Below are positions 1-64,000 of a DNA stretch of 64,000 bases, piece after piece (position 1 is the stretch's first letter; each line of letters starts with the position of its first letter). Both the position numbers and the translations under genes were made by a program. The DNA comes from Staphylococcus hyicus (GTDB taxonomy: Bacteria; Bacillota; Bacilli; Staphylococcales; Staphylococcaceae): assembly GCF_000816085.1 (NCBI RefSeq), contig NZ_CP008747.1, positions 1,674,001-1,738,000 on the forward strand. Reading direction: 5' to 3'. The notes beneath the pieces are model-generated. The model was not told where the DNA came from and did no database searches. It saw only the letters and a list, made by a program, of their open reading frames with translations.

Positions 1-495
1 ACCTGCTGATAAACCTTTTTTTACTTTCTTCCATAGTACTGGAGAAATATTATAACCTACCAATCGATCTAGTACACGTCGTGCTTGTTGCGCATCGACA
101 AGTTCCATTTCAATACCTCTAGGATTTTTAAAACTTTCTTTTACCGCATCTTTTGTAATCTCATTAAACACAACACGGTTTTCTTTACTGTCTTCTAATT
201 CTAAAATATGAGCTAAATGCCATGCAATCGCTTCACCTTCACGATCGGGGTCACTTGCTAGAAAAACTTTTTTCGCCTTTTTAGCATATCTTTTCAAATC
301 TTTAACGACTGGCCCTTTACCGCGGATGGTAATATATTTAGGTTCGTAATTATCTTCTACATCAACACCCATTTGACTTCGAGGCAAATCACGCACATGT
401 CCCATTGATGCAACTACTTTATATTTCTTACCTAAATATTTTTCTATCGTCTTAGCTTTTGCAGGCGATTCAACAATGACAAGATTATCTGCCAA
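1..495 (-). CDS. topA: DNA topoisomerase I, N-terminal part (cut by window start)
   Basis: Type IA topoisomerase that relaxes negative supercoils in the cytoplasm. Only the first 165 codons are in the window; the rest lies before base 1. The N-terminal TOPRIM domain is visible: [12 protein letters not shown] near residue 6 carries the conserved Glu, and [13 protein letters not shown] near residues 80-92 carries the acidic metal-binding motif. The start is a TTG at 495 giving [13 protein letters not shown], preceded on the minus strand by a G-rich Shine-Dalgarno run (GGGGGGAA) seven bases upstream; no ATG fits the family start. dprA lies upstream on the same strand, 94 bases away, as is usual in Firmicutes. 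Confidence 0.95.
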
Positions 496-533
496 AGCAG
501 TTCCCCCCTTGTTATTTCTGTTTACAAAGATAA

Positions 534-563
534 ATGATAAACTGTAAAATTTATATTTGTCAA
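534..563 (-). promoter_or_regulatory. sigma-A promoter for topA
   Basis: On the minus strand a perfect -35 TTGACA (558-563) is followed after 18 bases by TATCAT (534-539), a 5/6 match to the -10. It points into topA and lies in the gap after dprA, so topA can be transcribed apart from dprA. Confidence 0.6.
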
Positions 564-589
564 TCTTTTGTATTTAATTATGATCAAGT

Positions 590-1471
590 TCACCGAATTG
601 ACGTATTCATATCTTTTAAAATATCTTCAGCCGAGAGTACGATTTCAGCCCCTTCTTTAACACGCATCATATTACCTTTTGTATGCTTATTAAACATATC
701 TCCAGGTAATACATATACATTCCTATTTTGTTCTAGTGCTTGATCTAGTGTAATAAGTGCACCGCTTCGCTCTTTCGCTTCTGTCACTAAAACCCCATGG
801 CTTATCCCACTAATTAAACGATTGCGCTCAGGAAAACGAAACTTAGCCGGTGGGGTCATAGGAGGATATTCACTAATAGTTAAACCAAGTTGGTTCGTTT
901 CTAATGTATGGCGTAATGGTTTTGTTTCAGAAGGATAATGATATTGATGCCCAAAGCCTAACACACCTATAGTAGGCATCTCATTTTTCAATGCATTGTA
1001 ATGTGCAAGTGCATCCGTACCTTTAGCAAGTCCTGATACAACAATAATGGAAGCACGCTTCATCTTTTGAAGCAAATAACGTACAGCTTCATCTCCATAT
1101 TGCGTAAAATCGCGTGCACCTACTATCGCTAATTTATATGAAGCTGCGTTTAATAGCGAAAGGTTACCTTTGCAAAATAATATTAAGGGTGGCTGGTAGA
1201 TTTCTTTTAAGAGACGTGGATATTGATCATTTAAAATTGTAATTGGCGTAATGTGAGCCTGCCATAGCTGATATAGAATTTGAGAGGCATTTAGCGCGTT
1301 GAATTTTTGGAGTTTGGTATGAAACAAAGGATGATTTTCATAAGTAATACGCTGGTGCAATGTCTGTGTGATATCATTGGTTAACACGTCCAATGGTTTT
1401 TTGAAAAGACGATAAAGTTGTTGTGTCGTAAATCCTGCGTAACATAATCTTATTAAATTTTTTAGTAGCAC
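590..1471 (-). CDS. dprA: DNA processing protein DprA/Smf
   Basis: Single-strand DNA-binding protein that protects incoming DNA and loads RecA during natural transformation. The 293-residue length is normal. The Rossmann-like DprA domain shows GARDFTQYG at about 118-126, SGLAKGTDALAH at 146-157, FPERNRLISG at 213-222 and EAKERSGALIT at 231-241, all family signatures. The start is GTG at 1471, with AGGTGA seven bases upstream. It is followed by topA on the same strand. A sigma-A-like promoter precedes it, and the gap to sucD holds an intergenic repeat, so it is probably not co-transcribed with sucCD. Confidence 0.94.
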   Translation of the reverse strand: MLLKNLIRLCYAGFTTQQLYRLFKKPLDVLTNDITQTLHQRITYENHPLFHTKLQKFNALNASQILYQLWQAHITPITILNDQYPRLLKEIYQPPLILFCKGNLSLLNAASYKLAIVGARDFTQYGDEAVRYLLQKMKRASIIVVSGLAKGTDALAHYNALKNEMPTIGVLGFGHQYHYPSETKPLRHTLETNQLGLTISEYPPMTPPAKFRFPERNRLISGISHGVLVTEAKERSGALITLDQALEQNRNVYVLPGDMFNKHTKGNMMRVKEGAEIVLSAEDILKDMNTSIR

Positions 1472-1491
1472 AATATTGTCACCTCACAACT

Positions 1492-1519
1492 ATTGTATCG
1501 CATTCCAATGCGGTGTCAT
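1492..1519 (-). promoter_or_regulatory. putative promoter of dprA with palindrome in spacer
   Basis: Minus-strand ATGACA (1514-1519), 16 bases, TACAAT (1492-1497): 5/6 matches at both boxes. The spacer contains the perfect 12-base palindrome GCATTCCAATGC (1500-1511), a possible operator. No function is known to me for it. Confidence 0.45.
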
Positions 1520-1850
1520 GTGTCTAAAAAAAGGATTAAAATTGATATCTCTAAATATTTAACACGTATATATATGGTTAATCAAATAATTTAGACACTC
1601 ATCATTGACCATCATGTCACTTTTTCTATGTGCACAATACAAGTCAAAACAGCACATCAACTTCAAATCATTATCCGCATCACACCCTTGATGTTATTGA
1701 ACAAATTAAATCGCTGGGACATAGTTACCCCGTTAATCAAAAAAGCAACAAAATGCTTCACACATGCACTTTGTTGGTTATAGATATATATTTAGTCTTT
1801 ATGCGGGGTGTGGCGAATTAAACATCGCTTTAATCGCTTCTTTAGCCGAG

Positions 1851-1997
1851 AATTCTGAGGCGTTAAGTAGAAACCGAAAATTCATTTTGAGCGCAGAAAT
1901 CCAAGAGATTTCTGCGCTCAAAATTAGTTGAAGTAAGGGCCTAGAACAGCGAGGCGCTAGGAGCAATCAAAATTAAAATGAGTTGTGTCCTAGCTCC
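1851..1997. repeat. intergenic repeat, copy A
   Basis: Bases 1851-1906 align without gaps to 33917-33972 with 48 of 56 identical by eye, and 1926-1997 resembles 34155-34223 (shared blocks AGTTGA-GTAAG, CCTAGAA-AGCGA-GCGC). In this copy the two arms are joined by a short hairpin. The second copy carries about 180 extra bases between the arms. Confidence 0.6.
1884..1924 (-). terminator. perfect 17-bp hairpin, possible sucCD terminator
   Basis: ATTTTGAGCGCAGAAAT (1884-1900) pairs perfectly with 1908-1924 around a 7-base loop. It lies 88 bases beyond the sucD stop. The stem ends in an A/T run but lacks a clean U tract, so it may be a terminator, a transcript-end stabiliser, or simply the core of the repeat. 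Confidence 0.45.
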
Positions 1998-2012
1998 ATT
2001 GAAAACTTACCA

Positions 2013-2921
2013 TTATTTTTTAACTGTTAATAATTGTTCATAGATACCTGCATCTTTGGCAGCTTGAATTAAGGTAGAGCCAATTTCAGATGGTGTATCT
2101 GCAGTTTTAACACCACAAGCGTTAAGTGTTTTAATTTTTTCATCAGCAGTCCCTTTACCGCCTGAAATAATCGCCCCAGCATGACCCATACGTTTTCCTG
2201 GAGGGGCAGTTTGCCCACCAATAAATCCAACGACAGGTTTTTTCATATTAGCTTTAATCCATTCAGCCGCTTCTTCTTCAGCTGTGCCACCAATTTCACC
2301 GATCATTACAACTGCATGCGTATCTTCATCTTCATTGAACGCTTTTAATACGTCGATGAAGTTTGTACCATTAACAGGATCACCGCCAATACCTACAGCT
2401 GTAGATTGACCGATACCTTCTTCTGTCAATTGATGTACAGCTTCGTATGTTAAAGTACCTGAACGAGATACAACACCTACGTGTCCTTTTTTGTGAATAT
2501 ACCCTGGCATAATACCAATTTTTGTTTCATCAGAAGTGATAACACCTGGACAGTTCGGTCCAATGAGGCGTGTCTTTTTACCTTCAAGATAACGTTTTAC
2601 TTTAACCATATCAATAACAGGAATGTGTTCAGTAATACAAATCGCTAAATCTAACTCTGCATCTGCACATTCTAAAATTGCATCTGCAGCAAATGGTGCT
2701 GGTACATAAATCACAGATACATTCGCACCCGTTTCATTTTTCGCTTCTTCAACCGTGTTGTACACAGGTACTCCTTCAACAACTTGACCACCTTTACCAG
2801 GTGTCACACCTGCTACGATTTGTGTACCATATTCTAACATTTGTTTAGTATGGAAAAGGGCTGTAGACCCTGTAATACCTTGTACGATTACTTTTGTATT
2901 TTTATCAACAAATACACTCAT
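2013..2921 (-). CDS. sucD: succinyl-CoA synthetase (ADP-forming) alpha subunit
   Basis: Alpha subunit of the TCA-cycle enzyme that converts succinyl-CoA, ADP and phosphate into succinate, ATP and CoA. The protein is 302 residues, as expected. The N-terminal CoA-binding Rossmann domain opens with [14 protein letters not shown] (residues 11-24); the phosphorylated active-site His is in GHAGAI at residue 247. The start is ATG at 2921, with AAGGATGGGA just upstream. sucC ends 21 bases before it, so the two subunits are co-transcribed from the sucC promoter. Confidence 0.97.
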
Positions 2922-2942
2922 TTTCGTTGTCCCATCCTTTCC

Positions 2943-4109
2943 TTACGCTTCGTTTACAAGCTTAACAATTTTTTGCGCACCTTCAGCCATTGTTGTAGCT
3001 GGTTCAATTGCTAAACCTGAATCTTTTAAAATTTGCTTACCAATTTCAACATTTGTACCTTCAAGACGTACAACTAAAGGTAATGTTAAATCAACTTCTT
3101 TAACTGCTGCTACAATCCCTTCAGCGATAACATCACAACGCATAATACCACCGAAAATATTCACAAAAATACCTTTCACATTGCTATCACCTAAAATGAT
3201 TTTAAATGCTTCAGTTACTTTTTCTTTTGTAGCGCCGCCCCCTACGTCAAGGAAGTTTGCTGGGTTACCATTAAAATGGTTAATCGTATCCATCGTCGCC
3301 ATCGCTAGTCCAGCTCCGTTAACCATACAACCAATGTTACCATCTAATGCAATATATGATAAATCATACTTAGACGCTTCAATTTCTTTTGGATCTTCTT
3401 CGTCTAAGTCACGTAACTCTAAAATATCTTTATGACGGAATAATGCATTGTCATCAAAATTAATTTTAGAATCTAAAGCTAAAACGTCTCCTTCACCTGT
3501 TAAAACAAGTGGGTTGATTTCTACGATAGAACAATCTTTTTCGATGAACACATTGTATAAAGAAATTAAGAATTTAACAGCTTTATTTACTGACTCTTTA
3601 GGAATGTTAATATTAAATGCGATACGACGTGCTTGATAAGGTGCTAACCCAACAACTGGATCAATGGTTTCTTTGAAGATTTTCTCAGGATTTGATGCTG
3701 CGACCTCTTCAATTTCAGTTCCACCTTCTTCAGATGCCATTAACGTCACTCTATCCGTTGCACGATCAATTACGAAGCCAACGTAATATTCTTTTTGAAT
3801 ATTTGCACCTTCTTCAATGTAAAGTCGTTTTACTTCTTTACCTTCAGGACCAGTTTGATGTGTAACTAACACTTTGCCAAGTAATTCATTTGCATATGTT
3901 TCAACTTCAGATAAAGATTTGGCAATTTTAACACCGCCAGCTTTACCGCGACCACCTGCGTGGATTTGTGCTTTCACCACATATACATCACTGTCTAATT
4001 CTTTCGCTTTTTCCACAGCTTCTTTCGCCGAGAAAGCCACGCGCCCCTCTGGTACTGCTACGCCCATTGAGCGAAAAATCTCTTTTCCTTGATACTCATG
4101 GATATTCAT
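2943..4109 (-). CDS. sucC: succinyl-CoA synthetase (ADP-forming) beta subunit
   Basis: Beta subunit, which binds nucleotide and succinate and forms the heterotetramer with SucD. The protein is 388 residues. The ATP-grasp fold is evident from [16 protein letters not shown] at the start, the glycine-rich [11 protein letters not shown] near residue 52, EINPLVLT near 198 and [10 protein letters not shown] near 318. The ATG at 4109 has the Shine-Dalgarno AGGAGG seven bases upstream. First gene of the sucCD unit; a sigma-A promoter overlapped by a catabolite-repression-like site lies 40-70 bases upstream. Confidence 0.97.
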
Positions 4110-4148
4110 ACTCCATCCTCCTGTTTCTTAAGGTTAAGTTCATTTTCA

Positions 4149-4177
4149 ATTATAGAAAATGTAAGCGCTATTGTAAA
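4149..4177 (-). promoter_or_regulatory. sucCD promoter with overlapping cre-like site
   Basis: Minus-strand TTTACA (4172-4177), 17 bases, TATAAT (4149-4154). The spacer contains a CcpA cre-like element at 4160-4173 (read on the minus strand, CAATAGCGCTTACA) matching 12 of 14 positions of TGWNANCGNTNWCA. Placement between -35 and -10 would suit repression by CcpA on glucose. Promoter seen directly; CcpA control is inferred. Confidence 0.65.
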
Positions 4178-4274
4178 CAGATAGACGCTTGTTTTTACGT
4201 ATCTTTCAATCCTTTCGTCCGTCATTCTATAGCGGCTTCATATCACGTGTCACTTTATGTTCAATTTACAATAC

Positions 4275-4312
4275 AAAAACTCACATACCATCCTTTTGTG
4301 TATGTGAGCTTT
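4275..4312 (-). terminator. intrinsic terminator upstream of sucC
   Basis: CTCACATAC (4280-4288) pairs with GTATGTGAG (4300-4308); on the minus strand the stem is followed by TTTTTG. It lies just after the stop of the small gene at 4323-4592 and would end the rbgA-rnhB transcript. A T run on the other side makes it possibly bidirectional. Confidence 0.8.
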
Positions 4313-4322
4313 TAATATTACT

Positions 4323-4592
4323 TTATTTATCTGTTTGAAACGTGATTTGTGTATCGTCGTCCATCGGAACACTTACAATTTTTTGTTCGTCTTCAGTAGA
4401 TTCAACCACAAATTGATGTTCTTTTAAAATGCGAATTAAATCTGCTTGTGATTCTTTCTCTATAGAAATATTTAAATTCGATTCTATTTCATCTTTAATT
4501 TTACGTAATTTGTTTTCGTCTTCAGTAATTTCAGTATTCGTCTCTTCAAAGTGTACTAATACCGTATAAAGTTTTTGTAATGTTTCATCCAT
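4323..4592 (-). CDS. small acidic protein of unknown function
   Basis: I do not recognise this 89-residue protein. It is rich in Glu and Asp (for example NTEITEDENK near residue 19 and EDEQK near 66), has no Cys, no signal peptide and no membrane segment, and its first 60 residues look helical. It lies 86 bases after rnhB on the same strand and directly before a terminator, so it is probably the last gene of the rbgA-rnhB unit. The start ATG has a purine-rich AGAAAGGAA upstream, but about 12-13 bases away, which is wide. Codon use looks coding. Confidence 0.7.
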   Translation of the reverse strand: MDETLQKLYTVLVHFEETNTEITEDENKLRKIKDEIESNLNISIEKESQADLIRILKEHQFVVESTEDEQKIVSVPMDDDTQITFQTDK

Positions 4593-4678
4593 AAATTTGT
4601 TTAATTCCTTTCTTTTTGGACATATTTACATATTAAAACAATTCAACTTAAAATTCCAAATATTTTAATATTCTCACT

Positions 4679-5455
4679 TTAACGTAATAACGATTTTATG
4701 GGTTCAAATGACCGGCGATGGATAGGTGTCGCACCAAATTTTTCCAAACCTTCTAAATGTTTTTTTGTTCCATAACCTGCATTATTTTGAAAATCATATT
4801 GTGGAAATTCATGATGATATGCCTCCATTAACGAATCGCGGTAAACCTTCGCAATAATACTAGCTGCTGCTATTGAAACACTTTTAGCATCCCCTTTAAT
4901 AATCGAGGTTTGTGGTTCTGCAACATTTTCTAAATGCATTGCATCAATTAAAAAGTGTGTGGGTTTCACATCTAGATTCTGAATCGCTCGATACATCGCT
5001 ACTTTTGTTGCTTCATAAATATTTAATTCATCAATTTCATCTGACGTTGCCGCCCCGATTGCCCATGCTTTTACATTTGTCTGTAGCTTACGATTTAATT
5101 GATCTCGTGCTACTTTGTTTAATTTTTTTGAGTCGTTCATACCAATATAGTTGTGATCGCGTTCTAAAATGACAGCACTCGCAATAACGGGACCAGCTAG
5201 AGGTCCTCGCCCTACTTCATCAATGCCACAAATGAGTGCATGCGGGTTTTCACTTAATATCTCGTTTTCATATGTGCACATCGCCTCATATTCCTGTAGC
5301 ATTTGCATACGCTTTTCAATATGCTTACGTTGGCGCATCAATGCCTTTTGCACACCTTTTCTAGGGTCTACATTACTTGGATGCGCTTCTAATGTTTCTA
5401 TTGTATGAATTTGACCGAGTTCCTTTTCAATTTCACGTATGGTTTTAGTTGTCAT
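4679..5455 (-). CDS. rnhB: ribonuclease HII
   Basis: Cuts the RNA strand of RNA-DNA hybrids and single ribonucleotides in DNA. The catalytic core starts with [13 protein letters not shown] near residue 77 (first acidic pair Asp-Glu), followed by LIDAM (third Asp) and [24 protein letters not shown] is near the C-terminus. The N-terminal extension of about 70 residues is typical of Firmicute RnhB. I use the ATG at 5455 ([15 protein letters not shown]); the open frame continues four codons upstream to 5467. It overlaps the end of rbgA by 11 bases, implying coupling. Confidence 0.95.
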
Positions 5456-6329
5456 TTTGTTCATCACTCATTTTAAAAGCATCATATAAATCAAAGCAAT
5501 ACGTTCCAATTTTAGCATTACGTATGTCGTAAACGATCAATTCAATTACAGCTTCATAGTCAATCTCACTGCCACGGCGAAGAAGACCACGTTTACGCCC
5601 AATGGCGTCAAACCAAGCTATATTTTCTGCACCTTTATCCACGTCAACTTTATAATGATTTTTTAATCCTTCATAATCATGTTCAATTAAAAATTCTAAA
5701 CCATAAATCGCAACATCATCTAAATGAACAATACTATCTTTAATTGCCCCTGTTAAACTTAGTTTTTTCCCAACAATTTGATCTTCAAATTTAGGCCATA
5801 ATATCCCTGGCGTATCAAGTAATTGTAGCGAGTTACCAACTTTTATCCATTGTTGTTGTTTCGTTACACCTGGTTTATTTCCCGTCTGCGCAATGGCACG
5901 GTGCGCCAATTTATTAATTAATGTTGATTTGCCTACATTTGGAATACCGACAATCATCGCTCTAATTGCACGCGGTTTTAAACCTTTAGCTTTTTCACGA
6001 TCCATCTTTTCTTTTGTCGCTTTAATTGCTGCCGCTTCGACTTGTTTCAATCCTTTTCCATGTTTTGCGTCAACCGCCACAGGTATAGCCCCTTTATCTT
6101 TGAAAAACGCTTCCCATTTCGTTAATTCATTTAAATTAGCCATATCCTTTTTATTCAAAATTACCACACGTGGCTTTTGTTGAATGACTTCATCAATCAT
6201 TGGATTACGTGAACTATATGGAATACGTGCATCAACAAGTTCAAATACAACATCAACTTTTTTTAATTGTTCTGTCACTTCTCGTTTTGCTTTAGCCATA
6301 TGGCCCGGGTACCATTGAATTACCAACAC
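5445..6329 (-). CDS. rbgA: ribosome biogenesis GTPase RbgA (YlqF)
   Basis: GTPase needed for late assembly of the 50S subunit. It is circularly permuted: the G4 motif NKKD (residues 59-62) comes before G1 GIPNVGKST (128-136) and G3 DTPG (172-175). The N-terminal [12 protein letters not shown] is the family signature. The ORF opens with GTG (6329) then TTG (6326), no ATG; I keep the GTG, with a weak GTGAG upstream. First gene of the rbgA-rnhB unit, divergent from the gtrA-yfhO genes. Confidence 0.96.
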
Positions 6330-6536
6330 GTTTCACTCACTTTCATCTTTCTTTATCTAGAATCATTTACACACTAAAATATGATTTATGTTATATTTAT
6401 CATAGTTTTAATCTATATATAATTTGTGTCCTTAACCGTTAAATGCTTTTTCTACAACAATAAGTATAATTGTTTTTAACGTCAATAGCTATCTTAATCG
6501 ACACGTCAACATATTAGAATGAAAGTAGGAATACAT

Positions 6537-6917
6537 TTGTTTAAAACAGAAAGAATGTACGAACTCATCCGCTTTGTCATTGTGGGTGGGATAAACACCG
6601 TAAATTACTATGTAGTATATTTATTATTTTTATACCTTTTTCATGTGCATTATTTAATGAGTCACATCATCGGTTTTGTCGTTTCTTTTGTTATTTCATA
6701 TTATCTCAATTGTTACTTCGTTTATAGAGTTCAACCTACATTAAAAAAATTTTTAGCCTTTCCATTAACACAAGTCGTTAATATGGGAACGCAAACATTA
6801 TTTATATTTATTTTTGTACATTATTTCCATTTTAAGGAGTTTATCGCACCTTTCGTCGGTTTAATTATCACGATTCCGATTACTTTCATTTTATCAAGGT
6901 ATATATTAAAAGATTAA
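6537..6917 (+). CDS. GtrA/GtcA-family polyprenyl-phosphate-sugar flippase
   Basis: Small four-helix membrane protein of the GtrA family, which is thought to move undecaprenyl-phosphate-linked sugars across the membrane. The sequence RFVIVGGINTVNYYVVYLLF near the start matches the family N-terminus, and four hydrophobic segments separated by short basic loops follow (126 residues). The best start is TTG at 6537, with AGTAGGA six bases upstream; the in-frame ATG at 6519 has no ribosome site. It is followed 18 bases later by two YfhO genes, so flippase and glycosyltransferases form one unit. A CsbB-type cytosolic sugar transferase is not in the window. Confidence 0.85.
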   Translation: MFKTERMYELIRFVIVGGINTVNYYVVYLLFLYLFHVHYLMSHIIGFVVSFVISYYLNCYFVYRVQPTLKKFLAFPLTQVVNMGTQTLFIFIFVHYFHFKEFIAPFVGLIITIPITFILSRYILKD

Positions 6918-6935
6918 TATTCGTGAGGTAATCAT

Positions 6936-9539
6936 ATGTATAAAATAAAACACCGTTTCATACGTTTTTTTTCATTTTTACTATTAGCTATCATTGCACA
7001 TAGTTACATATTATATAAGTATTTTAAAGACGGTATTTTATTTACAGGTCCTAACGATGGTATTGAACAAATGATACCTATTCAAATGTACATTTATGAA
7101 AAATGGTCAACAGGTACTTTTTTCTATGCAACCGATTTTGGAATAGGTGGCGATTTTTTCACAGATTTATCTTACTATTTTACGACTAACATTTTATTTA
7201 TTTTCAATGTCCTCACCGTAAAATTGTTACAAATCATGCATCTTGTTGAACCCAATCACCTGATGTTTTGGTTTCATAATGCGATCATCATTTCCATTTT
7301 TAAATGTGCACTTGTACTTGCAGCCACGTACTATTATGCGACTTGGCTAAAACTTAATACAATTTCTAAATGGATATTTGCTACCGGCTTTGCGTTTTCA
7401 CCTTTGTACTTTAGATTTACTGTTTATTGGCCTTTCTTTAGTGATGTGTTTATTTTATTACCATTATTATGGGCAAGTATTGAAAGGTATTTAAAAACGG
7501 GTAGAGTCGGGTTATTTATCGTTGTTGTGACACTCTCATTCATGAATAATTTTTATTTCGCCTATTACCAGCTATTAATGGGATTAATCTATTTTTTATT
7601 ACGCTTATGGATTCGTCACCATGCAGATATTGTGTCACGCAAACAAGCCATCTTCACTTTAATTGCTAGTTCAATTTTGGGGTTAGGTTCAAGTTTGTTA
7701 TTCTTTTACCATGGTGTCCGTAGCTTTTTAAACAATGAACGCGTTCGATTTGACGCTACGATCCCTTTGGTAGAAAGCTTTAATGAAAATACAAATATCA
7801 TCTTTGATAATTACCTCATTGTTATTTTAGTTATAAGTATTCAAGCAATACTCACCTTCAAATTGTATCGACACATGTATTTTAAATTATTTGCTATTTT
7901 AAGTATTATAACTATCATCGCCGCATACATTCCATTTGTAGATAGCCTATTTAATGGATTGTCAGCACCTCAAAAGCGATGGCATTATTTATTGGCATTT
8001 TCTACAAGTGGATTAATCGCTTGCTACATGTATCACTTTGTAAAAATACATATACGCACTTATTTGTGGACCTCTCTTATAGGTTTAAGTTTTGTAATAC
8101 TTAGCGCCATTATGTATGAAAAATTCGTCGTATGGATTCCTTGGCTCCTTTTCGTTTGGATATTGGGCGGCATCACTTTATTTCTAAAACAACATCATTA
8201 CCGCCACCCATTACAGTTAGCTTATGGTGCAAGCATTATCATATTAGCCATACTCGTGTCTAGCGTATTTACCCATTTTCAAATTTTTCACAACGATCAC
8301 ATCAAACGCGCGAACACTTTTTATGTTAATGCGAGTTTGTATCATACCCCTTTACAACAAGATTTAGTGAATCAATTACGTCATAAAAAAGCCTCTGAAG
8401 AACGAATAGATTGGCGGGTAAATGAGCAAGACAACACGCCTATGTATCAACATTTTAAAGGTCTGAGTTTATACTCGAGTATATTTGATCAACAAATCAT
8501 TGATTTATACTACAAAACCTTGATGATTAATATTAAAGAAGAATCTGTGAGCCGTTATCAATCAACGCAAGGTCGAGCAAATTTCGCAAGTTTATTATCT
8601 GTCCGATACCAAATGTTGAAAGATTATCAAAATAATGTACCTCATGATTTTAAACGCATTGGTGGTGCCGGGCAATATCGCATATACGAGAATCAAAACG
8701 TTCTTCCCGCAGTTAAAGTCACCGATACATTTTATGATGCGCGTCAGCTGAAAACAGCAATTGATCGAGAACACGCTATGATTGACGGTGTTGTATTGGA
8801 TGGTGAAGGAAAGTCTTATCCATCACCTGCACCTAATTTGTTGAATCACACAACGATTCGCTATGATCAAGCCCATCAGGTTGATAAAGGGAAAATCAAT
8901 GTTCAACAAGGATTCGGCGGTGTGACACTTTCAATACCTAAATCACTACAATCACAATATAAAGACTTTTACGTCGTCATTCATGTGAAACGTGGACGTC
9001 CAGATAGCAACCATGTGGTAGATGTGAATGGTTACCAAAATCATCGATTGTTTAATGCTTCAAAATATCGAACTGGTCAGTATGATTTACTTTATAGAAC
9101 TCAAACTGATAAAAGTGGAAAAATTCATATCGGGTTATCACCTAAAGGCGAGTATGATTTTAACCTATTGGGATTATATGGAGAAGATTACCACACACTC
9201 AATCGTGCATCTAAAAAGAAACATTACACCTATCAAGAAGCGCATTCTAAAATAAAAATAGGTTTAAAAAATCATGATAAAGGTATGATGGTGTTAAATA
9301 TACCTTACCGTAAAGGCATGAAAGCTACTGTTGATGGTCATTCTATAGCGCCTGAAAAAGTAAATTACTTTATGACAGGCATTCCAGTAGATAGACAAGC
9401 TAAAAATGTTGAAATCACGTATCGTCCACCCTATTTTTTTACGATGATTATGATTTCTCTTATTTCAGCTTTTTCTGCATTTTGGTTTTCTAAATATATT
9501 TACAAAAAGAATATTAAACGAAAGAGTGAATCAGATTGA
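6936..9539 (+). CDS. YfhO-family membrane glycosyltransferase, copy 1
   Basis: Large polytopic membrane protein of 867 residues, with about 12 N-terminal hydrophobic segments (to about 450), a soluble extracellular part, and a last helix near 830-850. The first outer loop carries GPNDGIEQM (Asp41, Glu44), in the position where GT-C enzymes keep catalytic acidic residues. In S. aureus and Bacillus, YfhO transfers sugar from a lipid carrier to lipoteichoic acid; this role is inferred by family. ATG with GAGGT seven bases upstream. Its stop overlaps the TTG start of the second copy (TTGA), implying translational coupling. Confidence 0.88.
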   Translation: MYKIKHRFIRFFSFLLLAIIAHSYILYKYFKDGILFTGPNDGIEQMIPIQMYIYEKWSTGTFFYATDFGIGGDFFTDLSYYFTTNILFIFNVLTVKLLQIMHLVEPNHLMFWFHNAIIISIFKCALVLAATYYYATWLKLNTISKWIFATGFAFSPLYFRFTVYWPFFSDVFILLPLLWASIERYLKTGRVGLFIVVVTLSFMNNFYFAYYQLLMGLIYFLLRLWIRHHADIVSRKQAIFTLIASSILGLGSSLLFFYHGVRSFLNNERVRFDATIPLVESFNENTNIIFDNYLIVILVISIQAILTFKLYRHMYFKLFAILSIITIIAAYIPFVDSLFNGLSAPQKRWHYLLAFSTSGLIACYMYHFVKIHIRTYLWTSLIGLSFVILSAIMYEKFVVWIPWLLFVWILGGITLFLKQHHYRHPLQLAYGASIIILAILVSSVFTHFQIFHNDHIKRANTFYVNASLYHTPLQQDLVNQLRHKKASEERIDWRVNEQDNTPMYQHFKGLSLYSSIFDQQIIDLYYKTLMINIKEESVSRYQSTQGRANFASLLSVRYQMLKDYQNNVPHDFKRIGGAGQYRIYENQNVLPAVKVTDTFYDARQLKTAIDREHAMIDGVVLDGEGKSYPSPAPNLLNHTTIRYDQAHQVDKGKINVQQGFGGVTLSIPKSLQSQYKDFYVVIHVKRGRPDSNHVVDVNGYQNHRLFNASKYRTGQYDLLYRTQTDKSGKIHIGLSPKGEYDFNLLGLYGEDYHTLNRASKKKHYTYQEAHSKIKIGLKNHDKGMMVLNIPYRKGMKATVDGHSIAPEKVNYFMTGIPVDRQAKNVEITYRPPYFFTMIMISLISAFSAFWFSKYIYKKNIKRKSESD

Positions 9540-12127
9540 AAGCATCTTTTAAAAACAGGTTGATGACATGTATTAAAATCATTTTAATGGCTATAGGTGT
9601 GGCGGCTGTAGTATACATCCCAGTCATTTATCGATTTGTAACAGATGGTTTTATTTACAGTGGGAATGGAGATGGCTTTAAGCAAATGATGCCGTTCCAA
9701 CGATTTTTATATGATCGCTTTACACACTTCTCCTCCTTATATGACATTTCACTTGGACTTGGTGGAGATTACTATATGGATTTAGCATATTACTATTCAA
9801 CATCTGTTGTGATGTATTTAAATTTTATTTTTATTGCGATTGGTCAATGGCTATTTCATATAAATCCCACCGAGATGTCATTTTGGCCAGCCAATCAAAT
9901 TTTTACAGGTTTCTTTAAATGCATGATGACATTTATCGTGACATATGGTTTATTTCGTGAGTTTCATTTGAGAGGTAAATATCGATTTATTGGTGCATTT
10001 TTATATAGTGCATCCTCTGTGTTATATTATTTTAATTTTACTTGGTCATTTTTCGGGGATATTTTAATTTTCTTACCATTATCAATATGGGGAATCGAAC
10101 GATTTCTAAAACAACGAAAAATTGGGCTCTTTATCTTTGCCATAAGTTTAACTTTATACTCTAATTTCTATTTTAGTTACTATGAGACAATTGCTTTAAC
10201 AACTTATTTAACGTATCGCATTATTTTTCAACATCCTAATGACGTCTTATCACGATGGCAGAAAATATATTTATTGGTTCCCGCTACATTATTAAGTTTT
10301 TGCATCGCATCTTTTGGCTTTGTATCCGGTGTTCGATCTTTTTTAAATAATGATCGCTCTTTAAATCAAATTAACATTTCACCTATTATTGATTTTTCTC
10401 AAAAATACCATATTTTTACAAATGGGTTTTACATTACACTCACCTTCATTGTCATCGTCGCATTATGTTCATTTAAACTGTATCAATATTATTATTTTAA
10501 AATGTTCGCAATTTTAACATGGTGTATTTTAATTGGTTCACTTTCACTATACTTTGATAGTTTTTTCAATGGTTTTTCAGTGCCACAACGGCGCTGGGTC
10601 TATTTATTAGCTTTATCAACCAGTGCTTTAATCGCGTTATGGTTAAAACATTTCTCGGAATTAACTTTAAGTGACTATTTAAAAGCGTTGTCACCTTTGG
10701 TCATTTTGGGTGTCTTCACAATATTGTTCTCTCGTGGCGCTATGTGGTGGATGATTGTTGGCCTAATGATATTAATACTTTTAGGCTATATGTTATGGCG
10801 CGGTCGCGCACGTTCTAAATGGTTTATGTCCGTTGTCATCATACTTTTTGTCCTTCAACAATTTATTTTATTAATCAACTACCATACGAACAATATCGCT
10901 CATTACCAATCTACAATGAAAGATATGTACGCCGCTAAGTACCATAGTCAACCATTGCAACAAAAGATAAATACTATTACGTCCCACCAAAAAGACTTAG
11001 ATCGTATAGATTACATGGACAGTTATGCTGTAAATGCAGGAATGATTTATAAATTTAATGGTGTCTCACTATATTCAAGTATTTTTGATGGAAATATCCT
11101 TGAATACTACGATAAAACGATGCAAATTAATATGGAGTATGATAGTAATAGTACGTACCGAATGTTGGGTAACCGAGCGAATTTATATGCACTATGGGGT
11201 GTGACCGATCGTATTAAGAAATCGCCCGATCGCAATTTACCTTATGGTATGAAAGTTGGAGAAAGAATCACAGATGGTGCAACAACATGGGATCATTCGC
11301 ATAATACAATCCATTATCCTGCTGCGCATTTAACATCAAACATCTATGACCCTAAAATGCTAAAATCTCCTATCGACCGTGAACATGCCATGTTACAAGG
11401 GGTAGTGACCGATCAACGAAAAGCTAATGCCCAAATAGATGGGAACCCTAATTTAGTTTCAAAAGCGTCCATCACAAACCGAGATGCGCAAATGTCAGGC
11501 AATACGTTACATGTTAAACAAACAGATGGTGGTGTCACTGTAACATTACCGCATACTATTAATACACAATATAAAGATTATTACATTGCATTAGATGTCG
11601 AATTGATAAGCCCCAACCAACCACACTACTTAGATGTGAACGACTTTCACCAACGTCGCTCTAACTTAGATTATCAATACCGTCGTTTCGTCACACCTGT
11701 AACGGTAAGAGTTCCTGTTCAAGATAAAATACACATTAAACTTAAAAAAGGGACTTATCGTTTTCAACTAAAAGGCATTTATGGCGAAAATTATCACACA
11801 TTACAAAAGGCGCAACATTCAGTAGAGCCTGTTCAAGTTTCACGGCATCGCCATCGTTTAGACGTGAGAATGTCCCCTAAAAAAGAGAGTTATCTTGTAT
11901 TACCTATTCCATACAGAGAGGGTTTATATGCATCAGTTAATGGTGAAAAAAGAGCGATCACTCAAGGTAATGGAATTCAGTCAATCGTTCAAGTTCACAA
12001 AGGTGAACATCAACTTACTGTGCATTATGCGATTCCGCATTGGCCATTATTACTTCTATTAACAATCATCGGTATTGGAGGCGCATGGTTATATAGAAGA
12101 TGGTTAGTAAAAAGCAACCGTTTTTAA
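9536..12127 (+). CDS. YfhO-family membrane glycosyltransferase, copy 2
   Basis: Paralogue of the preceding gene: 863 residues, same layout of N-terminal membrane helices, extracellular domain and final C-terminal helix. Shared blocks include LGGDYYMDLAYYYSTS, VSGVRSFLNNDRS, FNGFSVPQRRWVYLLALSTS and KFNGVSLYSSIFDG. The first loop motif is GNGDGFKQM (Asp46) against GPNDGIEQM in copy 1, so the Glu is replaced by Lys. It starts at a TTG overlapping the stop of copy 1, with GAGTGA upstream. The divergence between copies points to an old duplication and perhaps different acceptors. Ends the unit; a strong terminator follows. Confidence 0.88.
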   Translation: MKASFKNRLMTCIKIILMAIGVAAVVYIPVIYRFVTDGFIYSGNGDGFKQMMPFQRFLYDRFTHFSSLYDISLGLGGDYYMDLAYYYSTSVVMYLNFIFIAIGQWLFHINPTEMSFWPANQIFTGFFKCMMTFIVTYGLFREFHLRGKYRFIGAFLYSASSVLYYFNFTWSFFGDILIFLPLSIWGIERFLKQRKIGLFIFAISLTLYSNFYFSYYETIALTTYLTYRIIFQHPNDVLSRWQKIYLLVPATLLSFCIASFGFVSGVRSFLNNDRSLNQINISPIIDFSQKYHIFTNGFYITLTFIVIVALCSFKLYQYYYFKMFAILTWCILIGSLSLYFDSFFNGFSVPQRRWVYLLALSTSALIALWLKHFSELTLSDYLKALSPLVILGVFTILFSRGAMWWMIVGLMILILLGYMLWRGRARSKWFMSVVIILFVLQQFILLINYHTNNIAHYQSTMKDMYAAKYHSQPLQQKINTITSHQKDLDRIDYMDSYAVNAGMIYKFNGVSLYSSIFDGNILEYYDKTMQINMEYDSNSTYRMLGNRANLYALWGVTDRIKKSPDRNLPYGMKVGERITDGATTWDHSHNTIHYPAAHLTSNIYDPKMLKSPIDREHAMLQGVVTDQRKANAQIDGNPNLVSKASITNRDAQMSGNTLHVKQTDGGVTVTLPHTINTQYKDYYIALDVELISPNQPHYLDVNDFHQRRSNLDYQYRRFVTPVTVRVPVQDKIHIKLKKGTYRFQLKGIYGENYHTLQKAQHSVEPVQVSRHRHRLDVRMSPKKESYLVLPIPYREGLYASVNGEKRAITQGNGIQSIVQVHKGEHQLTVHYAIPHWPLLLLLTIIGIGGAWLYRRWLVKSNRF

Positions 12128-12141
12128 TAAATGCTTCATAC

Positions 12142-12192
12142 AACACCCCCCTCAGCGTAGTATTGCTACGGTGAAGGGGGGTGTTATCATTT
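12142..12192 (+). terminator. terminator of the gtrA-yfhO unit
   Basis: AACACCCCCC (12142-12151) pairs with GGGGGGTGTT, with a further CGTAG/CTACG stem inside, followed by ATCATTTTG. Fifteen bases after the yfhO stop. The C-run stem is unusually strong for this AT-rich genome; the T tract is short. Confidence 0.75.
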
Positions 12193-12461
12193 TGTATAAT
12201 CATCATTGGGTTAAGAGCTAATATTAAGTTTTTATAATTCTAAAACACATTTACATAGGCATATTGTTTTTTTATATTATGAACATTTATAAATGGCGTG
12301 TTATACATTTAATTTACGCACGCGCGAGAAATGCAATCGCCTATTCTCCCTAAATTTGTTCAAAAGCGCATTCAATTGTTCACCTTTGTATTATATGTCG
12401 CGTCTTATTGTTGAAGTATGTGTATGTTAAAATCATTTTAAACATGCACACTGTATCAAAT
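12193..12461. other. AT-rich gap between convergent genes
   Basis: No reading frame of interest. An imperfect hairpin at about 12419-12450 (TGTGTATGTT against AACATGCACA) sits just after the PAP2 gene on the minus strand but lacks a U tract. Nothing else seen. Confidence 0.6.
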
Positions 12462-13094
12462 TCAAATAATTTCAAACACTTTAGCATGTTTAAAATATTT
12501 ACGTAAATCAAATTTCAACTTATAAAGTCGGTACAACATTAAAGACATGTTAACCCAGAAAATGCCAAATGTCACGCCGCCGATGACATCTGTAATAAAG
12601 TGTGCGTGAAAATAAAGTCTTGAAAACAAAATACTTATCCATAAAATCATGACAACCGAAAACGCACCCCAACGTACGAGGCGATGACTGATTTTCGGTA
12701 TAAACACGATAAATAACAACATGACAATCAGTGTGCTTGAGAGTGAATGCCCACTTGGAAATGAAAAACCTGTATCATTTAATAAATGGTCATATGGGCG
12801 AAGACGATGAAAAAAATCCTTTAATATAAATCCTAAAATACCGCCACTTGCCACTGTTCCTAACATCCAGAATGCGAATAGATAATATTTTTTTACCATT
12901 AATATAAGTGCACCGATTATAATTAAAATAACAAACGTAAGTACATCACCGTATGTGGCAACAAATGTCATATACCCGTTAAAAAATCCATGGTTGAATA
13001 CCATATGCGGCTCTCCAAATTGTTGCATAAACCATTTGAATACGCCGTGATCTAATGTGAATGTCAATTTAAAATTTAACGCCACACTACTCAT
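12462..13094 (-). CDS. PAP2-family membrane phosphatase
   Basis: Integral membrane phosphatase of 210 residues with about six hydrophobic segments. The three PAP2 motifs are complete: KDFFHRLRP (92-100), PSGH (113-116) and SRLYFHAHFITD with the catalytic His165 and Asp169. Substrates in this family include undecaprenyl pyrophosphate, phosphatidate and phosphatidylglycerophosphate; the sequence does not decide between them. It stands alone between convergent yfhO and the rplS operon. The ATG start has no clear Shine-Dalgarno site, so the true start is uncertain by a few codons. Confidence 0.88.
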   Translation of the reverse strand: MSSVALNFKLTFTLDHGVFKWFMQQFGEPHMVFNHGFFNGYMTFVATYGDVLTFVILIIIGALILMVKKYYLFAFWMLGTVASGGILGFILKDFFHRLRPYDHLLNDTGFSFPSGHSLSSTLIVMLLFIVFIPKISHRLVRWGAFSVVMILWISILFSRLYFHAHFITDVIGGVTFGIFWVNMSLMLYRLYKLKFDLRKYFKHAKVFEII

Positions 13095-13428
13095 AATGAT
13101 AATAAAGATAAAGCTACTGACAATAGAAGTTATTTTCAGTTTTATCGGTCATCAATACGTATGTTATCGTTCACATCGTGAAAAGTTAACAAAATTTAAA
13201 ATAAAATAGTCTCATTTTATTTTACTATTGTATTTTAAATCCCCGTATTTTATAGACCTACCCCCTTTTTTGTACATTTTTTATAGTATAGCTCTTTTTC
13301 AATTTTTCCACATGCATATGAAGCCGTAATTTGTGCTCATCCATTAGACCTATTCGTACGTTAATCCATAATAAAAAAGCCTGAACACCTCATCTTTAAC
13401 AGATGTGCATTCAAGCTTTATACATGTA
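13095..13428. other. intergenic region PAP2-rplS
   Basis: Contains the rplS terminator (13372-13418) and an AT-rich region upstream of the PAP2 gene. A small inverted repeat TTCAC-ATC-GTGAA is present near 13170. I found no convincing -35/-10 pair for the PAP2 gene. Confidence 0.6.
13372..13418 (-). terminator. terminator of the rpsP-rimM-trmD-rplS genes
   Basis: On the minus strand a long imperfect stem AAGCTTGAATGC / GTGTTCAGGCTT with inner CATCT/AGATG is followed by TTTTTTAT. It starts about 11 bases after the rplS stop. Confidence 0.85.
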
Positions 13429-13779
13429 TTAGCGAATTTCTTGGATACGTGCTGCTTTACCACGTAAGCTACGTAAGTAGTATAGTTTCGCACGACGAAC
13501 TTTACCACGACGTTTTAATTCGATTTTTTCAATTTTTGGTGTGTGCAACGGGAATGTACGTTCAACACCAACTCCTGATGAAATTTTACGAACTGTGAAT
13601 GTTTCAGAAATACCGCCACCGCGACGTTTAATTACAACACCTTCGAATACTTGGATACGCTCACGTGTACCTTCGACGATACGTACGTGTACACGTAATG
13701 TATCACCAGCACGGAATGTTGGGATATCGTCACGTAATTGTGATTTCGTTACTGCTTCGATTAATTTGTGGTTTGTCAT
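13429..13779 (-). CDS. rplS: 50S ribosomal protein L19
   Basis: Protein of the large subunit at the 30S-50S interface, 116 residues. The L19 pattern is clear: [30 protein letters not shown], the central [21 protein letters not shown] cut short here, and the basic C-terminus [20 protein letters not shown] with GAAGGAGAG upstream. Last gene of the rpsP-rimM-trmD-rplS series; it also has its own promoter overlapping the end of trmD. Confidence 0.98.
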
Positions 13780-13867
13780 TTTATATACTCTCCTTCAACC
13801 TATGTTCTTGCCTTGACAATAAATAGCAGCGGATCATAGTGATTTTTGTGCATTTCACACTCAGAAT

Positions 13868-13896
13868 ATTGTAGCAAAGTTTTAGTCCATTTTCAA
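13868..13896 (-). promoter_or_regulatory. internal sigma-A promoter for rplS
   Basis: Minus-strand TTGAAA (13891-13896), exactly 17 bases, TACAAT (13868-13873). The -35 lies inside the last codons of trmD. The transcript would start near 13861, giving a leader of about 80 bases before rplS. Confidence 0.65.
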
Positions 13897-14619
13897 TGTT
13901 CTTTTGTGTGATTCTACAATTTTCTTATCTTCATTTGTGAGCGGATACCGTTCAAGTAAATCCGGTCGCTTTTCTAATGTACGCTTTAATGATTGTTCAC
14001 GACGCCATTTTTCGATGTGTGCATGATTTCCTGAAAGTAATACATCTGGTACAACATGACCTTCAAATTCCCTTGGTCTCGTGTATTGCGGATATTCTAA
14101 TAATCCACTAGAAAACGAATCGTCTTCGTGTGAAACCTGATTTCCTAACACGTCTGGAAGGAGTCGAACGATGGCATCTGTCATAACCATAGCAGGTAAT
14201 TCTCCACCTGTAAGGACAAAATCACCTACAGAAAACTCATCTGTAACAAGCGCTTCTCGAATGCGCTCATCGTATCCTTCATAATGTCCACAGATAAAAA
14301 CAATATGTTCTGCTCTTGAAAGGGCCTCGGCCTGTTGTTGGTCAAAACGGCGACCTTGAGGCGTCATTAAAATCACTCGTGTATGATCCGTTGTCTCTAA
14401 ATCACGCATCGCATTAAAGATAGGTTCAGGCTTTAAAACCATACCTTGACCCCCGCCATATGGATAATCATCCACCTGGTTATGTTTATTATTCGCGTAA
14501 TCTCTAAAATTAATCGTACGTGTCTGTAAAATTTCTTTATCACGTGCACGTTTTAAAATAGACGCATTGAATACACCTTCAAACATTTCTGGAAATAACG
14601 TTAAATAATCAATTCTCAT
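13882..14619 (-). CDS. trmD: tRNA (guanine-N1-)-methyltransferase
   Basis: Methylates G37 of tRNAs reading CUN, CCN and CGG codons, using S-adenosylmethionine, and so prevents frameshifting. The 245 residues include the SPOUT trefoil knot: [14 protein letters not shown] near residue 54, [13 protein letters not shown] near 111 and [15 protein letters not shown] near 131. It overlaps rimM by four bases (start within ATGA), so translation is coupled. rplS follows. Confidence 0.98.
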
Positions 14620-15119
14620 TCATTTAACAATCCTTCCATTGGTGTAATGACGATACGCTTTTCTTCAATATCAATGTCTTTCACAACATCAGCAATATAA
14701 GGAATTAAATGTTCTTTTTCGCCTTTAACTACCCATACATCGTTAGCACCTGTCTCAAATATTTCAGTGACACGCCCTATTGGACGCGCACCATCAAATA
14801 CTGTACATCCTATAATATCAGAATAGTAGTATTCATGTTCAGCTAATTCGATATCTTTATGGTCACGCTCTTGATATAATGATTGCCCTTTTAAATGTTC
14901 TATATCATTAATATTGTTATAACCATCAAATGTTAACATATGTAGCCCTTTGTGCATACGATGTGTACGGACAGTGAGTGACACGGTTTGTCCTTTTTCA
15001 TTCACTTCAAGTATTTCTCCTGGCTGAAAACGTACATCAGTAAAATCTGAATTAGATTGAATTTTGACTTCCCCTTTGATGCCATGTGTATTGACGATTT
15101 TACCCACTTCTACTTTCAT
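14616..15119 (-). CDS. rimM: ribosome maturation factor RimM
   Basis: Factor that binds S19 and helps assemble the head of the 30S subunit. The protein is 167 residues: an N-terminal RimM domain ([16 protein letters not shown]) and a C-terminal PRC barrel ([13 protein letters not shown] to [13 protein letters not shown]). The open frame runs 28 codons further upstream, but those codons pass through a terminator hairpin; the ATG at 15119 has a perfect AGGAGG nine bases upstream and gives the family start MKVEVGKI. It lies between rpsP and trmD. Confidence 0.97.
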
Positions 15120-15150
15120 CGATTGGGCCTCCTCTTTCAAAAATAATAAA

Positions 15151-15203
15151 CAAAAAAAGTGAGACGTAAAATCAAACACTTCAATTTGATTTCGTCGTCT
15201 CAC
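15151..15203 (-). terminator. strong terminator between rpsP and rimM
   Basis: Minus strand: GTGAGACG...GAAATCAAA pairs with TTTGATTTT.CGTCTCAC (about 18 pairs, one bulge), followed directly by TTTTTTTG. It lies inside the gap between two co-directional genes of the same operon, so it probably lets rpsP be made in excess of rimM-trmD. Confidence 0.85.
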
Positions 15204-15224
15204 CTACGTTAATGAACTCTAGAA

Positions 15225-15500
15225 TTATTTTGCTTTCTTTTGTTCGTCAAACGTTTTTAAGATACCTTCACGTGAAAGAATGTTGTGAACTGTATCTGTT
15301 GGTTTAGCACCATCTTTTAACCATTTAAGTGCTAATTCTTCATTAATTGTAACCTCAGGTGCATTGACTGCAGATGGGTTGTAAGTACCGATTTGCTCGA
15401 TGATACGACCATCACGTGGTGAACGTGCATCAGCCACTACGATACGGTAGAATGGATTTCTTTTTGAACCTAAACGTGTTAAACGAATTTTAACTGCCAT
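15225..15500 (-). CDS. rpsP: 30S ribosomal protein S16
   Basis: Small-subunit protein, 91 residues. [20 protein letters not shown] and [11 protein letters not shown] are the family signature; IEQIGTYNP and the typical DGAKPTDTV near residue 68 follow. ATG with AAAGGAGCG nine bases upstream. It has its own promoter after ffh and is followed by a strong terminator before rimM. No KH-domain gene (khpA) lies between rpsP and rimM, unlike in Bacillus. Confidence 0.98.
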
Positions 15501-15551
15501 TTATAATACGCTCCTTTAAATTTTCAATAGTTTTGTTATCTACAAGAAATT

Positions 15552-15580
15552 ATAATAACAGGGTTTTCGATGTTTGTAAA
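15552..15580 (-). promoter_or_regulatory. sigma-A promoter for rpsP
   Basis: Minus-strand TTTACA (15575-15580), 17 bases, TATTAT (15552-15557), with an extended -10 TG one base before it. About 45 bases of leader precede rpsP. Confidence 0.65.
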
Positions 15581-15699
15581 GAGAAAATACTTTACCAATT
15601 TAAAAATGATGCTAAATGCTTTCATTAGGCAACGTTATCACCTATTTTATTTACCTTGACTTTGATTTCAACTCAAAAAGCGTTAGCGTTTGGACACAA

Positions 15700-15744
15700 A
15701 TATAAGGAGTAGAAATGATATCACTTCGATTTCATTCCTACTCC
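15700..15744 (-). terminator. hairpin after ffh
   Basis: Minus-strand GGAGTAGGAATGA pairs with TCATTTCTACTCC (15706-15744) with few mismatches, nine bases after the ffh stop, followed by TTATATTTG. The weak U run suggests partial termination. Confidence 0.65.
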
Positions 15745-15752
15745 TCTAACCA

Positions 15753-17120
15753 TTAAAATGGCAGATTCATACCTTTCAGCATGTTTTGCATTTGGCTTTG
15801 TTTACCTTTTTTACCTTTAGCTCCACCTGTAAATTGTTTCATCATTTTTTTCATATCATTAAACTGTTTTAGTAAACGGTTTACTTCTTGTAATGAACGA
15901 CCTGATCCAGCAGCAATACGACGTTTACGTGAAATATTTAACTTTGCAGGATTCTCACGTTCTGCTGGTGTCATCGATTGAATAATTGCTTTAATATGAT
16001 CGATTTGTTTATCGCTCATTTGTAAGTTGTTGATCCCTTTCATTTTATTCATTCCAGGAATCATTTTCATGATGTCATCTAAAGGCCCTAAGTTTTTCAC
16101 TTGATCGAGTTGTTCTAGGAAATCCTCTAACGTAAAGGATGAATCACGCATTTTCTTTTCTAAATCTTTTGCTTTTGATTCATCTACATCTTGTTGGGCT
16201 TTTTCAATAAGGCTCAATACATCACCCATGCCTAGAATACGCGATGCCATACGTTCTGGATGGAACAATTCCAAGCCATCCATTTTTTCACTCATACCTA
16301 CAAACTTAATTGGTTTTTGTGTAACAGCACGAATTGAGAGCGCCGCACCACCACGTGTATCTCCATCAAGTTTTGTAAGTGTGACACCTGTCACATCAAG
16401 TTGTTTGTCGAATGAATCTGCGACGTTGACTGCATCTTGACCTGTCATCGCATCAACAACTAACATAATTTCATCAGGTTTAGAAATTTCTTTAACTTCT
16501 TGCAATTCGTTCATTAATGCTTCATCAATGTGTAAACGACCTGCAGTATCAATAATTACAAAATCAAGATGTTCTTCTTTGGCGTGTTTTAACGCATTTT
16601 CAACAATTTGTTGGGGTGGGACTTGGTCGCCTTCCGAATATACAGGAATATCGATTTGCTTCCCTACGGTTTGTAATTGATTGATTGCGGCTGGACGATA
16701 AATATCTCCAGCTACAAGTAATGGTTTTTTATTATATTTTTTTCGCATTAATAATGCAAGCTTACCGGCAGTTGTTGTTTTACCGGCACCTTGTAAGCCG
16801 ACCATCATTACTACAGTTGGTGGCTTTTTCGCCATTGTGATACGACTATTGTCGCCACCCATTAACGTTGTCAATTCTTCTTGTACAATCTTTATTACTT
16901 GTTGTCCTGGAGTCAATGATTTCATTACATCAGAACCAAGTGCACGTTCTGACACTGTGTTCACAAAGTTTTTCACAACTTTGAAGTTGACATCGGCTTC
17001 AAGTAAAGCAAGGCGTACTTCTCGCATCATCAATTTAATGTCCGCCTCTGTCACTTTACCTTTACCTTTTATTTTCTGCATCGTCTCTTGCAGTCGATCG
17101 GATAACCCTTCAAATGCCAT
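15753..17120 (-). CDS. ffh: signal recognition particle protein Ffh (SRP54)
   Basis: GTPase and signal-sequence-binding subunit of the signal recognition particle, which brings nascent membrane proteins to FtsY. The 455 residues show the N domain (1-90), the G domain with GLQGAGKTTTAGKLA near 108, DTAGRLHIDE near 190 and TKLDGDTRGG near 247, then the methionine-rich M domain with SRKRRIAAGSGRS near 400 and a C-terminus rich in Met, Lys and Gly. ATG with AGGAGGGG upstream. ylxM lies 14 bases before it in the same operon. Confidence 0.98.
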   Translation of the reverse strand: MAFEGLSDRLQETMQKIKGKGKVTEADIKLMMREVRLALLEADVNFKVVKNFVNTVSERALGSDVMKSLTPGQQVIKIVQEELTTLMGGDNSRITMAKKPPTVVMMVGLQGAGKTTTAGKLALLMRKKYNKKPLLVAGDIYRPAAINQLQTVGKQIDIPVYSEGDQVPPQQIVENALKHAKEEHLDFVIIDTAGRLHIDEALMNELQEVKEISKPDEIMLVVDAMTGQDAVNVADSFDKQLDVTGVTLTKLDGDTRGGAALSIRAVTQKPIKFVGMSEKMDGLELFHPERMASRILGMGDVLSLIEKAQQDVDESKAKDLEKKMRDSSFTLEDFLEQLDQVKNLGPLDDIMKMIPGMNKMKGINNLQMSDKQIDHIKAIIQSMTPAERENPAKLNISRKRRIAAGSGRSLQEVNRLLKQFNDMKKMMKQFTGGAKGKKGKQSQMQNMLKGMNLPF

Positions 17121-17134
17121 TAAGTGACCCCTCC

Positions 17135-17467
17135 TTATTCTAAGTCTTCTAATTCTTTAATATAGCGTTTTAATATTTCAGGTTGGTCAAGCGCTTGCTT
17201 CATTAATTCATAGAGTTCTTGACGGCGCGTAAAACGGCGATATAACCCTAACTTTTTCTCATAATCTTCTACTAAGTCGCCAGTTCTTCTTATATTATCA
17301 TAAACAGCTTGTCGACTCACATCAAACGTTTCTGCGATTTCACTTAACGCATAATCTTCTAAGTAAAATAATCTTAAATAGTTACGCTGTTTTTCAGTTA
17401 ATAACGATTGATAAAAATCAAACAAGTAGTTCATTCGAATTGTTTTAATTAAATCATTGTCGTTCAT
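17135..17467 (-). CDS. ylxM: YlxM-family helix-turn-helix protein
   Basis: Small sigma-70 region-4-like HTH protein (110 residues) that partners Ffh/FtsY in Firmicutes; it is proposed to modulate SRP function. Visible: [19 protein letters not shown] and [13 protein letters not shown], the HTH. I start at the ATG at 17467 ([15 protein letters not shown]), which fits relatives; the open frame extends nine codons further into the end of ftsY. It overlaps ftsY by 14 bases and precedes ffh by 14. Confidence 0.93.
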
Positions 17468-18776
17468 CCGTCTCGTCACCATTTTCGTTGTCATCTGTCG
17501 TTACACTTTGTTCAATCATATCAGCAAACAGACCATAAACATAACTTTCCGCATTGAATGGTTGTAAGTCATCTAATTTTTCTCCGAGTCCAACATATTT
17601 AACTGGAATGTGTAATTCGTTTCGAATCGCAAGGACAATACCACCTTTTGCAGTACCATCAAGTTTTGTTAATACGATGCCTGTCACATCTGTTACTTCT
17701 TTAAATGCTTTGGCTTGTGCTAAGGCATTTTGACCCGTAGTGGCATCTAAACATAATAAGACTTCGTGTGGTGCTTCAGGGATCGCACGACCAATGACAC
17801 GTTTCACTTTTTGAAGCTCATTCATTAAGTTTTGTTTGTTCTGAAGGCGTCCTGCTGTGTCACAAATTAAAATGTCGACACCTTTATTTTTAGCAGCATT
17901 AATTGCATCATACATTACTGCTGCAGGATCTGATCCTTCTTTTTGACGCACAACCTCAACACCAACACGGTCTCCCCAAACTTGAAGTTGCTCAATGGCA
18001 CCTGCTCGGAACGTATCACCAGCAGCAAGCATTACTTTTTTACCTTGTGCTTGATAGCGATGCGCAAGCTTACCAATTGTAGTTGTTTTACCTACGCCAT
18101 TTACACCAACCATTAAAATAACATTGAGACGGTCATCTTCTAAGTTCATTTCTTCAGACTTATCATCTTCTTGATGGTAAATCTCAACCATTTTTTCTAC
18201 AATCGTTTCACGTAAATCTTCGGTTTCAGTGACATTGCGACGTTTTGCTTCCATACGCAGTTCATCCACAAGTTCCATAACAGTATTGAAACCAACATCC
18301 GCTTGAATTAACATTTCTTCTAATGCTTCAAAAAAGTCTTCATCCACAGTACGATAATGGGCAATTAAGTTGTTTAATTGCGTTTGAAAATTTTCACGTG
18401 ATTTCTCTAGACCATCGCGGAACTTAGCACCAATTTTTTGTGCCTCAAGTTCTTCAAACTCTTCGATAGACATCAGGCCATCATCTTCAAAGTCATCATC
18501 CCAACTTTGAACTTTCCAGTCAATTTCATTCGCTTTTAACTTTTTCTTTTTAGGGGGTGTTTGCTTCACTTCCGAATGCGACAACTGCGCGTTTTTATTA
18601 TCAGGTTGCGGATGATTTGATTCTAATTGACGATGAAAATCTTGATTCTCATCACGCCACTCCACTTCCTCATGGGATTCATTTTTACGTTCAGATTCAA
18701 ATTCATCCAATTTCCCTAAATCTTTTTCAATGTCTTGTCCACTAAATTTGTCTTTAAGTCGTTTAAAAAAGCTCAT
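17454..18776 (-). CDS. ftsY: signal recognition particle receptor FtsY
   Basis: Membrane-associated GTPase receptor of the SRP. The 440-residue protein has an acidic, low-complexity A region (about 1-125, many Glu, Asp, Lys, Gln), then N and G domains: [16 protein letters not shown] near 225, [14 protein letters not shown] near 250, [10 protein letters not shown] near 305 and [10 protein letters not shown] near 370. Starts directly after the smc stop. The gene order smc-ftsY-ylxM-ffh joins chromosome and targeting functions in one transcript. Confidence 0.97.
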
Positions 18777-21700
18777 CTAGCTTTGTTCCTCCTTCATGAC
18801 ATCATCAATTGTATTTAAATTAACACTTACAAGTCTTGATACACCTAATTCTTGCATTGTAACACCATAGAGTCGGTCACACATTTCCATTGTACCTTTA
18901 CGATGCGTAATCACAATAAATTGCGTTTCATGTGATAAATCACGTAAAAATTGAGCGTAACGCACTACATTAGCTTCATCAAGGGCAGCTTCTACTTCAT
19001 CCAGTATAACAAATGGCGCAGATCTCACCTTTAAAATTGCGAAAAGTAATGCGATTGCGCTTAACGCACGCTCTCCACCACTGAGTAATGAAAGATGCTG
19101 TAATTTTTTTCCAGGTGGCTGCACTTTTATATCAACACCGGCTGTTAAATAATCTTCATCTGTTAAACTTAACGTGGCTTCTCCACCGCCAAATAACGCT
19201 TTAAATACGTCTGAAAAATGCGTTTGAACTGCATGAAACGTCTTACTAAAACGCACTGTCACTTCTGCATCCATTTCTGCAATGATTTGTTCAAGTGTAT
19301 TTTTCGCCTCACGTAAATCATTTCGTTGTGTAGATAAAAATGTATACCTTTCGTTAACCTCATCAAATTGGTCTATCGCATTTACGTTGACAGGTCCTAA
19401 TTCATCTATAGTCATCTGAGTCAGTTTCACCTTTTGACGTAATGAAGAGATGTCTTCATCTGTTATAGCAAAATGCGTTTCAGCATATTGGAAAGTCATA
19501 TGATATTTCTCATCTAAATGCGTCAGTGCATGATCAATAAGTACATCTAAACGTGACTGAGCTGACTTAATATCTTGATACTGATTTTCAATCGATAACA
19601 ATTGTTGATGGATTTCTTCTAATGCTTTTTCATTTGAATCAATTAATTGTTCAGTATCTAAACGCTTTTGGCGTAAATGGTCTTGATCATCAACCAAATT
19701 TTGTTTTTTCTTTTGCAATGATTGAATTTTCTCATCTAATGACGTCAATGTTGCGCCATCACTACCATCATCTGAATTGATTAACTCATATTGTTCTTGT
19801 AATTTTTGTAATTGCGTCGTCACTGTTTCTAGTTCTTGATCTAACCTTTTGTGATCCGCCTGTTGAGATTTAAGACGCTCTTTGATGACAGCGAAATCTG
19901 ATTGCTTTTGGTGAAGTGATTGTTGTAACGTACTTTGTTTTTCTTTATCTTCTTTCGATTGCGTTGTTAAAGCATGTATTTTTTGATTTAAAGTATCAAG
20001 TTTTGAAGCTAATGAAGCATGTTCTTGTTGCTTAGATTGAAGTGTGGCCTCACTTTTCTCTCTCTGATAACCATCATTCATTTCAAATTCAAATTCTTCA
20101 TGTTCAGCTTTAAGACGTTGCTCTATTTCATGATGTCGATCTTGTTCTAAAGATAAATCGTGAATAGCATGTTTCAAATGATTATGTTGTTGTTGGACTT
20201 TGACATAAGCATCGCTTAATTCATTTTGTTTTTGTTTTAGGTTTTGACAATGTGTTTCGAGACTTTTGGTTTGTTCAATATATGATTCTAATTGGGATTC
20301 AAGACGTTGAATATCTTGTTTTTGACTTAAGATAGATTGTTTTTGTTGGGTGCCACCACCCGTCATTGAGCCACCAGGGTTAACAACATCACCCTCTAAT
20401 GTCACAATGCGAATTTTATAGCGCAAAGCTTTAGCAATGGCGTTAGCATTGACAATGGTATCCGCAATAATCGTGCGCCCTAATAAATTTTCAATGATGT
20501 GTTGGTACGTATTTTCTGTTTGAACAGCATCACTTGCAACTGTAATAAATCCATTAAGTGTGGATGCTTCTTTTACTAACGCTTCTTCAATATGTTTAGG
20601 TTTAATGACAGATAAAGGCAAAAACGTCGCTCGCCCAGCCTTTTTCTGTTTTAGAAATTGAATGGCGTTTCGTGCCGTTTTTTCATCTTCCACGATGACA
20701 TGCTGCATTGTGGCACCTAAGGCGGTTTCAATTGCTACAGTCATATGAGATGGCACATTAATTTTTTGCGCGACAGCCCCGTGTATGCCCTCAAGATGTG
20801 TCGCATTTAATACCGCTTTAACACCTTGATAGTAATACGCCATTTCGTTATCACGTAAACGTAACCCTTCAATACGAGATTTTAATTGATCTGTATATCG
20901 GTAGGCTTGATATAATTTATCTTCAGCCGTTTTATGCGTCGCTTTTAAGTCCGACAATTGAACTTCAAGTTGCTTATTTTGTGTTTCAACCGCGTCAAGT
21001 TGCATTTCTTTTTCTTGCTTTTGAACGCCAATATCAGCAATCCGTTGTTGTGCTTCTTTTAACTGCTGATATGCTTCAGCTAATCTCGAATCTAAACGAG
21101 ATTGTTTAATTTTATGTTCTTCTATCGTACGTTCTAAAAATCGAATTTCATTGTTTACTTCTGATTGTCTAGACATACATGCATAGTAATCATCTTTTAA
21201 AGCTTCAAGCGTTTCCTCATGATTCTCATCACGATTATTAAATGCCACTTCAAGTTCATGTATTTGTTTAGCAAGCATTTGTTTTTTCTGCTTTAAGTCA
21301 TCCATTGACTCCTTGACGTCATCTCGTTGACGATACAATTGTTGTTGATGATGCGTCAAATTTTCTTGTTCTTCTTCAATACGCGCATTGGTTTGTGATT
21401 GGTTTTTTTGACGTTCTTCAATTAATTTATATTGACCCGTAAATTTTTCAACATTTTCTGTAACTTGAATTAATGTTTGATTTAAAGTTTCAAGTTGTTG
21501 ATCTATTTGAAATCGTTCACCTTTCGTCTTTTGAATCGTTCTAGACACATCTGACTTTTTCGATTGAATTGTTTCTTGATTACTTTTAAGGTCATTGAGC
21601 TCTTGATCATGCGTACGAATTTGTGACTGATACGATTGAATGTCAAAAACAGTCACTTTTATATCACTTTCTTTTAACGTTTCCGATAATTGAAGATATT

Positions 21701-22343
21701 CTTTAGCAATCGCTGCTTCCTCTTTAAGAGGCTCTACACGCCCTTCTAAATCATACAAAATATCTTCTACACGATTTAAATTATCTTCTGTTTGCTCTAA
21801 TTTATCCTCAGAGGCAGCTTTGCGCTTTTTATATTTTAGTACGCCTGCAGATTCTTCGATAATTTGGCGTCGATCTGTTGGTTTCGCATTTAGTACTTCG
21901 TCTACGCGACCTTGAGAAATAATGCTCAATGCTTCTTTACCTAAACCTGAGTCTAAAAATAACTCTACAACATCTTTTAACCTTTGGCGTTCGTTATTAA
22001 TAAAAAACGCACTTTCGCCACTGCGATAAAGTCGTCGTGTCACGACAACATCTTCTGCTTCATAATTAAGTAAACCTTTGTGATTATCAAACCGTAATTG
22101 AACTTCAGCAAAATTTTGCGCATTACGATGTTTCGCTCCCGAAAAAATAACATCTTCCATTTTACTACCACGTAATGATTTTGCGGATTGTTCACCTAAT
22201 ACCCATTTGATTGCATCTGTAATATTACTTTTACCACTACCGTTAGGGCCAACTATTGCAGTAACGCCTTGATCAAACTGGACTTGTGTGGGTTCTGCAA
22301 ATGATTTAAAGCCAACGACATCAATAGATTTTAAATAAACCAT
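18777..22343 (-). CDS. smc: chromosome segregation protein SMC
   Basis: Structural-maintenance-of-chromosomes ATPase, which with ScpA/ScpB compacts and separates chromosomes. The 1188 residues show Walker A GPNGSGKS at 32-39, long coiled coils (about 165-510 and 670-1010), a glycine-containing hinge (about 515-665, GIHGAVAQKINVPS and VNPGGSMTGGGT), the ABC signature LSGGERALSAIALLFA near 1093 and Walker B FVILDEVEAALDEAN. Three bases after rnc and adjacent to ftsY, so co-transcribed. Confidence 0.98.
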   Translation of the reverse strand: MVYLKSIDVVGFKSFAEPTQVQFDQGVTAIVGPNGSGKSNITDAIKWVLGEQSAKSLRGSKMEDVIFSGAKHRNAQNFAEVQLRFDNHKGLLNYEAEDVVVTRRLYRSGESAFFINNERQRLKDVVELFLDSGLGKEALSIISQGRVDEVLNAKPTDRRQIIEESAGVLKYKKRKAASEDKLEQTEDNLNRVEDILYDLEGRVEPLKEEAAIAKEYLQLSETLKESDIKVTVFDIQSYQSQIRTHDQELNDLKSNQETIQSKKSDVSRTIQKTKGERFQIDQQLETLNQTLIQVTENVEKFTGQYKLIEERQKNQSQTNARIEEEQENLTHHQQQLYRQRDDVKESMDDLKQKKQMLAKQIHELEVAFNNRDENHEETLEALKDDYYACMSRQSEVNNEIRFLERTIEEHKIKQSRLDSRLAEAYQQLKEAQQRIADIGVQKQEKEMQLDAVETQNKQLEVQLSDLKATHKTAEDKLYQAYRYTDQLKSRIEGLRLRDNEMAYYYQGVKAVLNATHLEGIHGAVAQKINVPSHMTVAIETALGATMQHVIVEDEKTARNAIQFLKQKKAGRATFLPLSVIKPKHIEEALVKEASTLNGFITVASDAVQTENTYQHIIENLLGRTIIADTIVNANAIAKALRYKIRIVTLEGDVVNPGGSMTGGGTQQKQSILSQKQDIQRLESQLESYIEQTKSLETHCQNLKQKQNELSDAYVKVQQQHNHLKHAIHDLSLEQDRHHEIEQRLKAEHEEFEFEMNDGYQREKSEATLQSKQQEHASLASKLDTLNQKIHALTTQSKEDKEKQSTLQQSLHQKQSDFAVIKERLKSQQADHKRLDQELETVTTQLQKLQEQYELINSDDGSDGATLTSLDEKIQSLQKKKQNLVDDQDHLRQKRLDTEQLIDSNEKALEEIHQQLLSIENQYQDIKSAQSRLDVLIDHALTHLDEKYHMTFQYAETHFAITDEDISSLRQKVKLTQMTIDELGPVNVNAIDQFDEVNERYTFLSTQRNDLREAKNTLEQIIAEMDAEVTVRFSKTFHAVQTHFSDVFKALFGGGEATLSLTDEDYLTAGVDIKVQPPGKKLQHLSLLSGGERALSAIALLFAILKVRSAPFVILDEVEAALDEANVVRYAQFLRDLSHETQFIVITHRKGTMEMCDRLYGVTMQELGVSRLVSVNLNTIDDVMKEEQS

Positions 22344-22346
22344 ATG

Positions 22347-23078
22347 TTACTCCTTATTCGTCAGTTGCAGTAACGCTTTTTCTGCTGCTTTTTGTTCGGA
22401 TTCTTTTTTAGTACGCCCTACCCCTGAAGCCACTGCTTCATTATCTAATAATACTTCTGACGTAAATTGTCGATGATGCGCTGGACCATCTTCTTTAATC
22501 AGGCGATATGATACAGAACTACGTAATGATTGATGCGCCATTTCTTGTAGTTGTGTTTTGAAGTCCACGACACCACTTAACGCATTATCTTCAACATAAG
22601 GAAATATAATCGCATTCGCAAACCGTTCTACGACTTCTAACCCTTGATCTAAATAAAGTGCGCCTACAAATGCTTCAAATGCATCTGCAATTAAAGAAGG
22701 TCGTGTTCGCCCTCCAGTTTTTTCTTCGCCTTTACCTAATAATATGAGTTGATTGAGTTTAATTTTATTCGCAAATATTACAAGTGATGGTTCACACACA
22801 ATTGTTGCACGCATTTTTGTTAGGTCTCCCTCTGGAACATTAGGGTATTTCTCATATAAAAAGCGTGATACCGTCAATTCTAATACTGCGTCTCCTAAAA
22901 ATTCTAATCGTTCATTATGACTTAATCGTTCCATATTAAAGTCATTAATAAAACTTGAATGTGAAAAAGCTTGTTGATAAATCTCTAAATTACGAAAGGG
23001 CAAATCAAGTTCCTTCATTTTTAGTTTAAAATTATGTTCAAAAGCGTTAAGTAGCGTTTGTTTTCGTAATTTTGCCAT
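22347..23078 (-). CDS. rnc: ribonuclease III
   Basis: Double-strand-specific endoribonuclease for rRNA processing and mRNA or antisense RNA turnover. The 243 residues hold the catalytic signature [14 protein letters not shown] near residue 54 and, near the C-terminus, a double-stranded RNA-binding domain ([14 protein letters not shown] to [16 protein letters not shown]). [13 protein letters not shown] near 128 carries the second pair of acidic residues. ATG with GGAGGAGAC upstream. It follows acpP, from which a terminator separates it. Confidence 0.97.
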
Positions 23079-23145
23079 TCAGTCTCCTCCATTTAATTTA
23101 CGTGTTTACTAAAGTTTTTATCACTTTTTCTTTATAAATGATTAG

Positions 23146-23177
23146 TAAAAAATCTGAGTCGAGAACACGACTCAGAT
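23146..23177 (-). terminator. terminator between acpP and rnc
   Basis: Perfect ATCTGAGTCG (23168-23177 on the minus strand) paired with CGACTCAGAT (23152-23161) around a six-base loop, followed by TTTTTTAC. It would limit transcription from acpP into rnc-smc-ftsY. Confidence 0.88.
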
Positions 23178-23185
23178 GAAAAGAA

Positions 23186-23419
23186 TTATTTTTCAAGTGT
23201 ATTAATGTAATTCACAGCATCTCCAACTGTGTTGATTTTTTCAGCGTCTTCATCAGGAATCTCTGTACCGAATTCATCTTCTAATTCCATTACTAATTCC
23301 GCAATGTCAAGTGAATCTGCGCCTAAATCATCTTTGAATGAAGCATCTTCAGTTACCTTGTCAGCATCAACGCCTAAACGGTCAACGATGATATCTTTTA
23401 CTTTATCGAAGTTTTCCAC
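23186..23419 (-). CDS. acpP: acyl carrier protein
   Basis: Carries growing fatty acids on a phosphopantetheine arm. 77 residues, strongly acidic. The attachment Ser is residue 36 in GADSLD. The start codon is GTG, with AAAGGAGGTG nine bases upstream. A 24-codon reading frame with its own ribosome site begins 58 bases upstream and overlaps the first codons in another frame (see separate entry). A gap of 323 bases separates it from fabG, unlike the tight packing of fapR-plsX-fabD-fabG. Confidence 0.98.
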
Positions 23420-23477
23420 AGTGTTTCACCTCCTTTAAAAGTCGATGTATTTCATCAAATTGCGAGAAACGTGTCAT
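23403..23477 (-). CDS. short upstream reading frame overlapping the acpP start
   Basis: ATG at 23477 has GAGGAAGGAC upstream at good spacing. The frame runs 24 codons (starting [16 protein letters not shown], ending CGKLR) to a TAA at 23403-23405, passing over the acpP Shine-Dalgarno site and its GTG start in a different frame. A ribosome finishing this frame would stop 14 bases inside acpP. The peptide resembles nothing I know. It may be a leader peptide for translational control; it could also be chance. Confidence 0.4.
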
Positions 23478-23742
23478 AATGTCCTTCCTCGATTTATGAA
23501 ATACCGGACTTTTTTATTTTGCCATTTTATCTACATAAATACAACCATTCTCATGCAAAAACTCCCGTATTTTACGATGTTAAAATGATACCACTTTGCG
23601 TATACGATTTAATGCATTTTGGTTATATATTTCATAAGTAATTCAATGATGTACTAAAATGAGATTTAACGTCTTTTGATAGACTAAATATCGCCACGCA
23701 CGTCAAAATCAGGCTTTGACGTTCCGTTCACGAATCTCATTT
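23420..23742. other. intergenic region acpP-fabG
   Basis: Holds the short upstream frame (23403-23477), an AT-rich stretch where an acpP promoter is expected (a poor TTGTAT-17-CAAAAT pair near 23515-23545 is the best seen), and a large inverted repeat next to the fabG stop. Confidence 0.6.
23657..23742 (-). terminator. large two-part hairpin after fabG
   Basis: AAATGAGATT (23657-23666) pairs with AATCTCATTT (23733-23742); inside, AACGTC (23668-23673) can pair with GACGTT, which alternatively closes a smaller hairpin CGTCAAA/TTTGACG (23701-23721). The outer stem abuts the fabG stop. It may be a terminator or two competing structures. Confidence 0.45.
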
Positions 23743-24480
23743 CTATTCCATGTGCATGCCGCCATTAACATGAATCGTTTGACCAGTAATGTATTTCGCT
23801 TTGTCTGAAGCTAAAAAGGCAACAGTATGCGCAATATCCTTGTCCTCACCAAAATGACCCAACGGGATTTGTGCTTTCATTCCGGCTTTTAAATCGTCAT
23901 TTAACGCATTCGTCATGTCGGATACAATAAATCCTGGCGCAACTGCATTCACCGTAATATGGCGTGAAGCGAGTTCACGTGCGGCTGTTTTCGTCATACC
24001 AATTACACCTGCTTTTGAGGCAACGTAATTAATTTGACCTGGATTACCAACAGCGCCTACGATACTCGTCAAGTTAATAATGCGGCCACCTTTTTGACGC
24101 AACATTTGAGGCGTCACTTTTTGAATACAATTAAATACGCCTTTTAAGTTAGTATCAATGACATCGTCCCATTCATGTTCTTTCATGCGCATTAATAAAT
24201 TATCACGTGTAATTCCTGCATTATTGACTAAAACATCGACTGAACCAAATTGGCTAACGACTTCTTTAATCATTGCTTTAACTTCGTCTGGGTTCGCTAC
24301 ATTCGCTTGAATTGCAAATGCCTCTGCACCTTTTTCCTTTATGCTTTCTACGACTTGTTCTGCTTTTTCTTTGTTGCCTGCATAGTTAACCGCAACGTTA
24401 AATCCTTCTTCAGCTAATTGTAATGCGATACTGCGTCCAATACCTCTTGACGCACCTGTTACTAATGCTACTTTAGTCAT
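23743..24480 (-). CDS. fabG: 3-oxoacyl-[ACP] reductase
   Basis: NADPH-dependent reduction of 3-ketoacyl-ACP in fatty-acid elongation. Short-chain dehydrogenase of 245 residues: cofactor motif [12 protein letters not shown] near residue 8, NNAG near 87, catalytic Ser in LTSIVGAVG near 139, Tyr-x3-Lys in YVASK near 152. Its start overlaps the end of fabD by eight bases. Part of the FapR-controlled operon. Confidence 0.97.
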
Positions 24481-25399
24481 GTTTTAACCATTCCTTTACA
24501 TCTTCGAGTGTTTGAATCGAAGTTAATTTAACATCTCTATTTATTTTTTTAACTAAGCCTGATAACACTTTACCTGGCCCGACCTCTACAAAATGGTCTG
24601 CACCTTGTGCAATTAGCCATTCTACAGATGCAATAAATTGAACCGGTGAATACAATTGTTCAATCATGTGTTGATGAATAATCTCGGCATCTTGTTCGCC
24701 TTGTGCATTCACATTTTGAACCACAGGTACTTTTGCGTTAGACCATTCAAATGTTGATGTATAAGCTTCAAAATCATCTTCAATTACTTTCATCATTGAG
24801 GAATGAAAAGGTCCTGAAACTTGAAGTGGCATGACGCGTTTTGCACCAAAAGATTTACCTTTAGCAACAAATTCGTCAATTTTTGATTTGTGCCCAGACA
24901 CCACAATCTGTCCTGGACAATTGATGTTTGCTGGTTCAACAATTTCATTTTCTGTAGAAAGCGCATCACAAATCGTTTTAACTTCATCAAATGAAAGTCC
25001 AAGTACTGCGGCCATACTTCCAACTCCATCTGGGAAGGCTTTGGCCATTAACTCGCCACGACGACGCACAATTTTAACAGCATCTTCAAATTTGAGGACA
25101 CCACTCATAACAAGACTTGAATATTCACCTAAGCTATGACCAATGGTAAAATCTGGTCGCGGGCGACCCATCGCTTCATATAAAGCCATACTATGCGTCA
25201 GTAAAGCTGGCTGCGTATTTTCAGTTTGACCTAAAACACCTTGGTCGTCTTTAAACATTGTTTGTAATAAATCAAAGTCGACACTCGCTTGTGCTTGATC
25301 TAAAATATGCGTCGCATTTTCATCTGCTTGATATAAATCTGCAGCCATACCTACTTTTTGTGCACCTTGCCCTGGAAACATAAATACAGTTTTACTCAT
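24473..25399 (-). CDS. fabD: malonyl-CoA:ACP transacylase
   Basis: Loads malonyl groups on ACP, the chain-extending unit of fatty-acid synthesis. The 308 residues hold [11 protein letters not shown] at the N-terminus, the nucleophile Ser in GHSLGEYS near residue 88 and the active His in GPFHSSMM near 200. It overlaps plsX upstream and fabG downstream by eight bases each, so translation is coupled along the operon. Confidence 0.97.
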
Positions 25400-26378
25400 T
25401 CTTTTCTCCTACCTTTTCGCGCATAATGTCCACAATTTTGGAATCGCTAGCAATTTTAGCCTGTCTAATTGCAGAATAAAACGCTTTCGCATTGGAACTA
25501 CCATGTGCTTTAACAACGACGCCATCAAGCCCCAATAAAACGGAACCTCCATACTCAGAATAATCCAATTGTTTTGCTATCGATTTAATGTCTTTCTTCA
25601 TAATCAAAAGCGCTACTTTATTTTTTAATTTAGACATTAATGTTCCTTTGATGATTTTTCCAAACGATTTTGCGATACCTTCTAAATTTTTCAAAATCAT
25701 ATTTCCAGTATAACCATCAGTAACAATGACATCGGCGTCATCTTCTAAGATAGATTTAGCTTCAATATTCCCTACAAAATGAAGCATGTCTGAATCTTTT
25801 AATAGTGCATACGCCTGTTTCGTTAAACTGTTGCCTTTTTGCGCTTCAGTTCCAATATTAAGTAATGCTACACGTGGTTTCTCGATATTACGTACATTTT
25901 GTGCATAAATGTGCCCTAAGATTGCATTTTGGTATAAATGTTCTGCTTTTGCATCTGCATTTGCGCCAACATCTAAAAAGACAACGCCATTGCCTTTTAC
26001 AGTTGGTAACGTCACTACAAGCGCCGGTCTTGAAACGCCTGGCAATCTACCAACTAAAAATAAGCCAGCAGACATTAATGCGCCAGTATTACCTGCTGAT
26101 ACGCACGCCATAGCTTCTCCATTTTTGACCGCTTCCGCCATTTTCACCATAGAGCTATCTTTTTTTCGTTTAATGGCCCGTACAGGTTCATCTTCCATTG
26201 ATATCGTTTCTGTCGTATGGTGCATGTGTACCCTCGGATGTTGAATGGTACATTGTGCTTGGTCACCAAATAATAGAATCTCTAAATCCTCAAATTCATT
26301 CACTGCTTTTTCAACTGCTTCTAACACAATACCTGGTGCGTCGTCTCCACCCATCATATCCACAGCAATTTTAATCAT
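25392..26378 (-). CDS. plsX: phosphate acyltransferase PlsX
   Basis: Makes acyl-phosphate from acyl-ACP, the donor for PlsY in phospholipid synthesis; acts at the membrane surface. [14 protein letters not shown] opens the protein; [18 protein letters not shown] near 70, [14 protein letters not shown] near 98 and [22 protein letters not shown] near 275 are conserved. The ATG at 26378 follows GAGGATG at seven bases; the open frame extends five codons upstream into fapR. 328 residues. Directly follows fapR. Confidence 0.96.
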
Positions 26379-26379
26379 G

Positions 26380-26940
26380 TTATTCATCCTCACTTATGTA
26401 ATACATTTTAAAAATTCCTTCAAAAACTTTTGTATTATGAACGTATGAGCGTACTGTCATTTCATAATATTTATCATCATGATATTCAACGTGTGCTTCA
26501 GCAATCACGACATCACCTAAATAAACAGGTTTAACAAAGTGTATATGACTTTCTTTCGTTAATACGGATTCGTGTTGAACCAATGCCACACAAAGTGAAT
26601 TTGCTTGTGCAAAAATGACATGTCCCCTTGCCACGCGATTGCGTGTGAAAACATCATGTTTTGTAATCGTGTAGATAGACTTTGCGTGACGATTTGCTTT
26701 TAATGCAACAACATCACCAATGATATCTTGATTTTCTAAAGAACTGATGTTTTCGTATTGGTCTTTCGCGACACGTTTAACGCGTTCTCTAAGTTCAGGA
26801 ATATTTAACTGACTTCTATCGAGACGAATTGTTTGAATACTCACTTCATACATTTCACTCAATGCTTGATCAGTGATAAAGGGGTTTTGGTCTATTGTAT
26901 TTTGAATCATTTCACGCCGTTCGTTTTTAGTTCTTTTCAT
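26380..26940 (-). CDS. fapR: fatty acid and phospholipid biosynthesis regulator FapR
   Basis: Repressor of lipid-synthesis genes that releases DNA when it binds malonyl-CoA. N-terminal HTH (about 1-55: [25 protein letters not shown]), then a hot-dog fold effector domain with [17 protein letters not shown] near 115. The ATG at 26940 ([13 protein letters not shown], 186 residues) has GGGGTGG upstream; the open frame runs nine codons further, through the promoter region. Its operator overlaps the start region of its own transcript, so it is autoregulated along with plsX-fabD-fabG. Confidence 0.96.
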
Positions 26941-26957
26941 TTTTTTGCCACCCCGAT

Positions 26958-26975
26958 TTAGTACCAAGTCTTAAT
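26958..26975. promoter_or_regulatory. FapR operator
   Basis: TTAGTACCAAGTCTTAAT matches the known FapR box (TTAGTACCTAGTCTTAAT) at 17 of 18 positions. It lies just downstream of the fapR -10 box, around the expected transcription start, so bound FapR would block its own operon. Confidence 0.88.
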
Positions 26976-26987
26976 GGACTCAATCCT

Positions 26988-27015
26988 ATTCTACCATGCC
27001 ACCGTAGAACTGCAA
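26988..27015 (-). promoter_or_regulatory. promoter of the fapR-plsX-fabD-fabG operon
   Basis: Minus-strand TTGCAG (27010-27015), 16 bases, TAGAAT (26988-26993) with an extended TG before the -10. The FapR box begins 12 bases downstream of the -10. Confidence 0.7.
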
Positions 27016-27140
27016 AATAATTTAATCATCAATTCCGCAGTACAAATTTACACCCTAATTACTTTCATTTAATTAAACATCACACACTAATCCAAACTAC
27101 AATCACGCTTTTTGTATCTTGGCAAGCATCATCACAAATT

Positions 27141-27181
27141 AAAAAAGCATTAAGACCGTATTTTAACGATACTTAATGCTT
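27141..27181 (-). terminator. terminator of the sda-recG unit
   Basis: Minus-strand AAGCATTAAG pairs perfectly with CTTAATGCTT (27172-27181 with 27145-27154), followed by TTTTAATT. It lies 12 bases after the recG stop. Confidence 0.85.
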
Positions 27182-27192
27182 AATTAATAGTG

Positions 27193-29238
27193 TTAGTCAA
27201 AACTTTGTTGCAACATGTTGTCTTCGATAAAATGACGTAGTTTCGCATATACTTCTGTAAAAAAAGCGCCACTTTGTATCAGCTCTGCCGCTTCATCGCG
27301 CGCGACTTCCAACATTCGGTAATCTTCTACAATATTACCAACAAGAAAATCTGGAAGCCCGCTTTGTTTGACTCCAAAAAAGTCACCAGGACCTCGCATT
27401 TCTAAATCCCGTTCACTTAACTCAAATCCATCTGTTGTTTGCGTCATAATTTGCATTCGTTCAATACCTGTTTCTGTTTTAGGAGATGCAATCAATACAC
27501 AATAACTTTGGTAATCACTTCGTCCAACACGACCACGTAATTGATGTAGCGTCGAAAGCCCAAAGCGATCAGCGTCATAGATTACCATAAATGTAGCGTT
27601 TGGTACATTCACGCCTACTTCAACCACCGTGGTCGCTACAAGAACATCTATCGCATGCGAGCTAAACTGATGCATCACGTGATCTTTTTCATCTGAAGTC
27701 ATTTTCCCATGTAAAATGCCAATACGTACATCCGGTAGTTGTACTTTTAAGCGGTCATACAATGCGAGCACATTTTGCACATCATCAAGATGTTCGGAAC
27801 TTTCAATGAGCGGTGAAATGACGTATGCTTGACGTCCTTTTTTCACTTCATCATTAAGTTGGTTTAAAACTTGTTCATAAGCATCATGCTTTACCCAATG
27901 TGTTTCGATTGGTTTTCGCCCTTGAGGTAAGTGTTTAATAGAAGACACATCCATTTCTCCAAAAACAGATATCGCTAATGTTCTTGGTATCGGTGTAGCT
28001 GTCATAAAAAGAACGTTACTTAACGCCCCTTTTTCACGTAATTTTTGACGTTGTTCCACACCAAAACGATGCTGTTCGTCAGTAATAACGAGACCAATGT
28101 TATGAAACATCACATCCTCTTGAATCAACGCGTGTGTACCAATAATACAATCAATCTCACCTTGTGCCAATTGTTCAAGTAATAATTGTCTCTTCTTACC
28201 TTTTACAGAACCTGTTAATAATGCAACATTCATTTTGTCACCAAACAATTGTGCTAAACTTTCTGCATGTTGTTCGGCAAGTATTTCTGTAGGTACCATC
28301 AGCGCAGATTGATAGTTCGCTGTTTTTAACGCATACATACATATTGCGGCAACGACTGTTTTACCAGATCCTACATCTCCTTGCAGTAATCGATGCATGC
28401 GAATGGGAGCTTTCAGATCTCTAAAAATTTCATTTACACTTGATTTTTGGCCTTCTGTTAATTCAAATGGCAATTCATTAATAAAACGTTTTACTTCGTT
28501 GATATCATATGTAACTTCTACAGCTTGATCTGAAGTTTTTTCAAGACGATTTAACCATTGCATGCGCAATTCAAACATAAAAAACTCTGTAAACGCAAAT
28601 GTCCGACGCGCTTTCATTAATGATTGTTTATCTCTAGCATGATGTAAAGCATAAAGTGTCTCTTTTAAAGTTTCTAATTTGTATTTTTGCCGCAACTCGA
28701 TTGGCAACCATTCGTGTATGGTCACGTCGTTTAACGTTTTTTGAATCATTTCTTTGAGCGGCTTTTGCTTTAAACCTTCTTTCACACGGTAGATAGGGGT
28801 GAATTGTGCATCTTCATGTTGCGTTAAATCAAACATCATTTTAGTCCCATTAATCTCTTGTTTATGCTTTAACCACTTACCTTTAATGATGACTGTTTGA
28901 TGTAATTGAATGTTTTTCTTTAAATAAGGTTGATTGAAATAGACAACTTTAACAGCAATACCATTAATCATGACATGCACAGTGAGTTTAGATTTATTCC
29001 GTCCAAAAAAAGCGACAGTTGGTGAGGAATACACCTCACCTTGCACTGTCACTATGGCTTCATTTTCCGCTTCATTAAGATCTATAAGCGCATTATTCTC
29101 ATAACGCGTAGGCAGATGAAGGATTAAATCTTGGATACTCCAAATATTCATTTCATTTAAAATTTGCAAACGTTTCGGTCCCAAACCTTTGATGTCCTTT
29201 AATTCATAAGGATTTTCAATGAGGTTTACTTTTGTCAT
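27193..29238 (-). CDS. recG: ATP-dependent DNA helicase RecG
   Basis: Branch-migrating helicase that remodels stalled forks and Holliday junctions. The N-terminal wedge/OB domain precedes the helicase core: [12 protein letters not shown] near residue 290 (Walker A), DEQHRFG near 390 (motif II), [12 protein letters not shown] near 415, [11 protein letters not shown] near 535 and QLRGRVGRS near 565. I start at the ATG at 29238 ([14 protein letters not shown]), two bases after the sdaAA stop and with GGTGATT upstream; a frame extension of four codons exists. 681 residues, normal. Confidence 0.97.
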
Positions 29239-29239
29239 A

Positions 29240-30109
29240 TTAATCACCAAAAATTTGTTGTTTTAAACGCTGACCTGTCGGTGTACCTGCAAGCCCACCG
29301 CGTCCTGTTTCACGAAGTGCTGATGGCATTGTTTGACCAATACGATACATCGCGTCAATCACTTCATCTGTAGGAATACGTGATTCAATGCCTGCTAAAG
29401 CCATATCAGCTGAGACAATCGCATTAGACGCACCTGCGGCATTTCTTTTAACACAAGGGACTTCAACAAGGCCTGCTACAGGATCACAAACCAAGCCGAG
29501 CATATTTTTCATACAAATTGCAAACCCCTCTGCTGATTGTCTCGGTGTGCCGCCTGCTGCTTCCACAACAGCAGCCGCAGCCATCGCTGCTGCTGACCCC
29601 ACCTCTGCTTGACAACCACCCGCTGCACCAGAGATCGATGCATTATTCGCTACAACAAAACCAAACGCACCTGATGTTAATAAGAAGTTTAACATATCTG
29701 TACGTGAAAGTTGCAATTTATCTTTTAAAGCAAATAATACACCTGGAACAACACCAGCTGAACCCGCTGTAGGCGTTGCACATATTTTGCCCATTGCAGC
29801 ATTCACTTCATTTGTGGCGACAGCTTTACTAACCGCATCGAGGAGCGTCTCACCTGCAATTGAACGCCCACTTTCAATGTATCGTTTCATTAAGACAGCG
29901 TCACCGCCTGTTAACCCCGTCTTAGAAGTAACACCATTGATGCCTTCTTCAACGGCATGTTCCATGGTTTCTAAATTTTTATTCATATGCGCATATACTT
30001 CTTCTTTAGACAGACCTGTGACAGCCATTTCTTGTTCCATCATGATTTCATAAATCGCTTTATCTTCTGCTTCGCACTTCGCGATTAATTCTTTAACATT
30101 TTTAAACAT
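29240..30109 (-). CDS. sdaAA: L-serine dehydratase, iron-sulfur type, alpha subunit
   Basis: Catalytic subunit of the [4Fe-4S] enzyme that deaminates L-serine to pyruvate and ammonia. 289 residues. Conserved cysteines lie in [12 protein letters not shown] near 107, CQAEVGSA near 165, [21 protein letters not shown] near 197-217 (split here into [12 protein letters not shown] and EVPC), and RGGLAGTP is near the C-terminus. It follows sdaAB by 17 bases and is followed by recG. The two-gene alpha/beta arrangement is the Gram-positive form. Confidence 0.95.
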
Positions 30110-30126
30110 GCTATCCCCTCCATTCT

Positions 30127-30795
30127 CTACGCATCACCCATTAAGGAGACTGTAACCACACCTGGAACTTGACGAATCTCATTTAGTATCACTTCATTTA
30201 TATCTTCATCAAGTTCACATGTCATCAGCGCCTGGTCACCTTTTTCTTTACGCGCCACTTGCATACTGCCCACGTTAATACTGTGATCTCCGATTATGTT
30301 TGCCACTTTACCAATCGTACCAAAGGTATCTTGATGAAAGACGAGTAGCGTTGGATAGTTACCACTTATCGCTAATTTAAATCCGTTTATTGCGACGATT
30401 TCAATTTTGCCACCACCGATTGAGACACCTTCAACAGAAATATGTTGATCACCATCAATCATATCAATAATCGCGGTATTAGGGTGCGCACGTTCTTCTG
30501 CCATTTCGATAAAATTAACACGCATCCCTTGCGCTTTTGCTGTTTCTAGACTAGTTTCAATACGACTATCATCGGTGTCATAACCTAAAAGTCCACCAAC
30601 TAATGCTACATCTGTACCATGCCCGCGATATGTTTCCATAAATGAGCCGTATAAGTAAATATCTGCTTGTTGTGGTTGCTTGCCAAATAAATCTCTAGCA
30701 ACAAGACCAATGCGCACTGCACCAGCTGTATGAGAAGACGATGGGCCTACCATCGTCGGGCCTATAATGTCAAAAACACTTTTATATTTCATCAT
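30127..30795 (-). CDS. sdaAB: L-serine dehydratase, iron-sulfur type, beta subunit
   Basis: Regulatory and structural subunit, 222 residues. N-terminal YKSVFDIIGPTMVGPSSSHTAGA is the family signature; a C-terminal ACT domain (about 148-220, GNYPTLLVFHQDTFGTIGKV and later) suggests serine or another amino acid binds it. ATG (30795) with GGGGGTAAG upstream. A clear promoter and an inverted repeat lie upstream, so this is the first gene of sdaAB-sdaAA-recG. Confidence 0.95.
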   Translation of the reverse strand: MMKYKSVFDIIGPTMVGPSSSHTAGAVRIGLVARDLFGKQPQQADIYLYGSFMETYRGHGTDVALVGGLLGYDTDDSRIETSLETAKAQGMRVNFIEMAEERAHPNTAIIDMIDGDQHISVEGVSIGGGKIEIVAINGFKLAISGNYPTLLVFHQDTFGTIGKVANIIGDHSINVGSMQVARKEKGDQALMTCELDEDINEVILNEIRQVPGVVTVSLMGDA

Positions 30796-30809
30796 TTCTT
30801 ACCCCCTAG

Positions 30810-30825
30810 TTGCATATTAATGCAA
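30810..30825. promoter_or_regulatory. inverted repeat downstream of the sda start site, possible operator
   Basis: TTGCAT-ATTA-ATGCAA: six-base arms, four-base centre, about three bases after the predicted transcription start and before the ribosome site. Typical operator geometry; the binding protein is unknown. Confidence 0.45.
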
Positions 30826-30834
30826 GACATTCAC

Positions 30835-30863
30835 ATTATAACAAGCATTCACATGCTTTGAAA
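30835..30863 (-). promoter_or_regulatory. promoter of sdaAB-sdaAA-recG
   Basis: Minus-strand TTTCAA (30858-30863), 17 bases, TATAAT (30835-30840) with an extended TG. The spacer itself contains AGCAT-GTGA-ATGCT, a five-base-arm inverted repeat. Confidence 0.68.
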
Positions 30864-30903
30864 TATTGTGATATAGCTTACAAATAAACTCACAGTATTC
30901 CCT

Positions 30904-30948
30904 AAAAAAATCACAGGTTAATGGTTTATACCCATTTCCTGTGATTTT
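30904..30948 (-). terminator. terminator of yloU-fakA
   Basis: Minus-strand AAAATCACAGG pairs with CCTGTGATTTT, with an inner ATGG/CCAT, followed by TTTTAGG. It begins eight bases after the fakA stop. Confidence 0.9.
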
Positions 30949-30955
30949 AAAATGT

Positions 30956-32614
30956 TTATTCAACTGAGAAAAAATAAGGATAAATCGGTTGTTGACCTTG
31001 TTGAATTTCAACTTCTACATCTTCAAAATTAGATTCCATAAAGGATTCAATCCATTCTGTTTGTGCTTCAGTTGCTTCTTCACCAACAATAATCGTTAAA
31101 ATTTCACTATCCTCATCTAACATTTTTTCTAATGTTTTTTGTAACGTCACGTTAACATCTTTGTCACTAACGACAATTTTATCTTCAACAAGTCCCATAA
31201 ACGCATCTTTTTCAATTGTGATGCCATCGATTTTAGTATCGCGCACCGCATACGTTATAGATCCAGACTTAACATCTTCTAACGCGTTTGTCATGGCGTC
31301 ATGGTTTTGTTTTAAATCGACCGTACCGTCATAGTTGAACATCGCTGTTATTCCTTGAGGGATGGTTTTTGTCGGTACCACTACGGCTTCTACATCTACA
31401 ATTTCAGCTGCTTGTTGGCTTGCCATTTGGATATTTTTATTGTTTGGTAAGATGATTGCACGCTTACAACCACTTTGCTCAATAACTTTAACAATATCTT
31501 CAGTAGATGGATTCATAGTTTGACCACCGCTAATGACATGCGTGGCACCCATCGATTTGAATAATTTAGTAATGCCATCACCCATAGAAATTGTAATAAT
31601 TGCTGTCTCTACAGGTTCATTTGATTGGGTTTCTGCTTCAGTTGTTTTCGCTGCTTCTTTGCGCAATACTTCACGATGTTGTTCACGCATATTTTCGGCT
31701 TTTACTTTAATTAATTCACCATATTTCTGACCGAACGTAAATACTTCCCCTGGCGTCTCAGTATGTACGTGAACTTTAACGATTTCATCATCACTAATAA
31801 CGAGTAATGAATCACCAAATTGACTCATTTCGTCTCTAAAAGTTGTTTCATCGAATTTCGCTTTTCCCGGTAAGAAGCGTACCATCATTTCAGTACAATA
31901 CCCATACACGATATCTTCCGTATTGATTACACCGTGAAAGTCATGCTCGTCATTAAAAAATGCTTCTTTATCGACACTAGGCGCTTTTTTTTCAATTTTT
32001 TCACCTTTCATTGCCATTAAGAAACCTTCATACACAAGTGTTAAGCCCTTACCACCACTATCTACAACTCCGACTTCCTTTAAGACAGGAAGTAAGTTCG
32101 GTGTATTTTCAAGTGATTTTAGTGCTGCTTCATACACATGTTCCATAATTTCTAAGCAATTGTCAGTGTCATTGATTTTTTCAGTAGCAGCATGTGCCGC
32201 ATCTTTTGCCACTGTTAAAATAGTACCTTCTACAGGTTTCATGACTGCTTTATATGCTGTATTCACACCAGCTTCAAAGCTTTTTACAAAGCCTTTTGCA
32301 TCAATTTCCTTTTCACTTTCTAACGCTTTCGAGAATCCTCTAAAGATTTGTGATAGAATCACACCTGAGTTACCTCGTGCGCCCATCAATAGCCCTTTAG
32401 AAAACGTTTTGCCTAATTCTCCGATGTGGTGTGAAGGATTGTTTTGTACTTCTTCTCTCCCAGATGTCATTGAAAGATTCATATTCGTTCCTGTATCCCC
32501 ATCTGGAACTGGATATACATTCAATGCATCCACCATATCCGCATTATTAGATAAATTTTGTGCTCCCTGTATAATCATTTCGGCAAATAAATCGCCGTTG
32601 ATTTTCGTAACCAT
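30956..32614 (-). CDS. fakA: fatty acid kinase, ATP-binding subunit FakA
   Basis: Phosphorylates FakB-bound fatty acids so that exogenous fatty acids enter phospholipids. 552 residues: N-terminal Dak2/DhaL-type domain with [17 protein letters not shown] near residue 33 (Mg-ATP site) and [13 protein letters not shown] near 78, a middle domain, and a C-terminal DegV-like part ([17 protein letters not shown] near 390). FakB genes are not in the window. It follows the small Asp23-like gene by 12 bases. Confidence 0.95.
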
Positions 32615-32626
32615 CCGAATGTCCTC

Positions 32627-33001
32627 CTATTTGTCATTACCGTCGTTATTAAAACGCACGCCCTGTACAAAAATATTTACTGAATTCACTTTTAGTTTTA
32701 GTGTATGTTCAAGTGTATACTTCACGGTAGCTTGTACATTTTGTGCAACTTCAGAAATTTTCACACCGTAGCTGACTATAATATACATATCTACATCCAA
32801 AATACCGTTATTTTCTTTTACTACGATACCTTTTGCGTAGTTTTCATGACCTAAAATTTCCGCTAATCCATCACGAACTTGTTGACGTGAAGCCATTCCG
32901 ACGATGCCATAGCATTCGACTGCTTTGCCACCTACAACTGATGCAATGACCTCGTTTGAAATATCTATGCTGCCGTAATCGTTTGTAATTTCTAATGACA
33001 T
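32627..33001 (-). CDS. Asp23/YloU-family protein
   Basis: Member of the Asp23/Gls24 family, small cytoplasmic envelope-stress proteins. 124 residues from ATG 33001, which has TAAGGAGG nine bases upstream; the frame runs eight codons further. IANEV-type motif ISNEVIASVVGGKAVECYG near residue 13 and VDMYIIVSYGVKISEVAQNVQ near 71 are typical. First gene of the unit with fakA, an arrangement conserved in Firmicutes. Its exact function is not known. Confidence 0.92.
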   Translation of the reverse strand: MSLEITNDYGSIDISNEVIASVVGGKAVECYGIVGMASRQQVRDGLAEILGHENYAKGIVVKENNGILDVDMYIIVSYGVKISEVAQNVQATVKYTLEHTLKLKVNSVNIFVQGVRFNNDGNDK

Positions 33002-33118
33002 AAATAAAGCCTCCTTATTCAACACTTGTATATATGGAGTTACTAGAAATAACTTGGATGTCTTCTTAGATGTTAATTCTCGGATTTCAAATATCGGAAG
33101 TTAGAAAACATAACACCT

Positions 33119-33148
33119 TATATACCTGTTATTTTTGCTGACGTGCAA
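33119..33148 (-). promoter_or_regulatory. putative promoter of yloU-fakA with palindrome at -35
   Basis: Minus-strand TTGCAC (33143-33148), 18 bases, TATATA (33119-33124). The -35 is half of a perfect 14-base inverted repeat GTGCAA-AC-TTGCAC (33143-33156), a plausible repressor site. Confidence 0.42.
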
Positions 33149-33356
33149 ACTTGCACTCATTTCCAACTCAACATACTATCCCATTAGTATCCATTTACAT
33201 ATTTATATCTATCTTACTAAATTTATTTAAAGCTTTCCATAAGGAACTACCTTATTTAAAGATTTTGTAAACATGCAACTATTTAATCACAATTTAAGAT
33301 TATATCAGAAAGTACGTCATGCACAAAGCATTTTCTAATATATCGTTTATTTTTTA

Positions 33357-33385
33357 TTGCGTTACAAATTTGAATGTGGTATATT
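33357..33385 (+). promoter_or_regulatory. promoter of rpmB
   Basis: TTGCGT (33357-33362), 17 bases, TATATT (33380-33385) with extended TG. Leader of about 45 bases. Confidence 0.68.
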
Positions 33386-33438
33386 ACCTTAGTATGTAGT
33401 AGCAAAGTGTATTTGTATTTCTTAAAGGAGGTACGATG

Positions 33439-33627
33439 ATGGGTAAACAATGTTTCGTAACAGGCCGTAAAGCGTCAACGGGTAACCACCGTTCTCACGC
33501 ATTAAACTCAACTAAACGTCGTTGGAATGCTAACTTACAAAAAGTTAGAATTTTAGTTGATGGTAAACCTAAAAAAGTTTGGGTTTCAGCTCGTGCTTTA
33601 AAATCTGGTAAAGTTACTCGCGTGTAA
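33439..33627 (+). CDS. rpmB: 50S ribosomal protein L28
   Basis: Basic 62-residue large-subunit protein. [20 protein letters not shown] and [15 protein letters not shown] are the family pattern. Two ATGs lie side by side (33436 and 33439); AGGAGG is five or eight bases upstream, and I take the second, which gives the usual MGKQCF start. Only one Cys (no zinc-ribbon set), so it is the zinc-independent form. Monocistronic, with its own promoter and terminator. Confidence 0.98.
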
Positions 33628-33674
33628 TTATCAGAAGCACATCTCTCAATTGAGAAATGAATGATATGAATATG

Positions 33675-33712
33675 AATCCCGTGTCTTTATGTGGAAGGCA
33701 CGGGATTTTTAT
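33675..33712 (+). terminator. terminator of rpmB
   Basis: ATCCCGTG (33676-33683) pairs with CACGGGAT (33699-33706), followed by TTTTTAT. Confidence 0.9.
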
Positions 33713-33916
33713 ATTTTCATATCGGCTTTTACAAATTAAACGCTATTGCGTCATAGCGACTCACTTAATTAAATATGGGGTTGAAACATAGCCCCCCTGT
33801 TAATTAAAAAATAAACCAACAAAATTCAATAATACATGAACTTTATTGGCTATTATCTATATTAATAATTTTAGTGATGAACCCTATAATAAATAGTGAT
33901 TAATCCCTTAGTCGAG

Positions 33917-34223
33917 ACTTCTGAGGCATTAAGCCGAAACCGAAAATCCATTTTGAGTACAGAAATTCAAGACTATTGGCTTTTACAATATATAAGGCAG
34001 TAGCTGGCTGGATTGCGTATGCGCGCAACTTAGGTAGACCAGCTATTCACGCATGTTCATAAGTGTAATGAAGACGTAACGCATTGCATGCCTAACGTCT
34101 TTATGCACCGGTGGGCATTACTACAAAATCAATTAAATTTCTGTAATGCTCCGGAGTTGAGGTAAGACACCTAGAAAAGCGAAGCGCAAGGACATAAATT
34201 GAAATGATTTATGTTCTAGACAC
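33917..34223. repeat. intergenic repeat, copy B, with structured insertion
   Basis: Left arm 33917-33972 matches 1851-1906; right arm 34155-34223 matches 1926-1997 loosely. Between them are about 180 bases with three hairpins: TAGCTGG/CCAGCTA (34001-34007 with 34039-34045, inner TTGCG/CGCAA), AAGACGT/ACGTCTT (34071-34077 with 34095-34101) and GCATTAC/GTAATGC (34115-34121 with 34143-34149). No reading frame. Confidence 0.55.
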
Positions 34224-34283
34224 AATTAAAATAAACTTAAAGCACAACGTATTTATATGTTTCACTCATACAGACTCTGTAAA

Positions 34284-34922
34284 TTAGTCTTTACTACGGA
34301 TTTGATAAATTAGACCCTCATGAACGATGATATCCGCATATCTGTCCTTAAATTCATTTGAGATTGTTAATGTAGACCCTTGTTCTAAATATTGATGTTC
34401 AAGTGTGTATTTAAACCCTTTTAACGTTAATGTAGCATTATCAGTCGCTGGGACAAAAGATACATACGTGTATTGACTTTTACGTCTTTTTTTATATTTG
34501 CCCGGTGTTAATAACTCTATGATGTTCTGTTTATCAATAAGTTGAATTTTTTTGTCTTTAAAATCAACATTTTTTAAAATTTGCATTGCTCCCATAAAAT
34601 GATCTAATCGACCACCTGTTGCACCGTAAATTTTAATTTTTTTGTATCCCATGTCAATCGCTTTTTGAACGGCGTATGCGAGATCAGTTAAATCTTTTTC
34701 TTTCGGCATGATCTCAATAGCCATACGTGCTTCAATAAAGCGGCGTTCATGTTCTGTAACAGAATCGAAATCACCTACAGCATATACAGGTTGAATATTT
34801 GCTTGCAATAATTCAAACGTGCCTCGATCGACACCCACCCAATCTTCATCGCACTTTTTCTCCAACAATCGATTTGGTATATTGCGCTTACTGCATAACA
34901 AATGAATTCGTTTTTTCATCAA
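34284..34922 (-). CDS. thiN: thiamine pyrophosphokinase
   Basis: Transfers pyrophosphate from ATP to thiamine to make the cofactor TPP. 212 residues: VGVDRGTFELL near 29, YAVGDFDSV near 47, the DLTDLAYAVQ segment near 78 and GATGGRLDHFMG near 100 are the conserved catalytic motifs; a C-terminal beta domain binds thiamine. It directly follows rpe, the usual rsgA-rpe-thiN order. Confidence 0.95.
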   Translation of the reverse strand: MMKKRIHLLCSKRNIPNRLLEKKCDEDWVGVDRGTFELLQANIQPVYAVGDFDSVTEHERRFIEARMAIEIMPKEKDLTDLAYAVQKAIDMGYKKIKIYGATGGRLDHFMGAMQILKNVDFKDKKIQLIDKQNIIELLTPGKYKKRRKSQYTYVSFVPATDNATLTLKGFKYTLEHQYLEQGSTLTISNEFKDRYADIIVHEGLIYQIRSKD

Positions 34923-35573
34923 TTATCCCTCACATTTTAAATGTTTTAAAGCTGAATCGTACGCTTCGAATTTAAAAAAGTACGACCCTGCCACAAGCCA
35001 ATCCGCCCCTGCTTCGATGACTGATTTTGCTGTATGATTGTTAACGCCACCGTCAACTTCAATTTTAAAACTGAGATGATGTTTTTTTCTATAGTCATTT
35101 AACGCCTTAATTTTGTCTACACTTTGTGGAATGAATGCTTGACCACCGAAACCTGGATTCACAGACATCACGAGTACAAAGTCTACGTCATGTAAGATAC
35201 TGAATAATTGTGATACAGGCGTCCCTGGATTGATGACAACCCCAGCTTCCTTCCCGTGCGCTTTAATCTTTTGTATCGCTCTATGGATGTGAGGGGTCGT
35301 TTCAATATGAACTGATACTTTATCCGCACCTTTCTCGCAAAAGTCGTCAATATACTGTTCGGGATTTGCAATCATAAGGTGGACATCTATAGGTAAGGTG
35401 GTTTTAGATCTTAAAGCTTCTAAAATTGGAAATCCTATAGAGATGTTAGGAACAAATTGACCATCCATAACATCAAAATGTAAACCATCTACACCTGCTT
35501 CTGTAAGTTTGTCAATTTCTGTTTCAAGATTCATAAAATCTGCTGATAGTAAAGAAGGAAAAATTTTTGTCAT
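34923..35573 (-). CDS. rpe: ribulose-phosphate 3-epimerase
   Basis: Interconverts ribulose 5-phosphate and xylulose 5-phosphate in the pentose phosphate pathway. TIM barrel of 216 residues: PSLLSADFMNL at the start, GLHFDVMDGQFVPNISIG near 30 (catalytic Asp and metal His), VLVMSVNPGFGGQ near 134 and EVDGGVN near 170. Its ATG overlaps the rsgA stop (TAATG). Confidence 0.97.
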   Translation of the reverse strand: MTKIFPSLLSADFMNLETEIDKLTEAGVDGLHFDVMDGQFVPNISIGFPILEALRSKTTLPIDVHLMIANPEQYIDDFCEKGADKVSVHIETTPHIHRAIQKIKAHGKEAGVVINPGTPVSQLFSILHDVDFVLVMSVNPGFGGQAFIPQSVDKIKALNDYRKKHHLSFKIEVDGGVNNHTAKSVIEAGADWLVAGSYFFKFEAYDSALKHLKCEG

Positions 35574-36448
35574 TAGTATTTCACCTTTCGATTAGAAATT
35601 TCATGGAGTAATTGTACATAATGTTCATATCTGAATGGTTCTATGTGACCTTCCTCCACCATCTTTTTCACGTAACATTTGGGTTCATTTGTATGATAGC
35701 AATCTCTAAATTTACAGGACGCCCCATATTGACTAATTTCAATGAAATTATCTCTTAATGTATCTTTGTCTATATGGTCAAAGTCTAATGCACTAAACCC
35801 AGGTGTATCTGCAATGAAACCATTATGACGTGGGTATAATTCCACATGTCTTGTCGTATGCTTTCCTCGATTGAGTGAGGTAGAAATTTCATTCGTTTCA
35901 ATGTTAAATGAAGGTTTGTATTTATTTAATAAAGTGGATTTTCCTACACCTGATTGACCACTAAGAACCGCTAATCCTGGCTCCCATTCGTTAAAGATGT
36001 CTTCTGCGATATCGTCTTTACCGACAAATTGCGTTGCATAGCCAATCTTCTTATACACTTCTAAAAGCGCATTCACTTTATGTACCTCATCTGGAGTAGC
36101 TAAATCTTTTTTCGTTACAACGATACGAGGGGTTAAGCCATAAGAATGACCTATCACAAGAAAACGATCAAGTAATTGGGTAGAGAAATTAGGCGCTACC
36201 GCACTCATGACAATAACGAGTAAATCAATATTACTTACAGGTGGACGTTTTAATTCATTTTTTCTTGGATGTATATGATGAATATAACCTGACGCATGAG
36301 TTTCATCATCTATATCAACGATATCACCAACGATAGGTGATATTTGTTTTTTTCTAAATAAACCTCTCGGCTTGGCATCGTATAATTGACCATCTACATT
36401 CACTCTGTAAACGCCACTTATCGACCTTATAATTCGACCTGTTTTCAC
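35573..36448 (-). CDS. rsgA: ribosome small-subunit-dependent GTPase RsgA
   Basis: Circularly permuted GTPase that checks 30S maturation. OB fold at the N-terminus, then G4 TKKD, G1 [14 protein letters not shown] near 170, G3 [10 protein letters not shown] near 215 and a C-terminal zinc knuckle (C-x5-C-x-H-x5-C: CKFRDC, H, KC). The start is GTG at 36448 ([14 protein letters not shown], 291 residues), with GAGGTG upstream; the open frame reaches back 21 more codons without support. First gene of rsgA-rpe-thiN. Confidence 0.96.
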
Positions 36449-36591
36449 TTTGGCACCTCGTTTAATGTTGATTTCAAATTCATTATAGCAAAGGTTGTGG
36501 TGAATGCACATGTGAAAGCTATGATTTACAATTTTTTAACTAAGTCCCTAACATACAAACCCGAAAGAAAACGCTGAGATACATTAATACA

Positions 36592-36636
36592 TAAAAAACG
36601 TCTTCAAAACCAATCGTAATAGCATTTTGAAGACGT
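36592..36636 (-). terminator. terminator of the P450 gene
   Basis: Minus-strand ACGTCTTCAAAA (36625-36636) pairs perfectly with TTTTGAAGACGT (36598-36609), followed by TTTTTAT. It separates the P450 from rsgA. Confidence 0.92.
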
Positions 36637-36678
36637 ATAATAAACGCGACAACGTTACCAAGTCGCATTAACGTATTA

Positions 36679-37953
36679 TTATTGAAGTCGCGGACGTACA
36701 TTTTTAATGAGTGTACCGCTTGTCACTTTACCTGGGAATTGATCTAATTTTACTGATAAATCCTGCGCTGGCGCATCAAAATCAATTTTATTAGCAAAAT
36801 ATTTTATTGTTTCTTCCATCACAATAATCGTCATCCATTCTCCTGCGCAACGATGGTTTGTGTAGAAATCCCCCCCACCTTGTGGGATTAAATCAAATGG
36901 GCTACCATCCCAATTGTCAAATCGATCTGGGTTGAATTGATAAGGGTTTTCAAATAAATCTGGATCATGCGTTGTGCCAAAAACATCTAACAATGTGAAT
37001 GTACCTTTTTTAATGCGATAACCATCAAATTCAACTGTTTTCTTAAATTTACCTGGTAGAAACGGCACAAATGGAAAAATTCGGCGTACCTCTTGTGCAA
37101 ATTTATAGGCATAATTAGGGTCATCTGTTACTTGCAGTTTCAAGCGTTCTTGATCATACTCAATCATAGCTTTCACGGCATAACTTACAAAACGATTCAC
37201 TGCTGCAAGTGGACGTACCACATTCATTAAGTCAACAGCACATAATCGCGCGTCCATTTGATTTCCTTTATAATCTTCCCAATGTGCAAATTCGTATAGG
37301 GCTGTGCCTGGTTCAGCTTTAATTTCACCATTACGGACAGCAACTATTTGATCTTCTAAAAATTGTTCAACTCGTGCGCGCGCTTTTTTGGCTTTGCGAT
37401 AGCCGCTACCAAGTGTTTGACCAAGCCCTTTGAATGAATCAATCATGACATCCATGTCTTTCGCATTACGTTCAGCTTCTTCGGCTGTTTGACGAATGCC
37501 CGCCCATCTAAAACCAATCTTTGTTAAAACATAAATTGATTCTTTATAAATATTCACTTCATCTTGAGTTTGCATATGCTCTGTGTGTACAAACCAATGA
37601 TTACGTGCGAGTTCACGTAAATATTTTAAATTTTCTTCAGTCATTAACGACATAAATAATGCTTTCCGATCCACATGAACTTTGCCTTTAGTTGTGTGAA
37701 TCGCACCTTTACCAAAAAGTGTATTTACAACACGTTTAGGCAATGTTTTTTCACGTTGCATTACGTCATTATTATAGAATAACTCTGCAGCCTCTTTCCC
37801 ACTAATTACAACAATTGGTTTCATGCCCATAGCTTTTGTTTGAAATGCTTTAGTATTAAATTTTTCCAAGCGGCATGGTACATATGTATATGCCTCTTTT
37901 AAAACTTTAAATGTGTTATCCAGTCCTGAATCTTTTGGTAGTTTTTTTGCCAC
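36679..37953 (-). CDS. CYP152-family P450, OleT-like fatty acid decarboxylase/peroxygenase
   Basis: Hydrogen-peroxide-using P450 acting on free fatty acids. It closely resembles OleT of Jeotgalicoccus as I recall it (shared blocks NTLFGKGAIHT, VHVDRKALFMSLMTE, TALYEFAHWEDY, NHRCAGEW). From the GTG start at 37953 (MAKKLPKDSGLDNTF, 424 residues) the key residues are Phe80, His86 (OleT His85, which favours decarboxylation to 1-alkenes; hydroxylases carry Gln), Arg247 (binds the carboxylate) and the haem-ligand Cys369. The GTG has a GGGGGG ribosome site seven bases upstream; the frame extends 11 codons further. TATAAT at 37995-38000 may be its -10. It stands alone between terminators. Confidence 0.92.
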   Translation of the reverse strand: MAKKLPKDSGLDNTFKVLKEAYTYVPCRLEKFNTKAFQTKAMGMKPIVVISGKEAAELFYNNDVMQREKTLPKRVVNTLFGKGAIHTTKGKVHVDRKALFMSLMTEENLKYLRELARNHWFVHTEHMQTQDEVNIYKESIYVLTKIGFRWAGIRQTAEEAERNAKDMDVMIDSFKGLGQTLGSGYRKAKKARARVEQFLEDQIVAVRNGEIKAEPGTALYEFAHWEDYKGNQMDARLCAVDLMNVVRPLAAVNRFVSYAVKAMIEYDQERLKLQVTDDPNYAYKFAQEVRRIFPFVPFLPGKFKKTVEFDGYRIKKGTFTLLDVFGTTHDPDLFENPYQFNPDRFDNWDGSPFDLIPQGGGDFYTNHRCAGEWMTIIVMEETIKYFANKIDFDAPAQDLSVKLDQFPGKVTSGTLIKNVRPRLQ

Positions 37954-38451
37954 TTTTATGTCCCCCCGTAATACATTTTCTTTCAATTTACCCTATTATA
38001 ACGTGAATCAATCTCAATAATCTAATAAAAAAGAAGCGTTATCCCCCTTCCCTTCTGAATCACAATTTTTCAATACATGTATACATAATTTTAAACATAT
38101 AAATAATATAAACGGTGTTGCATTCATCAAATGATGGTCGGAGTTCATAATGCATTTAAAACAGCGCTACGATATCAATCAAAACGATATTTTATACTCA
38201 TCATCAATCTCACCATATTGACTAAATGTATGAATAAAAAACATCCAACAATCGTTCATGTAGGCATGAATGTTGTTGGATGTTTTTTATTTATAGGGTT
38301 GCTAGACTTAGGACCATATTACTATCATACATTATCCGCATATTTCTTCATTAACGTGACTTAGGATAATAGATATGATCGCATCATCTTGTATAAAGAC
38401 TTAAACGAAACACTTTGAGCAATCCAATTGAATCAAGCTAATATCGTAACA
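37954..38451. other. intergenic region P450-prkC
   Basis: Contains a possible P450 -10 box (37995-38000, no good -35) and the prkC terminator (38236-38289). The 77-codon plus-strand open frame at 38131-38364 merely reads through the terminator stem and has no ribosome site. Confidence 0.7.
38236..38289 (-). terminator. terminator after prkC (bidirectional form)
   Basis: AACATCCAACAA pairs with TTGTTGGATGTT, with an inner TTCATG/CATGAA, flanked by A and T runs on both sides. It lies 160 bases beyond the prkC stop and would close the def-to-prkC transcript. Confidence 0.85.
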
Positions 38452-40431
38452 TTATACATCATCGTATGCTATGGTTTCATCTTTTATAGTTTTTCCATCA
38501 ACTTTAACCATGTAGCTTGCCTCGCCACCCTCTTCAATAACGAAACTCAAACTTTGTGTCATGGTCTTTGTAATGTTAAATGATTGTATTGGAGATACAC
38601 CATTGCTATTTTTATCTTTTTTAAAAATCTCAACTTTTTGTGGTTTATTTCCTTTACCTGAATAAGGAATCGTGAAACTTTCTGAGTACGTTTTATCCGG
38701 TGATGATTCGTCTTTATCCTCTGATTTTTCACCTTTTGAAACGATAAAGCTAATGGTACTGCCTTCATCTACTTCTGTCTTACGCGGAGAATGATTGATG
38801 ATGTGACCCGCTTTAATCTTATCGTCTTCACGTTCGGACTCGACATTTACCGTCAATCCTTTATTTTCTAATTCTTTTTTCACAGTCGAAAACTTTTTGT
38901 TTGTATAATCATCCACGTAAATTTGACGTTTACCTAAAGACTCTGTAATTTCAACACGTTCTTTAGATACAGACACTTTTTTCCCAGGTGTGATACTTTG
39001 ACCTTCTATGTTCCCTTTAGCAATATCATGTTGCGTGTATGCTGTGGTGAAATGTACATTTTTAAATCCTAACTCTTCTAACGTTTTCACAGCATCAGCC
39101 TTTGATTGGCCAATTAAGTTTGGCATATCTTCAATATGTTCACCTTTAGACACAACGAGGTCAACTTTCGTCCCTTGTTCAACCTTGTCGCCAACTTCAG
39201 GTTTGACTTTCATAATATGGTTTTTTGCATAATCATCACTATAATCTTGAGAAATACGCCCTACTTTTAATTTATTATCTTTAAGCATTTTTTCAGCTTG
39301 TACTTCTTTTTTGCCACGGACATCAGGGACTTGGCTATATTTGTCTCCCATCATTGCTGCAGCGACAAAGATAAATAAACTGAAAAATAACACCATAAAT
39401 ATGAGACCAAATAAAATTTTCTTCCCTTTTGAACGTTTTTGATAGCCCTCTTTCATAGATACCGTCGAATGTGGTGCTGTCGTAACAACAGGGATTTGAG
39501 TTGTTTGCTGAACCGATTTAGGTTGAGGAGATTCATTTTTAATCGCGTTTTTATCTAGCGTAATTGTTTTTGTTGCGCTTTCGTTAGGATGGTAAAGTGT
39601 TTCATGCGCTCTTGCTTCAGATAATGTCGAACTTAAATCATGACGCATTTCTGAAACAGATGTATAACGTTTAGACTGATCTTTTTCAGTTGCCTTTAAA
39701 ATCACATTGCTTAAAGCTTGCGGCACGTCATGACGCGTATCAGAAACATTTGGAACTGGATCTTGTATTTGTTTGATTGCGATACTGACAGGTGTTTCAC
39801 CATTAAATGGCGGGTGACCGATAAGCATTTCATATAATACAATCCCTAACGAATAAATGTCAGAACGCGCCCCTGTTTTTTCACCTTTTGCTTGCTCAGG
39901 AGATAAATATTGAACTGTTCCTACGACATGATTCGTTTGGGTCATCGCAGTCTCACTCAGCGCCTTAGCAATACCAAAATCAACAATTTTAAGCGTTTGA
40001 TTACGATCTATAATGATATTGTGTGGCTTAATGTCTCGGTGAATAATCCCTTTTTCATGGGCATGATGAATGCCTTTAAAAATTTGGTTTGCAAATTTAA
40101 TTGCTTTTTCTGGGGCCAATTGTCCATGAGATTTAATATAATCAGAAAGCGTAGGACCTTCAATATATTCCATCACTAAAAAGAAACAATCATCTTCTTC
40201 ACCAACATCTAACACACTTACAATATTTTCATGGGACAATAATGTTGTATTTTGTACTTCACGTTCAAAGCGCGCTATTGTTTCATGTTTTTCATTTGGC
40301 GGAACATGTATCATCTTCACAGCTACTTGGCGTTTCAAAATACGATCCCAAGCAACATAGACGTTACTCATACCGCCGCCGCCTAAAATATGCTTTAGTT
40401 CATAACGTTCATCAATAATACGTCCAATCAT
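38452..40431 (-). CDS. prkC: Ser/Thr protein kinase with PASTA repeats (PrkC/Stk1)
   Basis: Membrane kinase that senses cell-wall fragments and phosphorylates many proteins. 659 residues: cytoplasmic kinase domain with GGGGMSNVY near 17, Lys39, HRDIKPHN with Asp133 and DFG 151-153; a juxtamembrane linker; one membrane helix (339-361); three PASTA repeats (about 366-570); and a C-terminal extracellular domain rich in Ser and Lys. It overlaps stp by four bases, so kinase and phosphatase are made together. Confidence 0.97.
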   Translation of the reverse strand: MIGRIIDERYELKHILGGGGMSNVYVAWDRILKRQVAVKMIHVPPNEKHETIARFEREVQNTTLLSHENIVSVLDVGEEDDCFFLVMEYIEGPTLSDYIKSHGQLAPEKAIKFANQIFKGIHHAHEKGIIHRDIKPHNIIIDRNQTLKIVDFGIAKALSETAMTQTNHVVGTVQYLSPEQAKGEKTGARSDIYSLGIVLYEMLIGHPPFNGETPVSIAIKQIQDPVPNVSDTRHDVPQALSNVILKATEKDQSKRYTSVSEMRHDLSSTLSEARAHETLYHPNESATKTITLDKNAIKNESPQPKSVQQTTQIPVVTTAPHSTVSMKEGYQKRSKGKKILFGLIFMVLFFSLFIFVAAAMMGDKYSQVPDVRGKKEVQAEKMLKDNKLKVGRISQDYSDDYAKNHIMKVKPEVGDKVEQGTKVDLVVSKGEHIEDMPNLIGQSKADAVKTLEELGFKNVHFTTAYTQHDIAKGNIEGQSITPGKKVSVSKERVEITESLGKRQIYVDDYTNKKFSTVKKELENKGLTVNVESEREDDKIKAGHIINHSPRKTEVDEGSTISFIVSKGEKSEDKDESSPDKTYSESFTIPYSGKGNKPQKVEIFKKDKNSNGVSPIQSFNITKTMTQSLSFVIEEGGEASYMVKVDGKTIKDETIAYDDV

Positions 40432-41171
40432 ACAGGATCACCTGCAATTTCCGCTAAAACAAAAGAAGTATTATCTTTAGCTTCATAAGATTTCGCTAGC
40501 GCAATAAGGGCTTCACCTGCTTCAGCCAAAGTTGTTTGCTGGTTGAGTACATCATGAATGGCTTGTAAAGGAACATAATCTGTTAAACCATCAGAATTAA
40601 GTAACAAATATTGGTAAAAATGAATGCGTTTTGTAAATACATCAGGATTTACACGACGATCTGTCCCCATTACTTTTGTAATGATATTTCGTCGAGGGTG
40701 ATGTAATGCTTCTTCTTGCGTAATTTGCCCTAACATCACGAGTTGATTTACGAACGTATGGTCAATTGTAACTTGATCAAAATAACGGCCATTTACTAAA
40801 TAGGCTCTTGAATCACCAATATTTGCAACGACAATGTGATGATCAAAAATTAAAGCACATACACATGTTGTTCCCATACCATGATACGCTTGTTCACTTT
40901 CGGCTAAAAGAAACAACTCAAGATTAATAGATTGAAGCGTTTGCTTCAACCATAATTCTGCGTTTTCTTGTTCGATGTAATTTTCTTCCTCAAAACGCTT
41001 TTGGAGCGCCTCCACTACATATTGTGCAGCAACTTCTCCAGCTTGATGACCACCCATGCCATCACAAATAACAAGCAATTGTTGATCCGTTTGATTGTAA
41101 AAAATTCCACCCGCATCTTCATTTTGTTCTCGGTAAAAACCAGCATCTGAAAATAATTCTGCGTTTAACAT
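40428..41171 (-). CDS. stp: PP2C-family protein phosphatase Stp
   Basis: Manganese-dependent phosphatase that reverses PrkC. 247 residues with PP2C motifs CDGMGGHQAGEVA near 34, NIGDSRAYLVNG near 117, and NSDGLTDYV near 193, which bring the metal-binding Asps. NQLVMLGQITQEEALHHPRRN near 142 is the flap region. It precedes prkC with a four-base overlap and follows rlmN by five bases. Confidence 0.96.
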   Translation of the reverse strand: MLNAELFSDAGFYREQNEDAGGIFYNQTDQQLLVICDGMGGHQAGEVAAQYVVEALQKRFEEENYIEQENAELWLKQTLQSINLELFLLAESEQAYHGMGTTCVCALIFDHHIVVANIGDSRAYLVNGRYFDQVTIDHTFVNQLVMLGQITQEEALHHPRRNIITKVMGTDRRVNPDVFTKRIHFYQYLLLNSDGLTDYVPLQAIHDVLNQQTTLAEAGEALIALAKSYEAKDNTSFVLAEIAGDPV

Positions 41172-41176
41172 CGATT

Positions 41177-42271
41177 CTACCTCGTTTCTGCTTCACGTTC
41201 TTTTGCACGTAATTGACCACATGCTGCATCGATATCTGAACCTTGTTCACGTCTTATTGTAGCATTGATTCCTAATCGTTTTAATTCTTTTTCAAATTTA
41301 AAAATATCATCTTTTGGTGTTTTAACGTAATTACGTTCTGGGACGTGGTTTACTGGAATTAAGTTCACGTGACAATTTAAAGGTTTTATAAGCGCTGCAA
41401 GTTCACGTGCATGTTCAATTTGGTCATTCACACCACCGAATAAGCCATATTCAAACGTGATACGTCGGTTTGTCTTTTCTTGATAATAATGTATCGCTTC
41501 CATTAATTTATTCACATCATATGCTCTATTAATTGGCATGAGTTTCGAACGAATATCGTTATTTGCTGCATGTAAACTCACCGCGAAGTTAATTTGTAAT
41601 GATTCATCTGCAAAATCATAAATTCTTGGAATAATCCCTGATGTTGACACAGTAATGTGACGTGCACCAATATTTAAACCTTCATCATGATTGACAATTT
41701 TAAGAAAGTCCATCATTTCATCATAATTTTCAAAAGGTTCACCAATTCCCATAATAACGATAGAAGACACGCGCTCATCCGTTTCATCAAGCGCTTTTTG
41801 AACTGTTAACACTTGCGATACAATCTCGCCTGCCTCTAGATTACGTTTAAGTCCACCTAGCGTGGAGGCACAAAATGTACAACCAATACGACATCCCACT
41901 TGTGTTGTCACACATACGGAGTTTCCATAATCATGACGCATCAATACAGTTTCAATTGTATAACCGTCTTGTAGTTGAAATAAAAATTTAATTGTGCCAT
42001 CACGACTTTCTTGCTTTACCACAGTTTCTAAAGTCGTCATTATAAAGTGATCTGCTAACAACTGGCGTAAATCTTTAGATAAATTCGTCATTTCATCAAA
42101 TTGATTTACACGTTTATCATAAAGCCATTCAAATATTTGTTTTGCTCGAAAACTTTGTTGACCGTGTTCAAGAAGCCACTGTTTCATTTCATCAAAACGG
42201 AGTGAATAAATCGACTGTTTCTCAAAATCTGGTAAAAACTTGTTCTTTTTTTTCTTATCTGCAGTGATCAT
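41177..42271 (-). CDS. rlmN: 23S rRNA (adenine-2503-C2)-methyltransferase RlmN
   Basis: Radical-SAM enzyme that methylates C2 of A2503 in 23S rRNA and A37 of some tRNAs. The cluster motif CRIGCTFC near residue 124 and the catalytic Cys near the C-terminus (DAACGQL) are present. I start at the ATG at 42271 ([14 protein letters not shown], 364 residues), with AAGGAAC upstream; the open frame extends 14 codons into rsmB. The genes overlap by 17 bases. Confidence 0.96.
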
Positions 42272-43577
42272 TCGAATGTTCCTTTCTCCTAATTTTAGTA
42301 ATAAAAAAGCCATCAGTATTAAAATCTTGCGGTAAAATTTGTAATGTTTTCACACGTTCATTACTTTTTGGGCTTTCAAAAATTTCAAACTCAAAATCCG
42401 GATGTGCTTTTAAAAAAGTATAGATCACATTTTCATTTTCCATTTGTTCAATTGTACATGTGGAATACACTAATGTGCCACCTTCTTTTAAATGTTGAGA
42501 TACATTTTCTAATATTTGAAGTTGTAAATCAACTAAAGATGTTACATCTTGTTCAGTCATCATATATTTTATTTCAGGTTTATGACGTAATACCCCTAAG
42601 CCACTACAAGGTGCATCCACGATAATTTTATCGTAGTGCGTGTCGTAAGGTTGTGTGGCATCATGTACATAAGTTGAAATGTTTTTTAAGTTCAACTTAT
42701 CGATATTATGCTGAATTAACGCTATTTTATGTGGATGGACATCGGTTGCTTCCACATGACCCGTGCCATGCAATATCTCTGCAGTATGACATGCTTTTCC
42801 CCCTGGTGCACTGCAACAATCTAATATATGATCACCTTGATTTGGTGCTAAGAGTGCACCTACAAACATTGAGCTTTTATCTTGAATGCTAATTTTTCCA
42901 GATTTAAAAAGAGAAGAATGAATGATAGAACCTTGTGATACATGTAAACAGACATCTAAATGTGCGTCCCTTTCAACATGAAAACCTTCTAATTCCAGTT
43001 GCTGCTTGACTTCATTTACCGTTGTATGTGTTTTATTCACTCGCACTGTTTGAGGAACTGGTTTTAACATTTCTTGTGCAATCATTTCTGTCGTTTCTAG
43101 ACCATAATGCGTTTTCCAATGTTTAATAATCCACTGAGGGATACTATAAGCGATGGACAAGCGTTCGATGTCATTTTTAATTGTACTGAATATTGGTAGC
43201 GTCTCTGAAGTCATACGTCTTAAGATAGCATTCACCGTATTCCCGGTTTGTTGACCTCCTCGCTTTTTAGCTAATGCAACAGCTTCATTGATGATAGCAT
43301 GAGTTGGAATTTTATCCATATAAACGTATTGATAAATACTCATCCATAATAAACGTCTTACCCATCCTTTAATTTTCGTTTTTAAAAATGGTTTTAAATA
43401 ATAATCTAACGTTATTTTACGTTGAATCGTACCATAAACTAGAGCCGTATATAGACCGCGATCATTGGCATTTAATTGCTCTTGTTTTAAGACTTCATTT
43501 ACTTTTAAATTACTATATGCGCCTTCTTTAAAAACAGCTTCAATGGTATCTAGACTTAATGCACGTACTAAAGTCAT
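42255..43577 (-). CDS. rsmB: 16S rRNA (cytosine-967-C5)-methyltransferase RsmB
   Basis: 440-residue two-domain enzyme: an N-terminal NusB-like RNA-binding domain (about 1-140) and a SAM-dependent methyltransferase domain with [12 protein letters not shown] near 245, DAPCSGLG near 317 (first catalytic Cys) and YSTCTI near 370 (second). It starts one base after the fmt stop and overlaps rlmN. Conserved fmt-rsmB-rlmN order. Confidence 0.96.
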
Positions 43578-44510
43578 TTATCCTAATTCCTTTCCAACCA
43601 ACGTATCATGGTAGCCACTCAAGAAGTTTGAAGTCGGCATGCGCTTTTTACCTGACAATTGAATTTCTGTTAAAGCAATGCTTTCATCTGAACCCGTTCC
43701 GACAATGATTTCTTTTTTCGTTGTTTTTATAATTTCACCAGGTCGCCCCGAAACATTAGAGACGATTGTTGCGGCATATAGTTTCATTGTTTTGTCTTCT
43801 AAAGTCGTAGAGGCAACTGGCCACGGTGATAATCCACGAATGTGATTGAAAATGCGACGCGCATCTTGATGCCAATCAATCCATTCATCCTCGCGTTGAA
43901 TGTTTGAGGCAAACGATACGTGTGCAGTGTCTTGGGGTATACGTGCGTTCGTACCATTCAAAATACTCGGTAACGTCTCTTTGAGAAGTTCAGTCCCTAG
44001 CGCACTTAATTTATCATGCATCGTGCCCACATTATCATGCGTTTCTATTGGAATTGCACGTTGTGAAATGATATCCCCAGCATCAAGTTGTTGGACCATA
44101 TACATAATTGTGACACCCGTTTCTTTTTCACCATCTATAATCGCTTGATGAATCGGCGCCCCACCACGATACTTTGGTAATAATGAAGCATGTACATTCA
44201 CAGCGCCATATTTTGGGTGTGTTAATAATTCGTTTGGTAACAATTGTCCAAACGCAGCTGTCACAATTACATCACATTCCATATTTAATAGCTGCTCAAG
44301 CGCTTCTGAATGTGCAAGCTTTTCAGGTTGCAAAACAGGAATATCATGCGCCACTGCAACTTTTTTCACAGGTGGGGGTGTTAATGTACGCTTTCTACCC
44401 ACTGGACGATCTGGTTGCGTCACAACAGTAATCACGTCATGTTCTTGAATTAACATTTCTAAAACTGATGTTGAAAAATCAGGTGTACCCATAAAAATAA
44501 TTTTACTCAT
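43578..44510 (-). CDS. fmt: methionyl-tRNA formyltransferase
   Basis: Formylates initiator Met-tRNA with 10-formyl-THF. 310 residues: [15 protein letters not shown] at the start, [21 protein letters not shown] near 105 (catalytic Asn-His-Asp region), [14 protein letters not shown] near 133, then the C-terminal OB-like tRNA-binding domain. It overlaps the def homologue by eight bases. Confidence 0.97.
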
Positions 44511-44991
44511 TGTCGTAATACGCCTCCAACTCTTTTTCTGTAATTTCTCGATCCATTATATCCGTAAAAAGCACACCATTCAGGTTATCAATTTCATGTA
44601 AAATCATACGTGCAACATCATCATAAGCCGTTAACTCCACATCTCGACCATAAACATCTTGACTTTTAACAGTGATCATTTGACTTCTCGTAACTTCACC
44701 ATAGCGATTCGGGACACTTAAACATCCTTCGAGTTCAGTTGTCGTTGTATCTGATACGCTGATTATTGTAGGATTAATCAATTGAAGTAATCCATCTTGT
44801 TCCATATCTACGATCGCAATTTGAAGTGAAACCCCTATTTGTGGCGCACTCAAAGCTTGTCCACCAGCTGCATACATCGTATCTTCTATATCTTGAATAA
44901 TTTGTGTTATGCGTTCATCAAATGTTGTCACACGTGCTGCTTTTTTACGAATTAACGGATGCTTATCCGTTAGAATTTTCTTTATTGCCAT
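44503..44991 (-). CDS. peptide deformylase homologue, metal ligand lost (DefA-like)
   Basis: Has the deformylase fold: 162 residues from ATG 44991, which has TAGGAGA upstream. Of the three metal ligands, Cys90 (EGCLS) and His132 (HE) are kept, but the HExxH motif reads HEIDN, so the second His is Asn136. The G-x-G-L-A-A-P-Q loop is also changed, to GQALSAPQ. S. aureus has a similar non-essential fmt-linked homologue (DefA) without detected deformylase activity, while DefB elsewhere is the enzyme. I infer this protein is not a working deformylase. Coupled to fmt by an eight-base overlap. Confidence 0.85.
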
Positions 44992-45369
44992 GTCCAAATC
45001 TCCTATTAAAATTCATCATTATATTATAGCTTAAATTTAATAAAATTGCGATGACGCACATTGGATACGTACATAACGATTGTATTACAATGTTGAAATA
45101 TATTAAAAGTCGCAAGGCAAGACAACTAAAAAAAGAAAGTAAAACCCAAATCGCGTTGATTTCAATGTTTTACTTTCATGTAGATCTTAAAATATATGAC
45201 ATTATCATATGTGGATAATGGATTGTGACAGATAACTGTGTATAGGGATGTAACAACGTTGATTTAATAGGTTTTTATCAAAGGTTTCGTGGCTCAAGAT
45301 GTGTCACTTTCCATACATATTGACCTTATATAGAACTTGTACCATAGCCACGCTATTCATAAAAAAATA
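44992..45369. other. intergenic region upstream of def homologue
   Basis: Contains a TATAAT box near 45030 on the minus strand without a convincing -35 and a strong terminator (45128-45177). The rest is AT-rich and shows no gene. Confidence 0.65.
45128..45177 (-). terminator. terminator upstream of the def-fmt unit
   Basis: Minus-strand GAAAGTAAAAC pairs with GTTTTACTTTC around an inner AAATC/GATTT, followed by TTTTTTTAG. It closes the transcript coming from the small gene at 45370-45567 or from priA, so def-fmt needs its own promoter. Confidence 0.85.
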
Positions 45370-45567
45370 TTATTTTTTTAAAAACCGACATGCTAGCCAA
45401 TGTGATGAAAGCACCAAACCAATACTAAAAAATATTACAATAATGAAATTGATTAATATATTAAACATATGGTCACCGGGCAAATATGAAAATAATAAAA
45501 ACATAGGGATTGTAAATATTAAATCTAGCCACCCTAGTGACTTTAATACTTCATCTATAGTATTCAT
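45370..45567 (-). CDS. small membrane protein, unknown function
   Basis: I do not recognise this 65-residue protein. From the ATG at 45567 (MNTIDEVLKSLGWLDLIF), with AGAGGTG seven bases upstream, it has two hydrophobic segments (about 15-31 and 38-58) separated by a short polar loop and ends in RFLKK. The frame extends seven codons upstream but lacks a ribosome site there. It lies in the gap between priA and the def homologue, where the core gene order usually has nothing, so it may be a later addition. Confidence 0.6.
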   Translation of the reverse strand: MNTIDEVLKSLGWLDLIFTIPMFLLFSYLPGDHMFNILINFIIVIFFSIGLVLSSHWLACRFLKK

Positions 45568-45918
45568 TGATAACACCTCTATTTGCATATTATTTTACAA
45601 CCCACAGCTTTCCATCTATATTTTGAACAGTTTTATGAAAATATATCTGCATACAACGTAATAAATACCGCAGTAGTATCAAAAGGACAAGATACTAAGG
45701 ATTTAGCAACACAACTAACATTGCTACTCCAATACACAGTTTAACTAAAACAGACACATGCCTATCTAAGAATGGCTATTTTACATGTCCATTTCTAAAA
45801 AATGTGGGGTCGTCACCCATAGTTTTCTTCCACTATTTTACCTTTTTGCTTCACTTCTAATCTCAAAATCAAATACCTATTCACGCTATATTTACCAAAC
45901 ATAACTTTCGTATGTTCT
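45568..45918. other. intergenic region, possible decayed gene end
   Basis: A plus-strand frame open from 45574 to a TAA at 45744 (57 codons, no ATG) reads like protein: FEQFYENISAYN, VSKGQDTKDLATQ. It may be the 3' end of a lost gene. The remaining 170 bases to priA show no structure that I can name. Confidence 0.35.
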
Positions 45919-48330
45919 TTACATCATCATATGTGGATTAATATCAATTTTTAAAGCTAATTTTTCTTTTATAAACTGTTCGTGATAATAATCATCTAAA
46001 TACGTTAAAGCATGTATCAATGATGGCTCACTTTTATACTTAACAAGTACCTGGAAGCGATGTTCATTATTGATTCTCGGTATTGCTGCCGGGGACGGCC
46101 CTAAAATTAGCGCTTTATCTGAAAGATGTTGAATCAAAATTTGATGGACATGTGTCGCCGCTTCTAACACTTTTTTCATATTCGAATGCGTAATCGTAAA
46201 GTTGATTAAGTAATAGTACGGTGGATACTGACCGATTTGACGATATTTCATTTCCTTAAGATAAAAATTAATAAAGTCATTCGCTTTCACGTCTTGAATA
46301 GCGTAATGATCAGGATTGTATGTTTGTATAATCACCTCTCCTAATTTTTCATGCCTTCCCGCCCGACCGGAGACTTGTGTCAACAACTGAAATGTCCGTT
46401 CACTTGCACGAAAATCAGGTAAATTAAGTAATGTATCAGCATTTAATACACCTACGAGGGTGATATTGGGAAAATCCAATCCTTTCGCAATCATTTGCGT
46501 TCCGAGTAAAATATCACCTTTACCTTCTTCAAATTGTTTAAGCAACTTTTCGTGACTGCCTTTTTGAGTCGTAGTATCCACATCCATTCGAATGATGCGT
46601 GCCTCAGGATAGATGTCATGTAAGTATTCTTCAACCTTTTGTGTTCCTACTCCCATTTGTCTAATATGTTCACTTTCACAACTAGGACATTGAAATGGCG
46701 CTTCTGTTTGATAACCACAATAATGACATTTAAGTTGATGAGATGCTTTGTGATACGTTAAAGAAATATCGCAATTCGGACATTGTGGCACATGACCACA
46801 ATCACGACACAACATAAACGATGCGTAACCACGACGATTTAAAAATAATACCACTTGTTCACGTCGATCTAGTCTTGTTTGGATAGCCTCTTTCAGTTTT
46901 TCTGAAAACATTGAACGATTTCCATTTGCTAGTTCTTCTCGCATATCACAGATTTCTATCTCAGGTAAAGGCTGGTGATTGACTCGCGAAGGCATAGACA
47001 AAAGTTGGTACACGCCTTTTTCAGCACGTGCATAACTTTCGAGACTCGGTGTTGCACTTCCGAGTACCAAAGGACATTGATGATATTGAGAACGCCAAAT
47101 TGCTATGTCGCGCGCATGATATCTAGGATAATCTTCCTGCTTATACGTGGCTTCATGTTCCTCGTCTATAATAATCATGCCTAAGTTCTTAAAAGGCGCA
47201 AATACACTTGAGCGTGCACCTACACTAACCCGTGCACGACCATCTCTTATTTTTCGCCATTCATCATATCTTTCTCCTTTAGACAAACCAGAATGCAAAA
47301 CTGCAACCTCATCTCCAAAACGACGTTTAAATCGGTTTACCATTTGAGGTGTTAACGCGATTTCTGGTACTAACATCATCGCTGTTTTGCCATCAGTTAA
47401 CACTTTATCAATAATTTGAAGATAAATTTCTGTTTTACCAGAGCCAGTCACACCATGAAGCAAAAACGTTTGAGACGTTTCACTTTCAGTCGCTTGTTTT
47501 AATTGCTTATATGTGGCTTGTTGCTCTTGCGTCAACGTACGTTTCGTTTCTGCTTCAAATACACGCCCATAATATGGATCGCGTTCAATAATCGCATCAT
47601 ATTTTTCTATCACACCATGTTTTGATAAAGTATTAATGGATGAATTCGAAAACCCAATGTCTAATATGTCTTGCAAAAATACATCCCTATGACGTTCATC
47701 TAATAAATAAGCTAATAATTCATATTGTTTAGGCTGTTTGTTTAATACATCTAAATAACTTTCAGCTTGTTCAACATCTATCACTCTAACAGCTTTTTTT
47801 GTTTTTTTAGCCATTGATTGATGTAATATCGTTTCTTCATGTATGTGACCTTTTTCTAAATAAGGGCGTAATGTTTGAATCATATGATCATTTTGCGCTT
47901 GATGATAGGCGTATTGCCCATGACGATCGAAATAATTTAACACAGATTCAGGAAGTGCTTGTACATCATTGATTTTAAATACTTTTTTATATTTTGCTTT
48001 TATCGCACTCGGCAACATCGTTTCTAATATAGATATGCGTTTACATACAAAATATCGGCTAAACCATTGACTCAAATGCACCAATTCTTCAGTCAGTTCA
48101 GGCTGAATATCTTTTACTTCAAGTATAGGCTTTAATTTATTTAAATCATATTCCGCTTTATCATCTGGTAGGCACGCCATCACAAAGCCTTGTATTTTTC
48201 GTGGTCCAAATGGCACAACCACTCTAACACCTGGTTGTATAACTGACAACAAATCGTTAGGAATACGATAATCAAAGGTACGATCAACACTTTTAGAATC
48301 CACATCTACAATGACTTGTGCAATGGTCAT
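45919..48330 (-). CDS. priA: primosomal protein N' (helicase PriA)
   Basis: Restarts stalled replication forks. 803 residues: N-terminal fork-binding domain, helicase core with GVTGSGKTEIY near 295 (Walker A), DEEHEATYKQED near 390, and a zinc domain with eight cysteines between about 515 and 560 (CRDCGHVPQCPNC, CHYCG, CPSC). I start at the ATG at 48330, whose ATGA overlaps the coaBC stop, with GGTGA upstream; the frame includes two more codons to 48336. Confidence 0.97.
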   Translation of the reverse strand: MTIAQVIVDVDSKSVDRTFDYRIPNDLLSVIQPGVRVVVPFGPRKIQGFVMACLPDDKAEYDLNKLKPILEVKDIQPELTEELVHLSQWFSRYFVCKRISILETMLPSAIKAKYKKVFKINDVQALPESVLNYFDRHGQYAYHQAQNDHMIQTLRPYLEKGHIHEETILHQSMAKKTKKAVRVIDVEQAESYLDVLNKQPKQYELLAYLLDERHRDVFLQDILDIGFSNSSINTLSKHGVIEKYDAIIERDPYYGRVFEAETKRTLTQEQQATYKQLKQATESETSQTFLLHGVTGSGKTEIYLQIIDKVLTDGKTAMMLVPEIALTPQMVNRFKRRFGDEVAVLHSGLSKGERYDEWRKIRDGRARVSVGARSSVFAPFKNLGMIIIDEEHEATYKQEDYPRYHARDIAIWRSQYHQCPLVLGSATPSLESYARAEKGVYQLLSMPSRVNHQPLPEIEICDMREELANGNRSMFSEKLKEAIQTRLDRREQVVLFLNRRGYASFMLCRDCGHVPQCPNCDISLTYHKASHQLKCHYCGYQTEAPFQCPSCESEHIRQMGVGTQKVEEYLHDIYPEARIIRMDVDTTTQKGSHEKLLKQFEEGKGDILLGTQMIAKGLDFPNITLVGVLNADTLLNLPDFRASERTFQLLTQVSGRAGRHEKLGEVIIQTYNPDHYAIQDVKANDFINFYLKEMKYRQIGQYPPYYYLINFTITHSNMKKVLEAATHVHQILIQHLSDKALILGPSPAAIPRINNEHRFQVLVKYKSEPSLIHALTYLDDYYHEQFIKEKLALKIDINPHMMM

Positions 48331-49544
48331 TGCCATTCACCTTCTAATGTATTTAAAATACGGCGCGCAACTTCAATTTTAGCGCCTTTAGAAATGGGCA
48401 CTTCATGTCCATCATTGAAATACATCGTTACTTCATTTTCATCTGAATTAAATCCAATCGATGTATCACCGACATTATTGGCAATAATTACATCAGCGCG
48501 TTTACGTTTTAATTTATCTAATGCATAATGTGCGACATTTTGTGTTTCGGCTGCGAACCCTACAAGTTTTTGATGTGTTTTTTCTTCACCTAAGAATTTT
48601 AAAATATCGATGGTTCTTTTAAATTCAACACTTACGTTTCCATCTTGTTTTTTCATTTTATGTTCTAACGGTGCACACGGTGTATAATCCGAAACCGCTG
48701 CCGTTTTAAAAATGATATCTTGTGTTTGATAATGGGCATAAACTGCATCAAACATATCTTGTGCACTTTGGACAGAGATAAAAGTAACACCATCAGGCAC
48801 CTTAATAGCCGTTGGGCCAGATATCAATGTCACATTGGCACCAAGTGTAACAAGCACTTCTGCAATTGCATAGCCCATTTTTCCTGAAGCACGATTTGAA
48901 ACAAAACGTACGGGATCTATGACTTCGACAGTTGGTCCTGCAGTAATTAAAACGCGTTTATTTTTAAAATAAGACGGATGCTGTGATGCATTTTGAGATG
49001 TCGTGTGCACTTCTGAAAAATGATGTTGAACCATATCTGTAATATCAAGCGGTTCTGCCATACGTCCTTTAGCGACATAACCACAAGCTAAAAAACCTTC
49101 CCCTGGTTCAATAAAACGATACCCATCTTCTGCTAAAACCATCATATTGTGTTGAATTCGCGGATTGTTGTACATATTGACGTTCATCGCTGGCGCAATC
49201 CACTTAGGTGTAGAAGTCGCAAGTAAAGTCGATGTCACAATATCATCCGCTAACCCGTGTGCGAGTTTGGAAATCGTATTAGCTGTTGCTGGTGCAATTA
49301 TAATCAAGTCCGCCCAATCTCCCAATGAAATATGCTGTATTTCTGCGGGATTTTCCTCTATAAACGTATTGGTATAAACGGGTTGACGACTTATCGCTTG
49401 AAACGATAATGGTGTCACAAATTGTTGCGCATGTTCTGTCATCATAACGCGCACATTGTAGCCGGCTTGTGTGAGTTTACTAGTTAATTCAATTGCTTTA
49501 TATGCTGCGATACCACCTGTAACTCCGAGTAATATATTTTTCAT
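48327..49544 (-). CDS. coaBC: bifunctional CoaBC (PPC synthetase / decarboxylase)
   Basis: Two steps of coenzyme A synthesis: ligation of cysteine to 4-phosphopantothenate (CoaB, C-terminal) and decarboxylation (CoaC, N-terminal flavoprotein). GVTGGIAAYKA near 6, APATANTISKLAHGLADD near 83 and LACGYVAKGRM near 155 mark CoaC; ITAGPTVEVIDPVRFVSNRASGKMGYA near 203, cut here, marks CoaB. Start ATG at 49544, with GGGAG upstream; the frame runs three codons further to a GTG. Overlaps priA by four bases. Confidence 0.96.
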   Translation of the reverse strand: MKNILLGVTGGIAAYKAIELTSKLTQAGYNVRVMMTEHAQQFVTPLSFQAISRQPVYTNTFIEENPAEIQHISLGDWADLIIIAPATANTISKLAHGLADDIVTSTLLATSTPKWIAPAMNVNMYNNPRIQHNMMVLAEDGYRFIEPGEGFLACGYVAKGRMAEPLDITDMVQHHFSEVHTTSQNASQHPSYFKNKRVLITAGPTVEVIDPVRFVSNRASGKMGYAIAEVLVTLGANVTLISGPTAIKVPDGVTFISVQSAQDMFDAVYAHYQTQDIIFKTAAVSDYTPCAPLEHKMKKQDGNVSVEFKRTIDILKFLGEEKTHQKLVGFAAETQNVAHYALDKLKRKRADVIIANNVGDTSIGFNSDENEVTMYFNDGHEVPISKGAKIEVARRILNTLEGEWQ

Positions 49545-49575
49545 TTCTTCCACTCCCGTAAAAACACTTGATTAG

Positions 49576-49604
49576 ATTATAATATAGGTCGCTAAGGATT
49601 TCAC
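49576..49604 (-). promoter_or_regulatory. putative promoter of coaBC-priA
   Basis: Minus-strand GTGAAA (49599-49604), 17 bases, TATAAT (49576-49581), just after the rpoZ terminator and about 30 bases before coaBC. Confidence 0.5.
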
Positions 49605-49663
49605 TTTTTTATGACTGACTACCATTTGAGACTTTTATCTTTTAAACCACAACAGGTGATACA

Positions 49664-49710
49664 TACTAAAAGGCTAAAACAACTCTGGATTAAGTTGTTT
49701 TAGCCTTTTA
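49664..49710 (-). terminator. terminator of gmk-rpoZ
   Basis: AAAAGGCTAAAACAACT (49668-49684) pairs perfectly with 49693-49709 over 17 bases. The minus-strand stem ends in TTTTAGTATG. It separates rpoZ from coaBC. Confidence 0.85.
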
Positions 49711-49735
49711 TAACATGCATCGTTAAAAATAAGAA

Positions 49736-49944
49736 TTAGAAATTTTTAGGGTCTACGTATGGGTGTACTTTATTAGCAGCAATTTCTTCTAAAGCACGTC
49801 CCACTGTTTTTTTGCTCGAATAATCATTTAATAATAAATGTTCTGGATCAGCTTGGATTTCACGCGCACGCTTCGCTGCAGTCGTCGCAATTAAATATTT
49901 AGAACTAATTTTATCTTGTAATTGATGAATAGGTGGATATAACA

Positions 49945-49945
<1 letters not shown>
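49736..49945 (-). CDS. rpoZ: RNA polymerase omega subunit
   Basis: Small subunit that helps fold and stabilise the beta' subunit. 69 residues: MLYPPIHQLQDKISSKYLIA and TTAAKRAREIQ, KTVGRALEEIA are the family pattern. It overlaps the gmk stop by one base and ends before a strong terminator. Confidence 0.95.
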
Positions 49946-50571
<626 letters not shown>

Positions 50572-50687
50572 TTACGACCTTTCCTTCGCTATTCTATAGT
50601 TATTAACATATCTTACCATAATTTTAATTCTATTGTATAGAGCTTACCTACAGAAATGTTTAATCTGCATAACGGTCATGTGCATGT

Positions 50688-50693
50688 TATAAT
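50688..50693 (+). promoter_or_regulatory. extended -10 of the rqcH promoter
   Basis: TATAAT preceded by TG at one base spacing (TGTTATAAT), 35 bases before rqcH. No good -35 is seen, which extended -10 promoters tolerate. Confidence 0.5.
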
Positions 50694-50728
50694 AAACCAA
50701 TGAATTTTAGTAAAGGTGGCACTTAAAT

Positions 50729-52435
50729 ATGGCTTTTGATGGACTTTTTACACGAAAAATGGTTGACTCACTACAATTTTTAGTCTCTGGACGCATCCAT
50801 AAAATAAACCAACCGGAAAATGACACGATTATCTTGGTCGTACGACAGCATCGTCAAAACCATCAATTGTTGTTATCCATTCATCCAAATTTCGCACGCA
50901 TTCATTTAACTGAGAAAAAATATAACAATCCTTTTGAACCCCCTATGTTTGCACGTGTGTTCCGCAAACATTTAGAAGGTGGTATTATCCAATCGATACG
51001 TCAAATTGGAAATGATAGACGCATTGAAATTGACGTAATGAGTAAAGATGAAATTGGAGACACCATTTATCGAACGGTAATTTTAGAAATTATGGGGAAA
51101 CATAGTAATCTTATCCTTGTGAATGAACAGCGTAAAATTATAGAAGGCTTCAAACATTTAACGCCGAATACCAATCTTTATCGCACTGTAATGCCTGGAT
51201 TTTCATATGAGGCACCACCTTCTCAAAATAAGCGTAATCCTTTTGAATGTAACGGTGCAGAAGTGCTGCGATATATTGATTTTAATGCTGGCAAAATTGA
51301 TCGCCAACTTTTACAAACGTTCGAAGGTTTCTCACCTTTAATCACTAAAGAAATTACTAGCCGTAGACCATTTATGACGACGCAAACATTACCAGAAGCT
51401 TATGATGAAGTACTTCATGATATAGACCAAGCACCTACACCCGTATTTCATAAAAATCACGAAACAGGCAAAGAAGATTTTTACTTTATGATGTTATCAC
51501 AATTTTATGATGATCAAGTGACTTTCGACTCATTACATCATTTGTTAGATCGTTTTTATGACGCTCGCGGTGAACGAGAACGTGTGAAACAACGGGCGAA
51601 CGATTTAGTGAAATTAGTGCATCAATTGTTGCAAAAAAACGCAAATAAACTAAGTAAGTTGGTAGATGAATTAGACGGAACTCTAAACAAAGAGACGCAA
51701 CGCCTTTATGGTGAATTGATTACTGCGAATATCTATCAATTGAATACAGGCGATACGCAGTTAATCACAATCAATTATTATACAAACGAAGAAGTTACAA
51801 TACCTCTCAATCCGATGAAAACACCGGCTGATAACGCCCAATTTTACTATAAGCAATATAATAGACTCAAAACACGCGAACGCGAATTGAAACATCAAAT
51901 TGAACTAACAAAAGCCAATATTGCTTACTTTGAAAACATCGAACAACAACTCACACATATTACTGTTGACGAAATCGATGATATTCGTGAAGAATTAGCC
52001 GAACAAGGGTTTATTAAACAACGTAAACATAAGAAATCCAAAAAAAATCAACGTATCACATTACAAACATATATTTCTACAGATGGCGATACCATTCACG
52101 TTGGAAAAAATAATAAGCAAAATGACTATTTAACTAACAAACTTGCGAAAAAGTCACAATTATGGTTTCATACAAAAGATATACCAGGCAGTCATGTTGT
52201 AATCATGTCGGATGCGCCTACGCAACGTACAATAGAAGAAGCGGCGATGATTGCGGCATATTTCTCCAAAGCAGGACAATCTGGACAAATTCCAGTAGAC
52301 TATACCGAAATTCGTCATGTGCATAAACCGAGTGGAGCAAAACCAGGGTTTGTAACATATGATAATCAAAGAACACTTTACGCAACGCCAGACCTTGATA
52401 AGATTATGTCATTAAAAAAAGCGTCTCATATGTAA
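50729..52435 (+). CDS. rqcH: ribosome quality-control factor RqcH (NFACT family)
   Basis: Binds stalled 50S subunits and adds alanine tails to nascent chains; long annotated as fibronectin-binding protein FbpA. 568 residues: NFACT-N domain with the Asp-Arg pair at 96-97 in IGNDRRIE, coiled-coil arms (about 280-430), and the NFACT-R domain with GKNNKQNDYLTNKLAKKSQLW near 450, HTKDIPGSHVVI and ARPSGAKPG-like HKPSGAKPG. ATG preceded by AAAGGTGG. Monocistronic with a strong terminator. Confidence 0.96.
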   Translation: MAFDGLFTRKMVDSLQFLVSGRIHKINQPENDTIILVVRQHRQNHQLLLSIHPNFARIHLTEKKYNNPFEPPMFARVFRKHLEGGIIQSIRQIGNDRRIEIDVMSKDEIGDTIYRTVILEIMGKHSNLILVNEQRKIIEGFKHLTPNTNLYRTVMPGFSYEAPPSQNKRNPFECNGAEVLRYIDFNAGKIDRQLLQTFEGFSPLITKEITSRRPFMTTQTLPEAYDEVLHDIDQAPTPVFHKNHETGKEDFYFMMLSQFYDDQVTFDSLHHLLDRFYDARGERERVKQRANDLVKLVHQLLQKNANKLSKLVDELDGTLNKETQRLYGELITANIYQLNTGDTQLITINYYTNEEVTIPLNPMKTPADNAQFYYKQYNRLKTRERELKHQIELTKANIAYFENIEQQLTHITVDEIDDIREELAEQGFIKQRKHKKSKKNQRITLQTYISTDGDTIHVGKNNKQNDYLTNKLAKKSQLWFHTKDIPGSHVVIMSDAPTQRTIEEAAMIAAYFSKAGQSGQIPVDYTEIRHVHKPSGAKPGFVTYDNQRTLYATPDLDKIMSLKKASHM

Positions 52436-52446
52436 ATGCTCACATT

Positions 52447-52493
52447 AAAGAAGCCTTCAACACACGTTTCATGCGTTTTGAAGGCTTCTTTAT
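52447..52493 (+). terminator. terminator of rqcH
   Basis: AAAGAAGCCTTCAA (52447-52460) pairs perfectly with TTGAAGGCTTCTTT (52478-52491). It starts 12 bases after the rqcH stop. Confidence 0.9.
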
Positions 52494-52567
52494 GCAGTAT
52501 TGGAATGACGATATCTCGATCCTATAAAATTTGTCTTCATGTATGATCATACTTTATTATGAAACGC

Positions 52568-52981
52568 TTACTTTTGCGATTCAGGGAGTGCGAGTTGAAA
52601 GTTCACCCCAAATTTATCTTGAACCCATGCAAATTCACGATACTGAGGTTGCATTTCTGTTTTTGGCATTAAAATTGCTCCACCATCTTTTAAACCATTA
52701 TAAAGTACATCCATTTGGTATTGGTCTTTAACCGTTACGAACAATGACATCGCTGGATTCATCTCAATTTCTGTGCCATTCATATTGTCAATGGCCATAA
52801 AGACTTGTCCGTTTAGTTTAAAAATAGTATGTTGGACTTTTCCAGCTTGTTCTGGTGTTGACTCATCATATTTTACCATTGTAATAATTTCACTATCATC
52901 AAATAAAGACGTATACAGATGCACCGCTTCTTCAGCATCTCCATTAAACATTAAAAACGTAGTAATTTTTGGTATTTTCAT
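52568..52981 (-). CDS. VOC-fold (PhnB/glyoxalase-like) protein
   Basis: 137-residue member of the PhnB-like 3-demethylubiquinone/VOC group, dimeric and of unknown substrate. TTFLMFNGDAEEAVHLYTSLF near residue 6, split here, and the DKFGVNFQLALPE end are typical. The ATG at 52981 (MKIPKITTF) has a perfect AGGAGG eight bases upstream; the open frame runs 23 codons further without support. It stands alone, divergent from the small peptide gene. Confidence 0.85.
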   Translation of the reverse strand: MKIPKITTFLMFNGDAEEAVHLYTSLFDDSEIITMVKYDESTPEQAGKVQHTIFKLNGQVFMAIDNMNGTEIEMNPAMSLFVTVKDQYQMDVLYNGLKDGGAILMPKTEMQPQYREFAWVQDKFGVNFQLALPESQK

Positions 52982-53100
52982 TCCGTATGTCCTCCTTGAT
53001 GTGGTTGAGACATTATTGTCATGTGCCACAAAATTATGATGTGGCAGCACTTAAATGTCATAGGACTAATTTGTACTCCCACTCACTGATTCTTTTAAAC

Positions 53101-53129
53101 TTTCACTTATGTATATAACCCGTTACAAT
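53101..53129 (+). promoter_or_regulatory. putative promoter of the 29-residue peptide gene
   Basis: TTTCAC (53101-53106), 17 bases, TACAAT (53124-53129). The -35 is weak (3/6), the -10 good (5/6). The leader would be about 25 bases. Confidence 0.45.
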
Positions 53130-53161
53130 GGAATTAAATCATGAATGGAGGAATTTTCGAG

Positions 53162-53251
53162 ATGATAAGTATAAATTTGGTTATCCCAATTCTTATCCTT
53201 TTAGTCATTATGCTTATTGGCTATGCGTTTGCACGTTGGTTTTTAAGATAA
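53162..53251 (+). CDS. 29-residue single-helix membrane peptide
   Basis: The ATG has TGGAGGAA nine bases upstream. The product (MISINLVIPILILLVIML at the start, ending YAFARWFLR) is one hydrophobic helix of about 20 residues followed by an aromatic and basic tail, the pattern of small bacterial membrane peptides that insert with a positive cytoplasmic end. A promoter lies before it and a terminator about 80 bases after it, so the gene looks complete and independent. It could be a small subunit of a membrane complex, a type I toxin or another peptide; I recognise no family. Confidence 0.55.
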   Translation: MISINLVIPILILLVIMLIGYAFARWFLR

Positions 53252-53331
53252 AACATTTAAAAGTGACGATAGCATCCTGTACACCTCATAGAATGCGTGT
53301 TTAAATCACATCGTACCAATAACATAAAATT

Positions 53332-53371
53332 ACCTTCAACAGTCCCCTAGTATGGCTGCTGAAGGTTTTTG
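53332..53371 (+). terminator. terminator after the peptide gene, facing pyrE
   Basis: ACCTTCA-ACAG pairs with CTG-CTGAAGGT with one mismatch, followed by TTTTTGC on the plus strand. The minus strand has a weaker tail (TAATTTTATG), so it may also end the pyr operon, whose last gene stops at 53445. Confidence 0.7.
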
Positions 53372-53444
53372 CTTTAGCCGTCATGTCACCTATTGTCTAT
53401 TCGTTATGTTTAGCGTGTGAACATGGCGTCAAAATGACTCATGT

Positions 53445-54053
53445 TTACAACGTATTGCGCCATTGAATCAAACCATCAATATCTTGTTTGGAAATCTCTC
53501 CTCTTTCAACAGCCACCTCAACCAATTCATCGAAATGGCTAAGTGTGTAGAAAGGAATACCGGTTTCCTTAAATCGTTCGTCTGCTTTTTGTAATCCATA
53601 AGTAAAAATCGCAACAACACCTAAAACGTCTGCTCCAGCATCTCGTAACGCTTCTACAGCAGTAATAGAAGAACCCCCAGTTGATATTAAATCTTCAATA
53701 ACAACCACTTTTTTACCTTTACTAGAAGCACCTTCAATTTGGTTTTGTTTTCCATGACTTTTACTTTTCGAACGTACATAACTCATCGGTAACGTCATTT
53801 TATCCGAAATGTAAGCTGCATGAGGAATTCCTGCTGTCGCAGTGCCAGAAATAATCTCAACATCCCTAAAATGTTCTTCTATCAACTGTATGAGACCATA
53901 ACGTACTGCTTCACGGACTTTTGGATAACCTAACGTGACACGATTATCACAATAAATCGGTGACTTAATACCAGAACTCCATGTAAACATGTCATTTGGT
54001 GATAAGGATACTGCCTCTATATCAAGTAATGCTTGTGCAATGTGTTTCGCCAT
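53445..54053 (-). CDS. pyrE: orotate phosphoribosyltransferase
   Basis: Joins orotate and PRPP to give OMP, the fifth step of UMP synthesis. 202 residues from ATG 54053, whose A overlaps the pyrF stop (TAATG). [12 protein letters not shown] near 25 binds orotate, and the PRPP motif [14 protein letters not shown] lies near 112. The open frame extends four codons upstream. Last gene of the pyr operon. Confidence 0.97.
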
Positions 54054-54745
54054 TAGTTTAACCAACTTTCTTTAATTTGATGATATGCCTGTACTGGATC
54101 TTGACTTTGTGTAATAGGGCGTCCGACCACAATATGCGTCGCACCAAGTTGTCTCGCCTCTTGTGGTGTTGTAACACGTTTTTGATCATTAACATCACTG
54201 TGCGCAGGGCGAATACCCGGAGTCACTTTTATGAACGATTTACCACAATGTTCTTCAATTAATGTTGTTTCAAGCGGTGAGCAAACAACACCATCCAAAC
54301 CAGCATGTTGCGCCAATTTTGCATAATGGAGAACGGCTTCTTCCATTGTACATTTGATATTTTGTTCTTCATGCAACATTTTTTCTGTAGTTGAAGTCAA
54401 TTGCGTCACTGCAATAATTTTGATATCAGGATTCACTTTTTTCAGACCTTCTACCGCACGTTCCATCATTTCCGTGCCCCCTGCCGCATGTACATTAACA
54501 AGATCAACGTCTAATGTCGCAAGCCCTTCCATCGCTTTTTTTACCGTGTTAGGAATATCATGAAGCTTTAAATCCAGGAAAATTGTATGTCCTAGTGATT
54601 TTATATCTTCAATTAAGGATGGTCCTGTTTGATAAAACAATTCCATTCCAACTTTTACAAATAAGGGCTCATTAAACTGGTTCAAAAATTGAATCACTTC
54701 TGACTGCGAAGCAAAATCAAGTGCGATAATGGGAGTATTTTTCAT
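54053..54745 (-). CDS. pyrF: orotidine 5'-phosphate decarboxylase
   Basis: Makes UMP from OMP. 230-residue TIM barrel: ALDFASQSE near 8, VKVGMELF near 31, the catalytic [11 protein letters not shown] near 58 (Asp, Lys, Asp) and TPGIRP near 180. Preceded by pyrD with three bases between them; coupled to pyrE. Confidence 0.97.
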
Positions 54746-54748
54746 TCT

Positions 54749-56427
<1,679 letters not shown>

Positions 56428-56439
56428 TACAACGCCTCC

Positions 56440-59400
56440 CTACATGTTTCGCATTGAAAATGTCATACTTTCAATAACGTTTGTTAATGCATTTGCTGTG
56501 TCTAAAGATGTTAAACATGGCACACCATTTTCAACGGATGTACGTCTAATTTGAAAGCCATCACGTTCAATCGTTTTACCTTTAGTCATTGTGTTAATTA
56601 CAATTTGCACATCTCCATCTTGAATTTTATGAAGTAAATCATCTTGACCTCCAATTTTACCGACTGTTTCTACACGAATACCGTGTTCAGCCAATGTATC
56701 GGCAGTCCCTTTCGTTGCAATAATTTTATACCCGACTTCATTTAAACGTCTTGCAATTTTAACGATTTCTTGTTTGTCTTTGTCACTTACTGTAATTAAT
56801 ACTGTGCCATAATCTTTAACTTCCATTCCTGCAGCAGTTAGTCCTTTGTATAGCGCCTTTTCTAAAGTAAGGTCTCGTCCCATCACTTCTCCTGTAGATT
56901 TCATTTCAGGTCCTAATGTGATGTCTACGTTTTTTAATTTATTGAAACTAAAGACTGGTGCCTTCACAAATACGCCTTCTTGATAAGGTTGTATACCCTG
57001 TTGAAACCCCATATCTCGTAATTTTTCTCCCATAATTGCTCGCATTGCGAGTTGTGCCATTGGTATTTCAGTAATTTTACTTAAAAATGGTACTGTACGA
57101 CTCGAACGCGGATTAACTTCTAACACATACACCCCATCATGAGCCAACACAAATTGAATGTTTATCAATCCGATGACATTTAAGCCTTTCGCAAGCTTAA
57201 CCGTATACACTTCTAAAGTGTCGATGTCTTGTTGGCTTAATGTTTGCGGAGGATATACAGCAATGGAGTCACCTGAATGCACACCTGCTCGTTCAATATG
57301 TTCCATAATTCCCGGAATAATTACAGTTTCACCATCACAAATTGCATCAACTTCGATTTCTTTACCTGTTAAATAGCGATCGACTAAAACCGGATGTTCT
57401 GGGCTAGCCTTAACCGCTTCATTCATATAGTTTTCAAGTTCAGCGTCATTATGCACGATTTCCATCGCGCGTCCCCCTAAAACGTATGAAGGGCGTACAA
57501 CAACAGGGTATCCGATATCTCGTGCATTCTCTAGCGCTTCTTTAGCTGATGTTGCCGTCTTCCCTTTAGGTTGCGGAACATTGATTTGATTTAATAATGC
57601 TTCAAATTCTTTACGGTTTTCAGCACGATTTAAATCTTCTAATGTCGTACCTAAAATTTTAACACCGTGTTTTGCAAGTTTATCGGCAAGGTTAATCGCT
57701 GTTTGACCACCAAATTGAACAACGACCCCTTTTGGTTGTTCAAGATTTATGATATTCATAACATCTTCTTCTGTTAACGGCTCAAAGTACAATTTATCTG
57801 AAATCGAGAAATCTGTAGAGACCGTTTCAGGATTATTGTTAACAATTATGGCTTCGTAACCTGCTTTTTGAATTGCCCATACGGCATGAACCGTCGCATA
57901 ATCAAACTCGACACCTTGACCAATGCGAATAGGTCCTGACCCTAAAACGATAATTTTTTCTTTTTTACTAACAATAGACTCATTTTCTTCTTCGTATGTC
58001 CCGTAAAAATAAGGTGTCGCAGATTCAAATTCAGCTGCACATGTATCCACCATTTTGTATACTGGGAAAATATTGTGTTGTTGTCGCAATCGATAGACGT
58101 TCTCTTCAGTCGTTTCAAAACGGTGCGCGATAACGCGGTCACTAAATCCGAAACGTTTCGCAAATTTAAGGTAGTCAATATCGCCTTTATTTGCTTTGAG
58201 GGCATGTTCCATTTCAATAATATTTTTAAATTTATTTAAGAAGAAAAAGTCGATTTTTGTCATATCATGAATCTCTTCTAAAGATGTACCTCGTCGGATT
58301 GCTTCGCCGATGAAGAATAAACGCTCATCATCTTGCGCTTTAATACGTTCTTTAATGTAATCTAAACTATAGGATTCTCCATTAGGAAGGCCTAAATGAT
58401 GCACCCCATACTCCAATGACCGGATTGCTTTAAGTAATGATTCTTCATACGTGCGACCAATAGACATGACTTCTCCAGTCGCTTTCATTTGTGTGCCTAA
58501 TTCACGTTCACCTTTCTCAAATTTATCAAATGGGAAACGCGGGATTTTAGAAACAACATAATCTAGAGCTGGTTCAAATGCGGCATATGATGTACCTGTA
58601 ACTGGATTTTTCATTTCATCAAGTGTTAAACCAATTGCAATTTTTGCTGCCAATTTGGCGATGGGGTAGCCCGTTGCTTTTGAAGCCAATGCAGATGACC
58701 GAGACACACGTGGGTTTACCTCGATGATGTAATATTTCATTGAGTGTGGATCAAGCGCAAGTTGTACATTACATCCGCCTTCGATACCTAAAGCACGAAT
58801 GACTTTTAACGATACATCTCGTAACATTTGATATTCTACATCTGATAGCGTTTGACTAGGTGCTACAACAACTGAGTCTCCCGTGTGTATACCAACAGGG
58901 TCAATATTTTCCATATTACAAACGACAATGGCATTGTCATTTTTGTCGCGCATCACTTCATATTCGATTTCTTTATATCCCGCTATTGATTTTTCAATTA
59001 AACACTGCGTTGCTGGACTGTATTTTAAACCGTTTGAAACGACCTCTTTCAGTTCTTCATCGTTGTGACAGATGCCGCCACCTGTTCCCCCCATCGTAAA
59101 TGCAGGGCGAACAATTAACGGATATCCTACTTGTTCTTTAAAGTGAAATGCTTGTTCTAAGGTATTTACGATATCACTTTCAGGTACAGGAACATCCAGT
59201 TCGTTCATTAAAGTACGAAAACGTTCACGGTCTTCAGCACGTTCTATCGAATCTAATTCTGTGCCAAGCAACTTGACGTTATTAGACGCAAGTACACCAC
59301 TATTATGAAGTTCTATCGCCATATTTAGTCCTGTTTGACCACCTAGCGTTGGCAATAATGCATCTGGTTGTTCTTTACGGATAATGCGTGCAATAAAGTC

Positions 59401-59613
59401 ATGTGTCAGCGGTTCAATGTATACTTTATCTGCAATTTCTTTATCTGTCATAATCGTCGCTGGATTAGAGTTGACTAAAATTACGCGATAACCTTCTTCT
59501 TTAAGGGCCAAACACGCCTGTGTTCCAGCATAATCAAATTCGGCAGCTTGGCCGATAATAATCGGCCCCGAACCAATAACTAGAATGGATTGAATGTCAT
59601 TTCTTTTTGGCAT
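56440..59613 (-). CDS. carB: carbamoyl-phosphate synthase large subunit
   Basis: 1057 residues with the duplicated ATP-grasp halves: the N-terminal carboxyphosphate half ([20 protein letters not shown] near 12) and the C-terminal carbamoyl-phosphate half ([21 protein letters not shown] near 555, split here), then an MGS-like allosteric domain (about 930-1057), where UMP or PRPP acts in relatives. Its start overlaps the carA stop by one base. Confidence 0.98.
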
Positions 59614-60707
59614 TATGAACGCACTCCTTCTTTATGATGATCTAACATTAACAAAATAAATTGATCGAATAGATAATTTGAATCTGTTGGACCAGGGCAC
59701 GCTTCTGGATGATATTGTACTGAAAATGCAGGTGCCGTTTTGTGACGTAAACCTTCAATGGTACCGTCATTAAGCGCAATATGTGTTACTTCTAAATCTG
59801 TGCCTTTAATGGATTCGGCATCGATTGCATAACCGTGGTTTTGACTTGTTAACGCAATTTTTCCTGTTTGTAAATCTTTTACAGGATGGTTGGCCCCTCG
59901 GTGTCCAAATTTCATTTTAAATGCGTGCGCACCTTGAGAAAGGGCAAATAGTTGATGACCGAGACAAATTCCAAAAAATGGAATTTTCCCAAGAATGCCT
60001 TGAATCATTTCAACCGCAACATGAACATCTTTCGGATCTCCAGGTCCGTTTGATAACATGACGCCATCTGGAGACATTTTTAAAATATCTTCGGCACTTG
60101 TATCATATGGGACGACAGTAACTTCACACCCGCGTGCATTCAATTCACGAACAATATTTTGTTTTTTACCGAAGTCGACAAGCACAACATGTAAATTGAA
60201 CCCTGTAGAAACATAAGGTGTTTTCGTTGAAACGGTTGGCACTTCAGTACGTGGAAATTCAATCGTTTTTAATGTGTGTATTGTTGCGTCAATAGTATTT
60301 TCATCGTCAACGAAAGCTGCTTTAAGCACACCATGTTGACGGATTTTTTTCGTAATACTGCGCGTGTCCACACCGCTTATACCCGGAATATTAAATATTT
60401 TTAGTACATCATCTAAAGATTTTTGAGAACGAAAATTACTCGGTGTTGTGCATGCTTCTTTGACTACGATACCATTGAGTGTAGGAACTAGCGATTCAAA
60501 ATCTTCACGATTAATGCCATAATTTCCTATTAATGGATAGGTAAAAGTAATAATTTGACCTGTATATGATGGATCAGAAATCGTTTCTTGATACCCAGTC
60601 ATTGCCGTATTAAACACAATTTCTCCTTTTGTTAATTCATTTGATCCCAATTTGAACCCAGTATAAATCGTCCCATCTTCAAGTACTAGATAACGTTTCT
60701 CAAACAT
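59613..60707 (-). CDS. carA: carbamoyl-phosphate synthase small subunit
   Basis: Glutaminase that supplies ammonia to CarB. 364 residues: the N-terminal CPSase domain and a C-terminal class I amidotransferase with the nucleophile Cys in FFGICLGHQ near 240 and the His-Pro-Glu in YHPEACPGP near 328. It overlaps pyrC and carB by one base each. The set pyrC-carA-carB is all in one frame-coupled run. Confidence 0.97.
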
Positions 60708-61981
60708 TATTTATCCTCCTTATAACGAATCTCTCCATCAACCATCGTGAATAATGTTTTACCATACACACGTTCTCCTAAAAATGGTGTATTTGTAGAT
60801 TTAGACAAAAAGTCCTCGGCTTTTATTTCATATGCTTCATCTAAATCAATCAACGTTAAATCTGCATGCGCGCCTTCCTCCAGTTTGCCATACGGTAAGT
60901 TAAAGACCTGCGCGGGTTTAGTTGTGATATAATCAACCAATTGTTGTAACGTCCATTTACCTGTTTTAACAAAGTGCGTATATAACAGTGGGAACGCGGT
61001 TTCACTCCCCACAATTCCAAATGGCGCACGCGTCATAGGTTGCTTCTTTTCATCAGTTGCATGAGGTGCATGATCTGTCGCAATGATATCAATTGTTCCA
61101 TCCTGTAATCCTTCAATTAGTGCTTGACGGTCTTCTGTACTTCTTAAAGGTGGATTCATTTTATAAATTGCATTATCCCCAGGTACGTCTTCTTCGGACA
61201 ATAATAAGTGGTGTGGCGTGACTTCAGCTGTTACGGGTATGCCTGCTCTTTTAGCATCACGAATGACACGGACACTTTCTTTTGTGGACACATGACAGAC
61301 ATGATAATGGCAACCTGTAGCTTCGCTTAAAAGAACGTCTCTCGCAATTTGTACTGCTTCACAAATACTAGGGATTCCAGGTATACCTAATGCTTCACTT
61401 CGTTTCCCTTCATGCATGGCACCGCCATAAATCAAACTATTGTCTTCACAATGCGCGACAATTGCTTTATTCACAACTTTCGCTTGTTGCATCGCTTCGT
61501 ACATTTTAGCGGCTTCTTGTACACCAACACCATCATCTGTAAATGCAAATGTACCTTCATCAGCTAATGCTTTAAAATCAACGTGCGTTTTACCTGCTTG
61601 ACGCTCTGTAATGGCTGCATAAGGTAATACACGTACGTATGCGTGGTTATCAATCAAGCGGTGTAAATTGTGCATATGTTCAACGGAATCCGGAACTGGC
61701 TTCGTATTCGGCATTGGACAAATTGTTGTAAATCCACCGCGCGCTGCTGCACGTGTCCCTGTTTCAATCGTTTCCTTATGCTCGCCACCTGGCTCTCTTA
61801 AATGCACGTGCACATCGATAAATCCAGCTGACAAAAAATGGCCATTCGCATTTATCACGTGCATATCAACTGTCGGTTCAATTTCATTGGCAATAGATTT
61901 TATTTTACCTTCATCAACTAAAACATCCACCTGTTTTAACGTCCCTGCTTCTAACATCTTTGCATTTTGAATTAAGATCAT
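60707..61981 (-). CDS. pyrC: dihydroorotase (class I)
   Basis: Closes carbamoyl-aspartate to dihydroorotate. 424-residue amidohydrolase: zinc motif [10 protein letters not shown] near 57, CPMPNTKP near 90, HCEDNSL near 178, [10 protein letters not shown] near 229 and [12 protein letters not shown] near 302. It follows pyrB by 13 bases. Confidence 0.97.
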
Positions 61982-61994
61982 TGTAACCTCTCCC

Positions 61995-64000
<2,006 letters not shown>

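Follow-up and report, generated by a model that had tools for sequence, protein, structure and literature searches.

A lone cytochrome P450 gene between prkC and rsgA of Staphylococcus hyicus raises two questions: what its product would catalyse, and how the gene came to lie there. We examined it in a window of 64,000 nucleotides of the S. hyicus chromosome (the whole stretch of DNA analysed, to which all positions below refer) and compared it with other genomes of the family. The answer that we favour is that the S. hyicus P450 is very probably a positional ortholog of OleT_JE (CYP152L), an OleT-type decarboxylase whose gene was inherited vertically in the prkC-rsgA interval, with three or more losses inside the genus Staphylococcus.

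The P450 gene, its signals and its neighbours

The gene, assigned below to the CYP152L clade of OleT-type P450s, occupies 36679..37953 on the minus strand and is an intact reading frame of 424 amino acids, with its stop codon at 36679-36681 and a GTG start at 37953. A search of the S. hyicus genome (a single contig of 2,472,129 bp) showed that this OleT-type gene is its only P450 gene. The GTG start is backed by a G-rich Shine-Dalgarno sequence, GGGGGG (37962..37967, minus strand), standing 8 nt upstream; S. agnetis and the majority of other staphylococci with this P450 share its context, CGGGGGG. A GUG start with a G-rich Shine-Dalgarno sequence was argued earlier for the homologues of S. massiliensis, S. 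agnetis and S. pseudintermedius (PMC5588734). Further upstream, the TATAAT at 37995..38000 (minus strand) is probably the -10 box, as judged by upstream conservation in the hyicus and intermedius groups. It is overlapped by a candidate sigma-B-like motif, GATTGA-N14-GGGTA (37989..38013, minus strand), which was found in such form (GATTRA-N14-GGGTA) in the four hyicus-group genomes only; sigma-B control of the P450 gene is a lead that depends on the function presumed for this motif.

The gene order at the S. hyicus locus is stp, prkC, P450, rsgA, rpe and thiN. The upstream neighbour is prkC/stk1, coding for a PASTA Ser/Thr kinase (38452..40431, minus strand; NF033483, 606 bits), and the downstream neighbour is rsgA, coding for a ribosome small-subunit GTPase (35573..36511, minus strand; TIGR00157), both identities being confirmed by NCBIfam equivalogs. 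An earlier note on this DNA had described a lone P450 gene flanked by two terminators in the prkC-rsgA interval, and both hairpins proved real: an intrinsic terminator lies 3' of the P450 gene (36593..36636, minus strand; dG -15.5, z -4.4) and a terminator hairpin separates prkC from it (38233..38290, minus strand; dG -28.9, z -11.3). Both were overlooked by a simple scanner and found from hairpin dG and z scores.

Family membership and active-site residues

The results of our phmmer searches showed that the S. hyicus P450 matches OleT_JE (4l40) with 597 bits (E=1.5e-178) and P450BSbeta (1izo) with 309 bits. It is 61% identical to OleT_JE, 66% identical to OleT_Sa (9rxh) and about 35-37% identical to the CYP152 hydroxylases, and its nearest relative is the protein of S. 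agnetis DSM 23656 (92%). On NF053744, the NCBIfam CypC equivalog, it reached 465 bits, under the cut-off of 600. The P450 tree, whose deep branches are poorly supported (31-64), groups it with OleT_JE and the S. massiliensis gene in a single clade that excludes the 35% outgroup. P450s of one subfamily share more than 55% identity, and the 61% identity to OleT_JE, together with clade membership, places the S. hyicus protein in subfamily CYP152L. The top Foldseek matches of its model, which is of medium confidence only, were the OleT structures 9rxh, 5m0p and 4l40; the AlphaFold model, made from 16 sequences, loses confidence around the active site, where pLDDT drops under 50 (residues 80-95 and 349-368).

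Alignment to characterised CYP152 enzymes, which the earlier note had proposed as a check, agreed with its pairing of Phe80, His86, Arg247 and Cys369 with OleT residues 79, 85, 245 and 365 and placed His86, not Gln, at OleT position 85. All six active-site positions checked are the same in the two proteins (S. hyicus P450/OleT_JE: F80/F79, H86/H85, I171/I170, L177/L176, R247/R245 and C369/C365). The OleT_JE query was entered by hand; it agrees with the 4l40 alignment and, throughout the aligned part, equals the J. marinus database protein (L036). The Gln at OleT position 85 by which CYP152A/B hydroxylases are recognised is thus absent from the S. hyicus enzyme. At the alkyl end of the pocket, F46 of OleT_JE is replaced by Ile and A317 by Leu, and therefore the chain-length preference and the alkene/hydroxy ratio of the S. 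hyicus P450 may differ from those of OleT_JE.

Distant CYP152 genes (35-38%) were also seen in two other Staphylococcus genomes, G005 (L060) and G009 (L061/L064). In the former (35% identical), Gln replaces the His and Phe the Ile; the latter is apparently in broken pieces.

Predicted reaction

By analogy with its characterised relatives, the S. hyicus P450 most likely uses peroxide to decarboxylate C12-C20 fatty acids to 1-alkenes and forms some hydroxy acids besides. The carboxylate of a free fatty acid would be held by Arg247, beside His86 and Phe80, and H2O2 would form compound I on the Cys369-ligated heme. Compound I would then take the beta hydrogen from the fatty acid, and the resulting radical would lose CO2 to give the Cn-1 terminal alkene, a share of the flux going to 2-/3-hydroxy acids. 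We infer the steps from compound I to the 1-alkene from these same relatives.

The earlier note's reading of an OleT-like decarboxylase is supported, as are all four of its residues; its use of the His as the decisive switch is not. Terminal alkenes were still the dominant products of OleT_JE H85Q (PMC5377825); in a contrary study, as cited in PMC5588734, all H85X and I170X variants of OleT lose myristic acid decarboxylation. Because the H85Q enzyme remained mainly alkene-forming in one of these studies, a Gln at OleT position 85 is a weak refutation test. A Leu at OleT position 176/177 favours decarboxylation in relatives (PMC6452516; PMC12284513), and the S. hyicus P450 carries this residue (Leu177).

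It is unlikely that the enzyme acts in the cell chiefly as an alpha/beta-hydroxylase of fatty acids and makes alkenes only as a minor product. The characterised OleT enzymes do yield hydroxy acids too, CYP-Sm46 gave 66% rather than 100% 1-undecene from lauric acid (PMC5588734), and the pocket changes at F46 and A317 point in the same direction; however, His86, Ile171 and Leu177 are all of the decarboxylating type and the assayed relatives within the clade are decarboxylases.

Distribution and probable losses of the gene

We found the OleT-type gene in 13 of 84 Staphylococcus genomes, in each of which (13/13) it lies between prkC and rsgA, and in all 24 genomes of the family outside Staphylococcus. 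Sixteen of the non-Staphylococcus loci could be read with their flanks: 14 have prkC and rsgA on opposite sides of the P450, and in the remaining two, one of these genes lies inside the fetched stretch. The order stp-prkC-P450-rsgA-rpe-thiN was also found in Salinicoccus, Jeotgalicoccus (including J. marinus) and Aliicoccus, and every Salinicoccus and Jeotgalicoccus genome searched carries the gene.

The other 71 of the 84 Staphylococcus genomes lack the OleT-type gene. Their prkC-rsgA interval is 90-553 bp in most and is occupied by other genes in a few; tblastn (E<=1e-4) detected no P450 remnants in those intervals that were inspected. A tree of rsgA and prkC (IQ-TREE), which omits three further non-bearers with the two genes on different contigs, showed that all outgroups and the basal Staphylococcus species, S. 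massiliensis, have the P450 and that three separate clades are without it: one of 59 species, one of 7 species and the pair G112 and G023. Each of these clades has a bootstrap of 100 or is a fully supported pair, and the tree implies three losses of the P450 within Staphylococcus.

The genes that occupy the interval in non-bearers differ. Trypsin-like serine protease genes were seen in one loss clade (G028, G046, G118, G047 and G041; L099, L101, L103, L096 and L102), in the longer intervals of which a Mur-ligase-like gene of about 690 amino acids adjoins them. An MFS transporter gene was seen in G022 (L113) and G002 (L131).

The skin-lipid question

The earlier note had suggested that the enzyme might act on host skin lipids. 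S. hyicus, S. agnetis and S. pseudintermedius dwell on animal skin, so that several bearers live where free fatty acids are rich and a host-adaptive enzyme for skin lipids might be kept. We nevertheless regard this role as highly unlikely and not indicated by the distribution, since all Salinicoccus and Jeotgalicoccus genomes searched have the gene as well, and the 59-species Staphylococcus clade, which presumably includes many skin species, is without it. Nor did the P450 show a useful complementary pattern with the oleate hydratase gene (PF06100) across the 84 genomes: full-length matches were obtained in 20 of them (2 of the 13 P450 bearers and 18 of the 71 non-bearers). S. hyicus itself has a full-length gene of this family (G000:C1:152635-154131) and its close relative S. 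agnetis (G031) is without a full-length match.

Probable vertical inheritance

Because the outgroup genera and every P450-bearing Staphylococcus have the gene in the prkC-rsgA slot, absence of the P450 is the derived state. The earlier note had taken the core gene order to join prkC to rsgA otherwise; with the slot occupied in the outgroups, this direct joining is instead the product of loss. The dN/dS of the P450 gene between related species is 0.04-0.06, and the gene is therefore under strong purifying selection. The P450 tree and the species tree seemed to disagree on where the genus neighbouring Staphylococcus belongs, but the difference is not significant: an AU test (p=0.51) leaves the grouping of the species tree acceptable to the P450 data.

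Since 71 of the 84 Staphylococcus genomes are without the gene and in most of these less than 600 bp separates prkC from rsgA, horizontal gain by the S. hyicus/S. intermedius group through insertion between the two genes might be suggested. This is extremely improbable: Salinicoccus, Jeotgalicoccus, Aliicoccus, the remaining genera of the family and the basal S. massiliensis all have the P450 in that position, and the P450 tree is compatible with vertical descent. Vertical inheritance from an ancestor of Staphylococcaceae and sister families forms part of the explanation that we hold very probable. The literature searched, with most subscription papers outside the search, held no earlier report of the ancestral position or of repeated losses, and the conserved position and repeated loss of the gene may be unreported before.

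Natural role

OleT has been studied almost solely as a biofuel catalyst, and the literature searched gives no natural function for it. Our best guess is that in S. hyicus it serves the disposal or conversion of free fatty acids; the locus has no regulator or partner gene that hints at such a role. We give about even chances to the broader proposal that Staphylococcaceae and sister families inherited 1-alkene formation by the OleT of the prkC-rsgA interval vertically as an ancestral trait, that this trait serves fatty acid or membrane physiology in a housekeeping-type role, and that Staphylococcus could dispense with it on three or more occasions, one of them on the branch from which most of the genus descends. 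With its fixed position, purifying selection and repeated loss, the gene invites a test of its natural role in which bearers are set against close relatives that no longer have it. Our searches also supply further candidate members of the OleT family from animal-associated staphylococci.

Comparison with known OleT-type enzymes

The characterised members of the family are OleT_JE, OleT_JH, OleT_SQ, OleT_SA, OleT_LA and CYP-Sm46. OleT_JE (CYP152L1, Jeotgalicoccus sp. ATCC 8456, PDB 4L40) shares with the S. hyicus P450 61% identity, the same active-site residues and the same gene neighbourhood, the last as observed in J. marinus, the protein of which equals OleT_JE in sequence; it differs in F46 and A317, which are Ile and Leu in S. 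hyicus.

CYP-Sm46 (CYP152L2) comes from the same genus and shares the slot, the GUG start with a G-rich Shine-Dalgarno sequence and all key residues; the gene of S. massiliensis CCUG 55927 is about 70% identical to that of S. hyicus. Unlike the S. hyicus enzyme, CYP-Sm46 has been characterised in vitro, giving 66% 1-undecene from lauric acid. An alkene-forming enzyme of this type is not new in staphylococci, because CYP-Sm46 already decarboxylates fatty acids in vitro (PMC5588734), and the homologues of S. agnetis and S. pseudintermedius were already noted in 2017 (PMC5588734). In the genome of S. massiliensis CCUG 55927 (G040), a seeming in-frame insertion in the P450 was rejected as a run of N (L031 6778-7350), with no residues lost between its flanks. 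In this genome the P450 is separated from prkC by genes for a permease and an ArsR-like regulator, both named by eye.

OleT_SA (CYP152L7, PDB 9RXH) is 66% identical to the S. hyicus P450 and keeps the F/H/I/R/C set, but has Ile where S. hyicus has Leu177. The protein (WP_049319149), labelled Staphylococcus aureus, shares 98% identity with the one encoded in G140 (L166), a genome placed outside Staphylococcus on the rsgA and prkC tree and probably belonging to Mammaliicoccus (the former S. sciuri group). A misnamed or mixed assembly may account for the S. aureus label, and another genus of origin is suggested for this enzyme.

P450BSbeta (CYP152A1) and the other CYP152 hydroxylases share the fold, the Arg, the Cys and peroxide-driven fatty acid oxidation with the S. 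hyicus P450, whereas they have Gln for His and Val or Phe for Ile170, at 35-37% identity.
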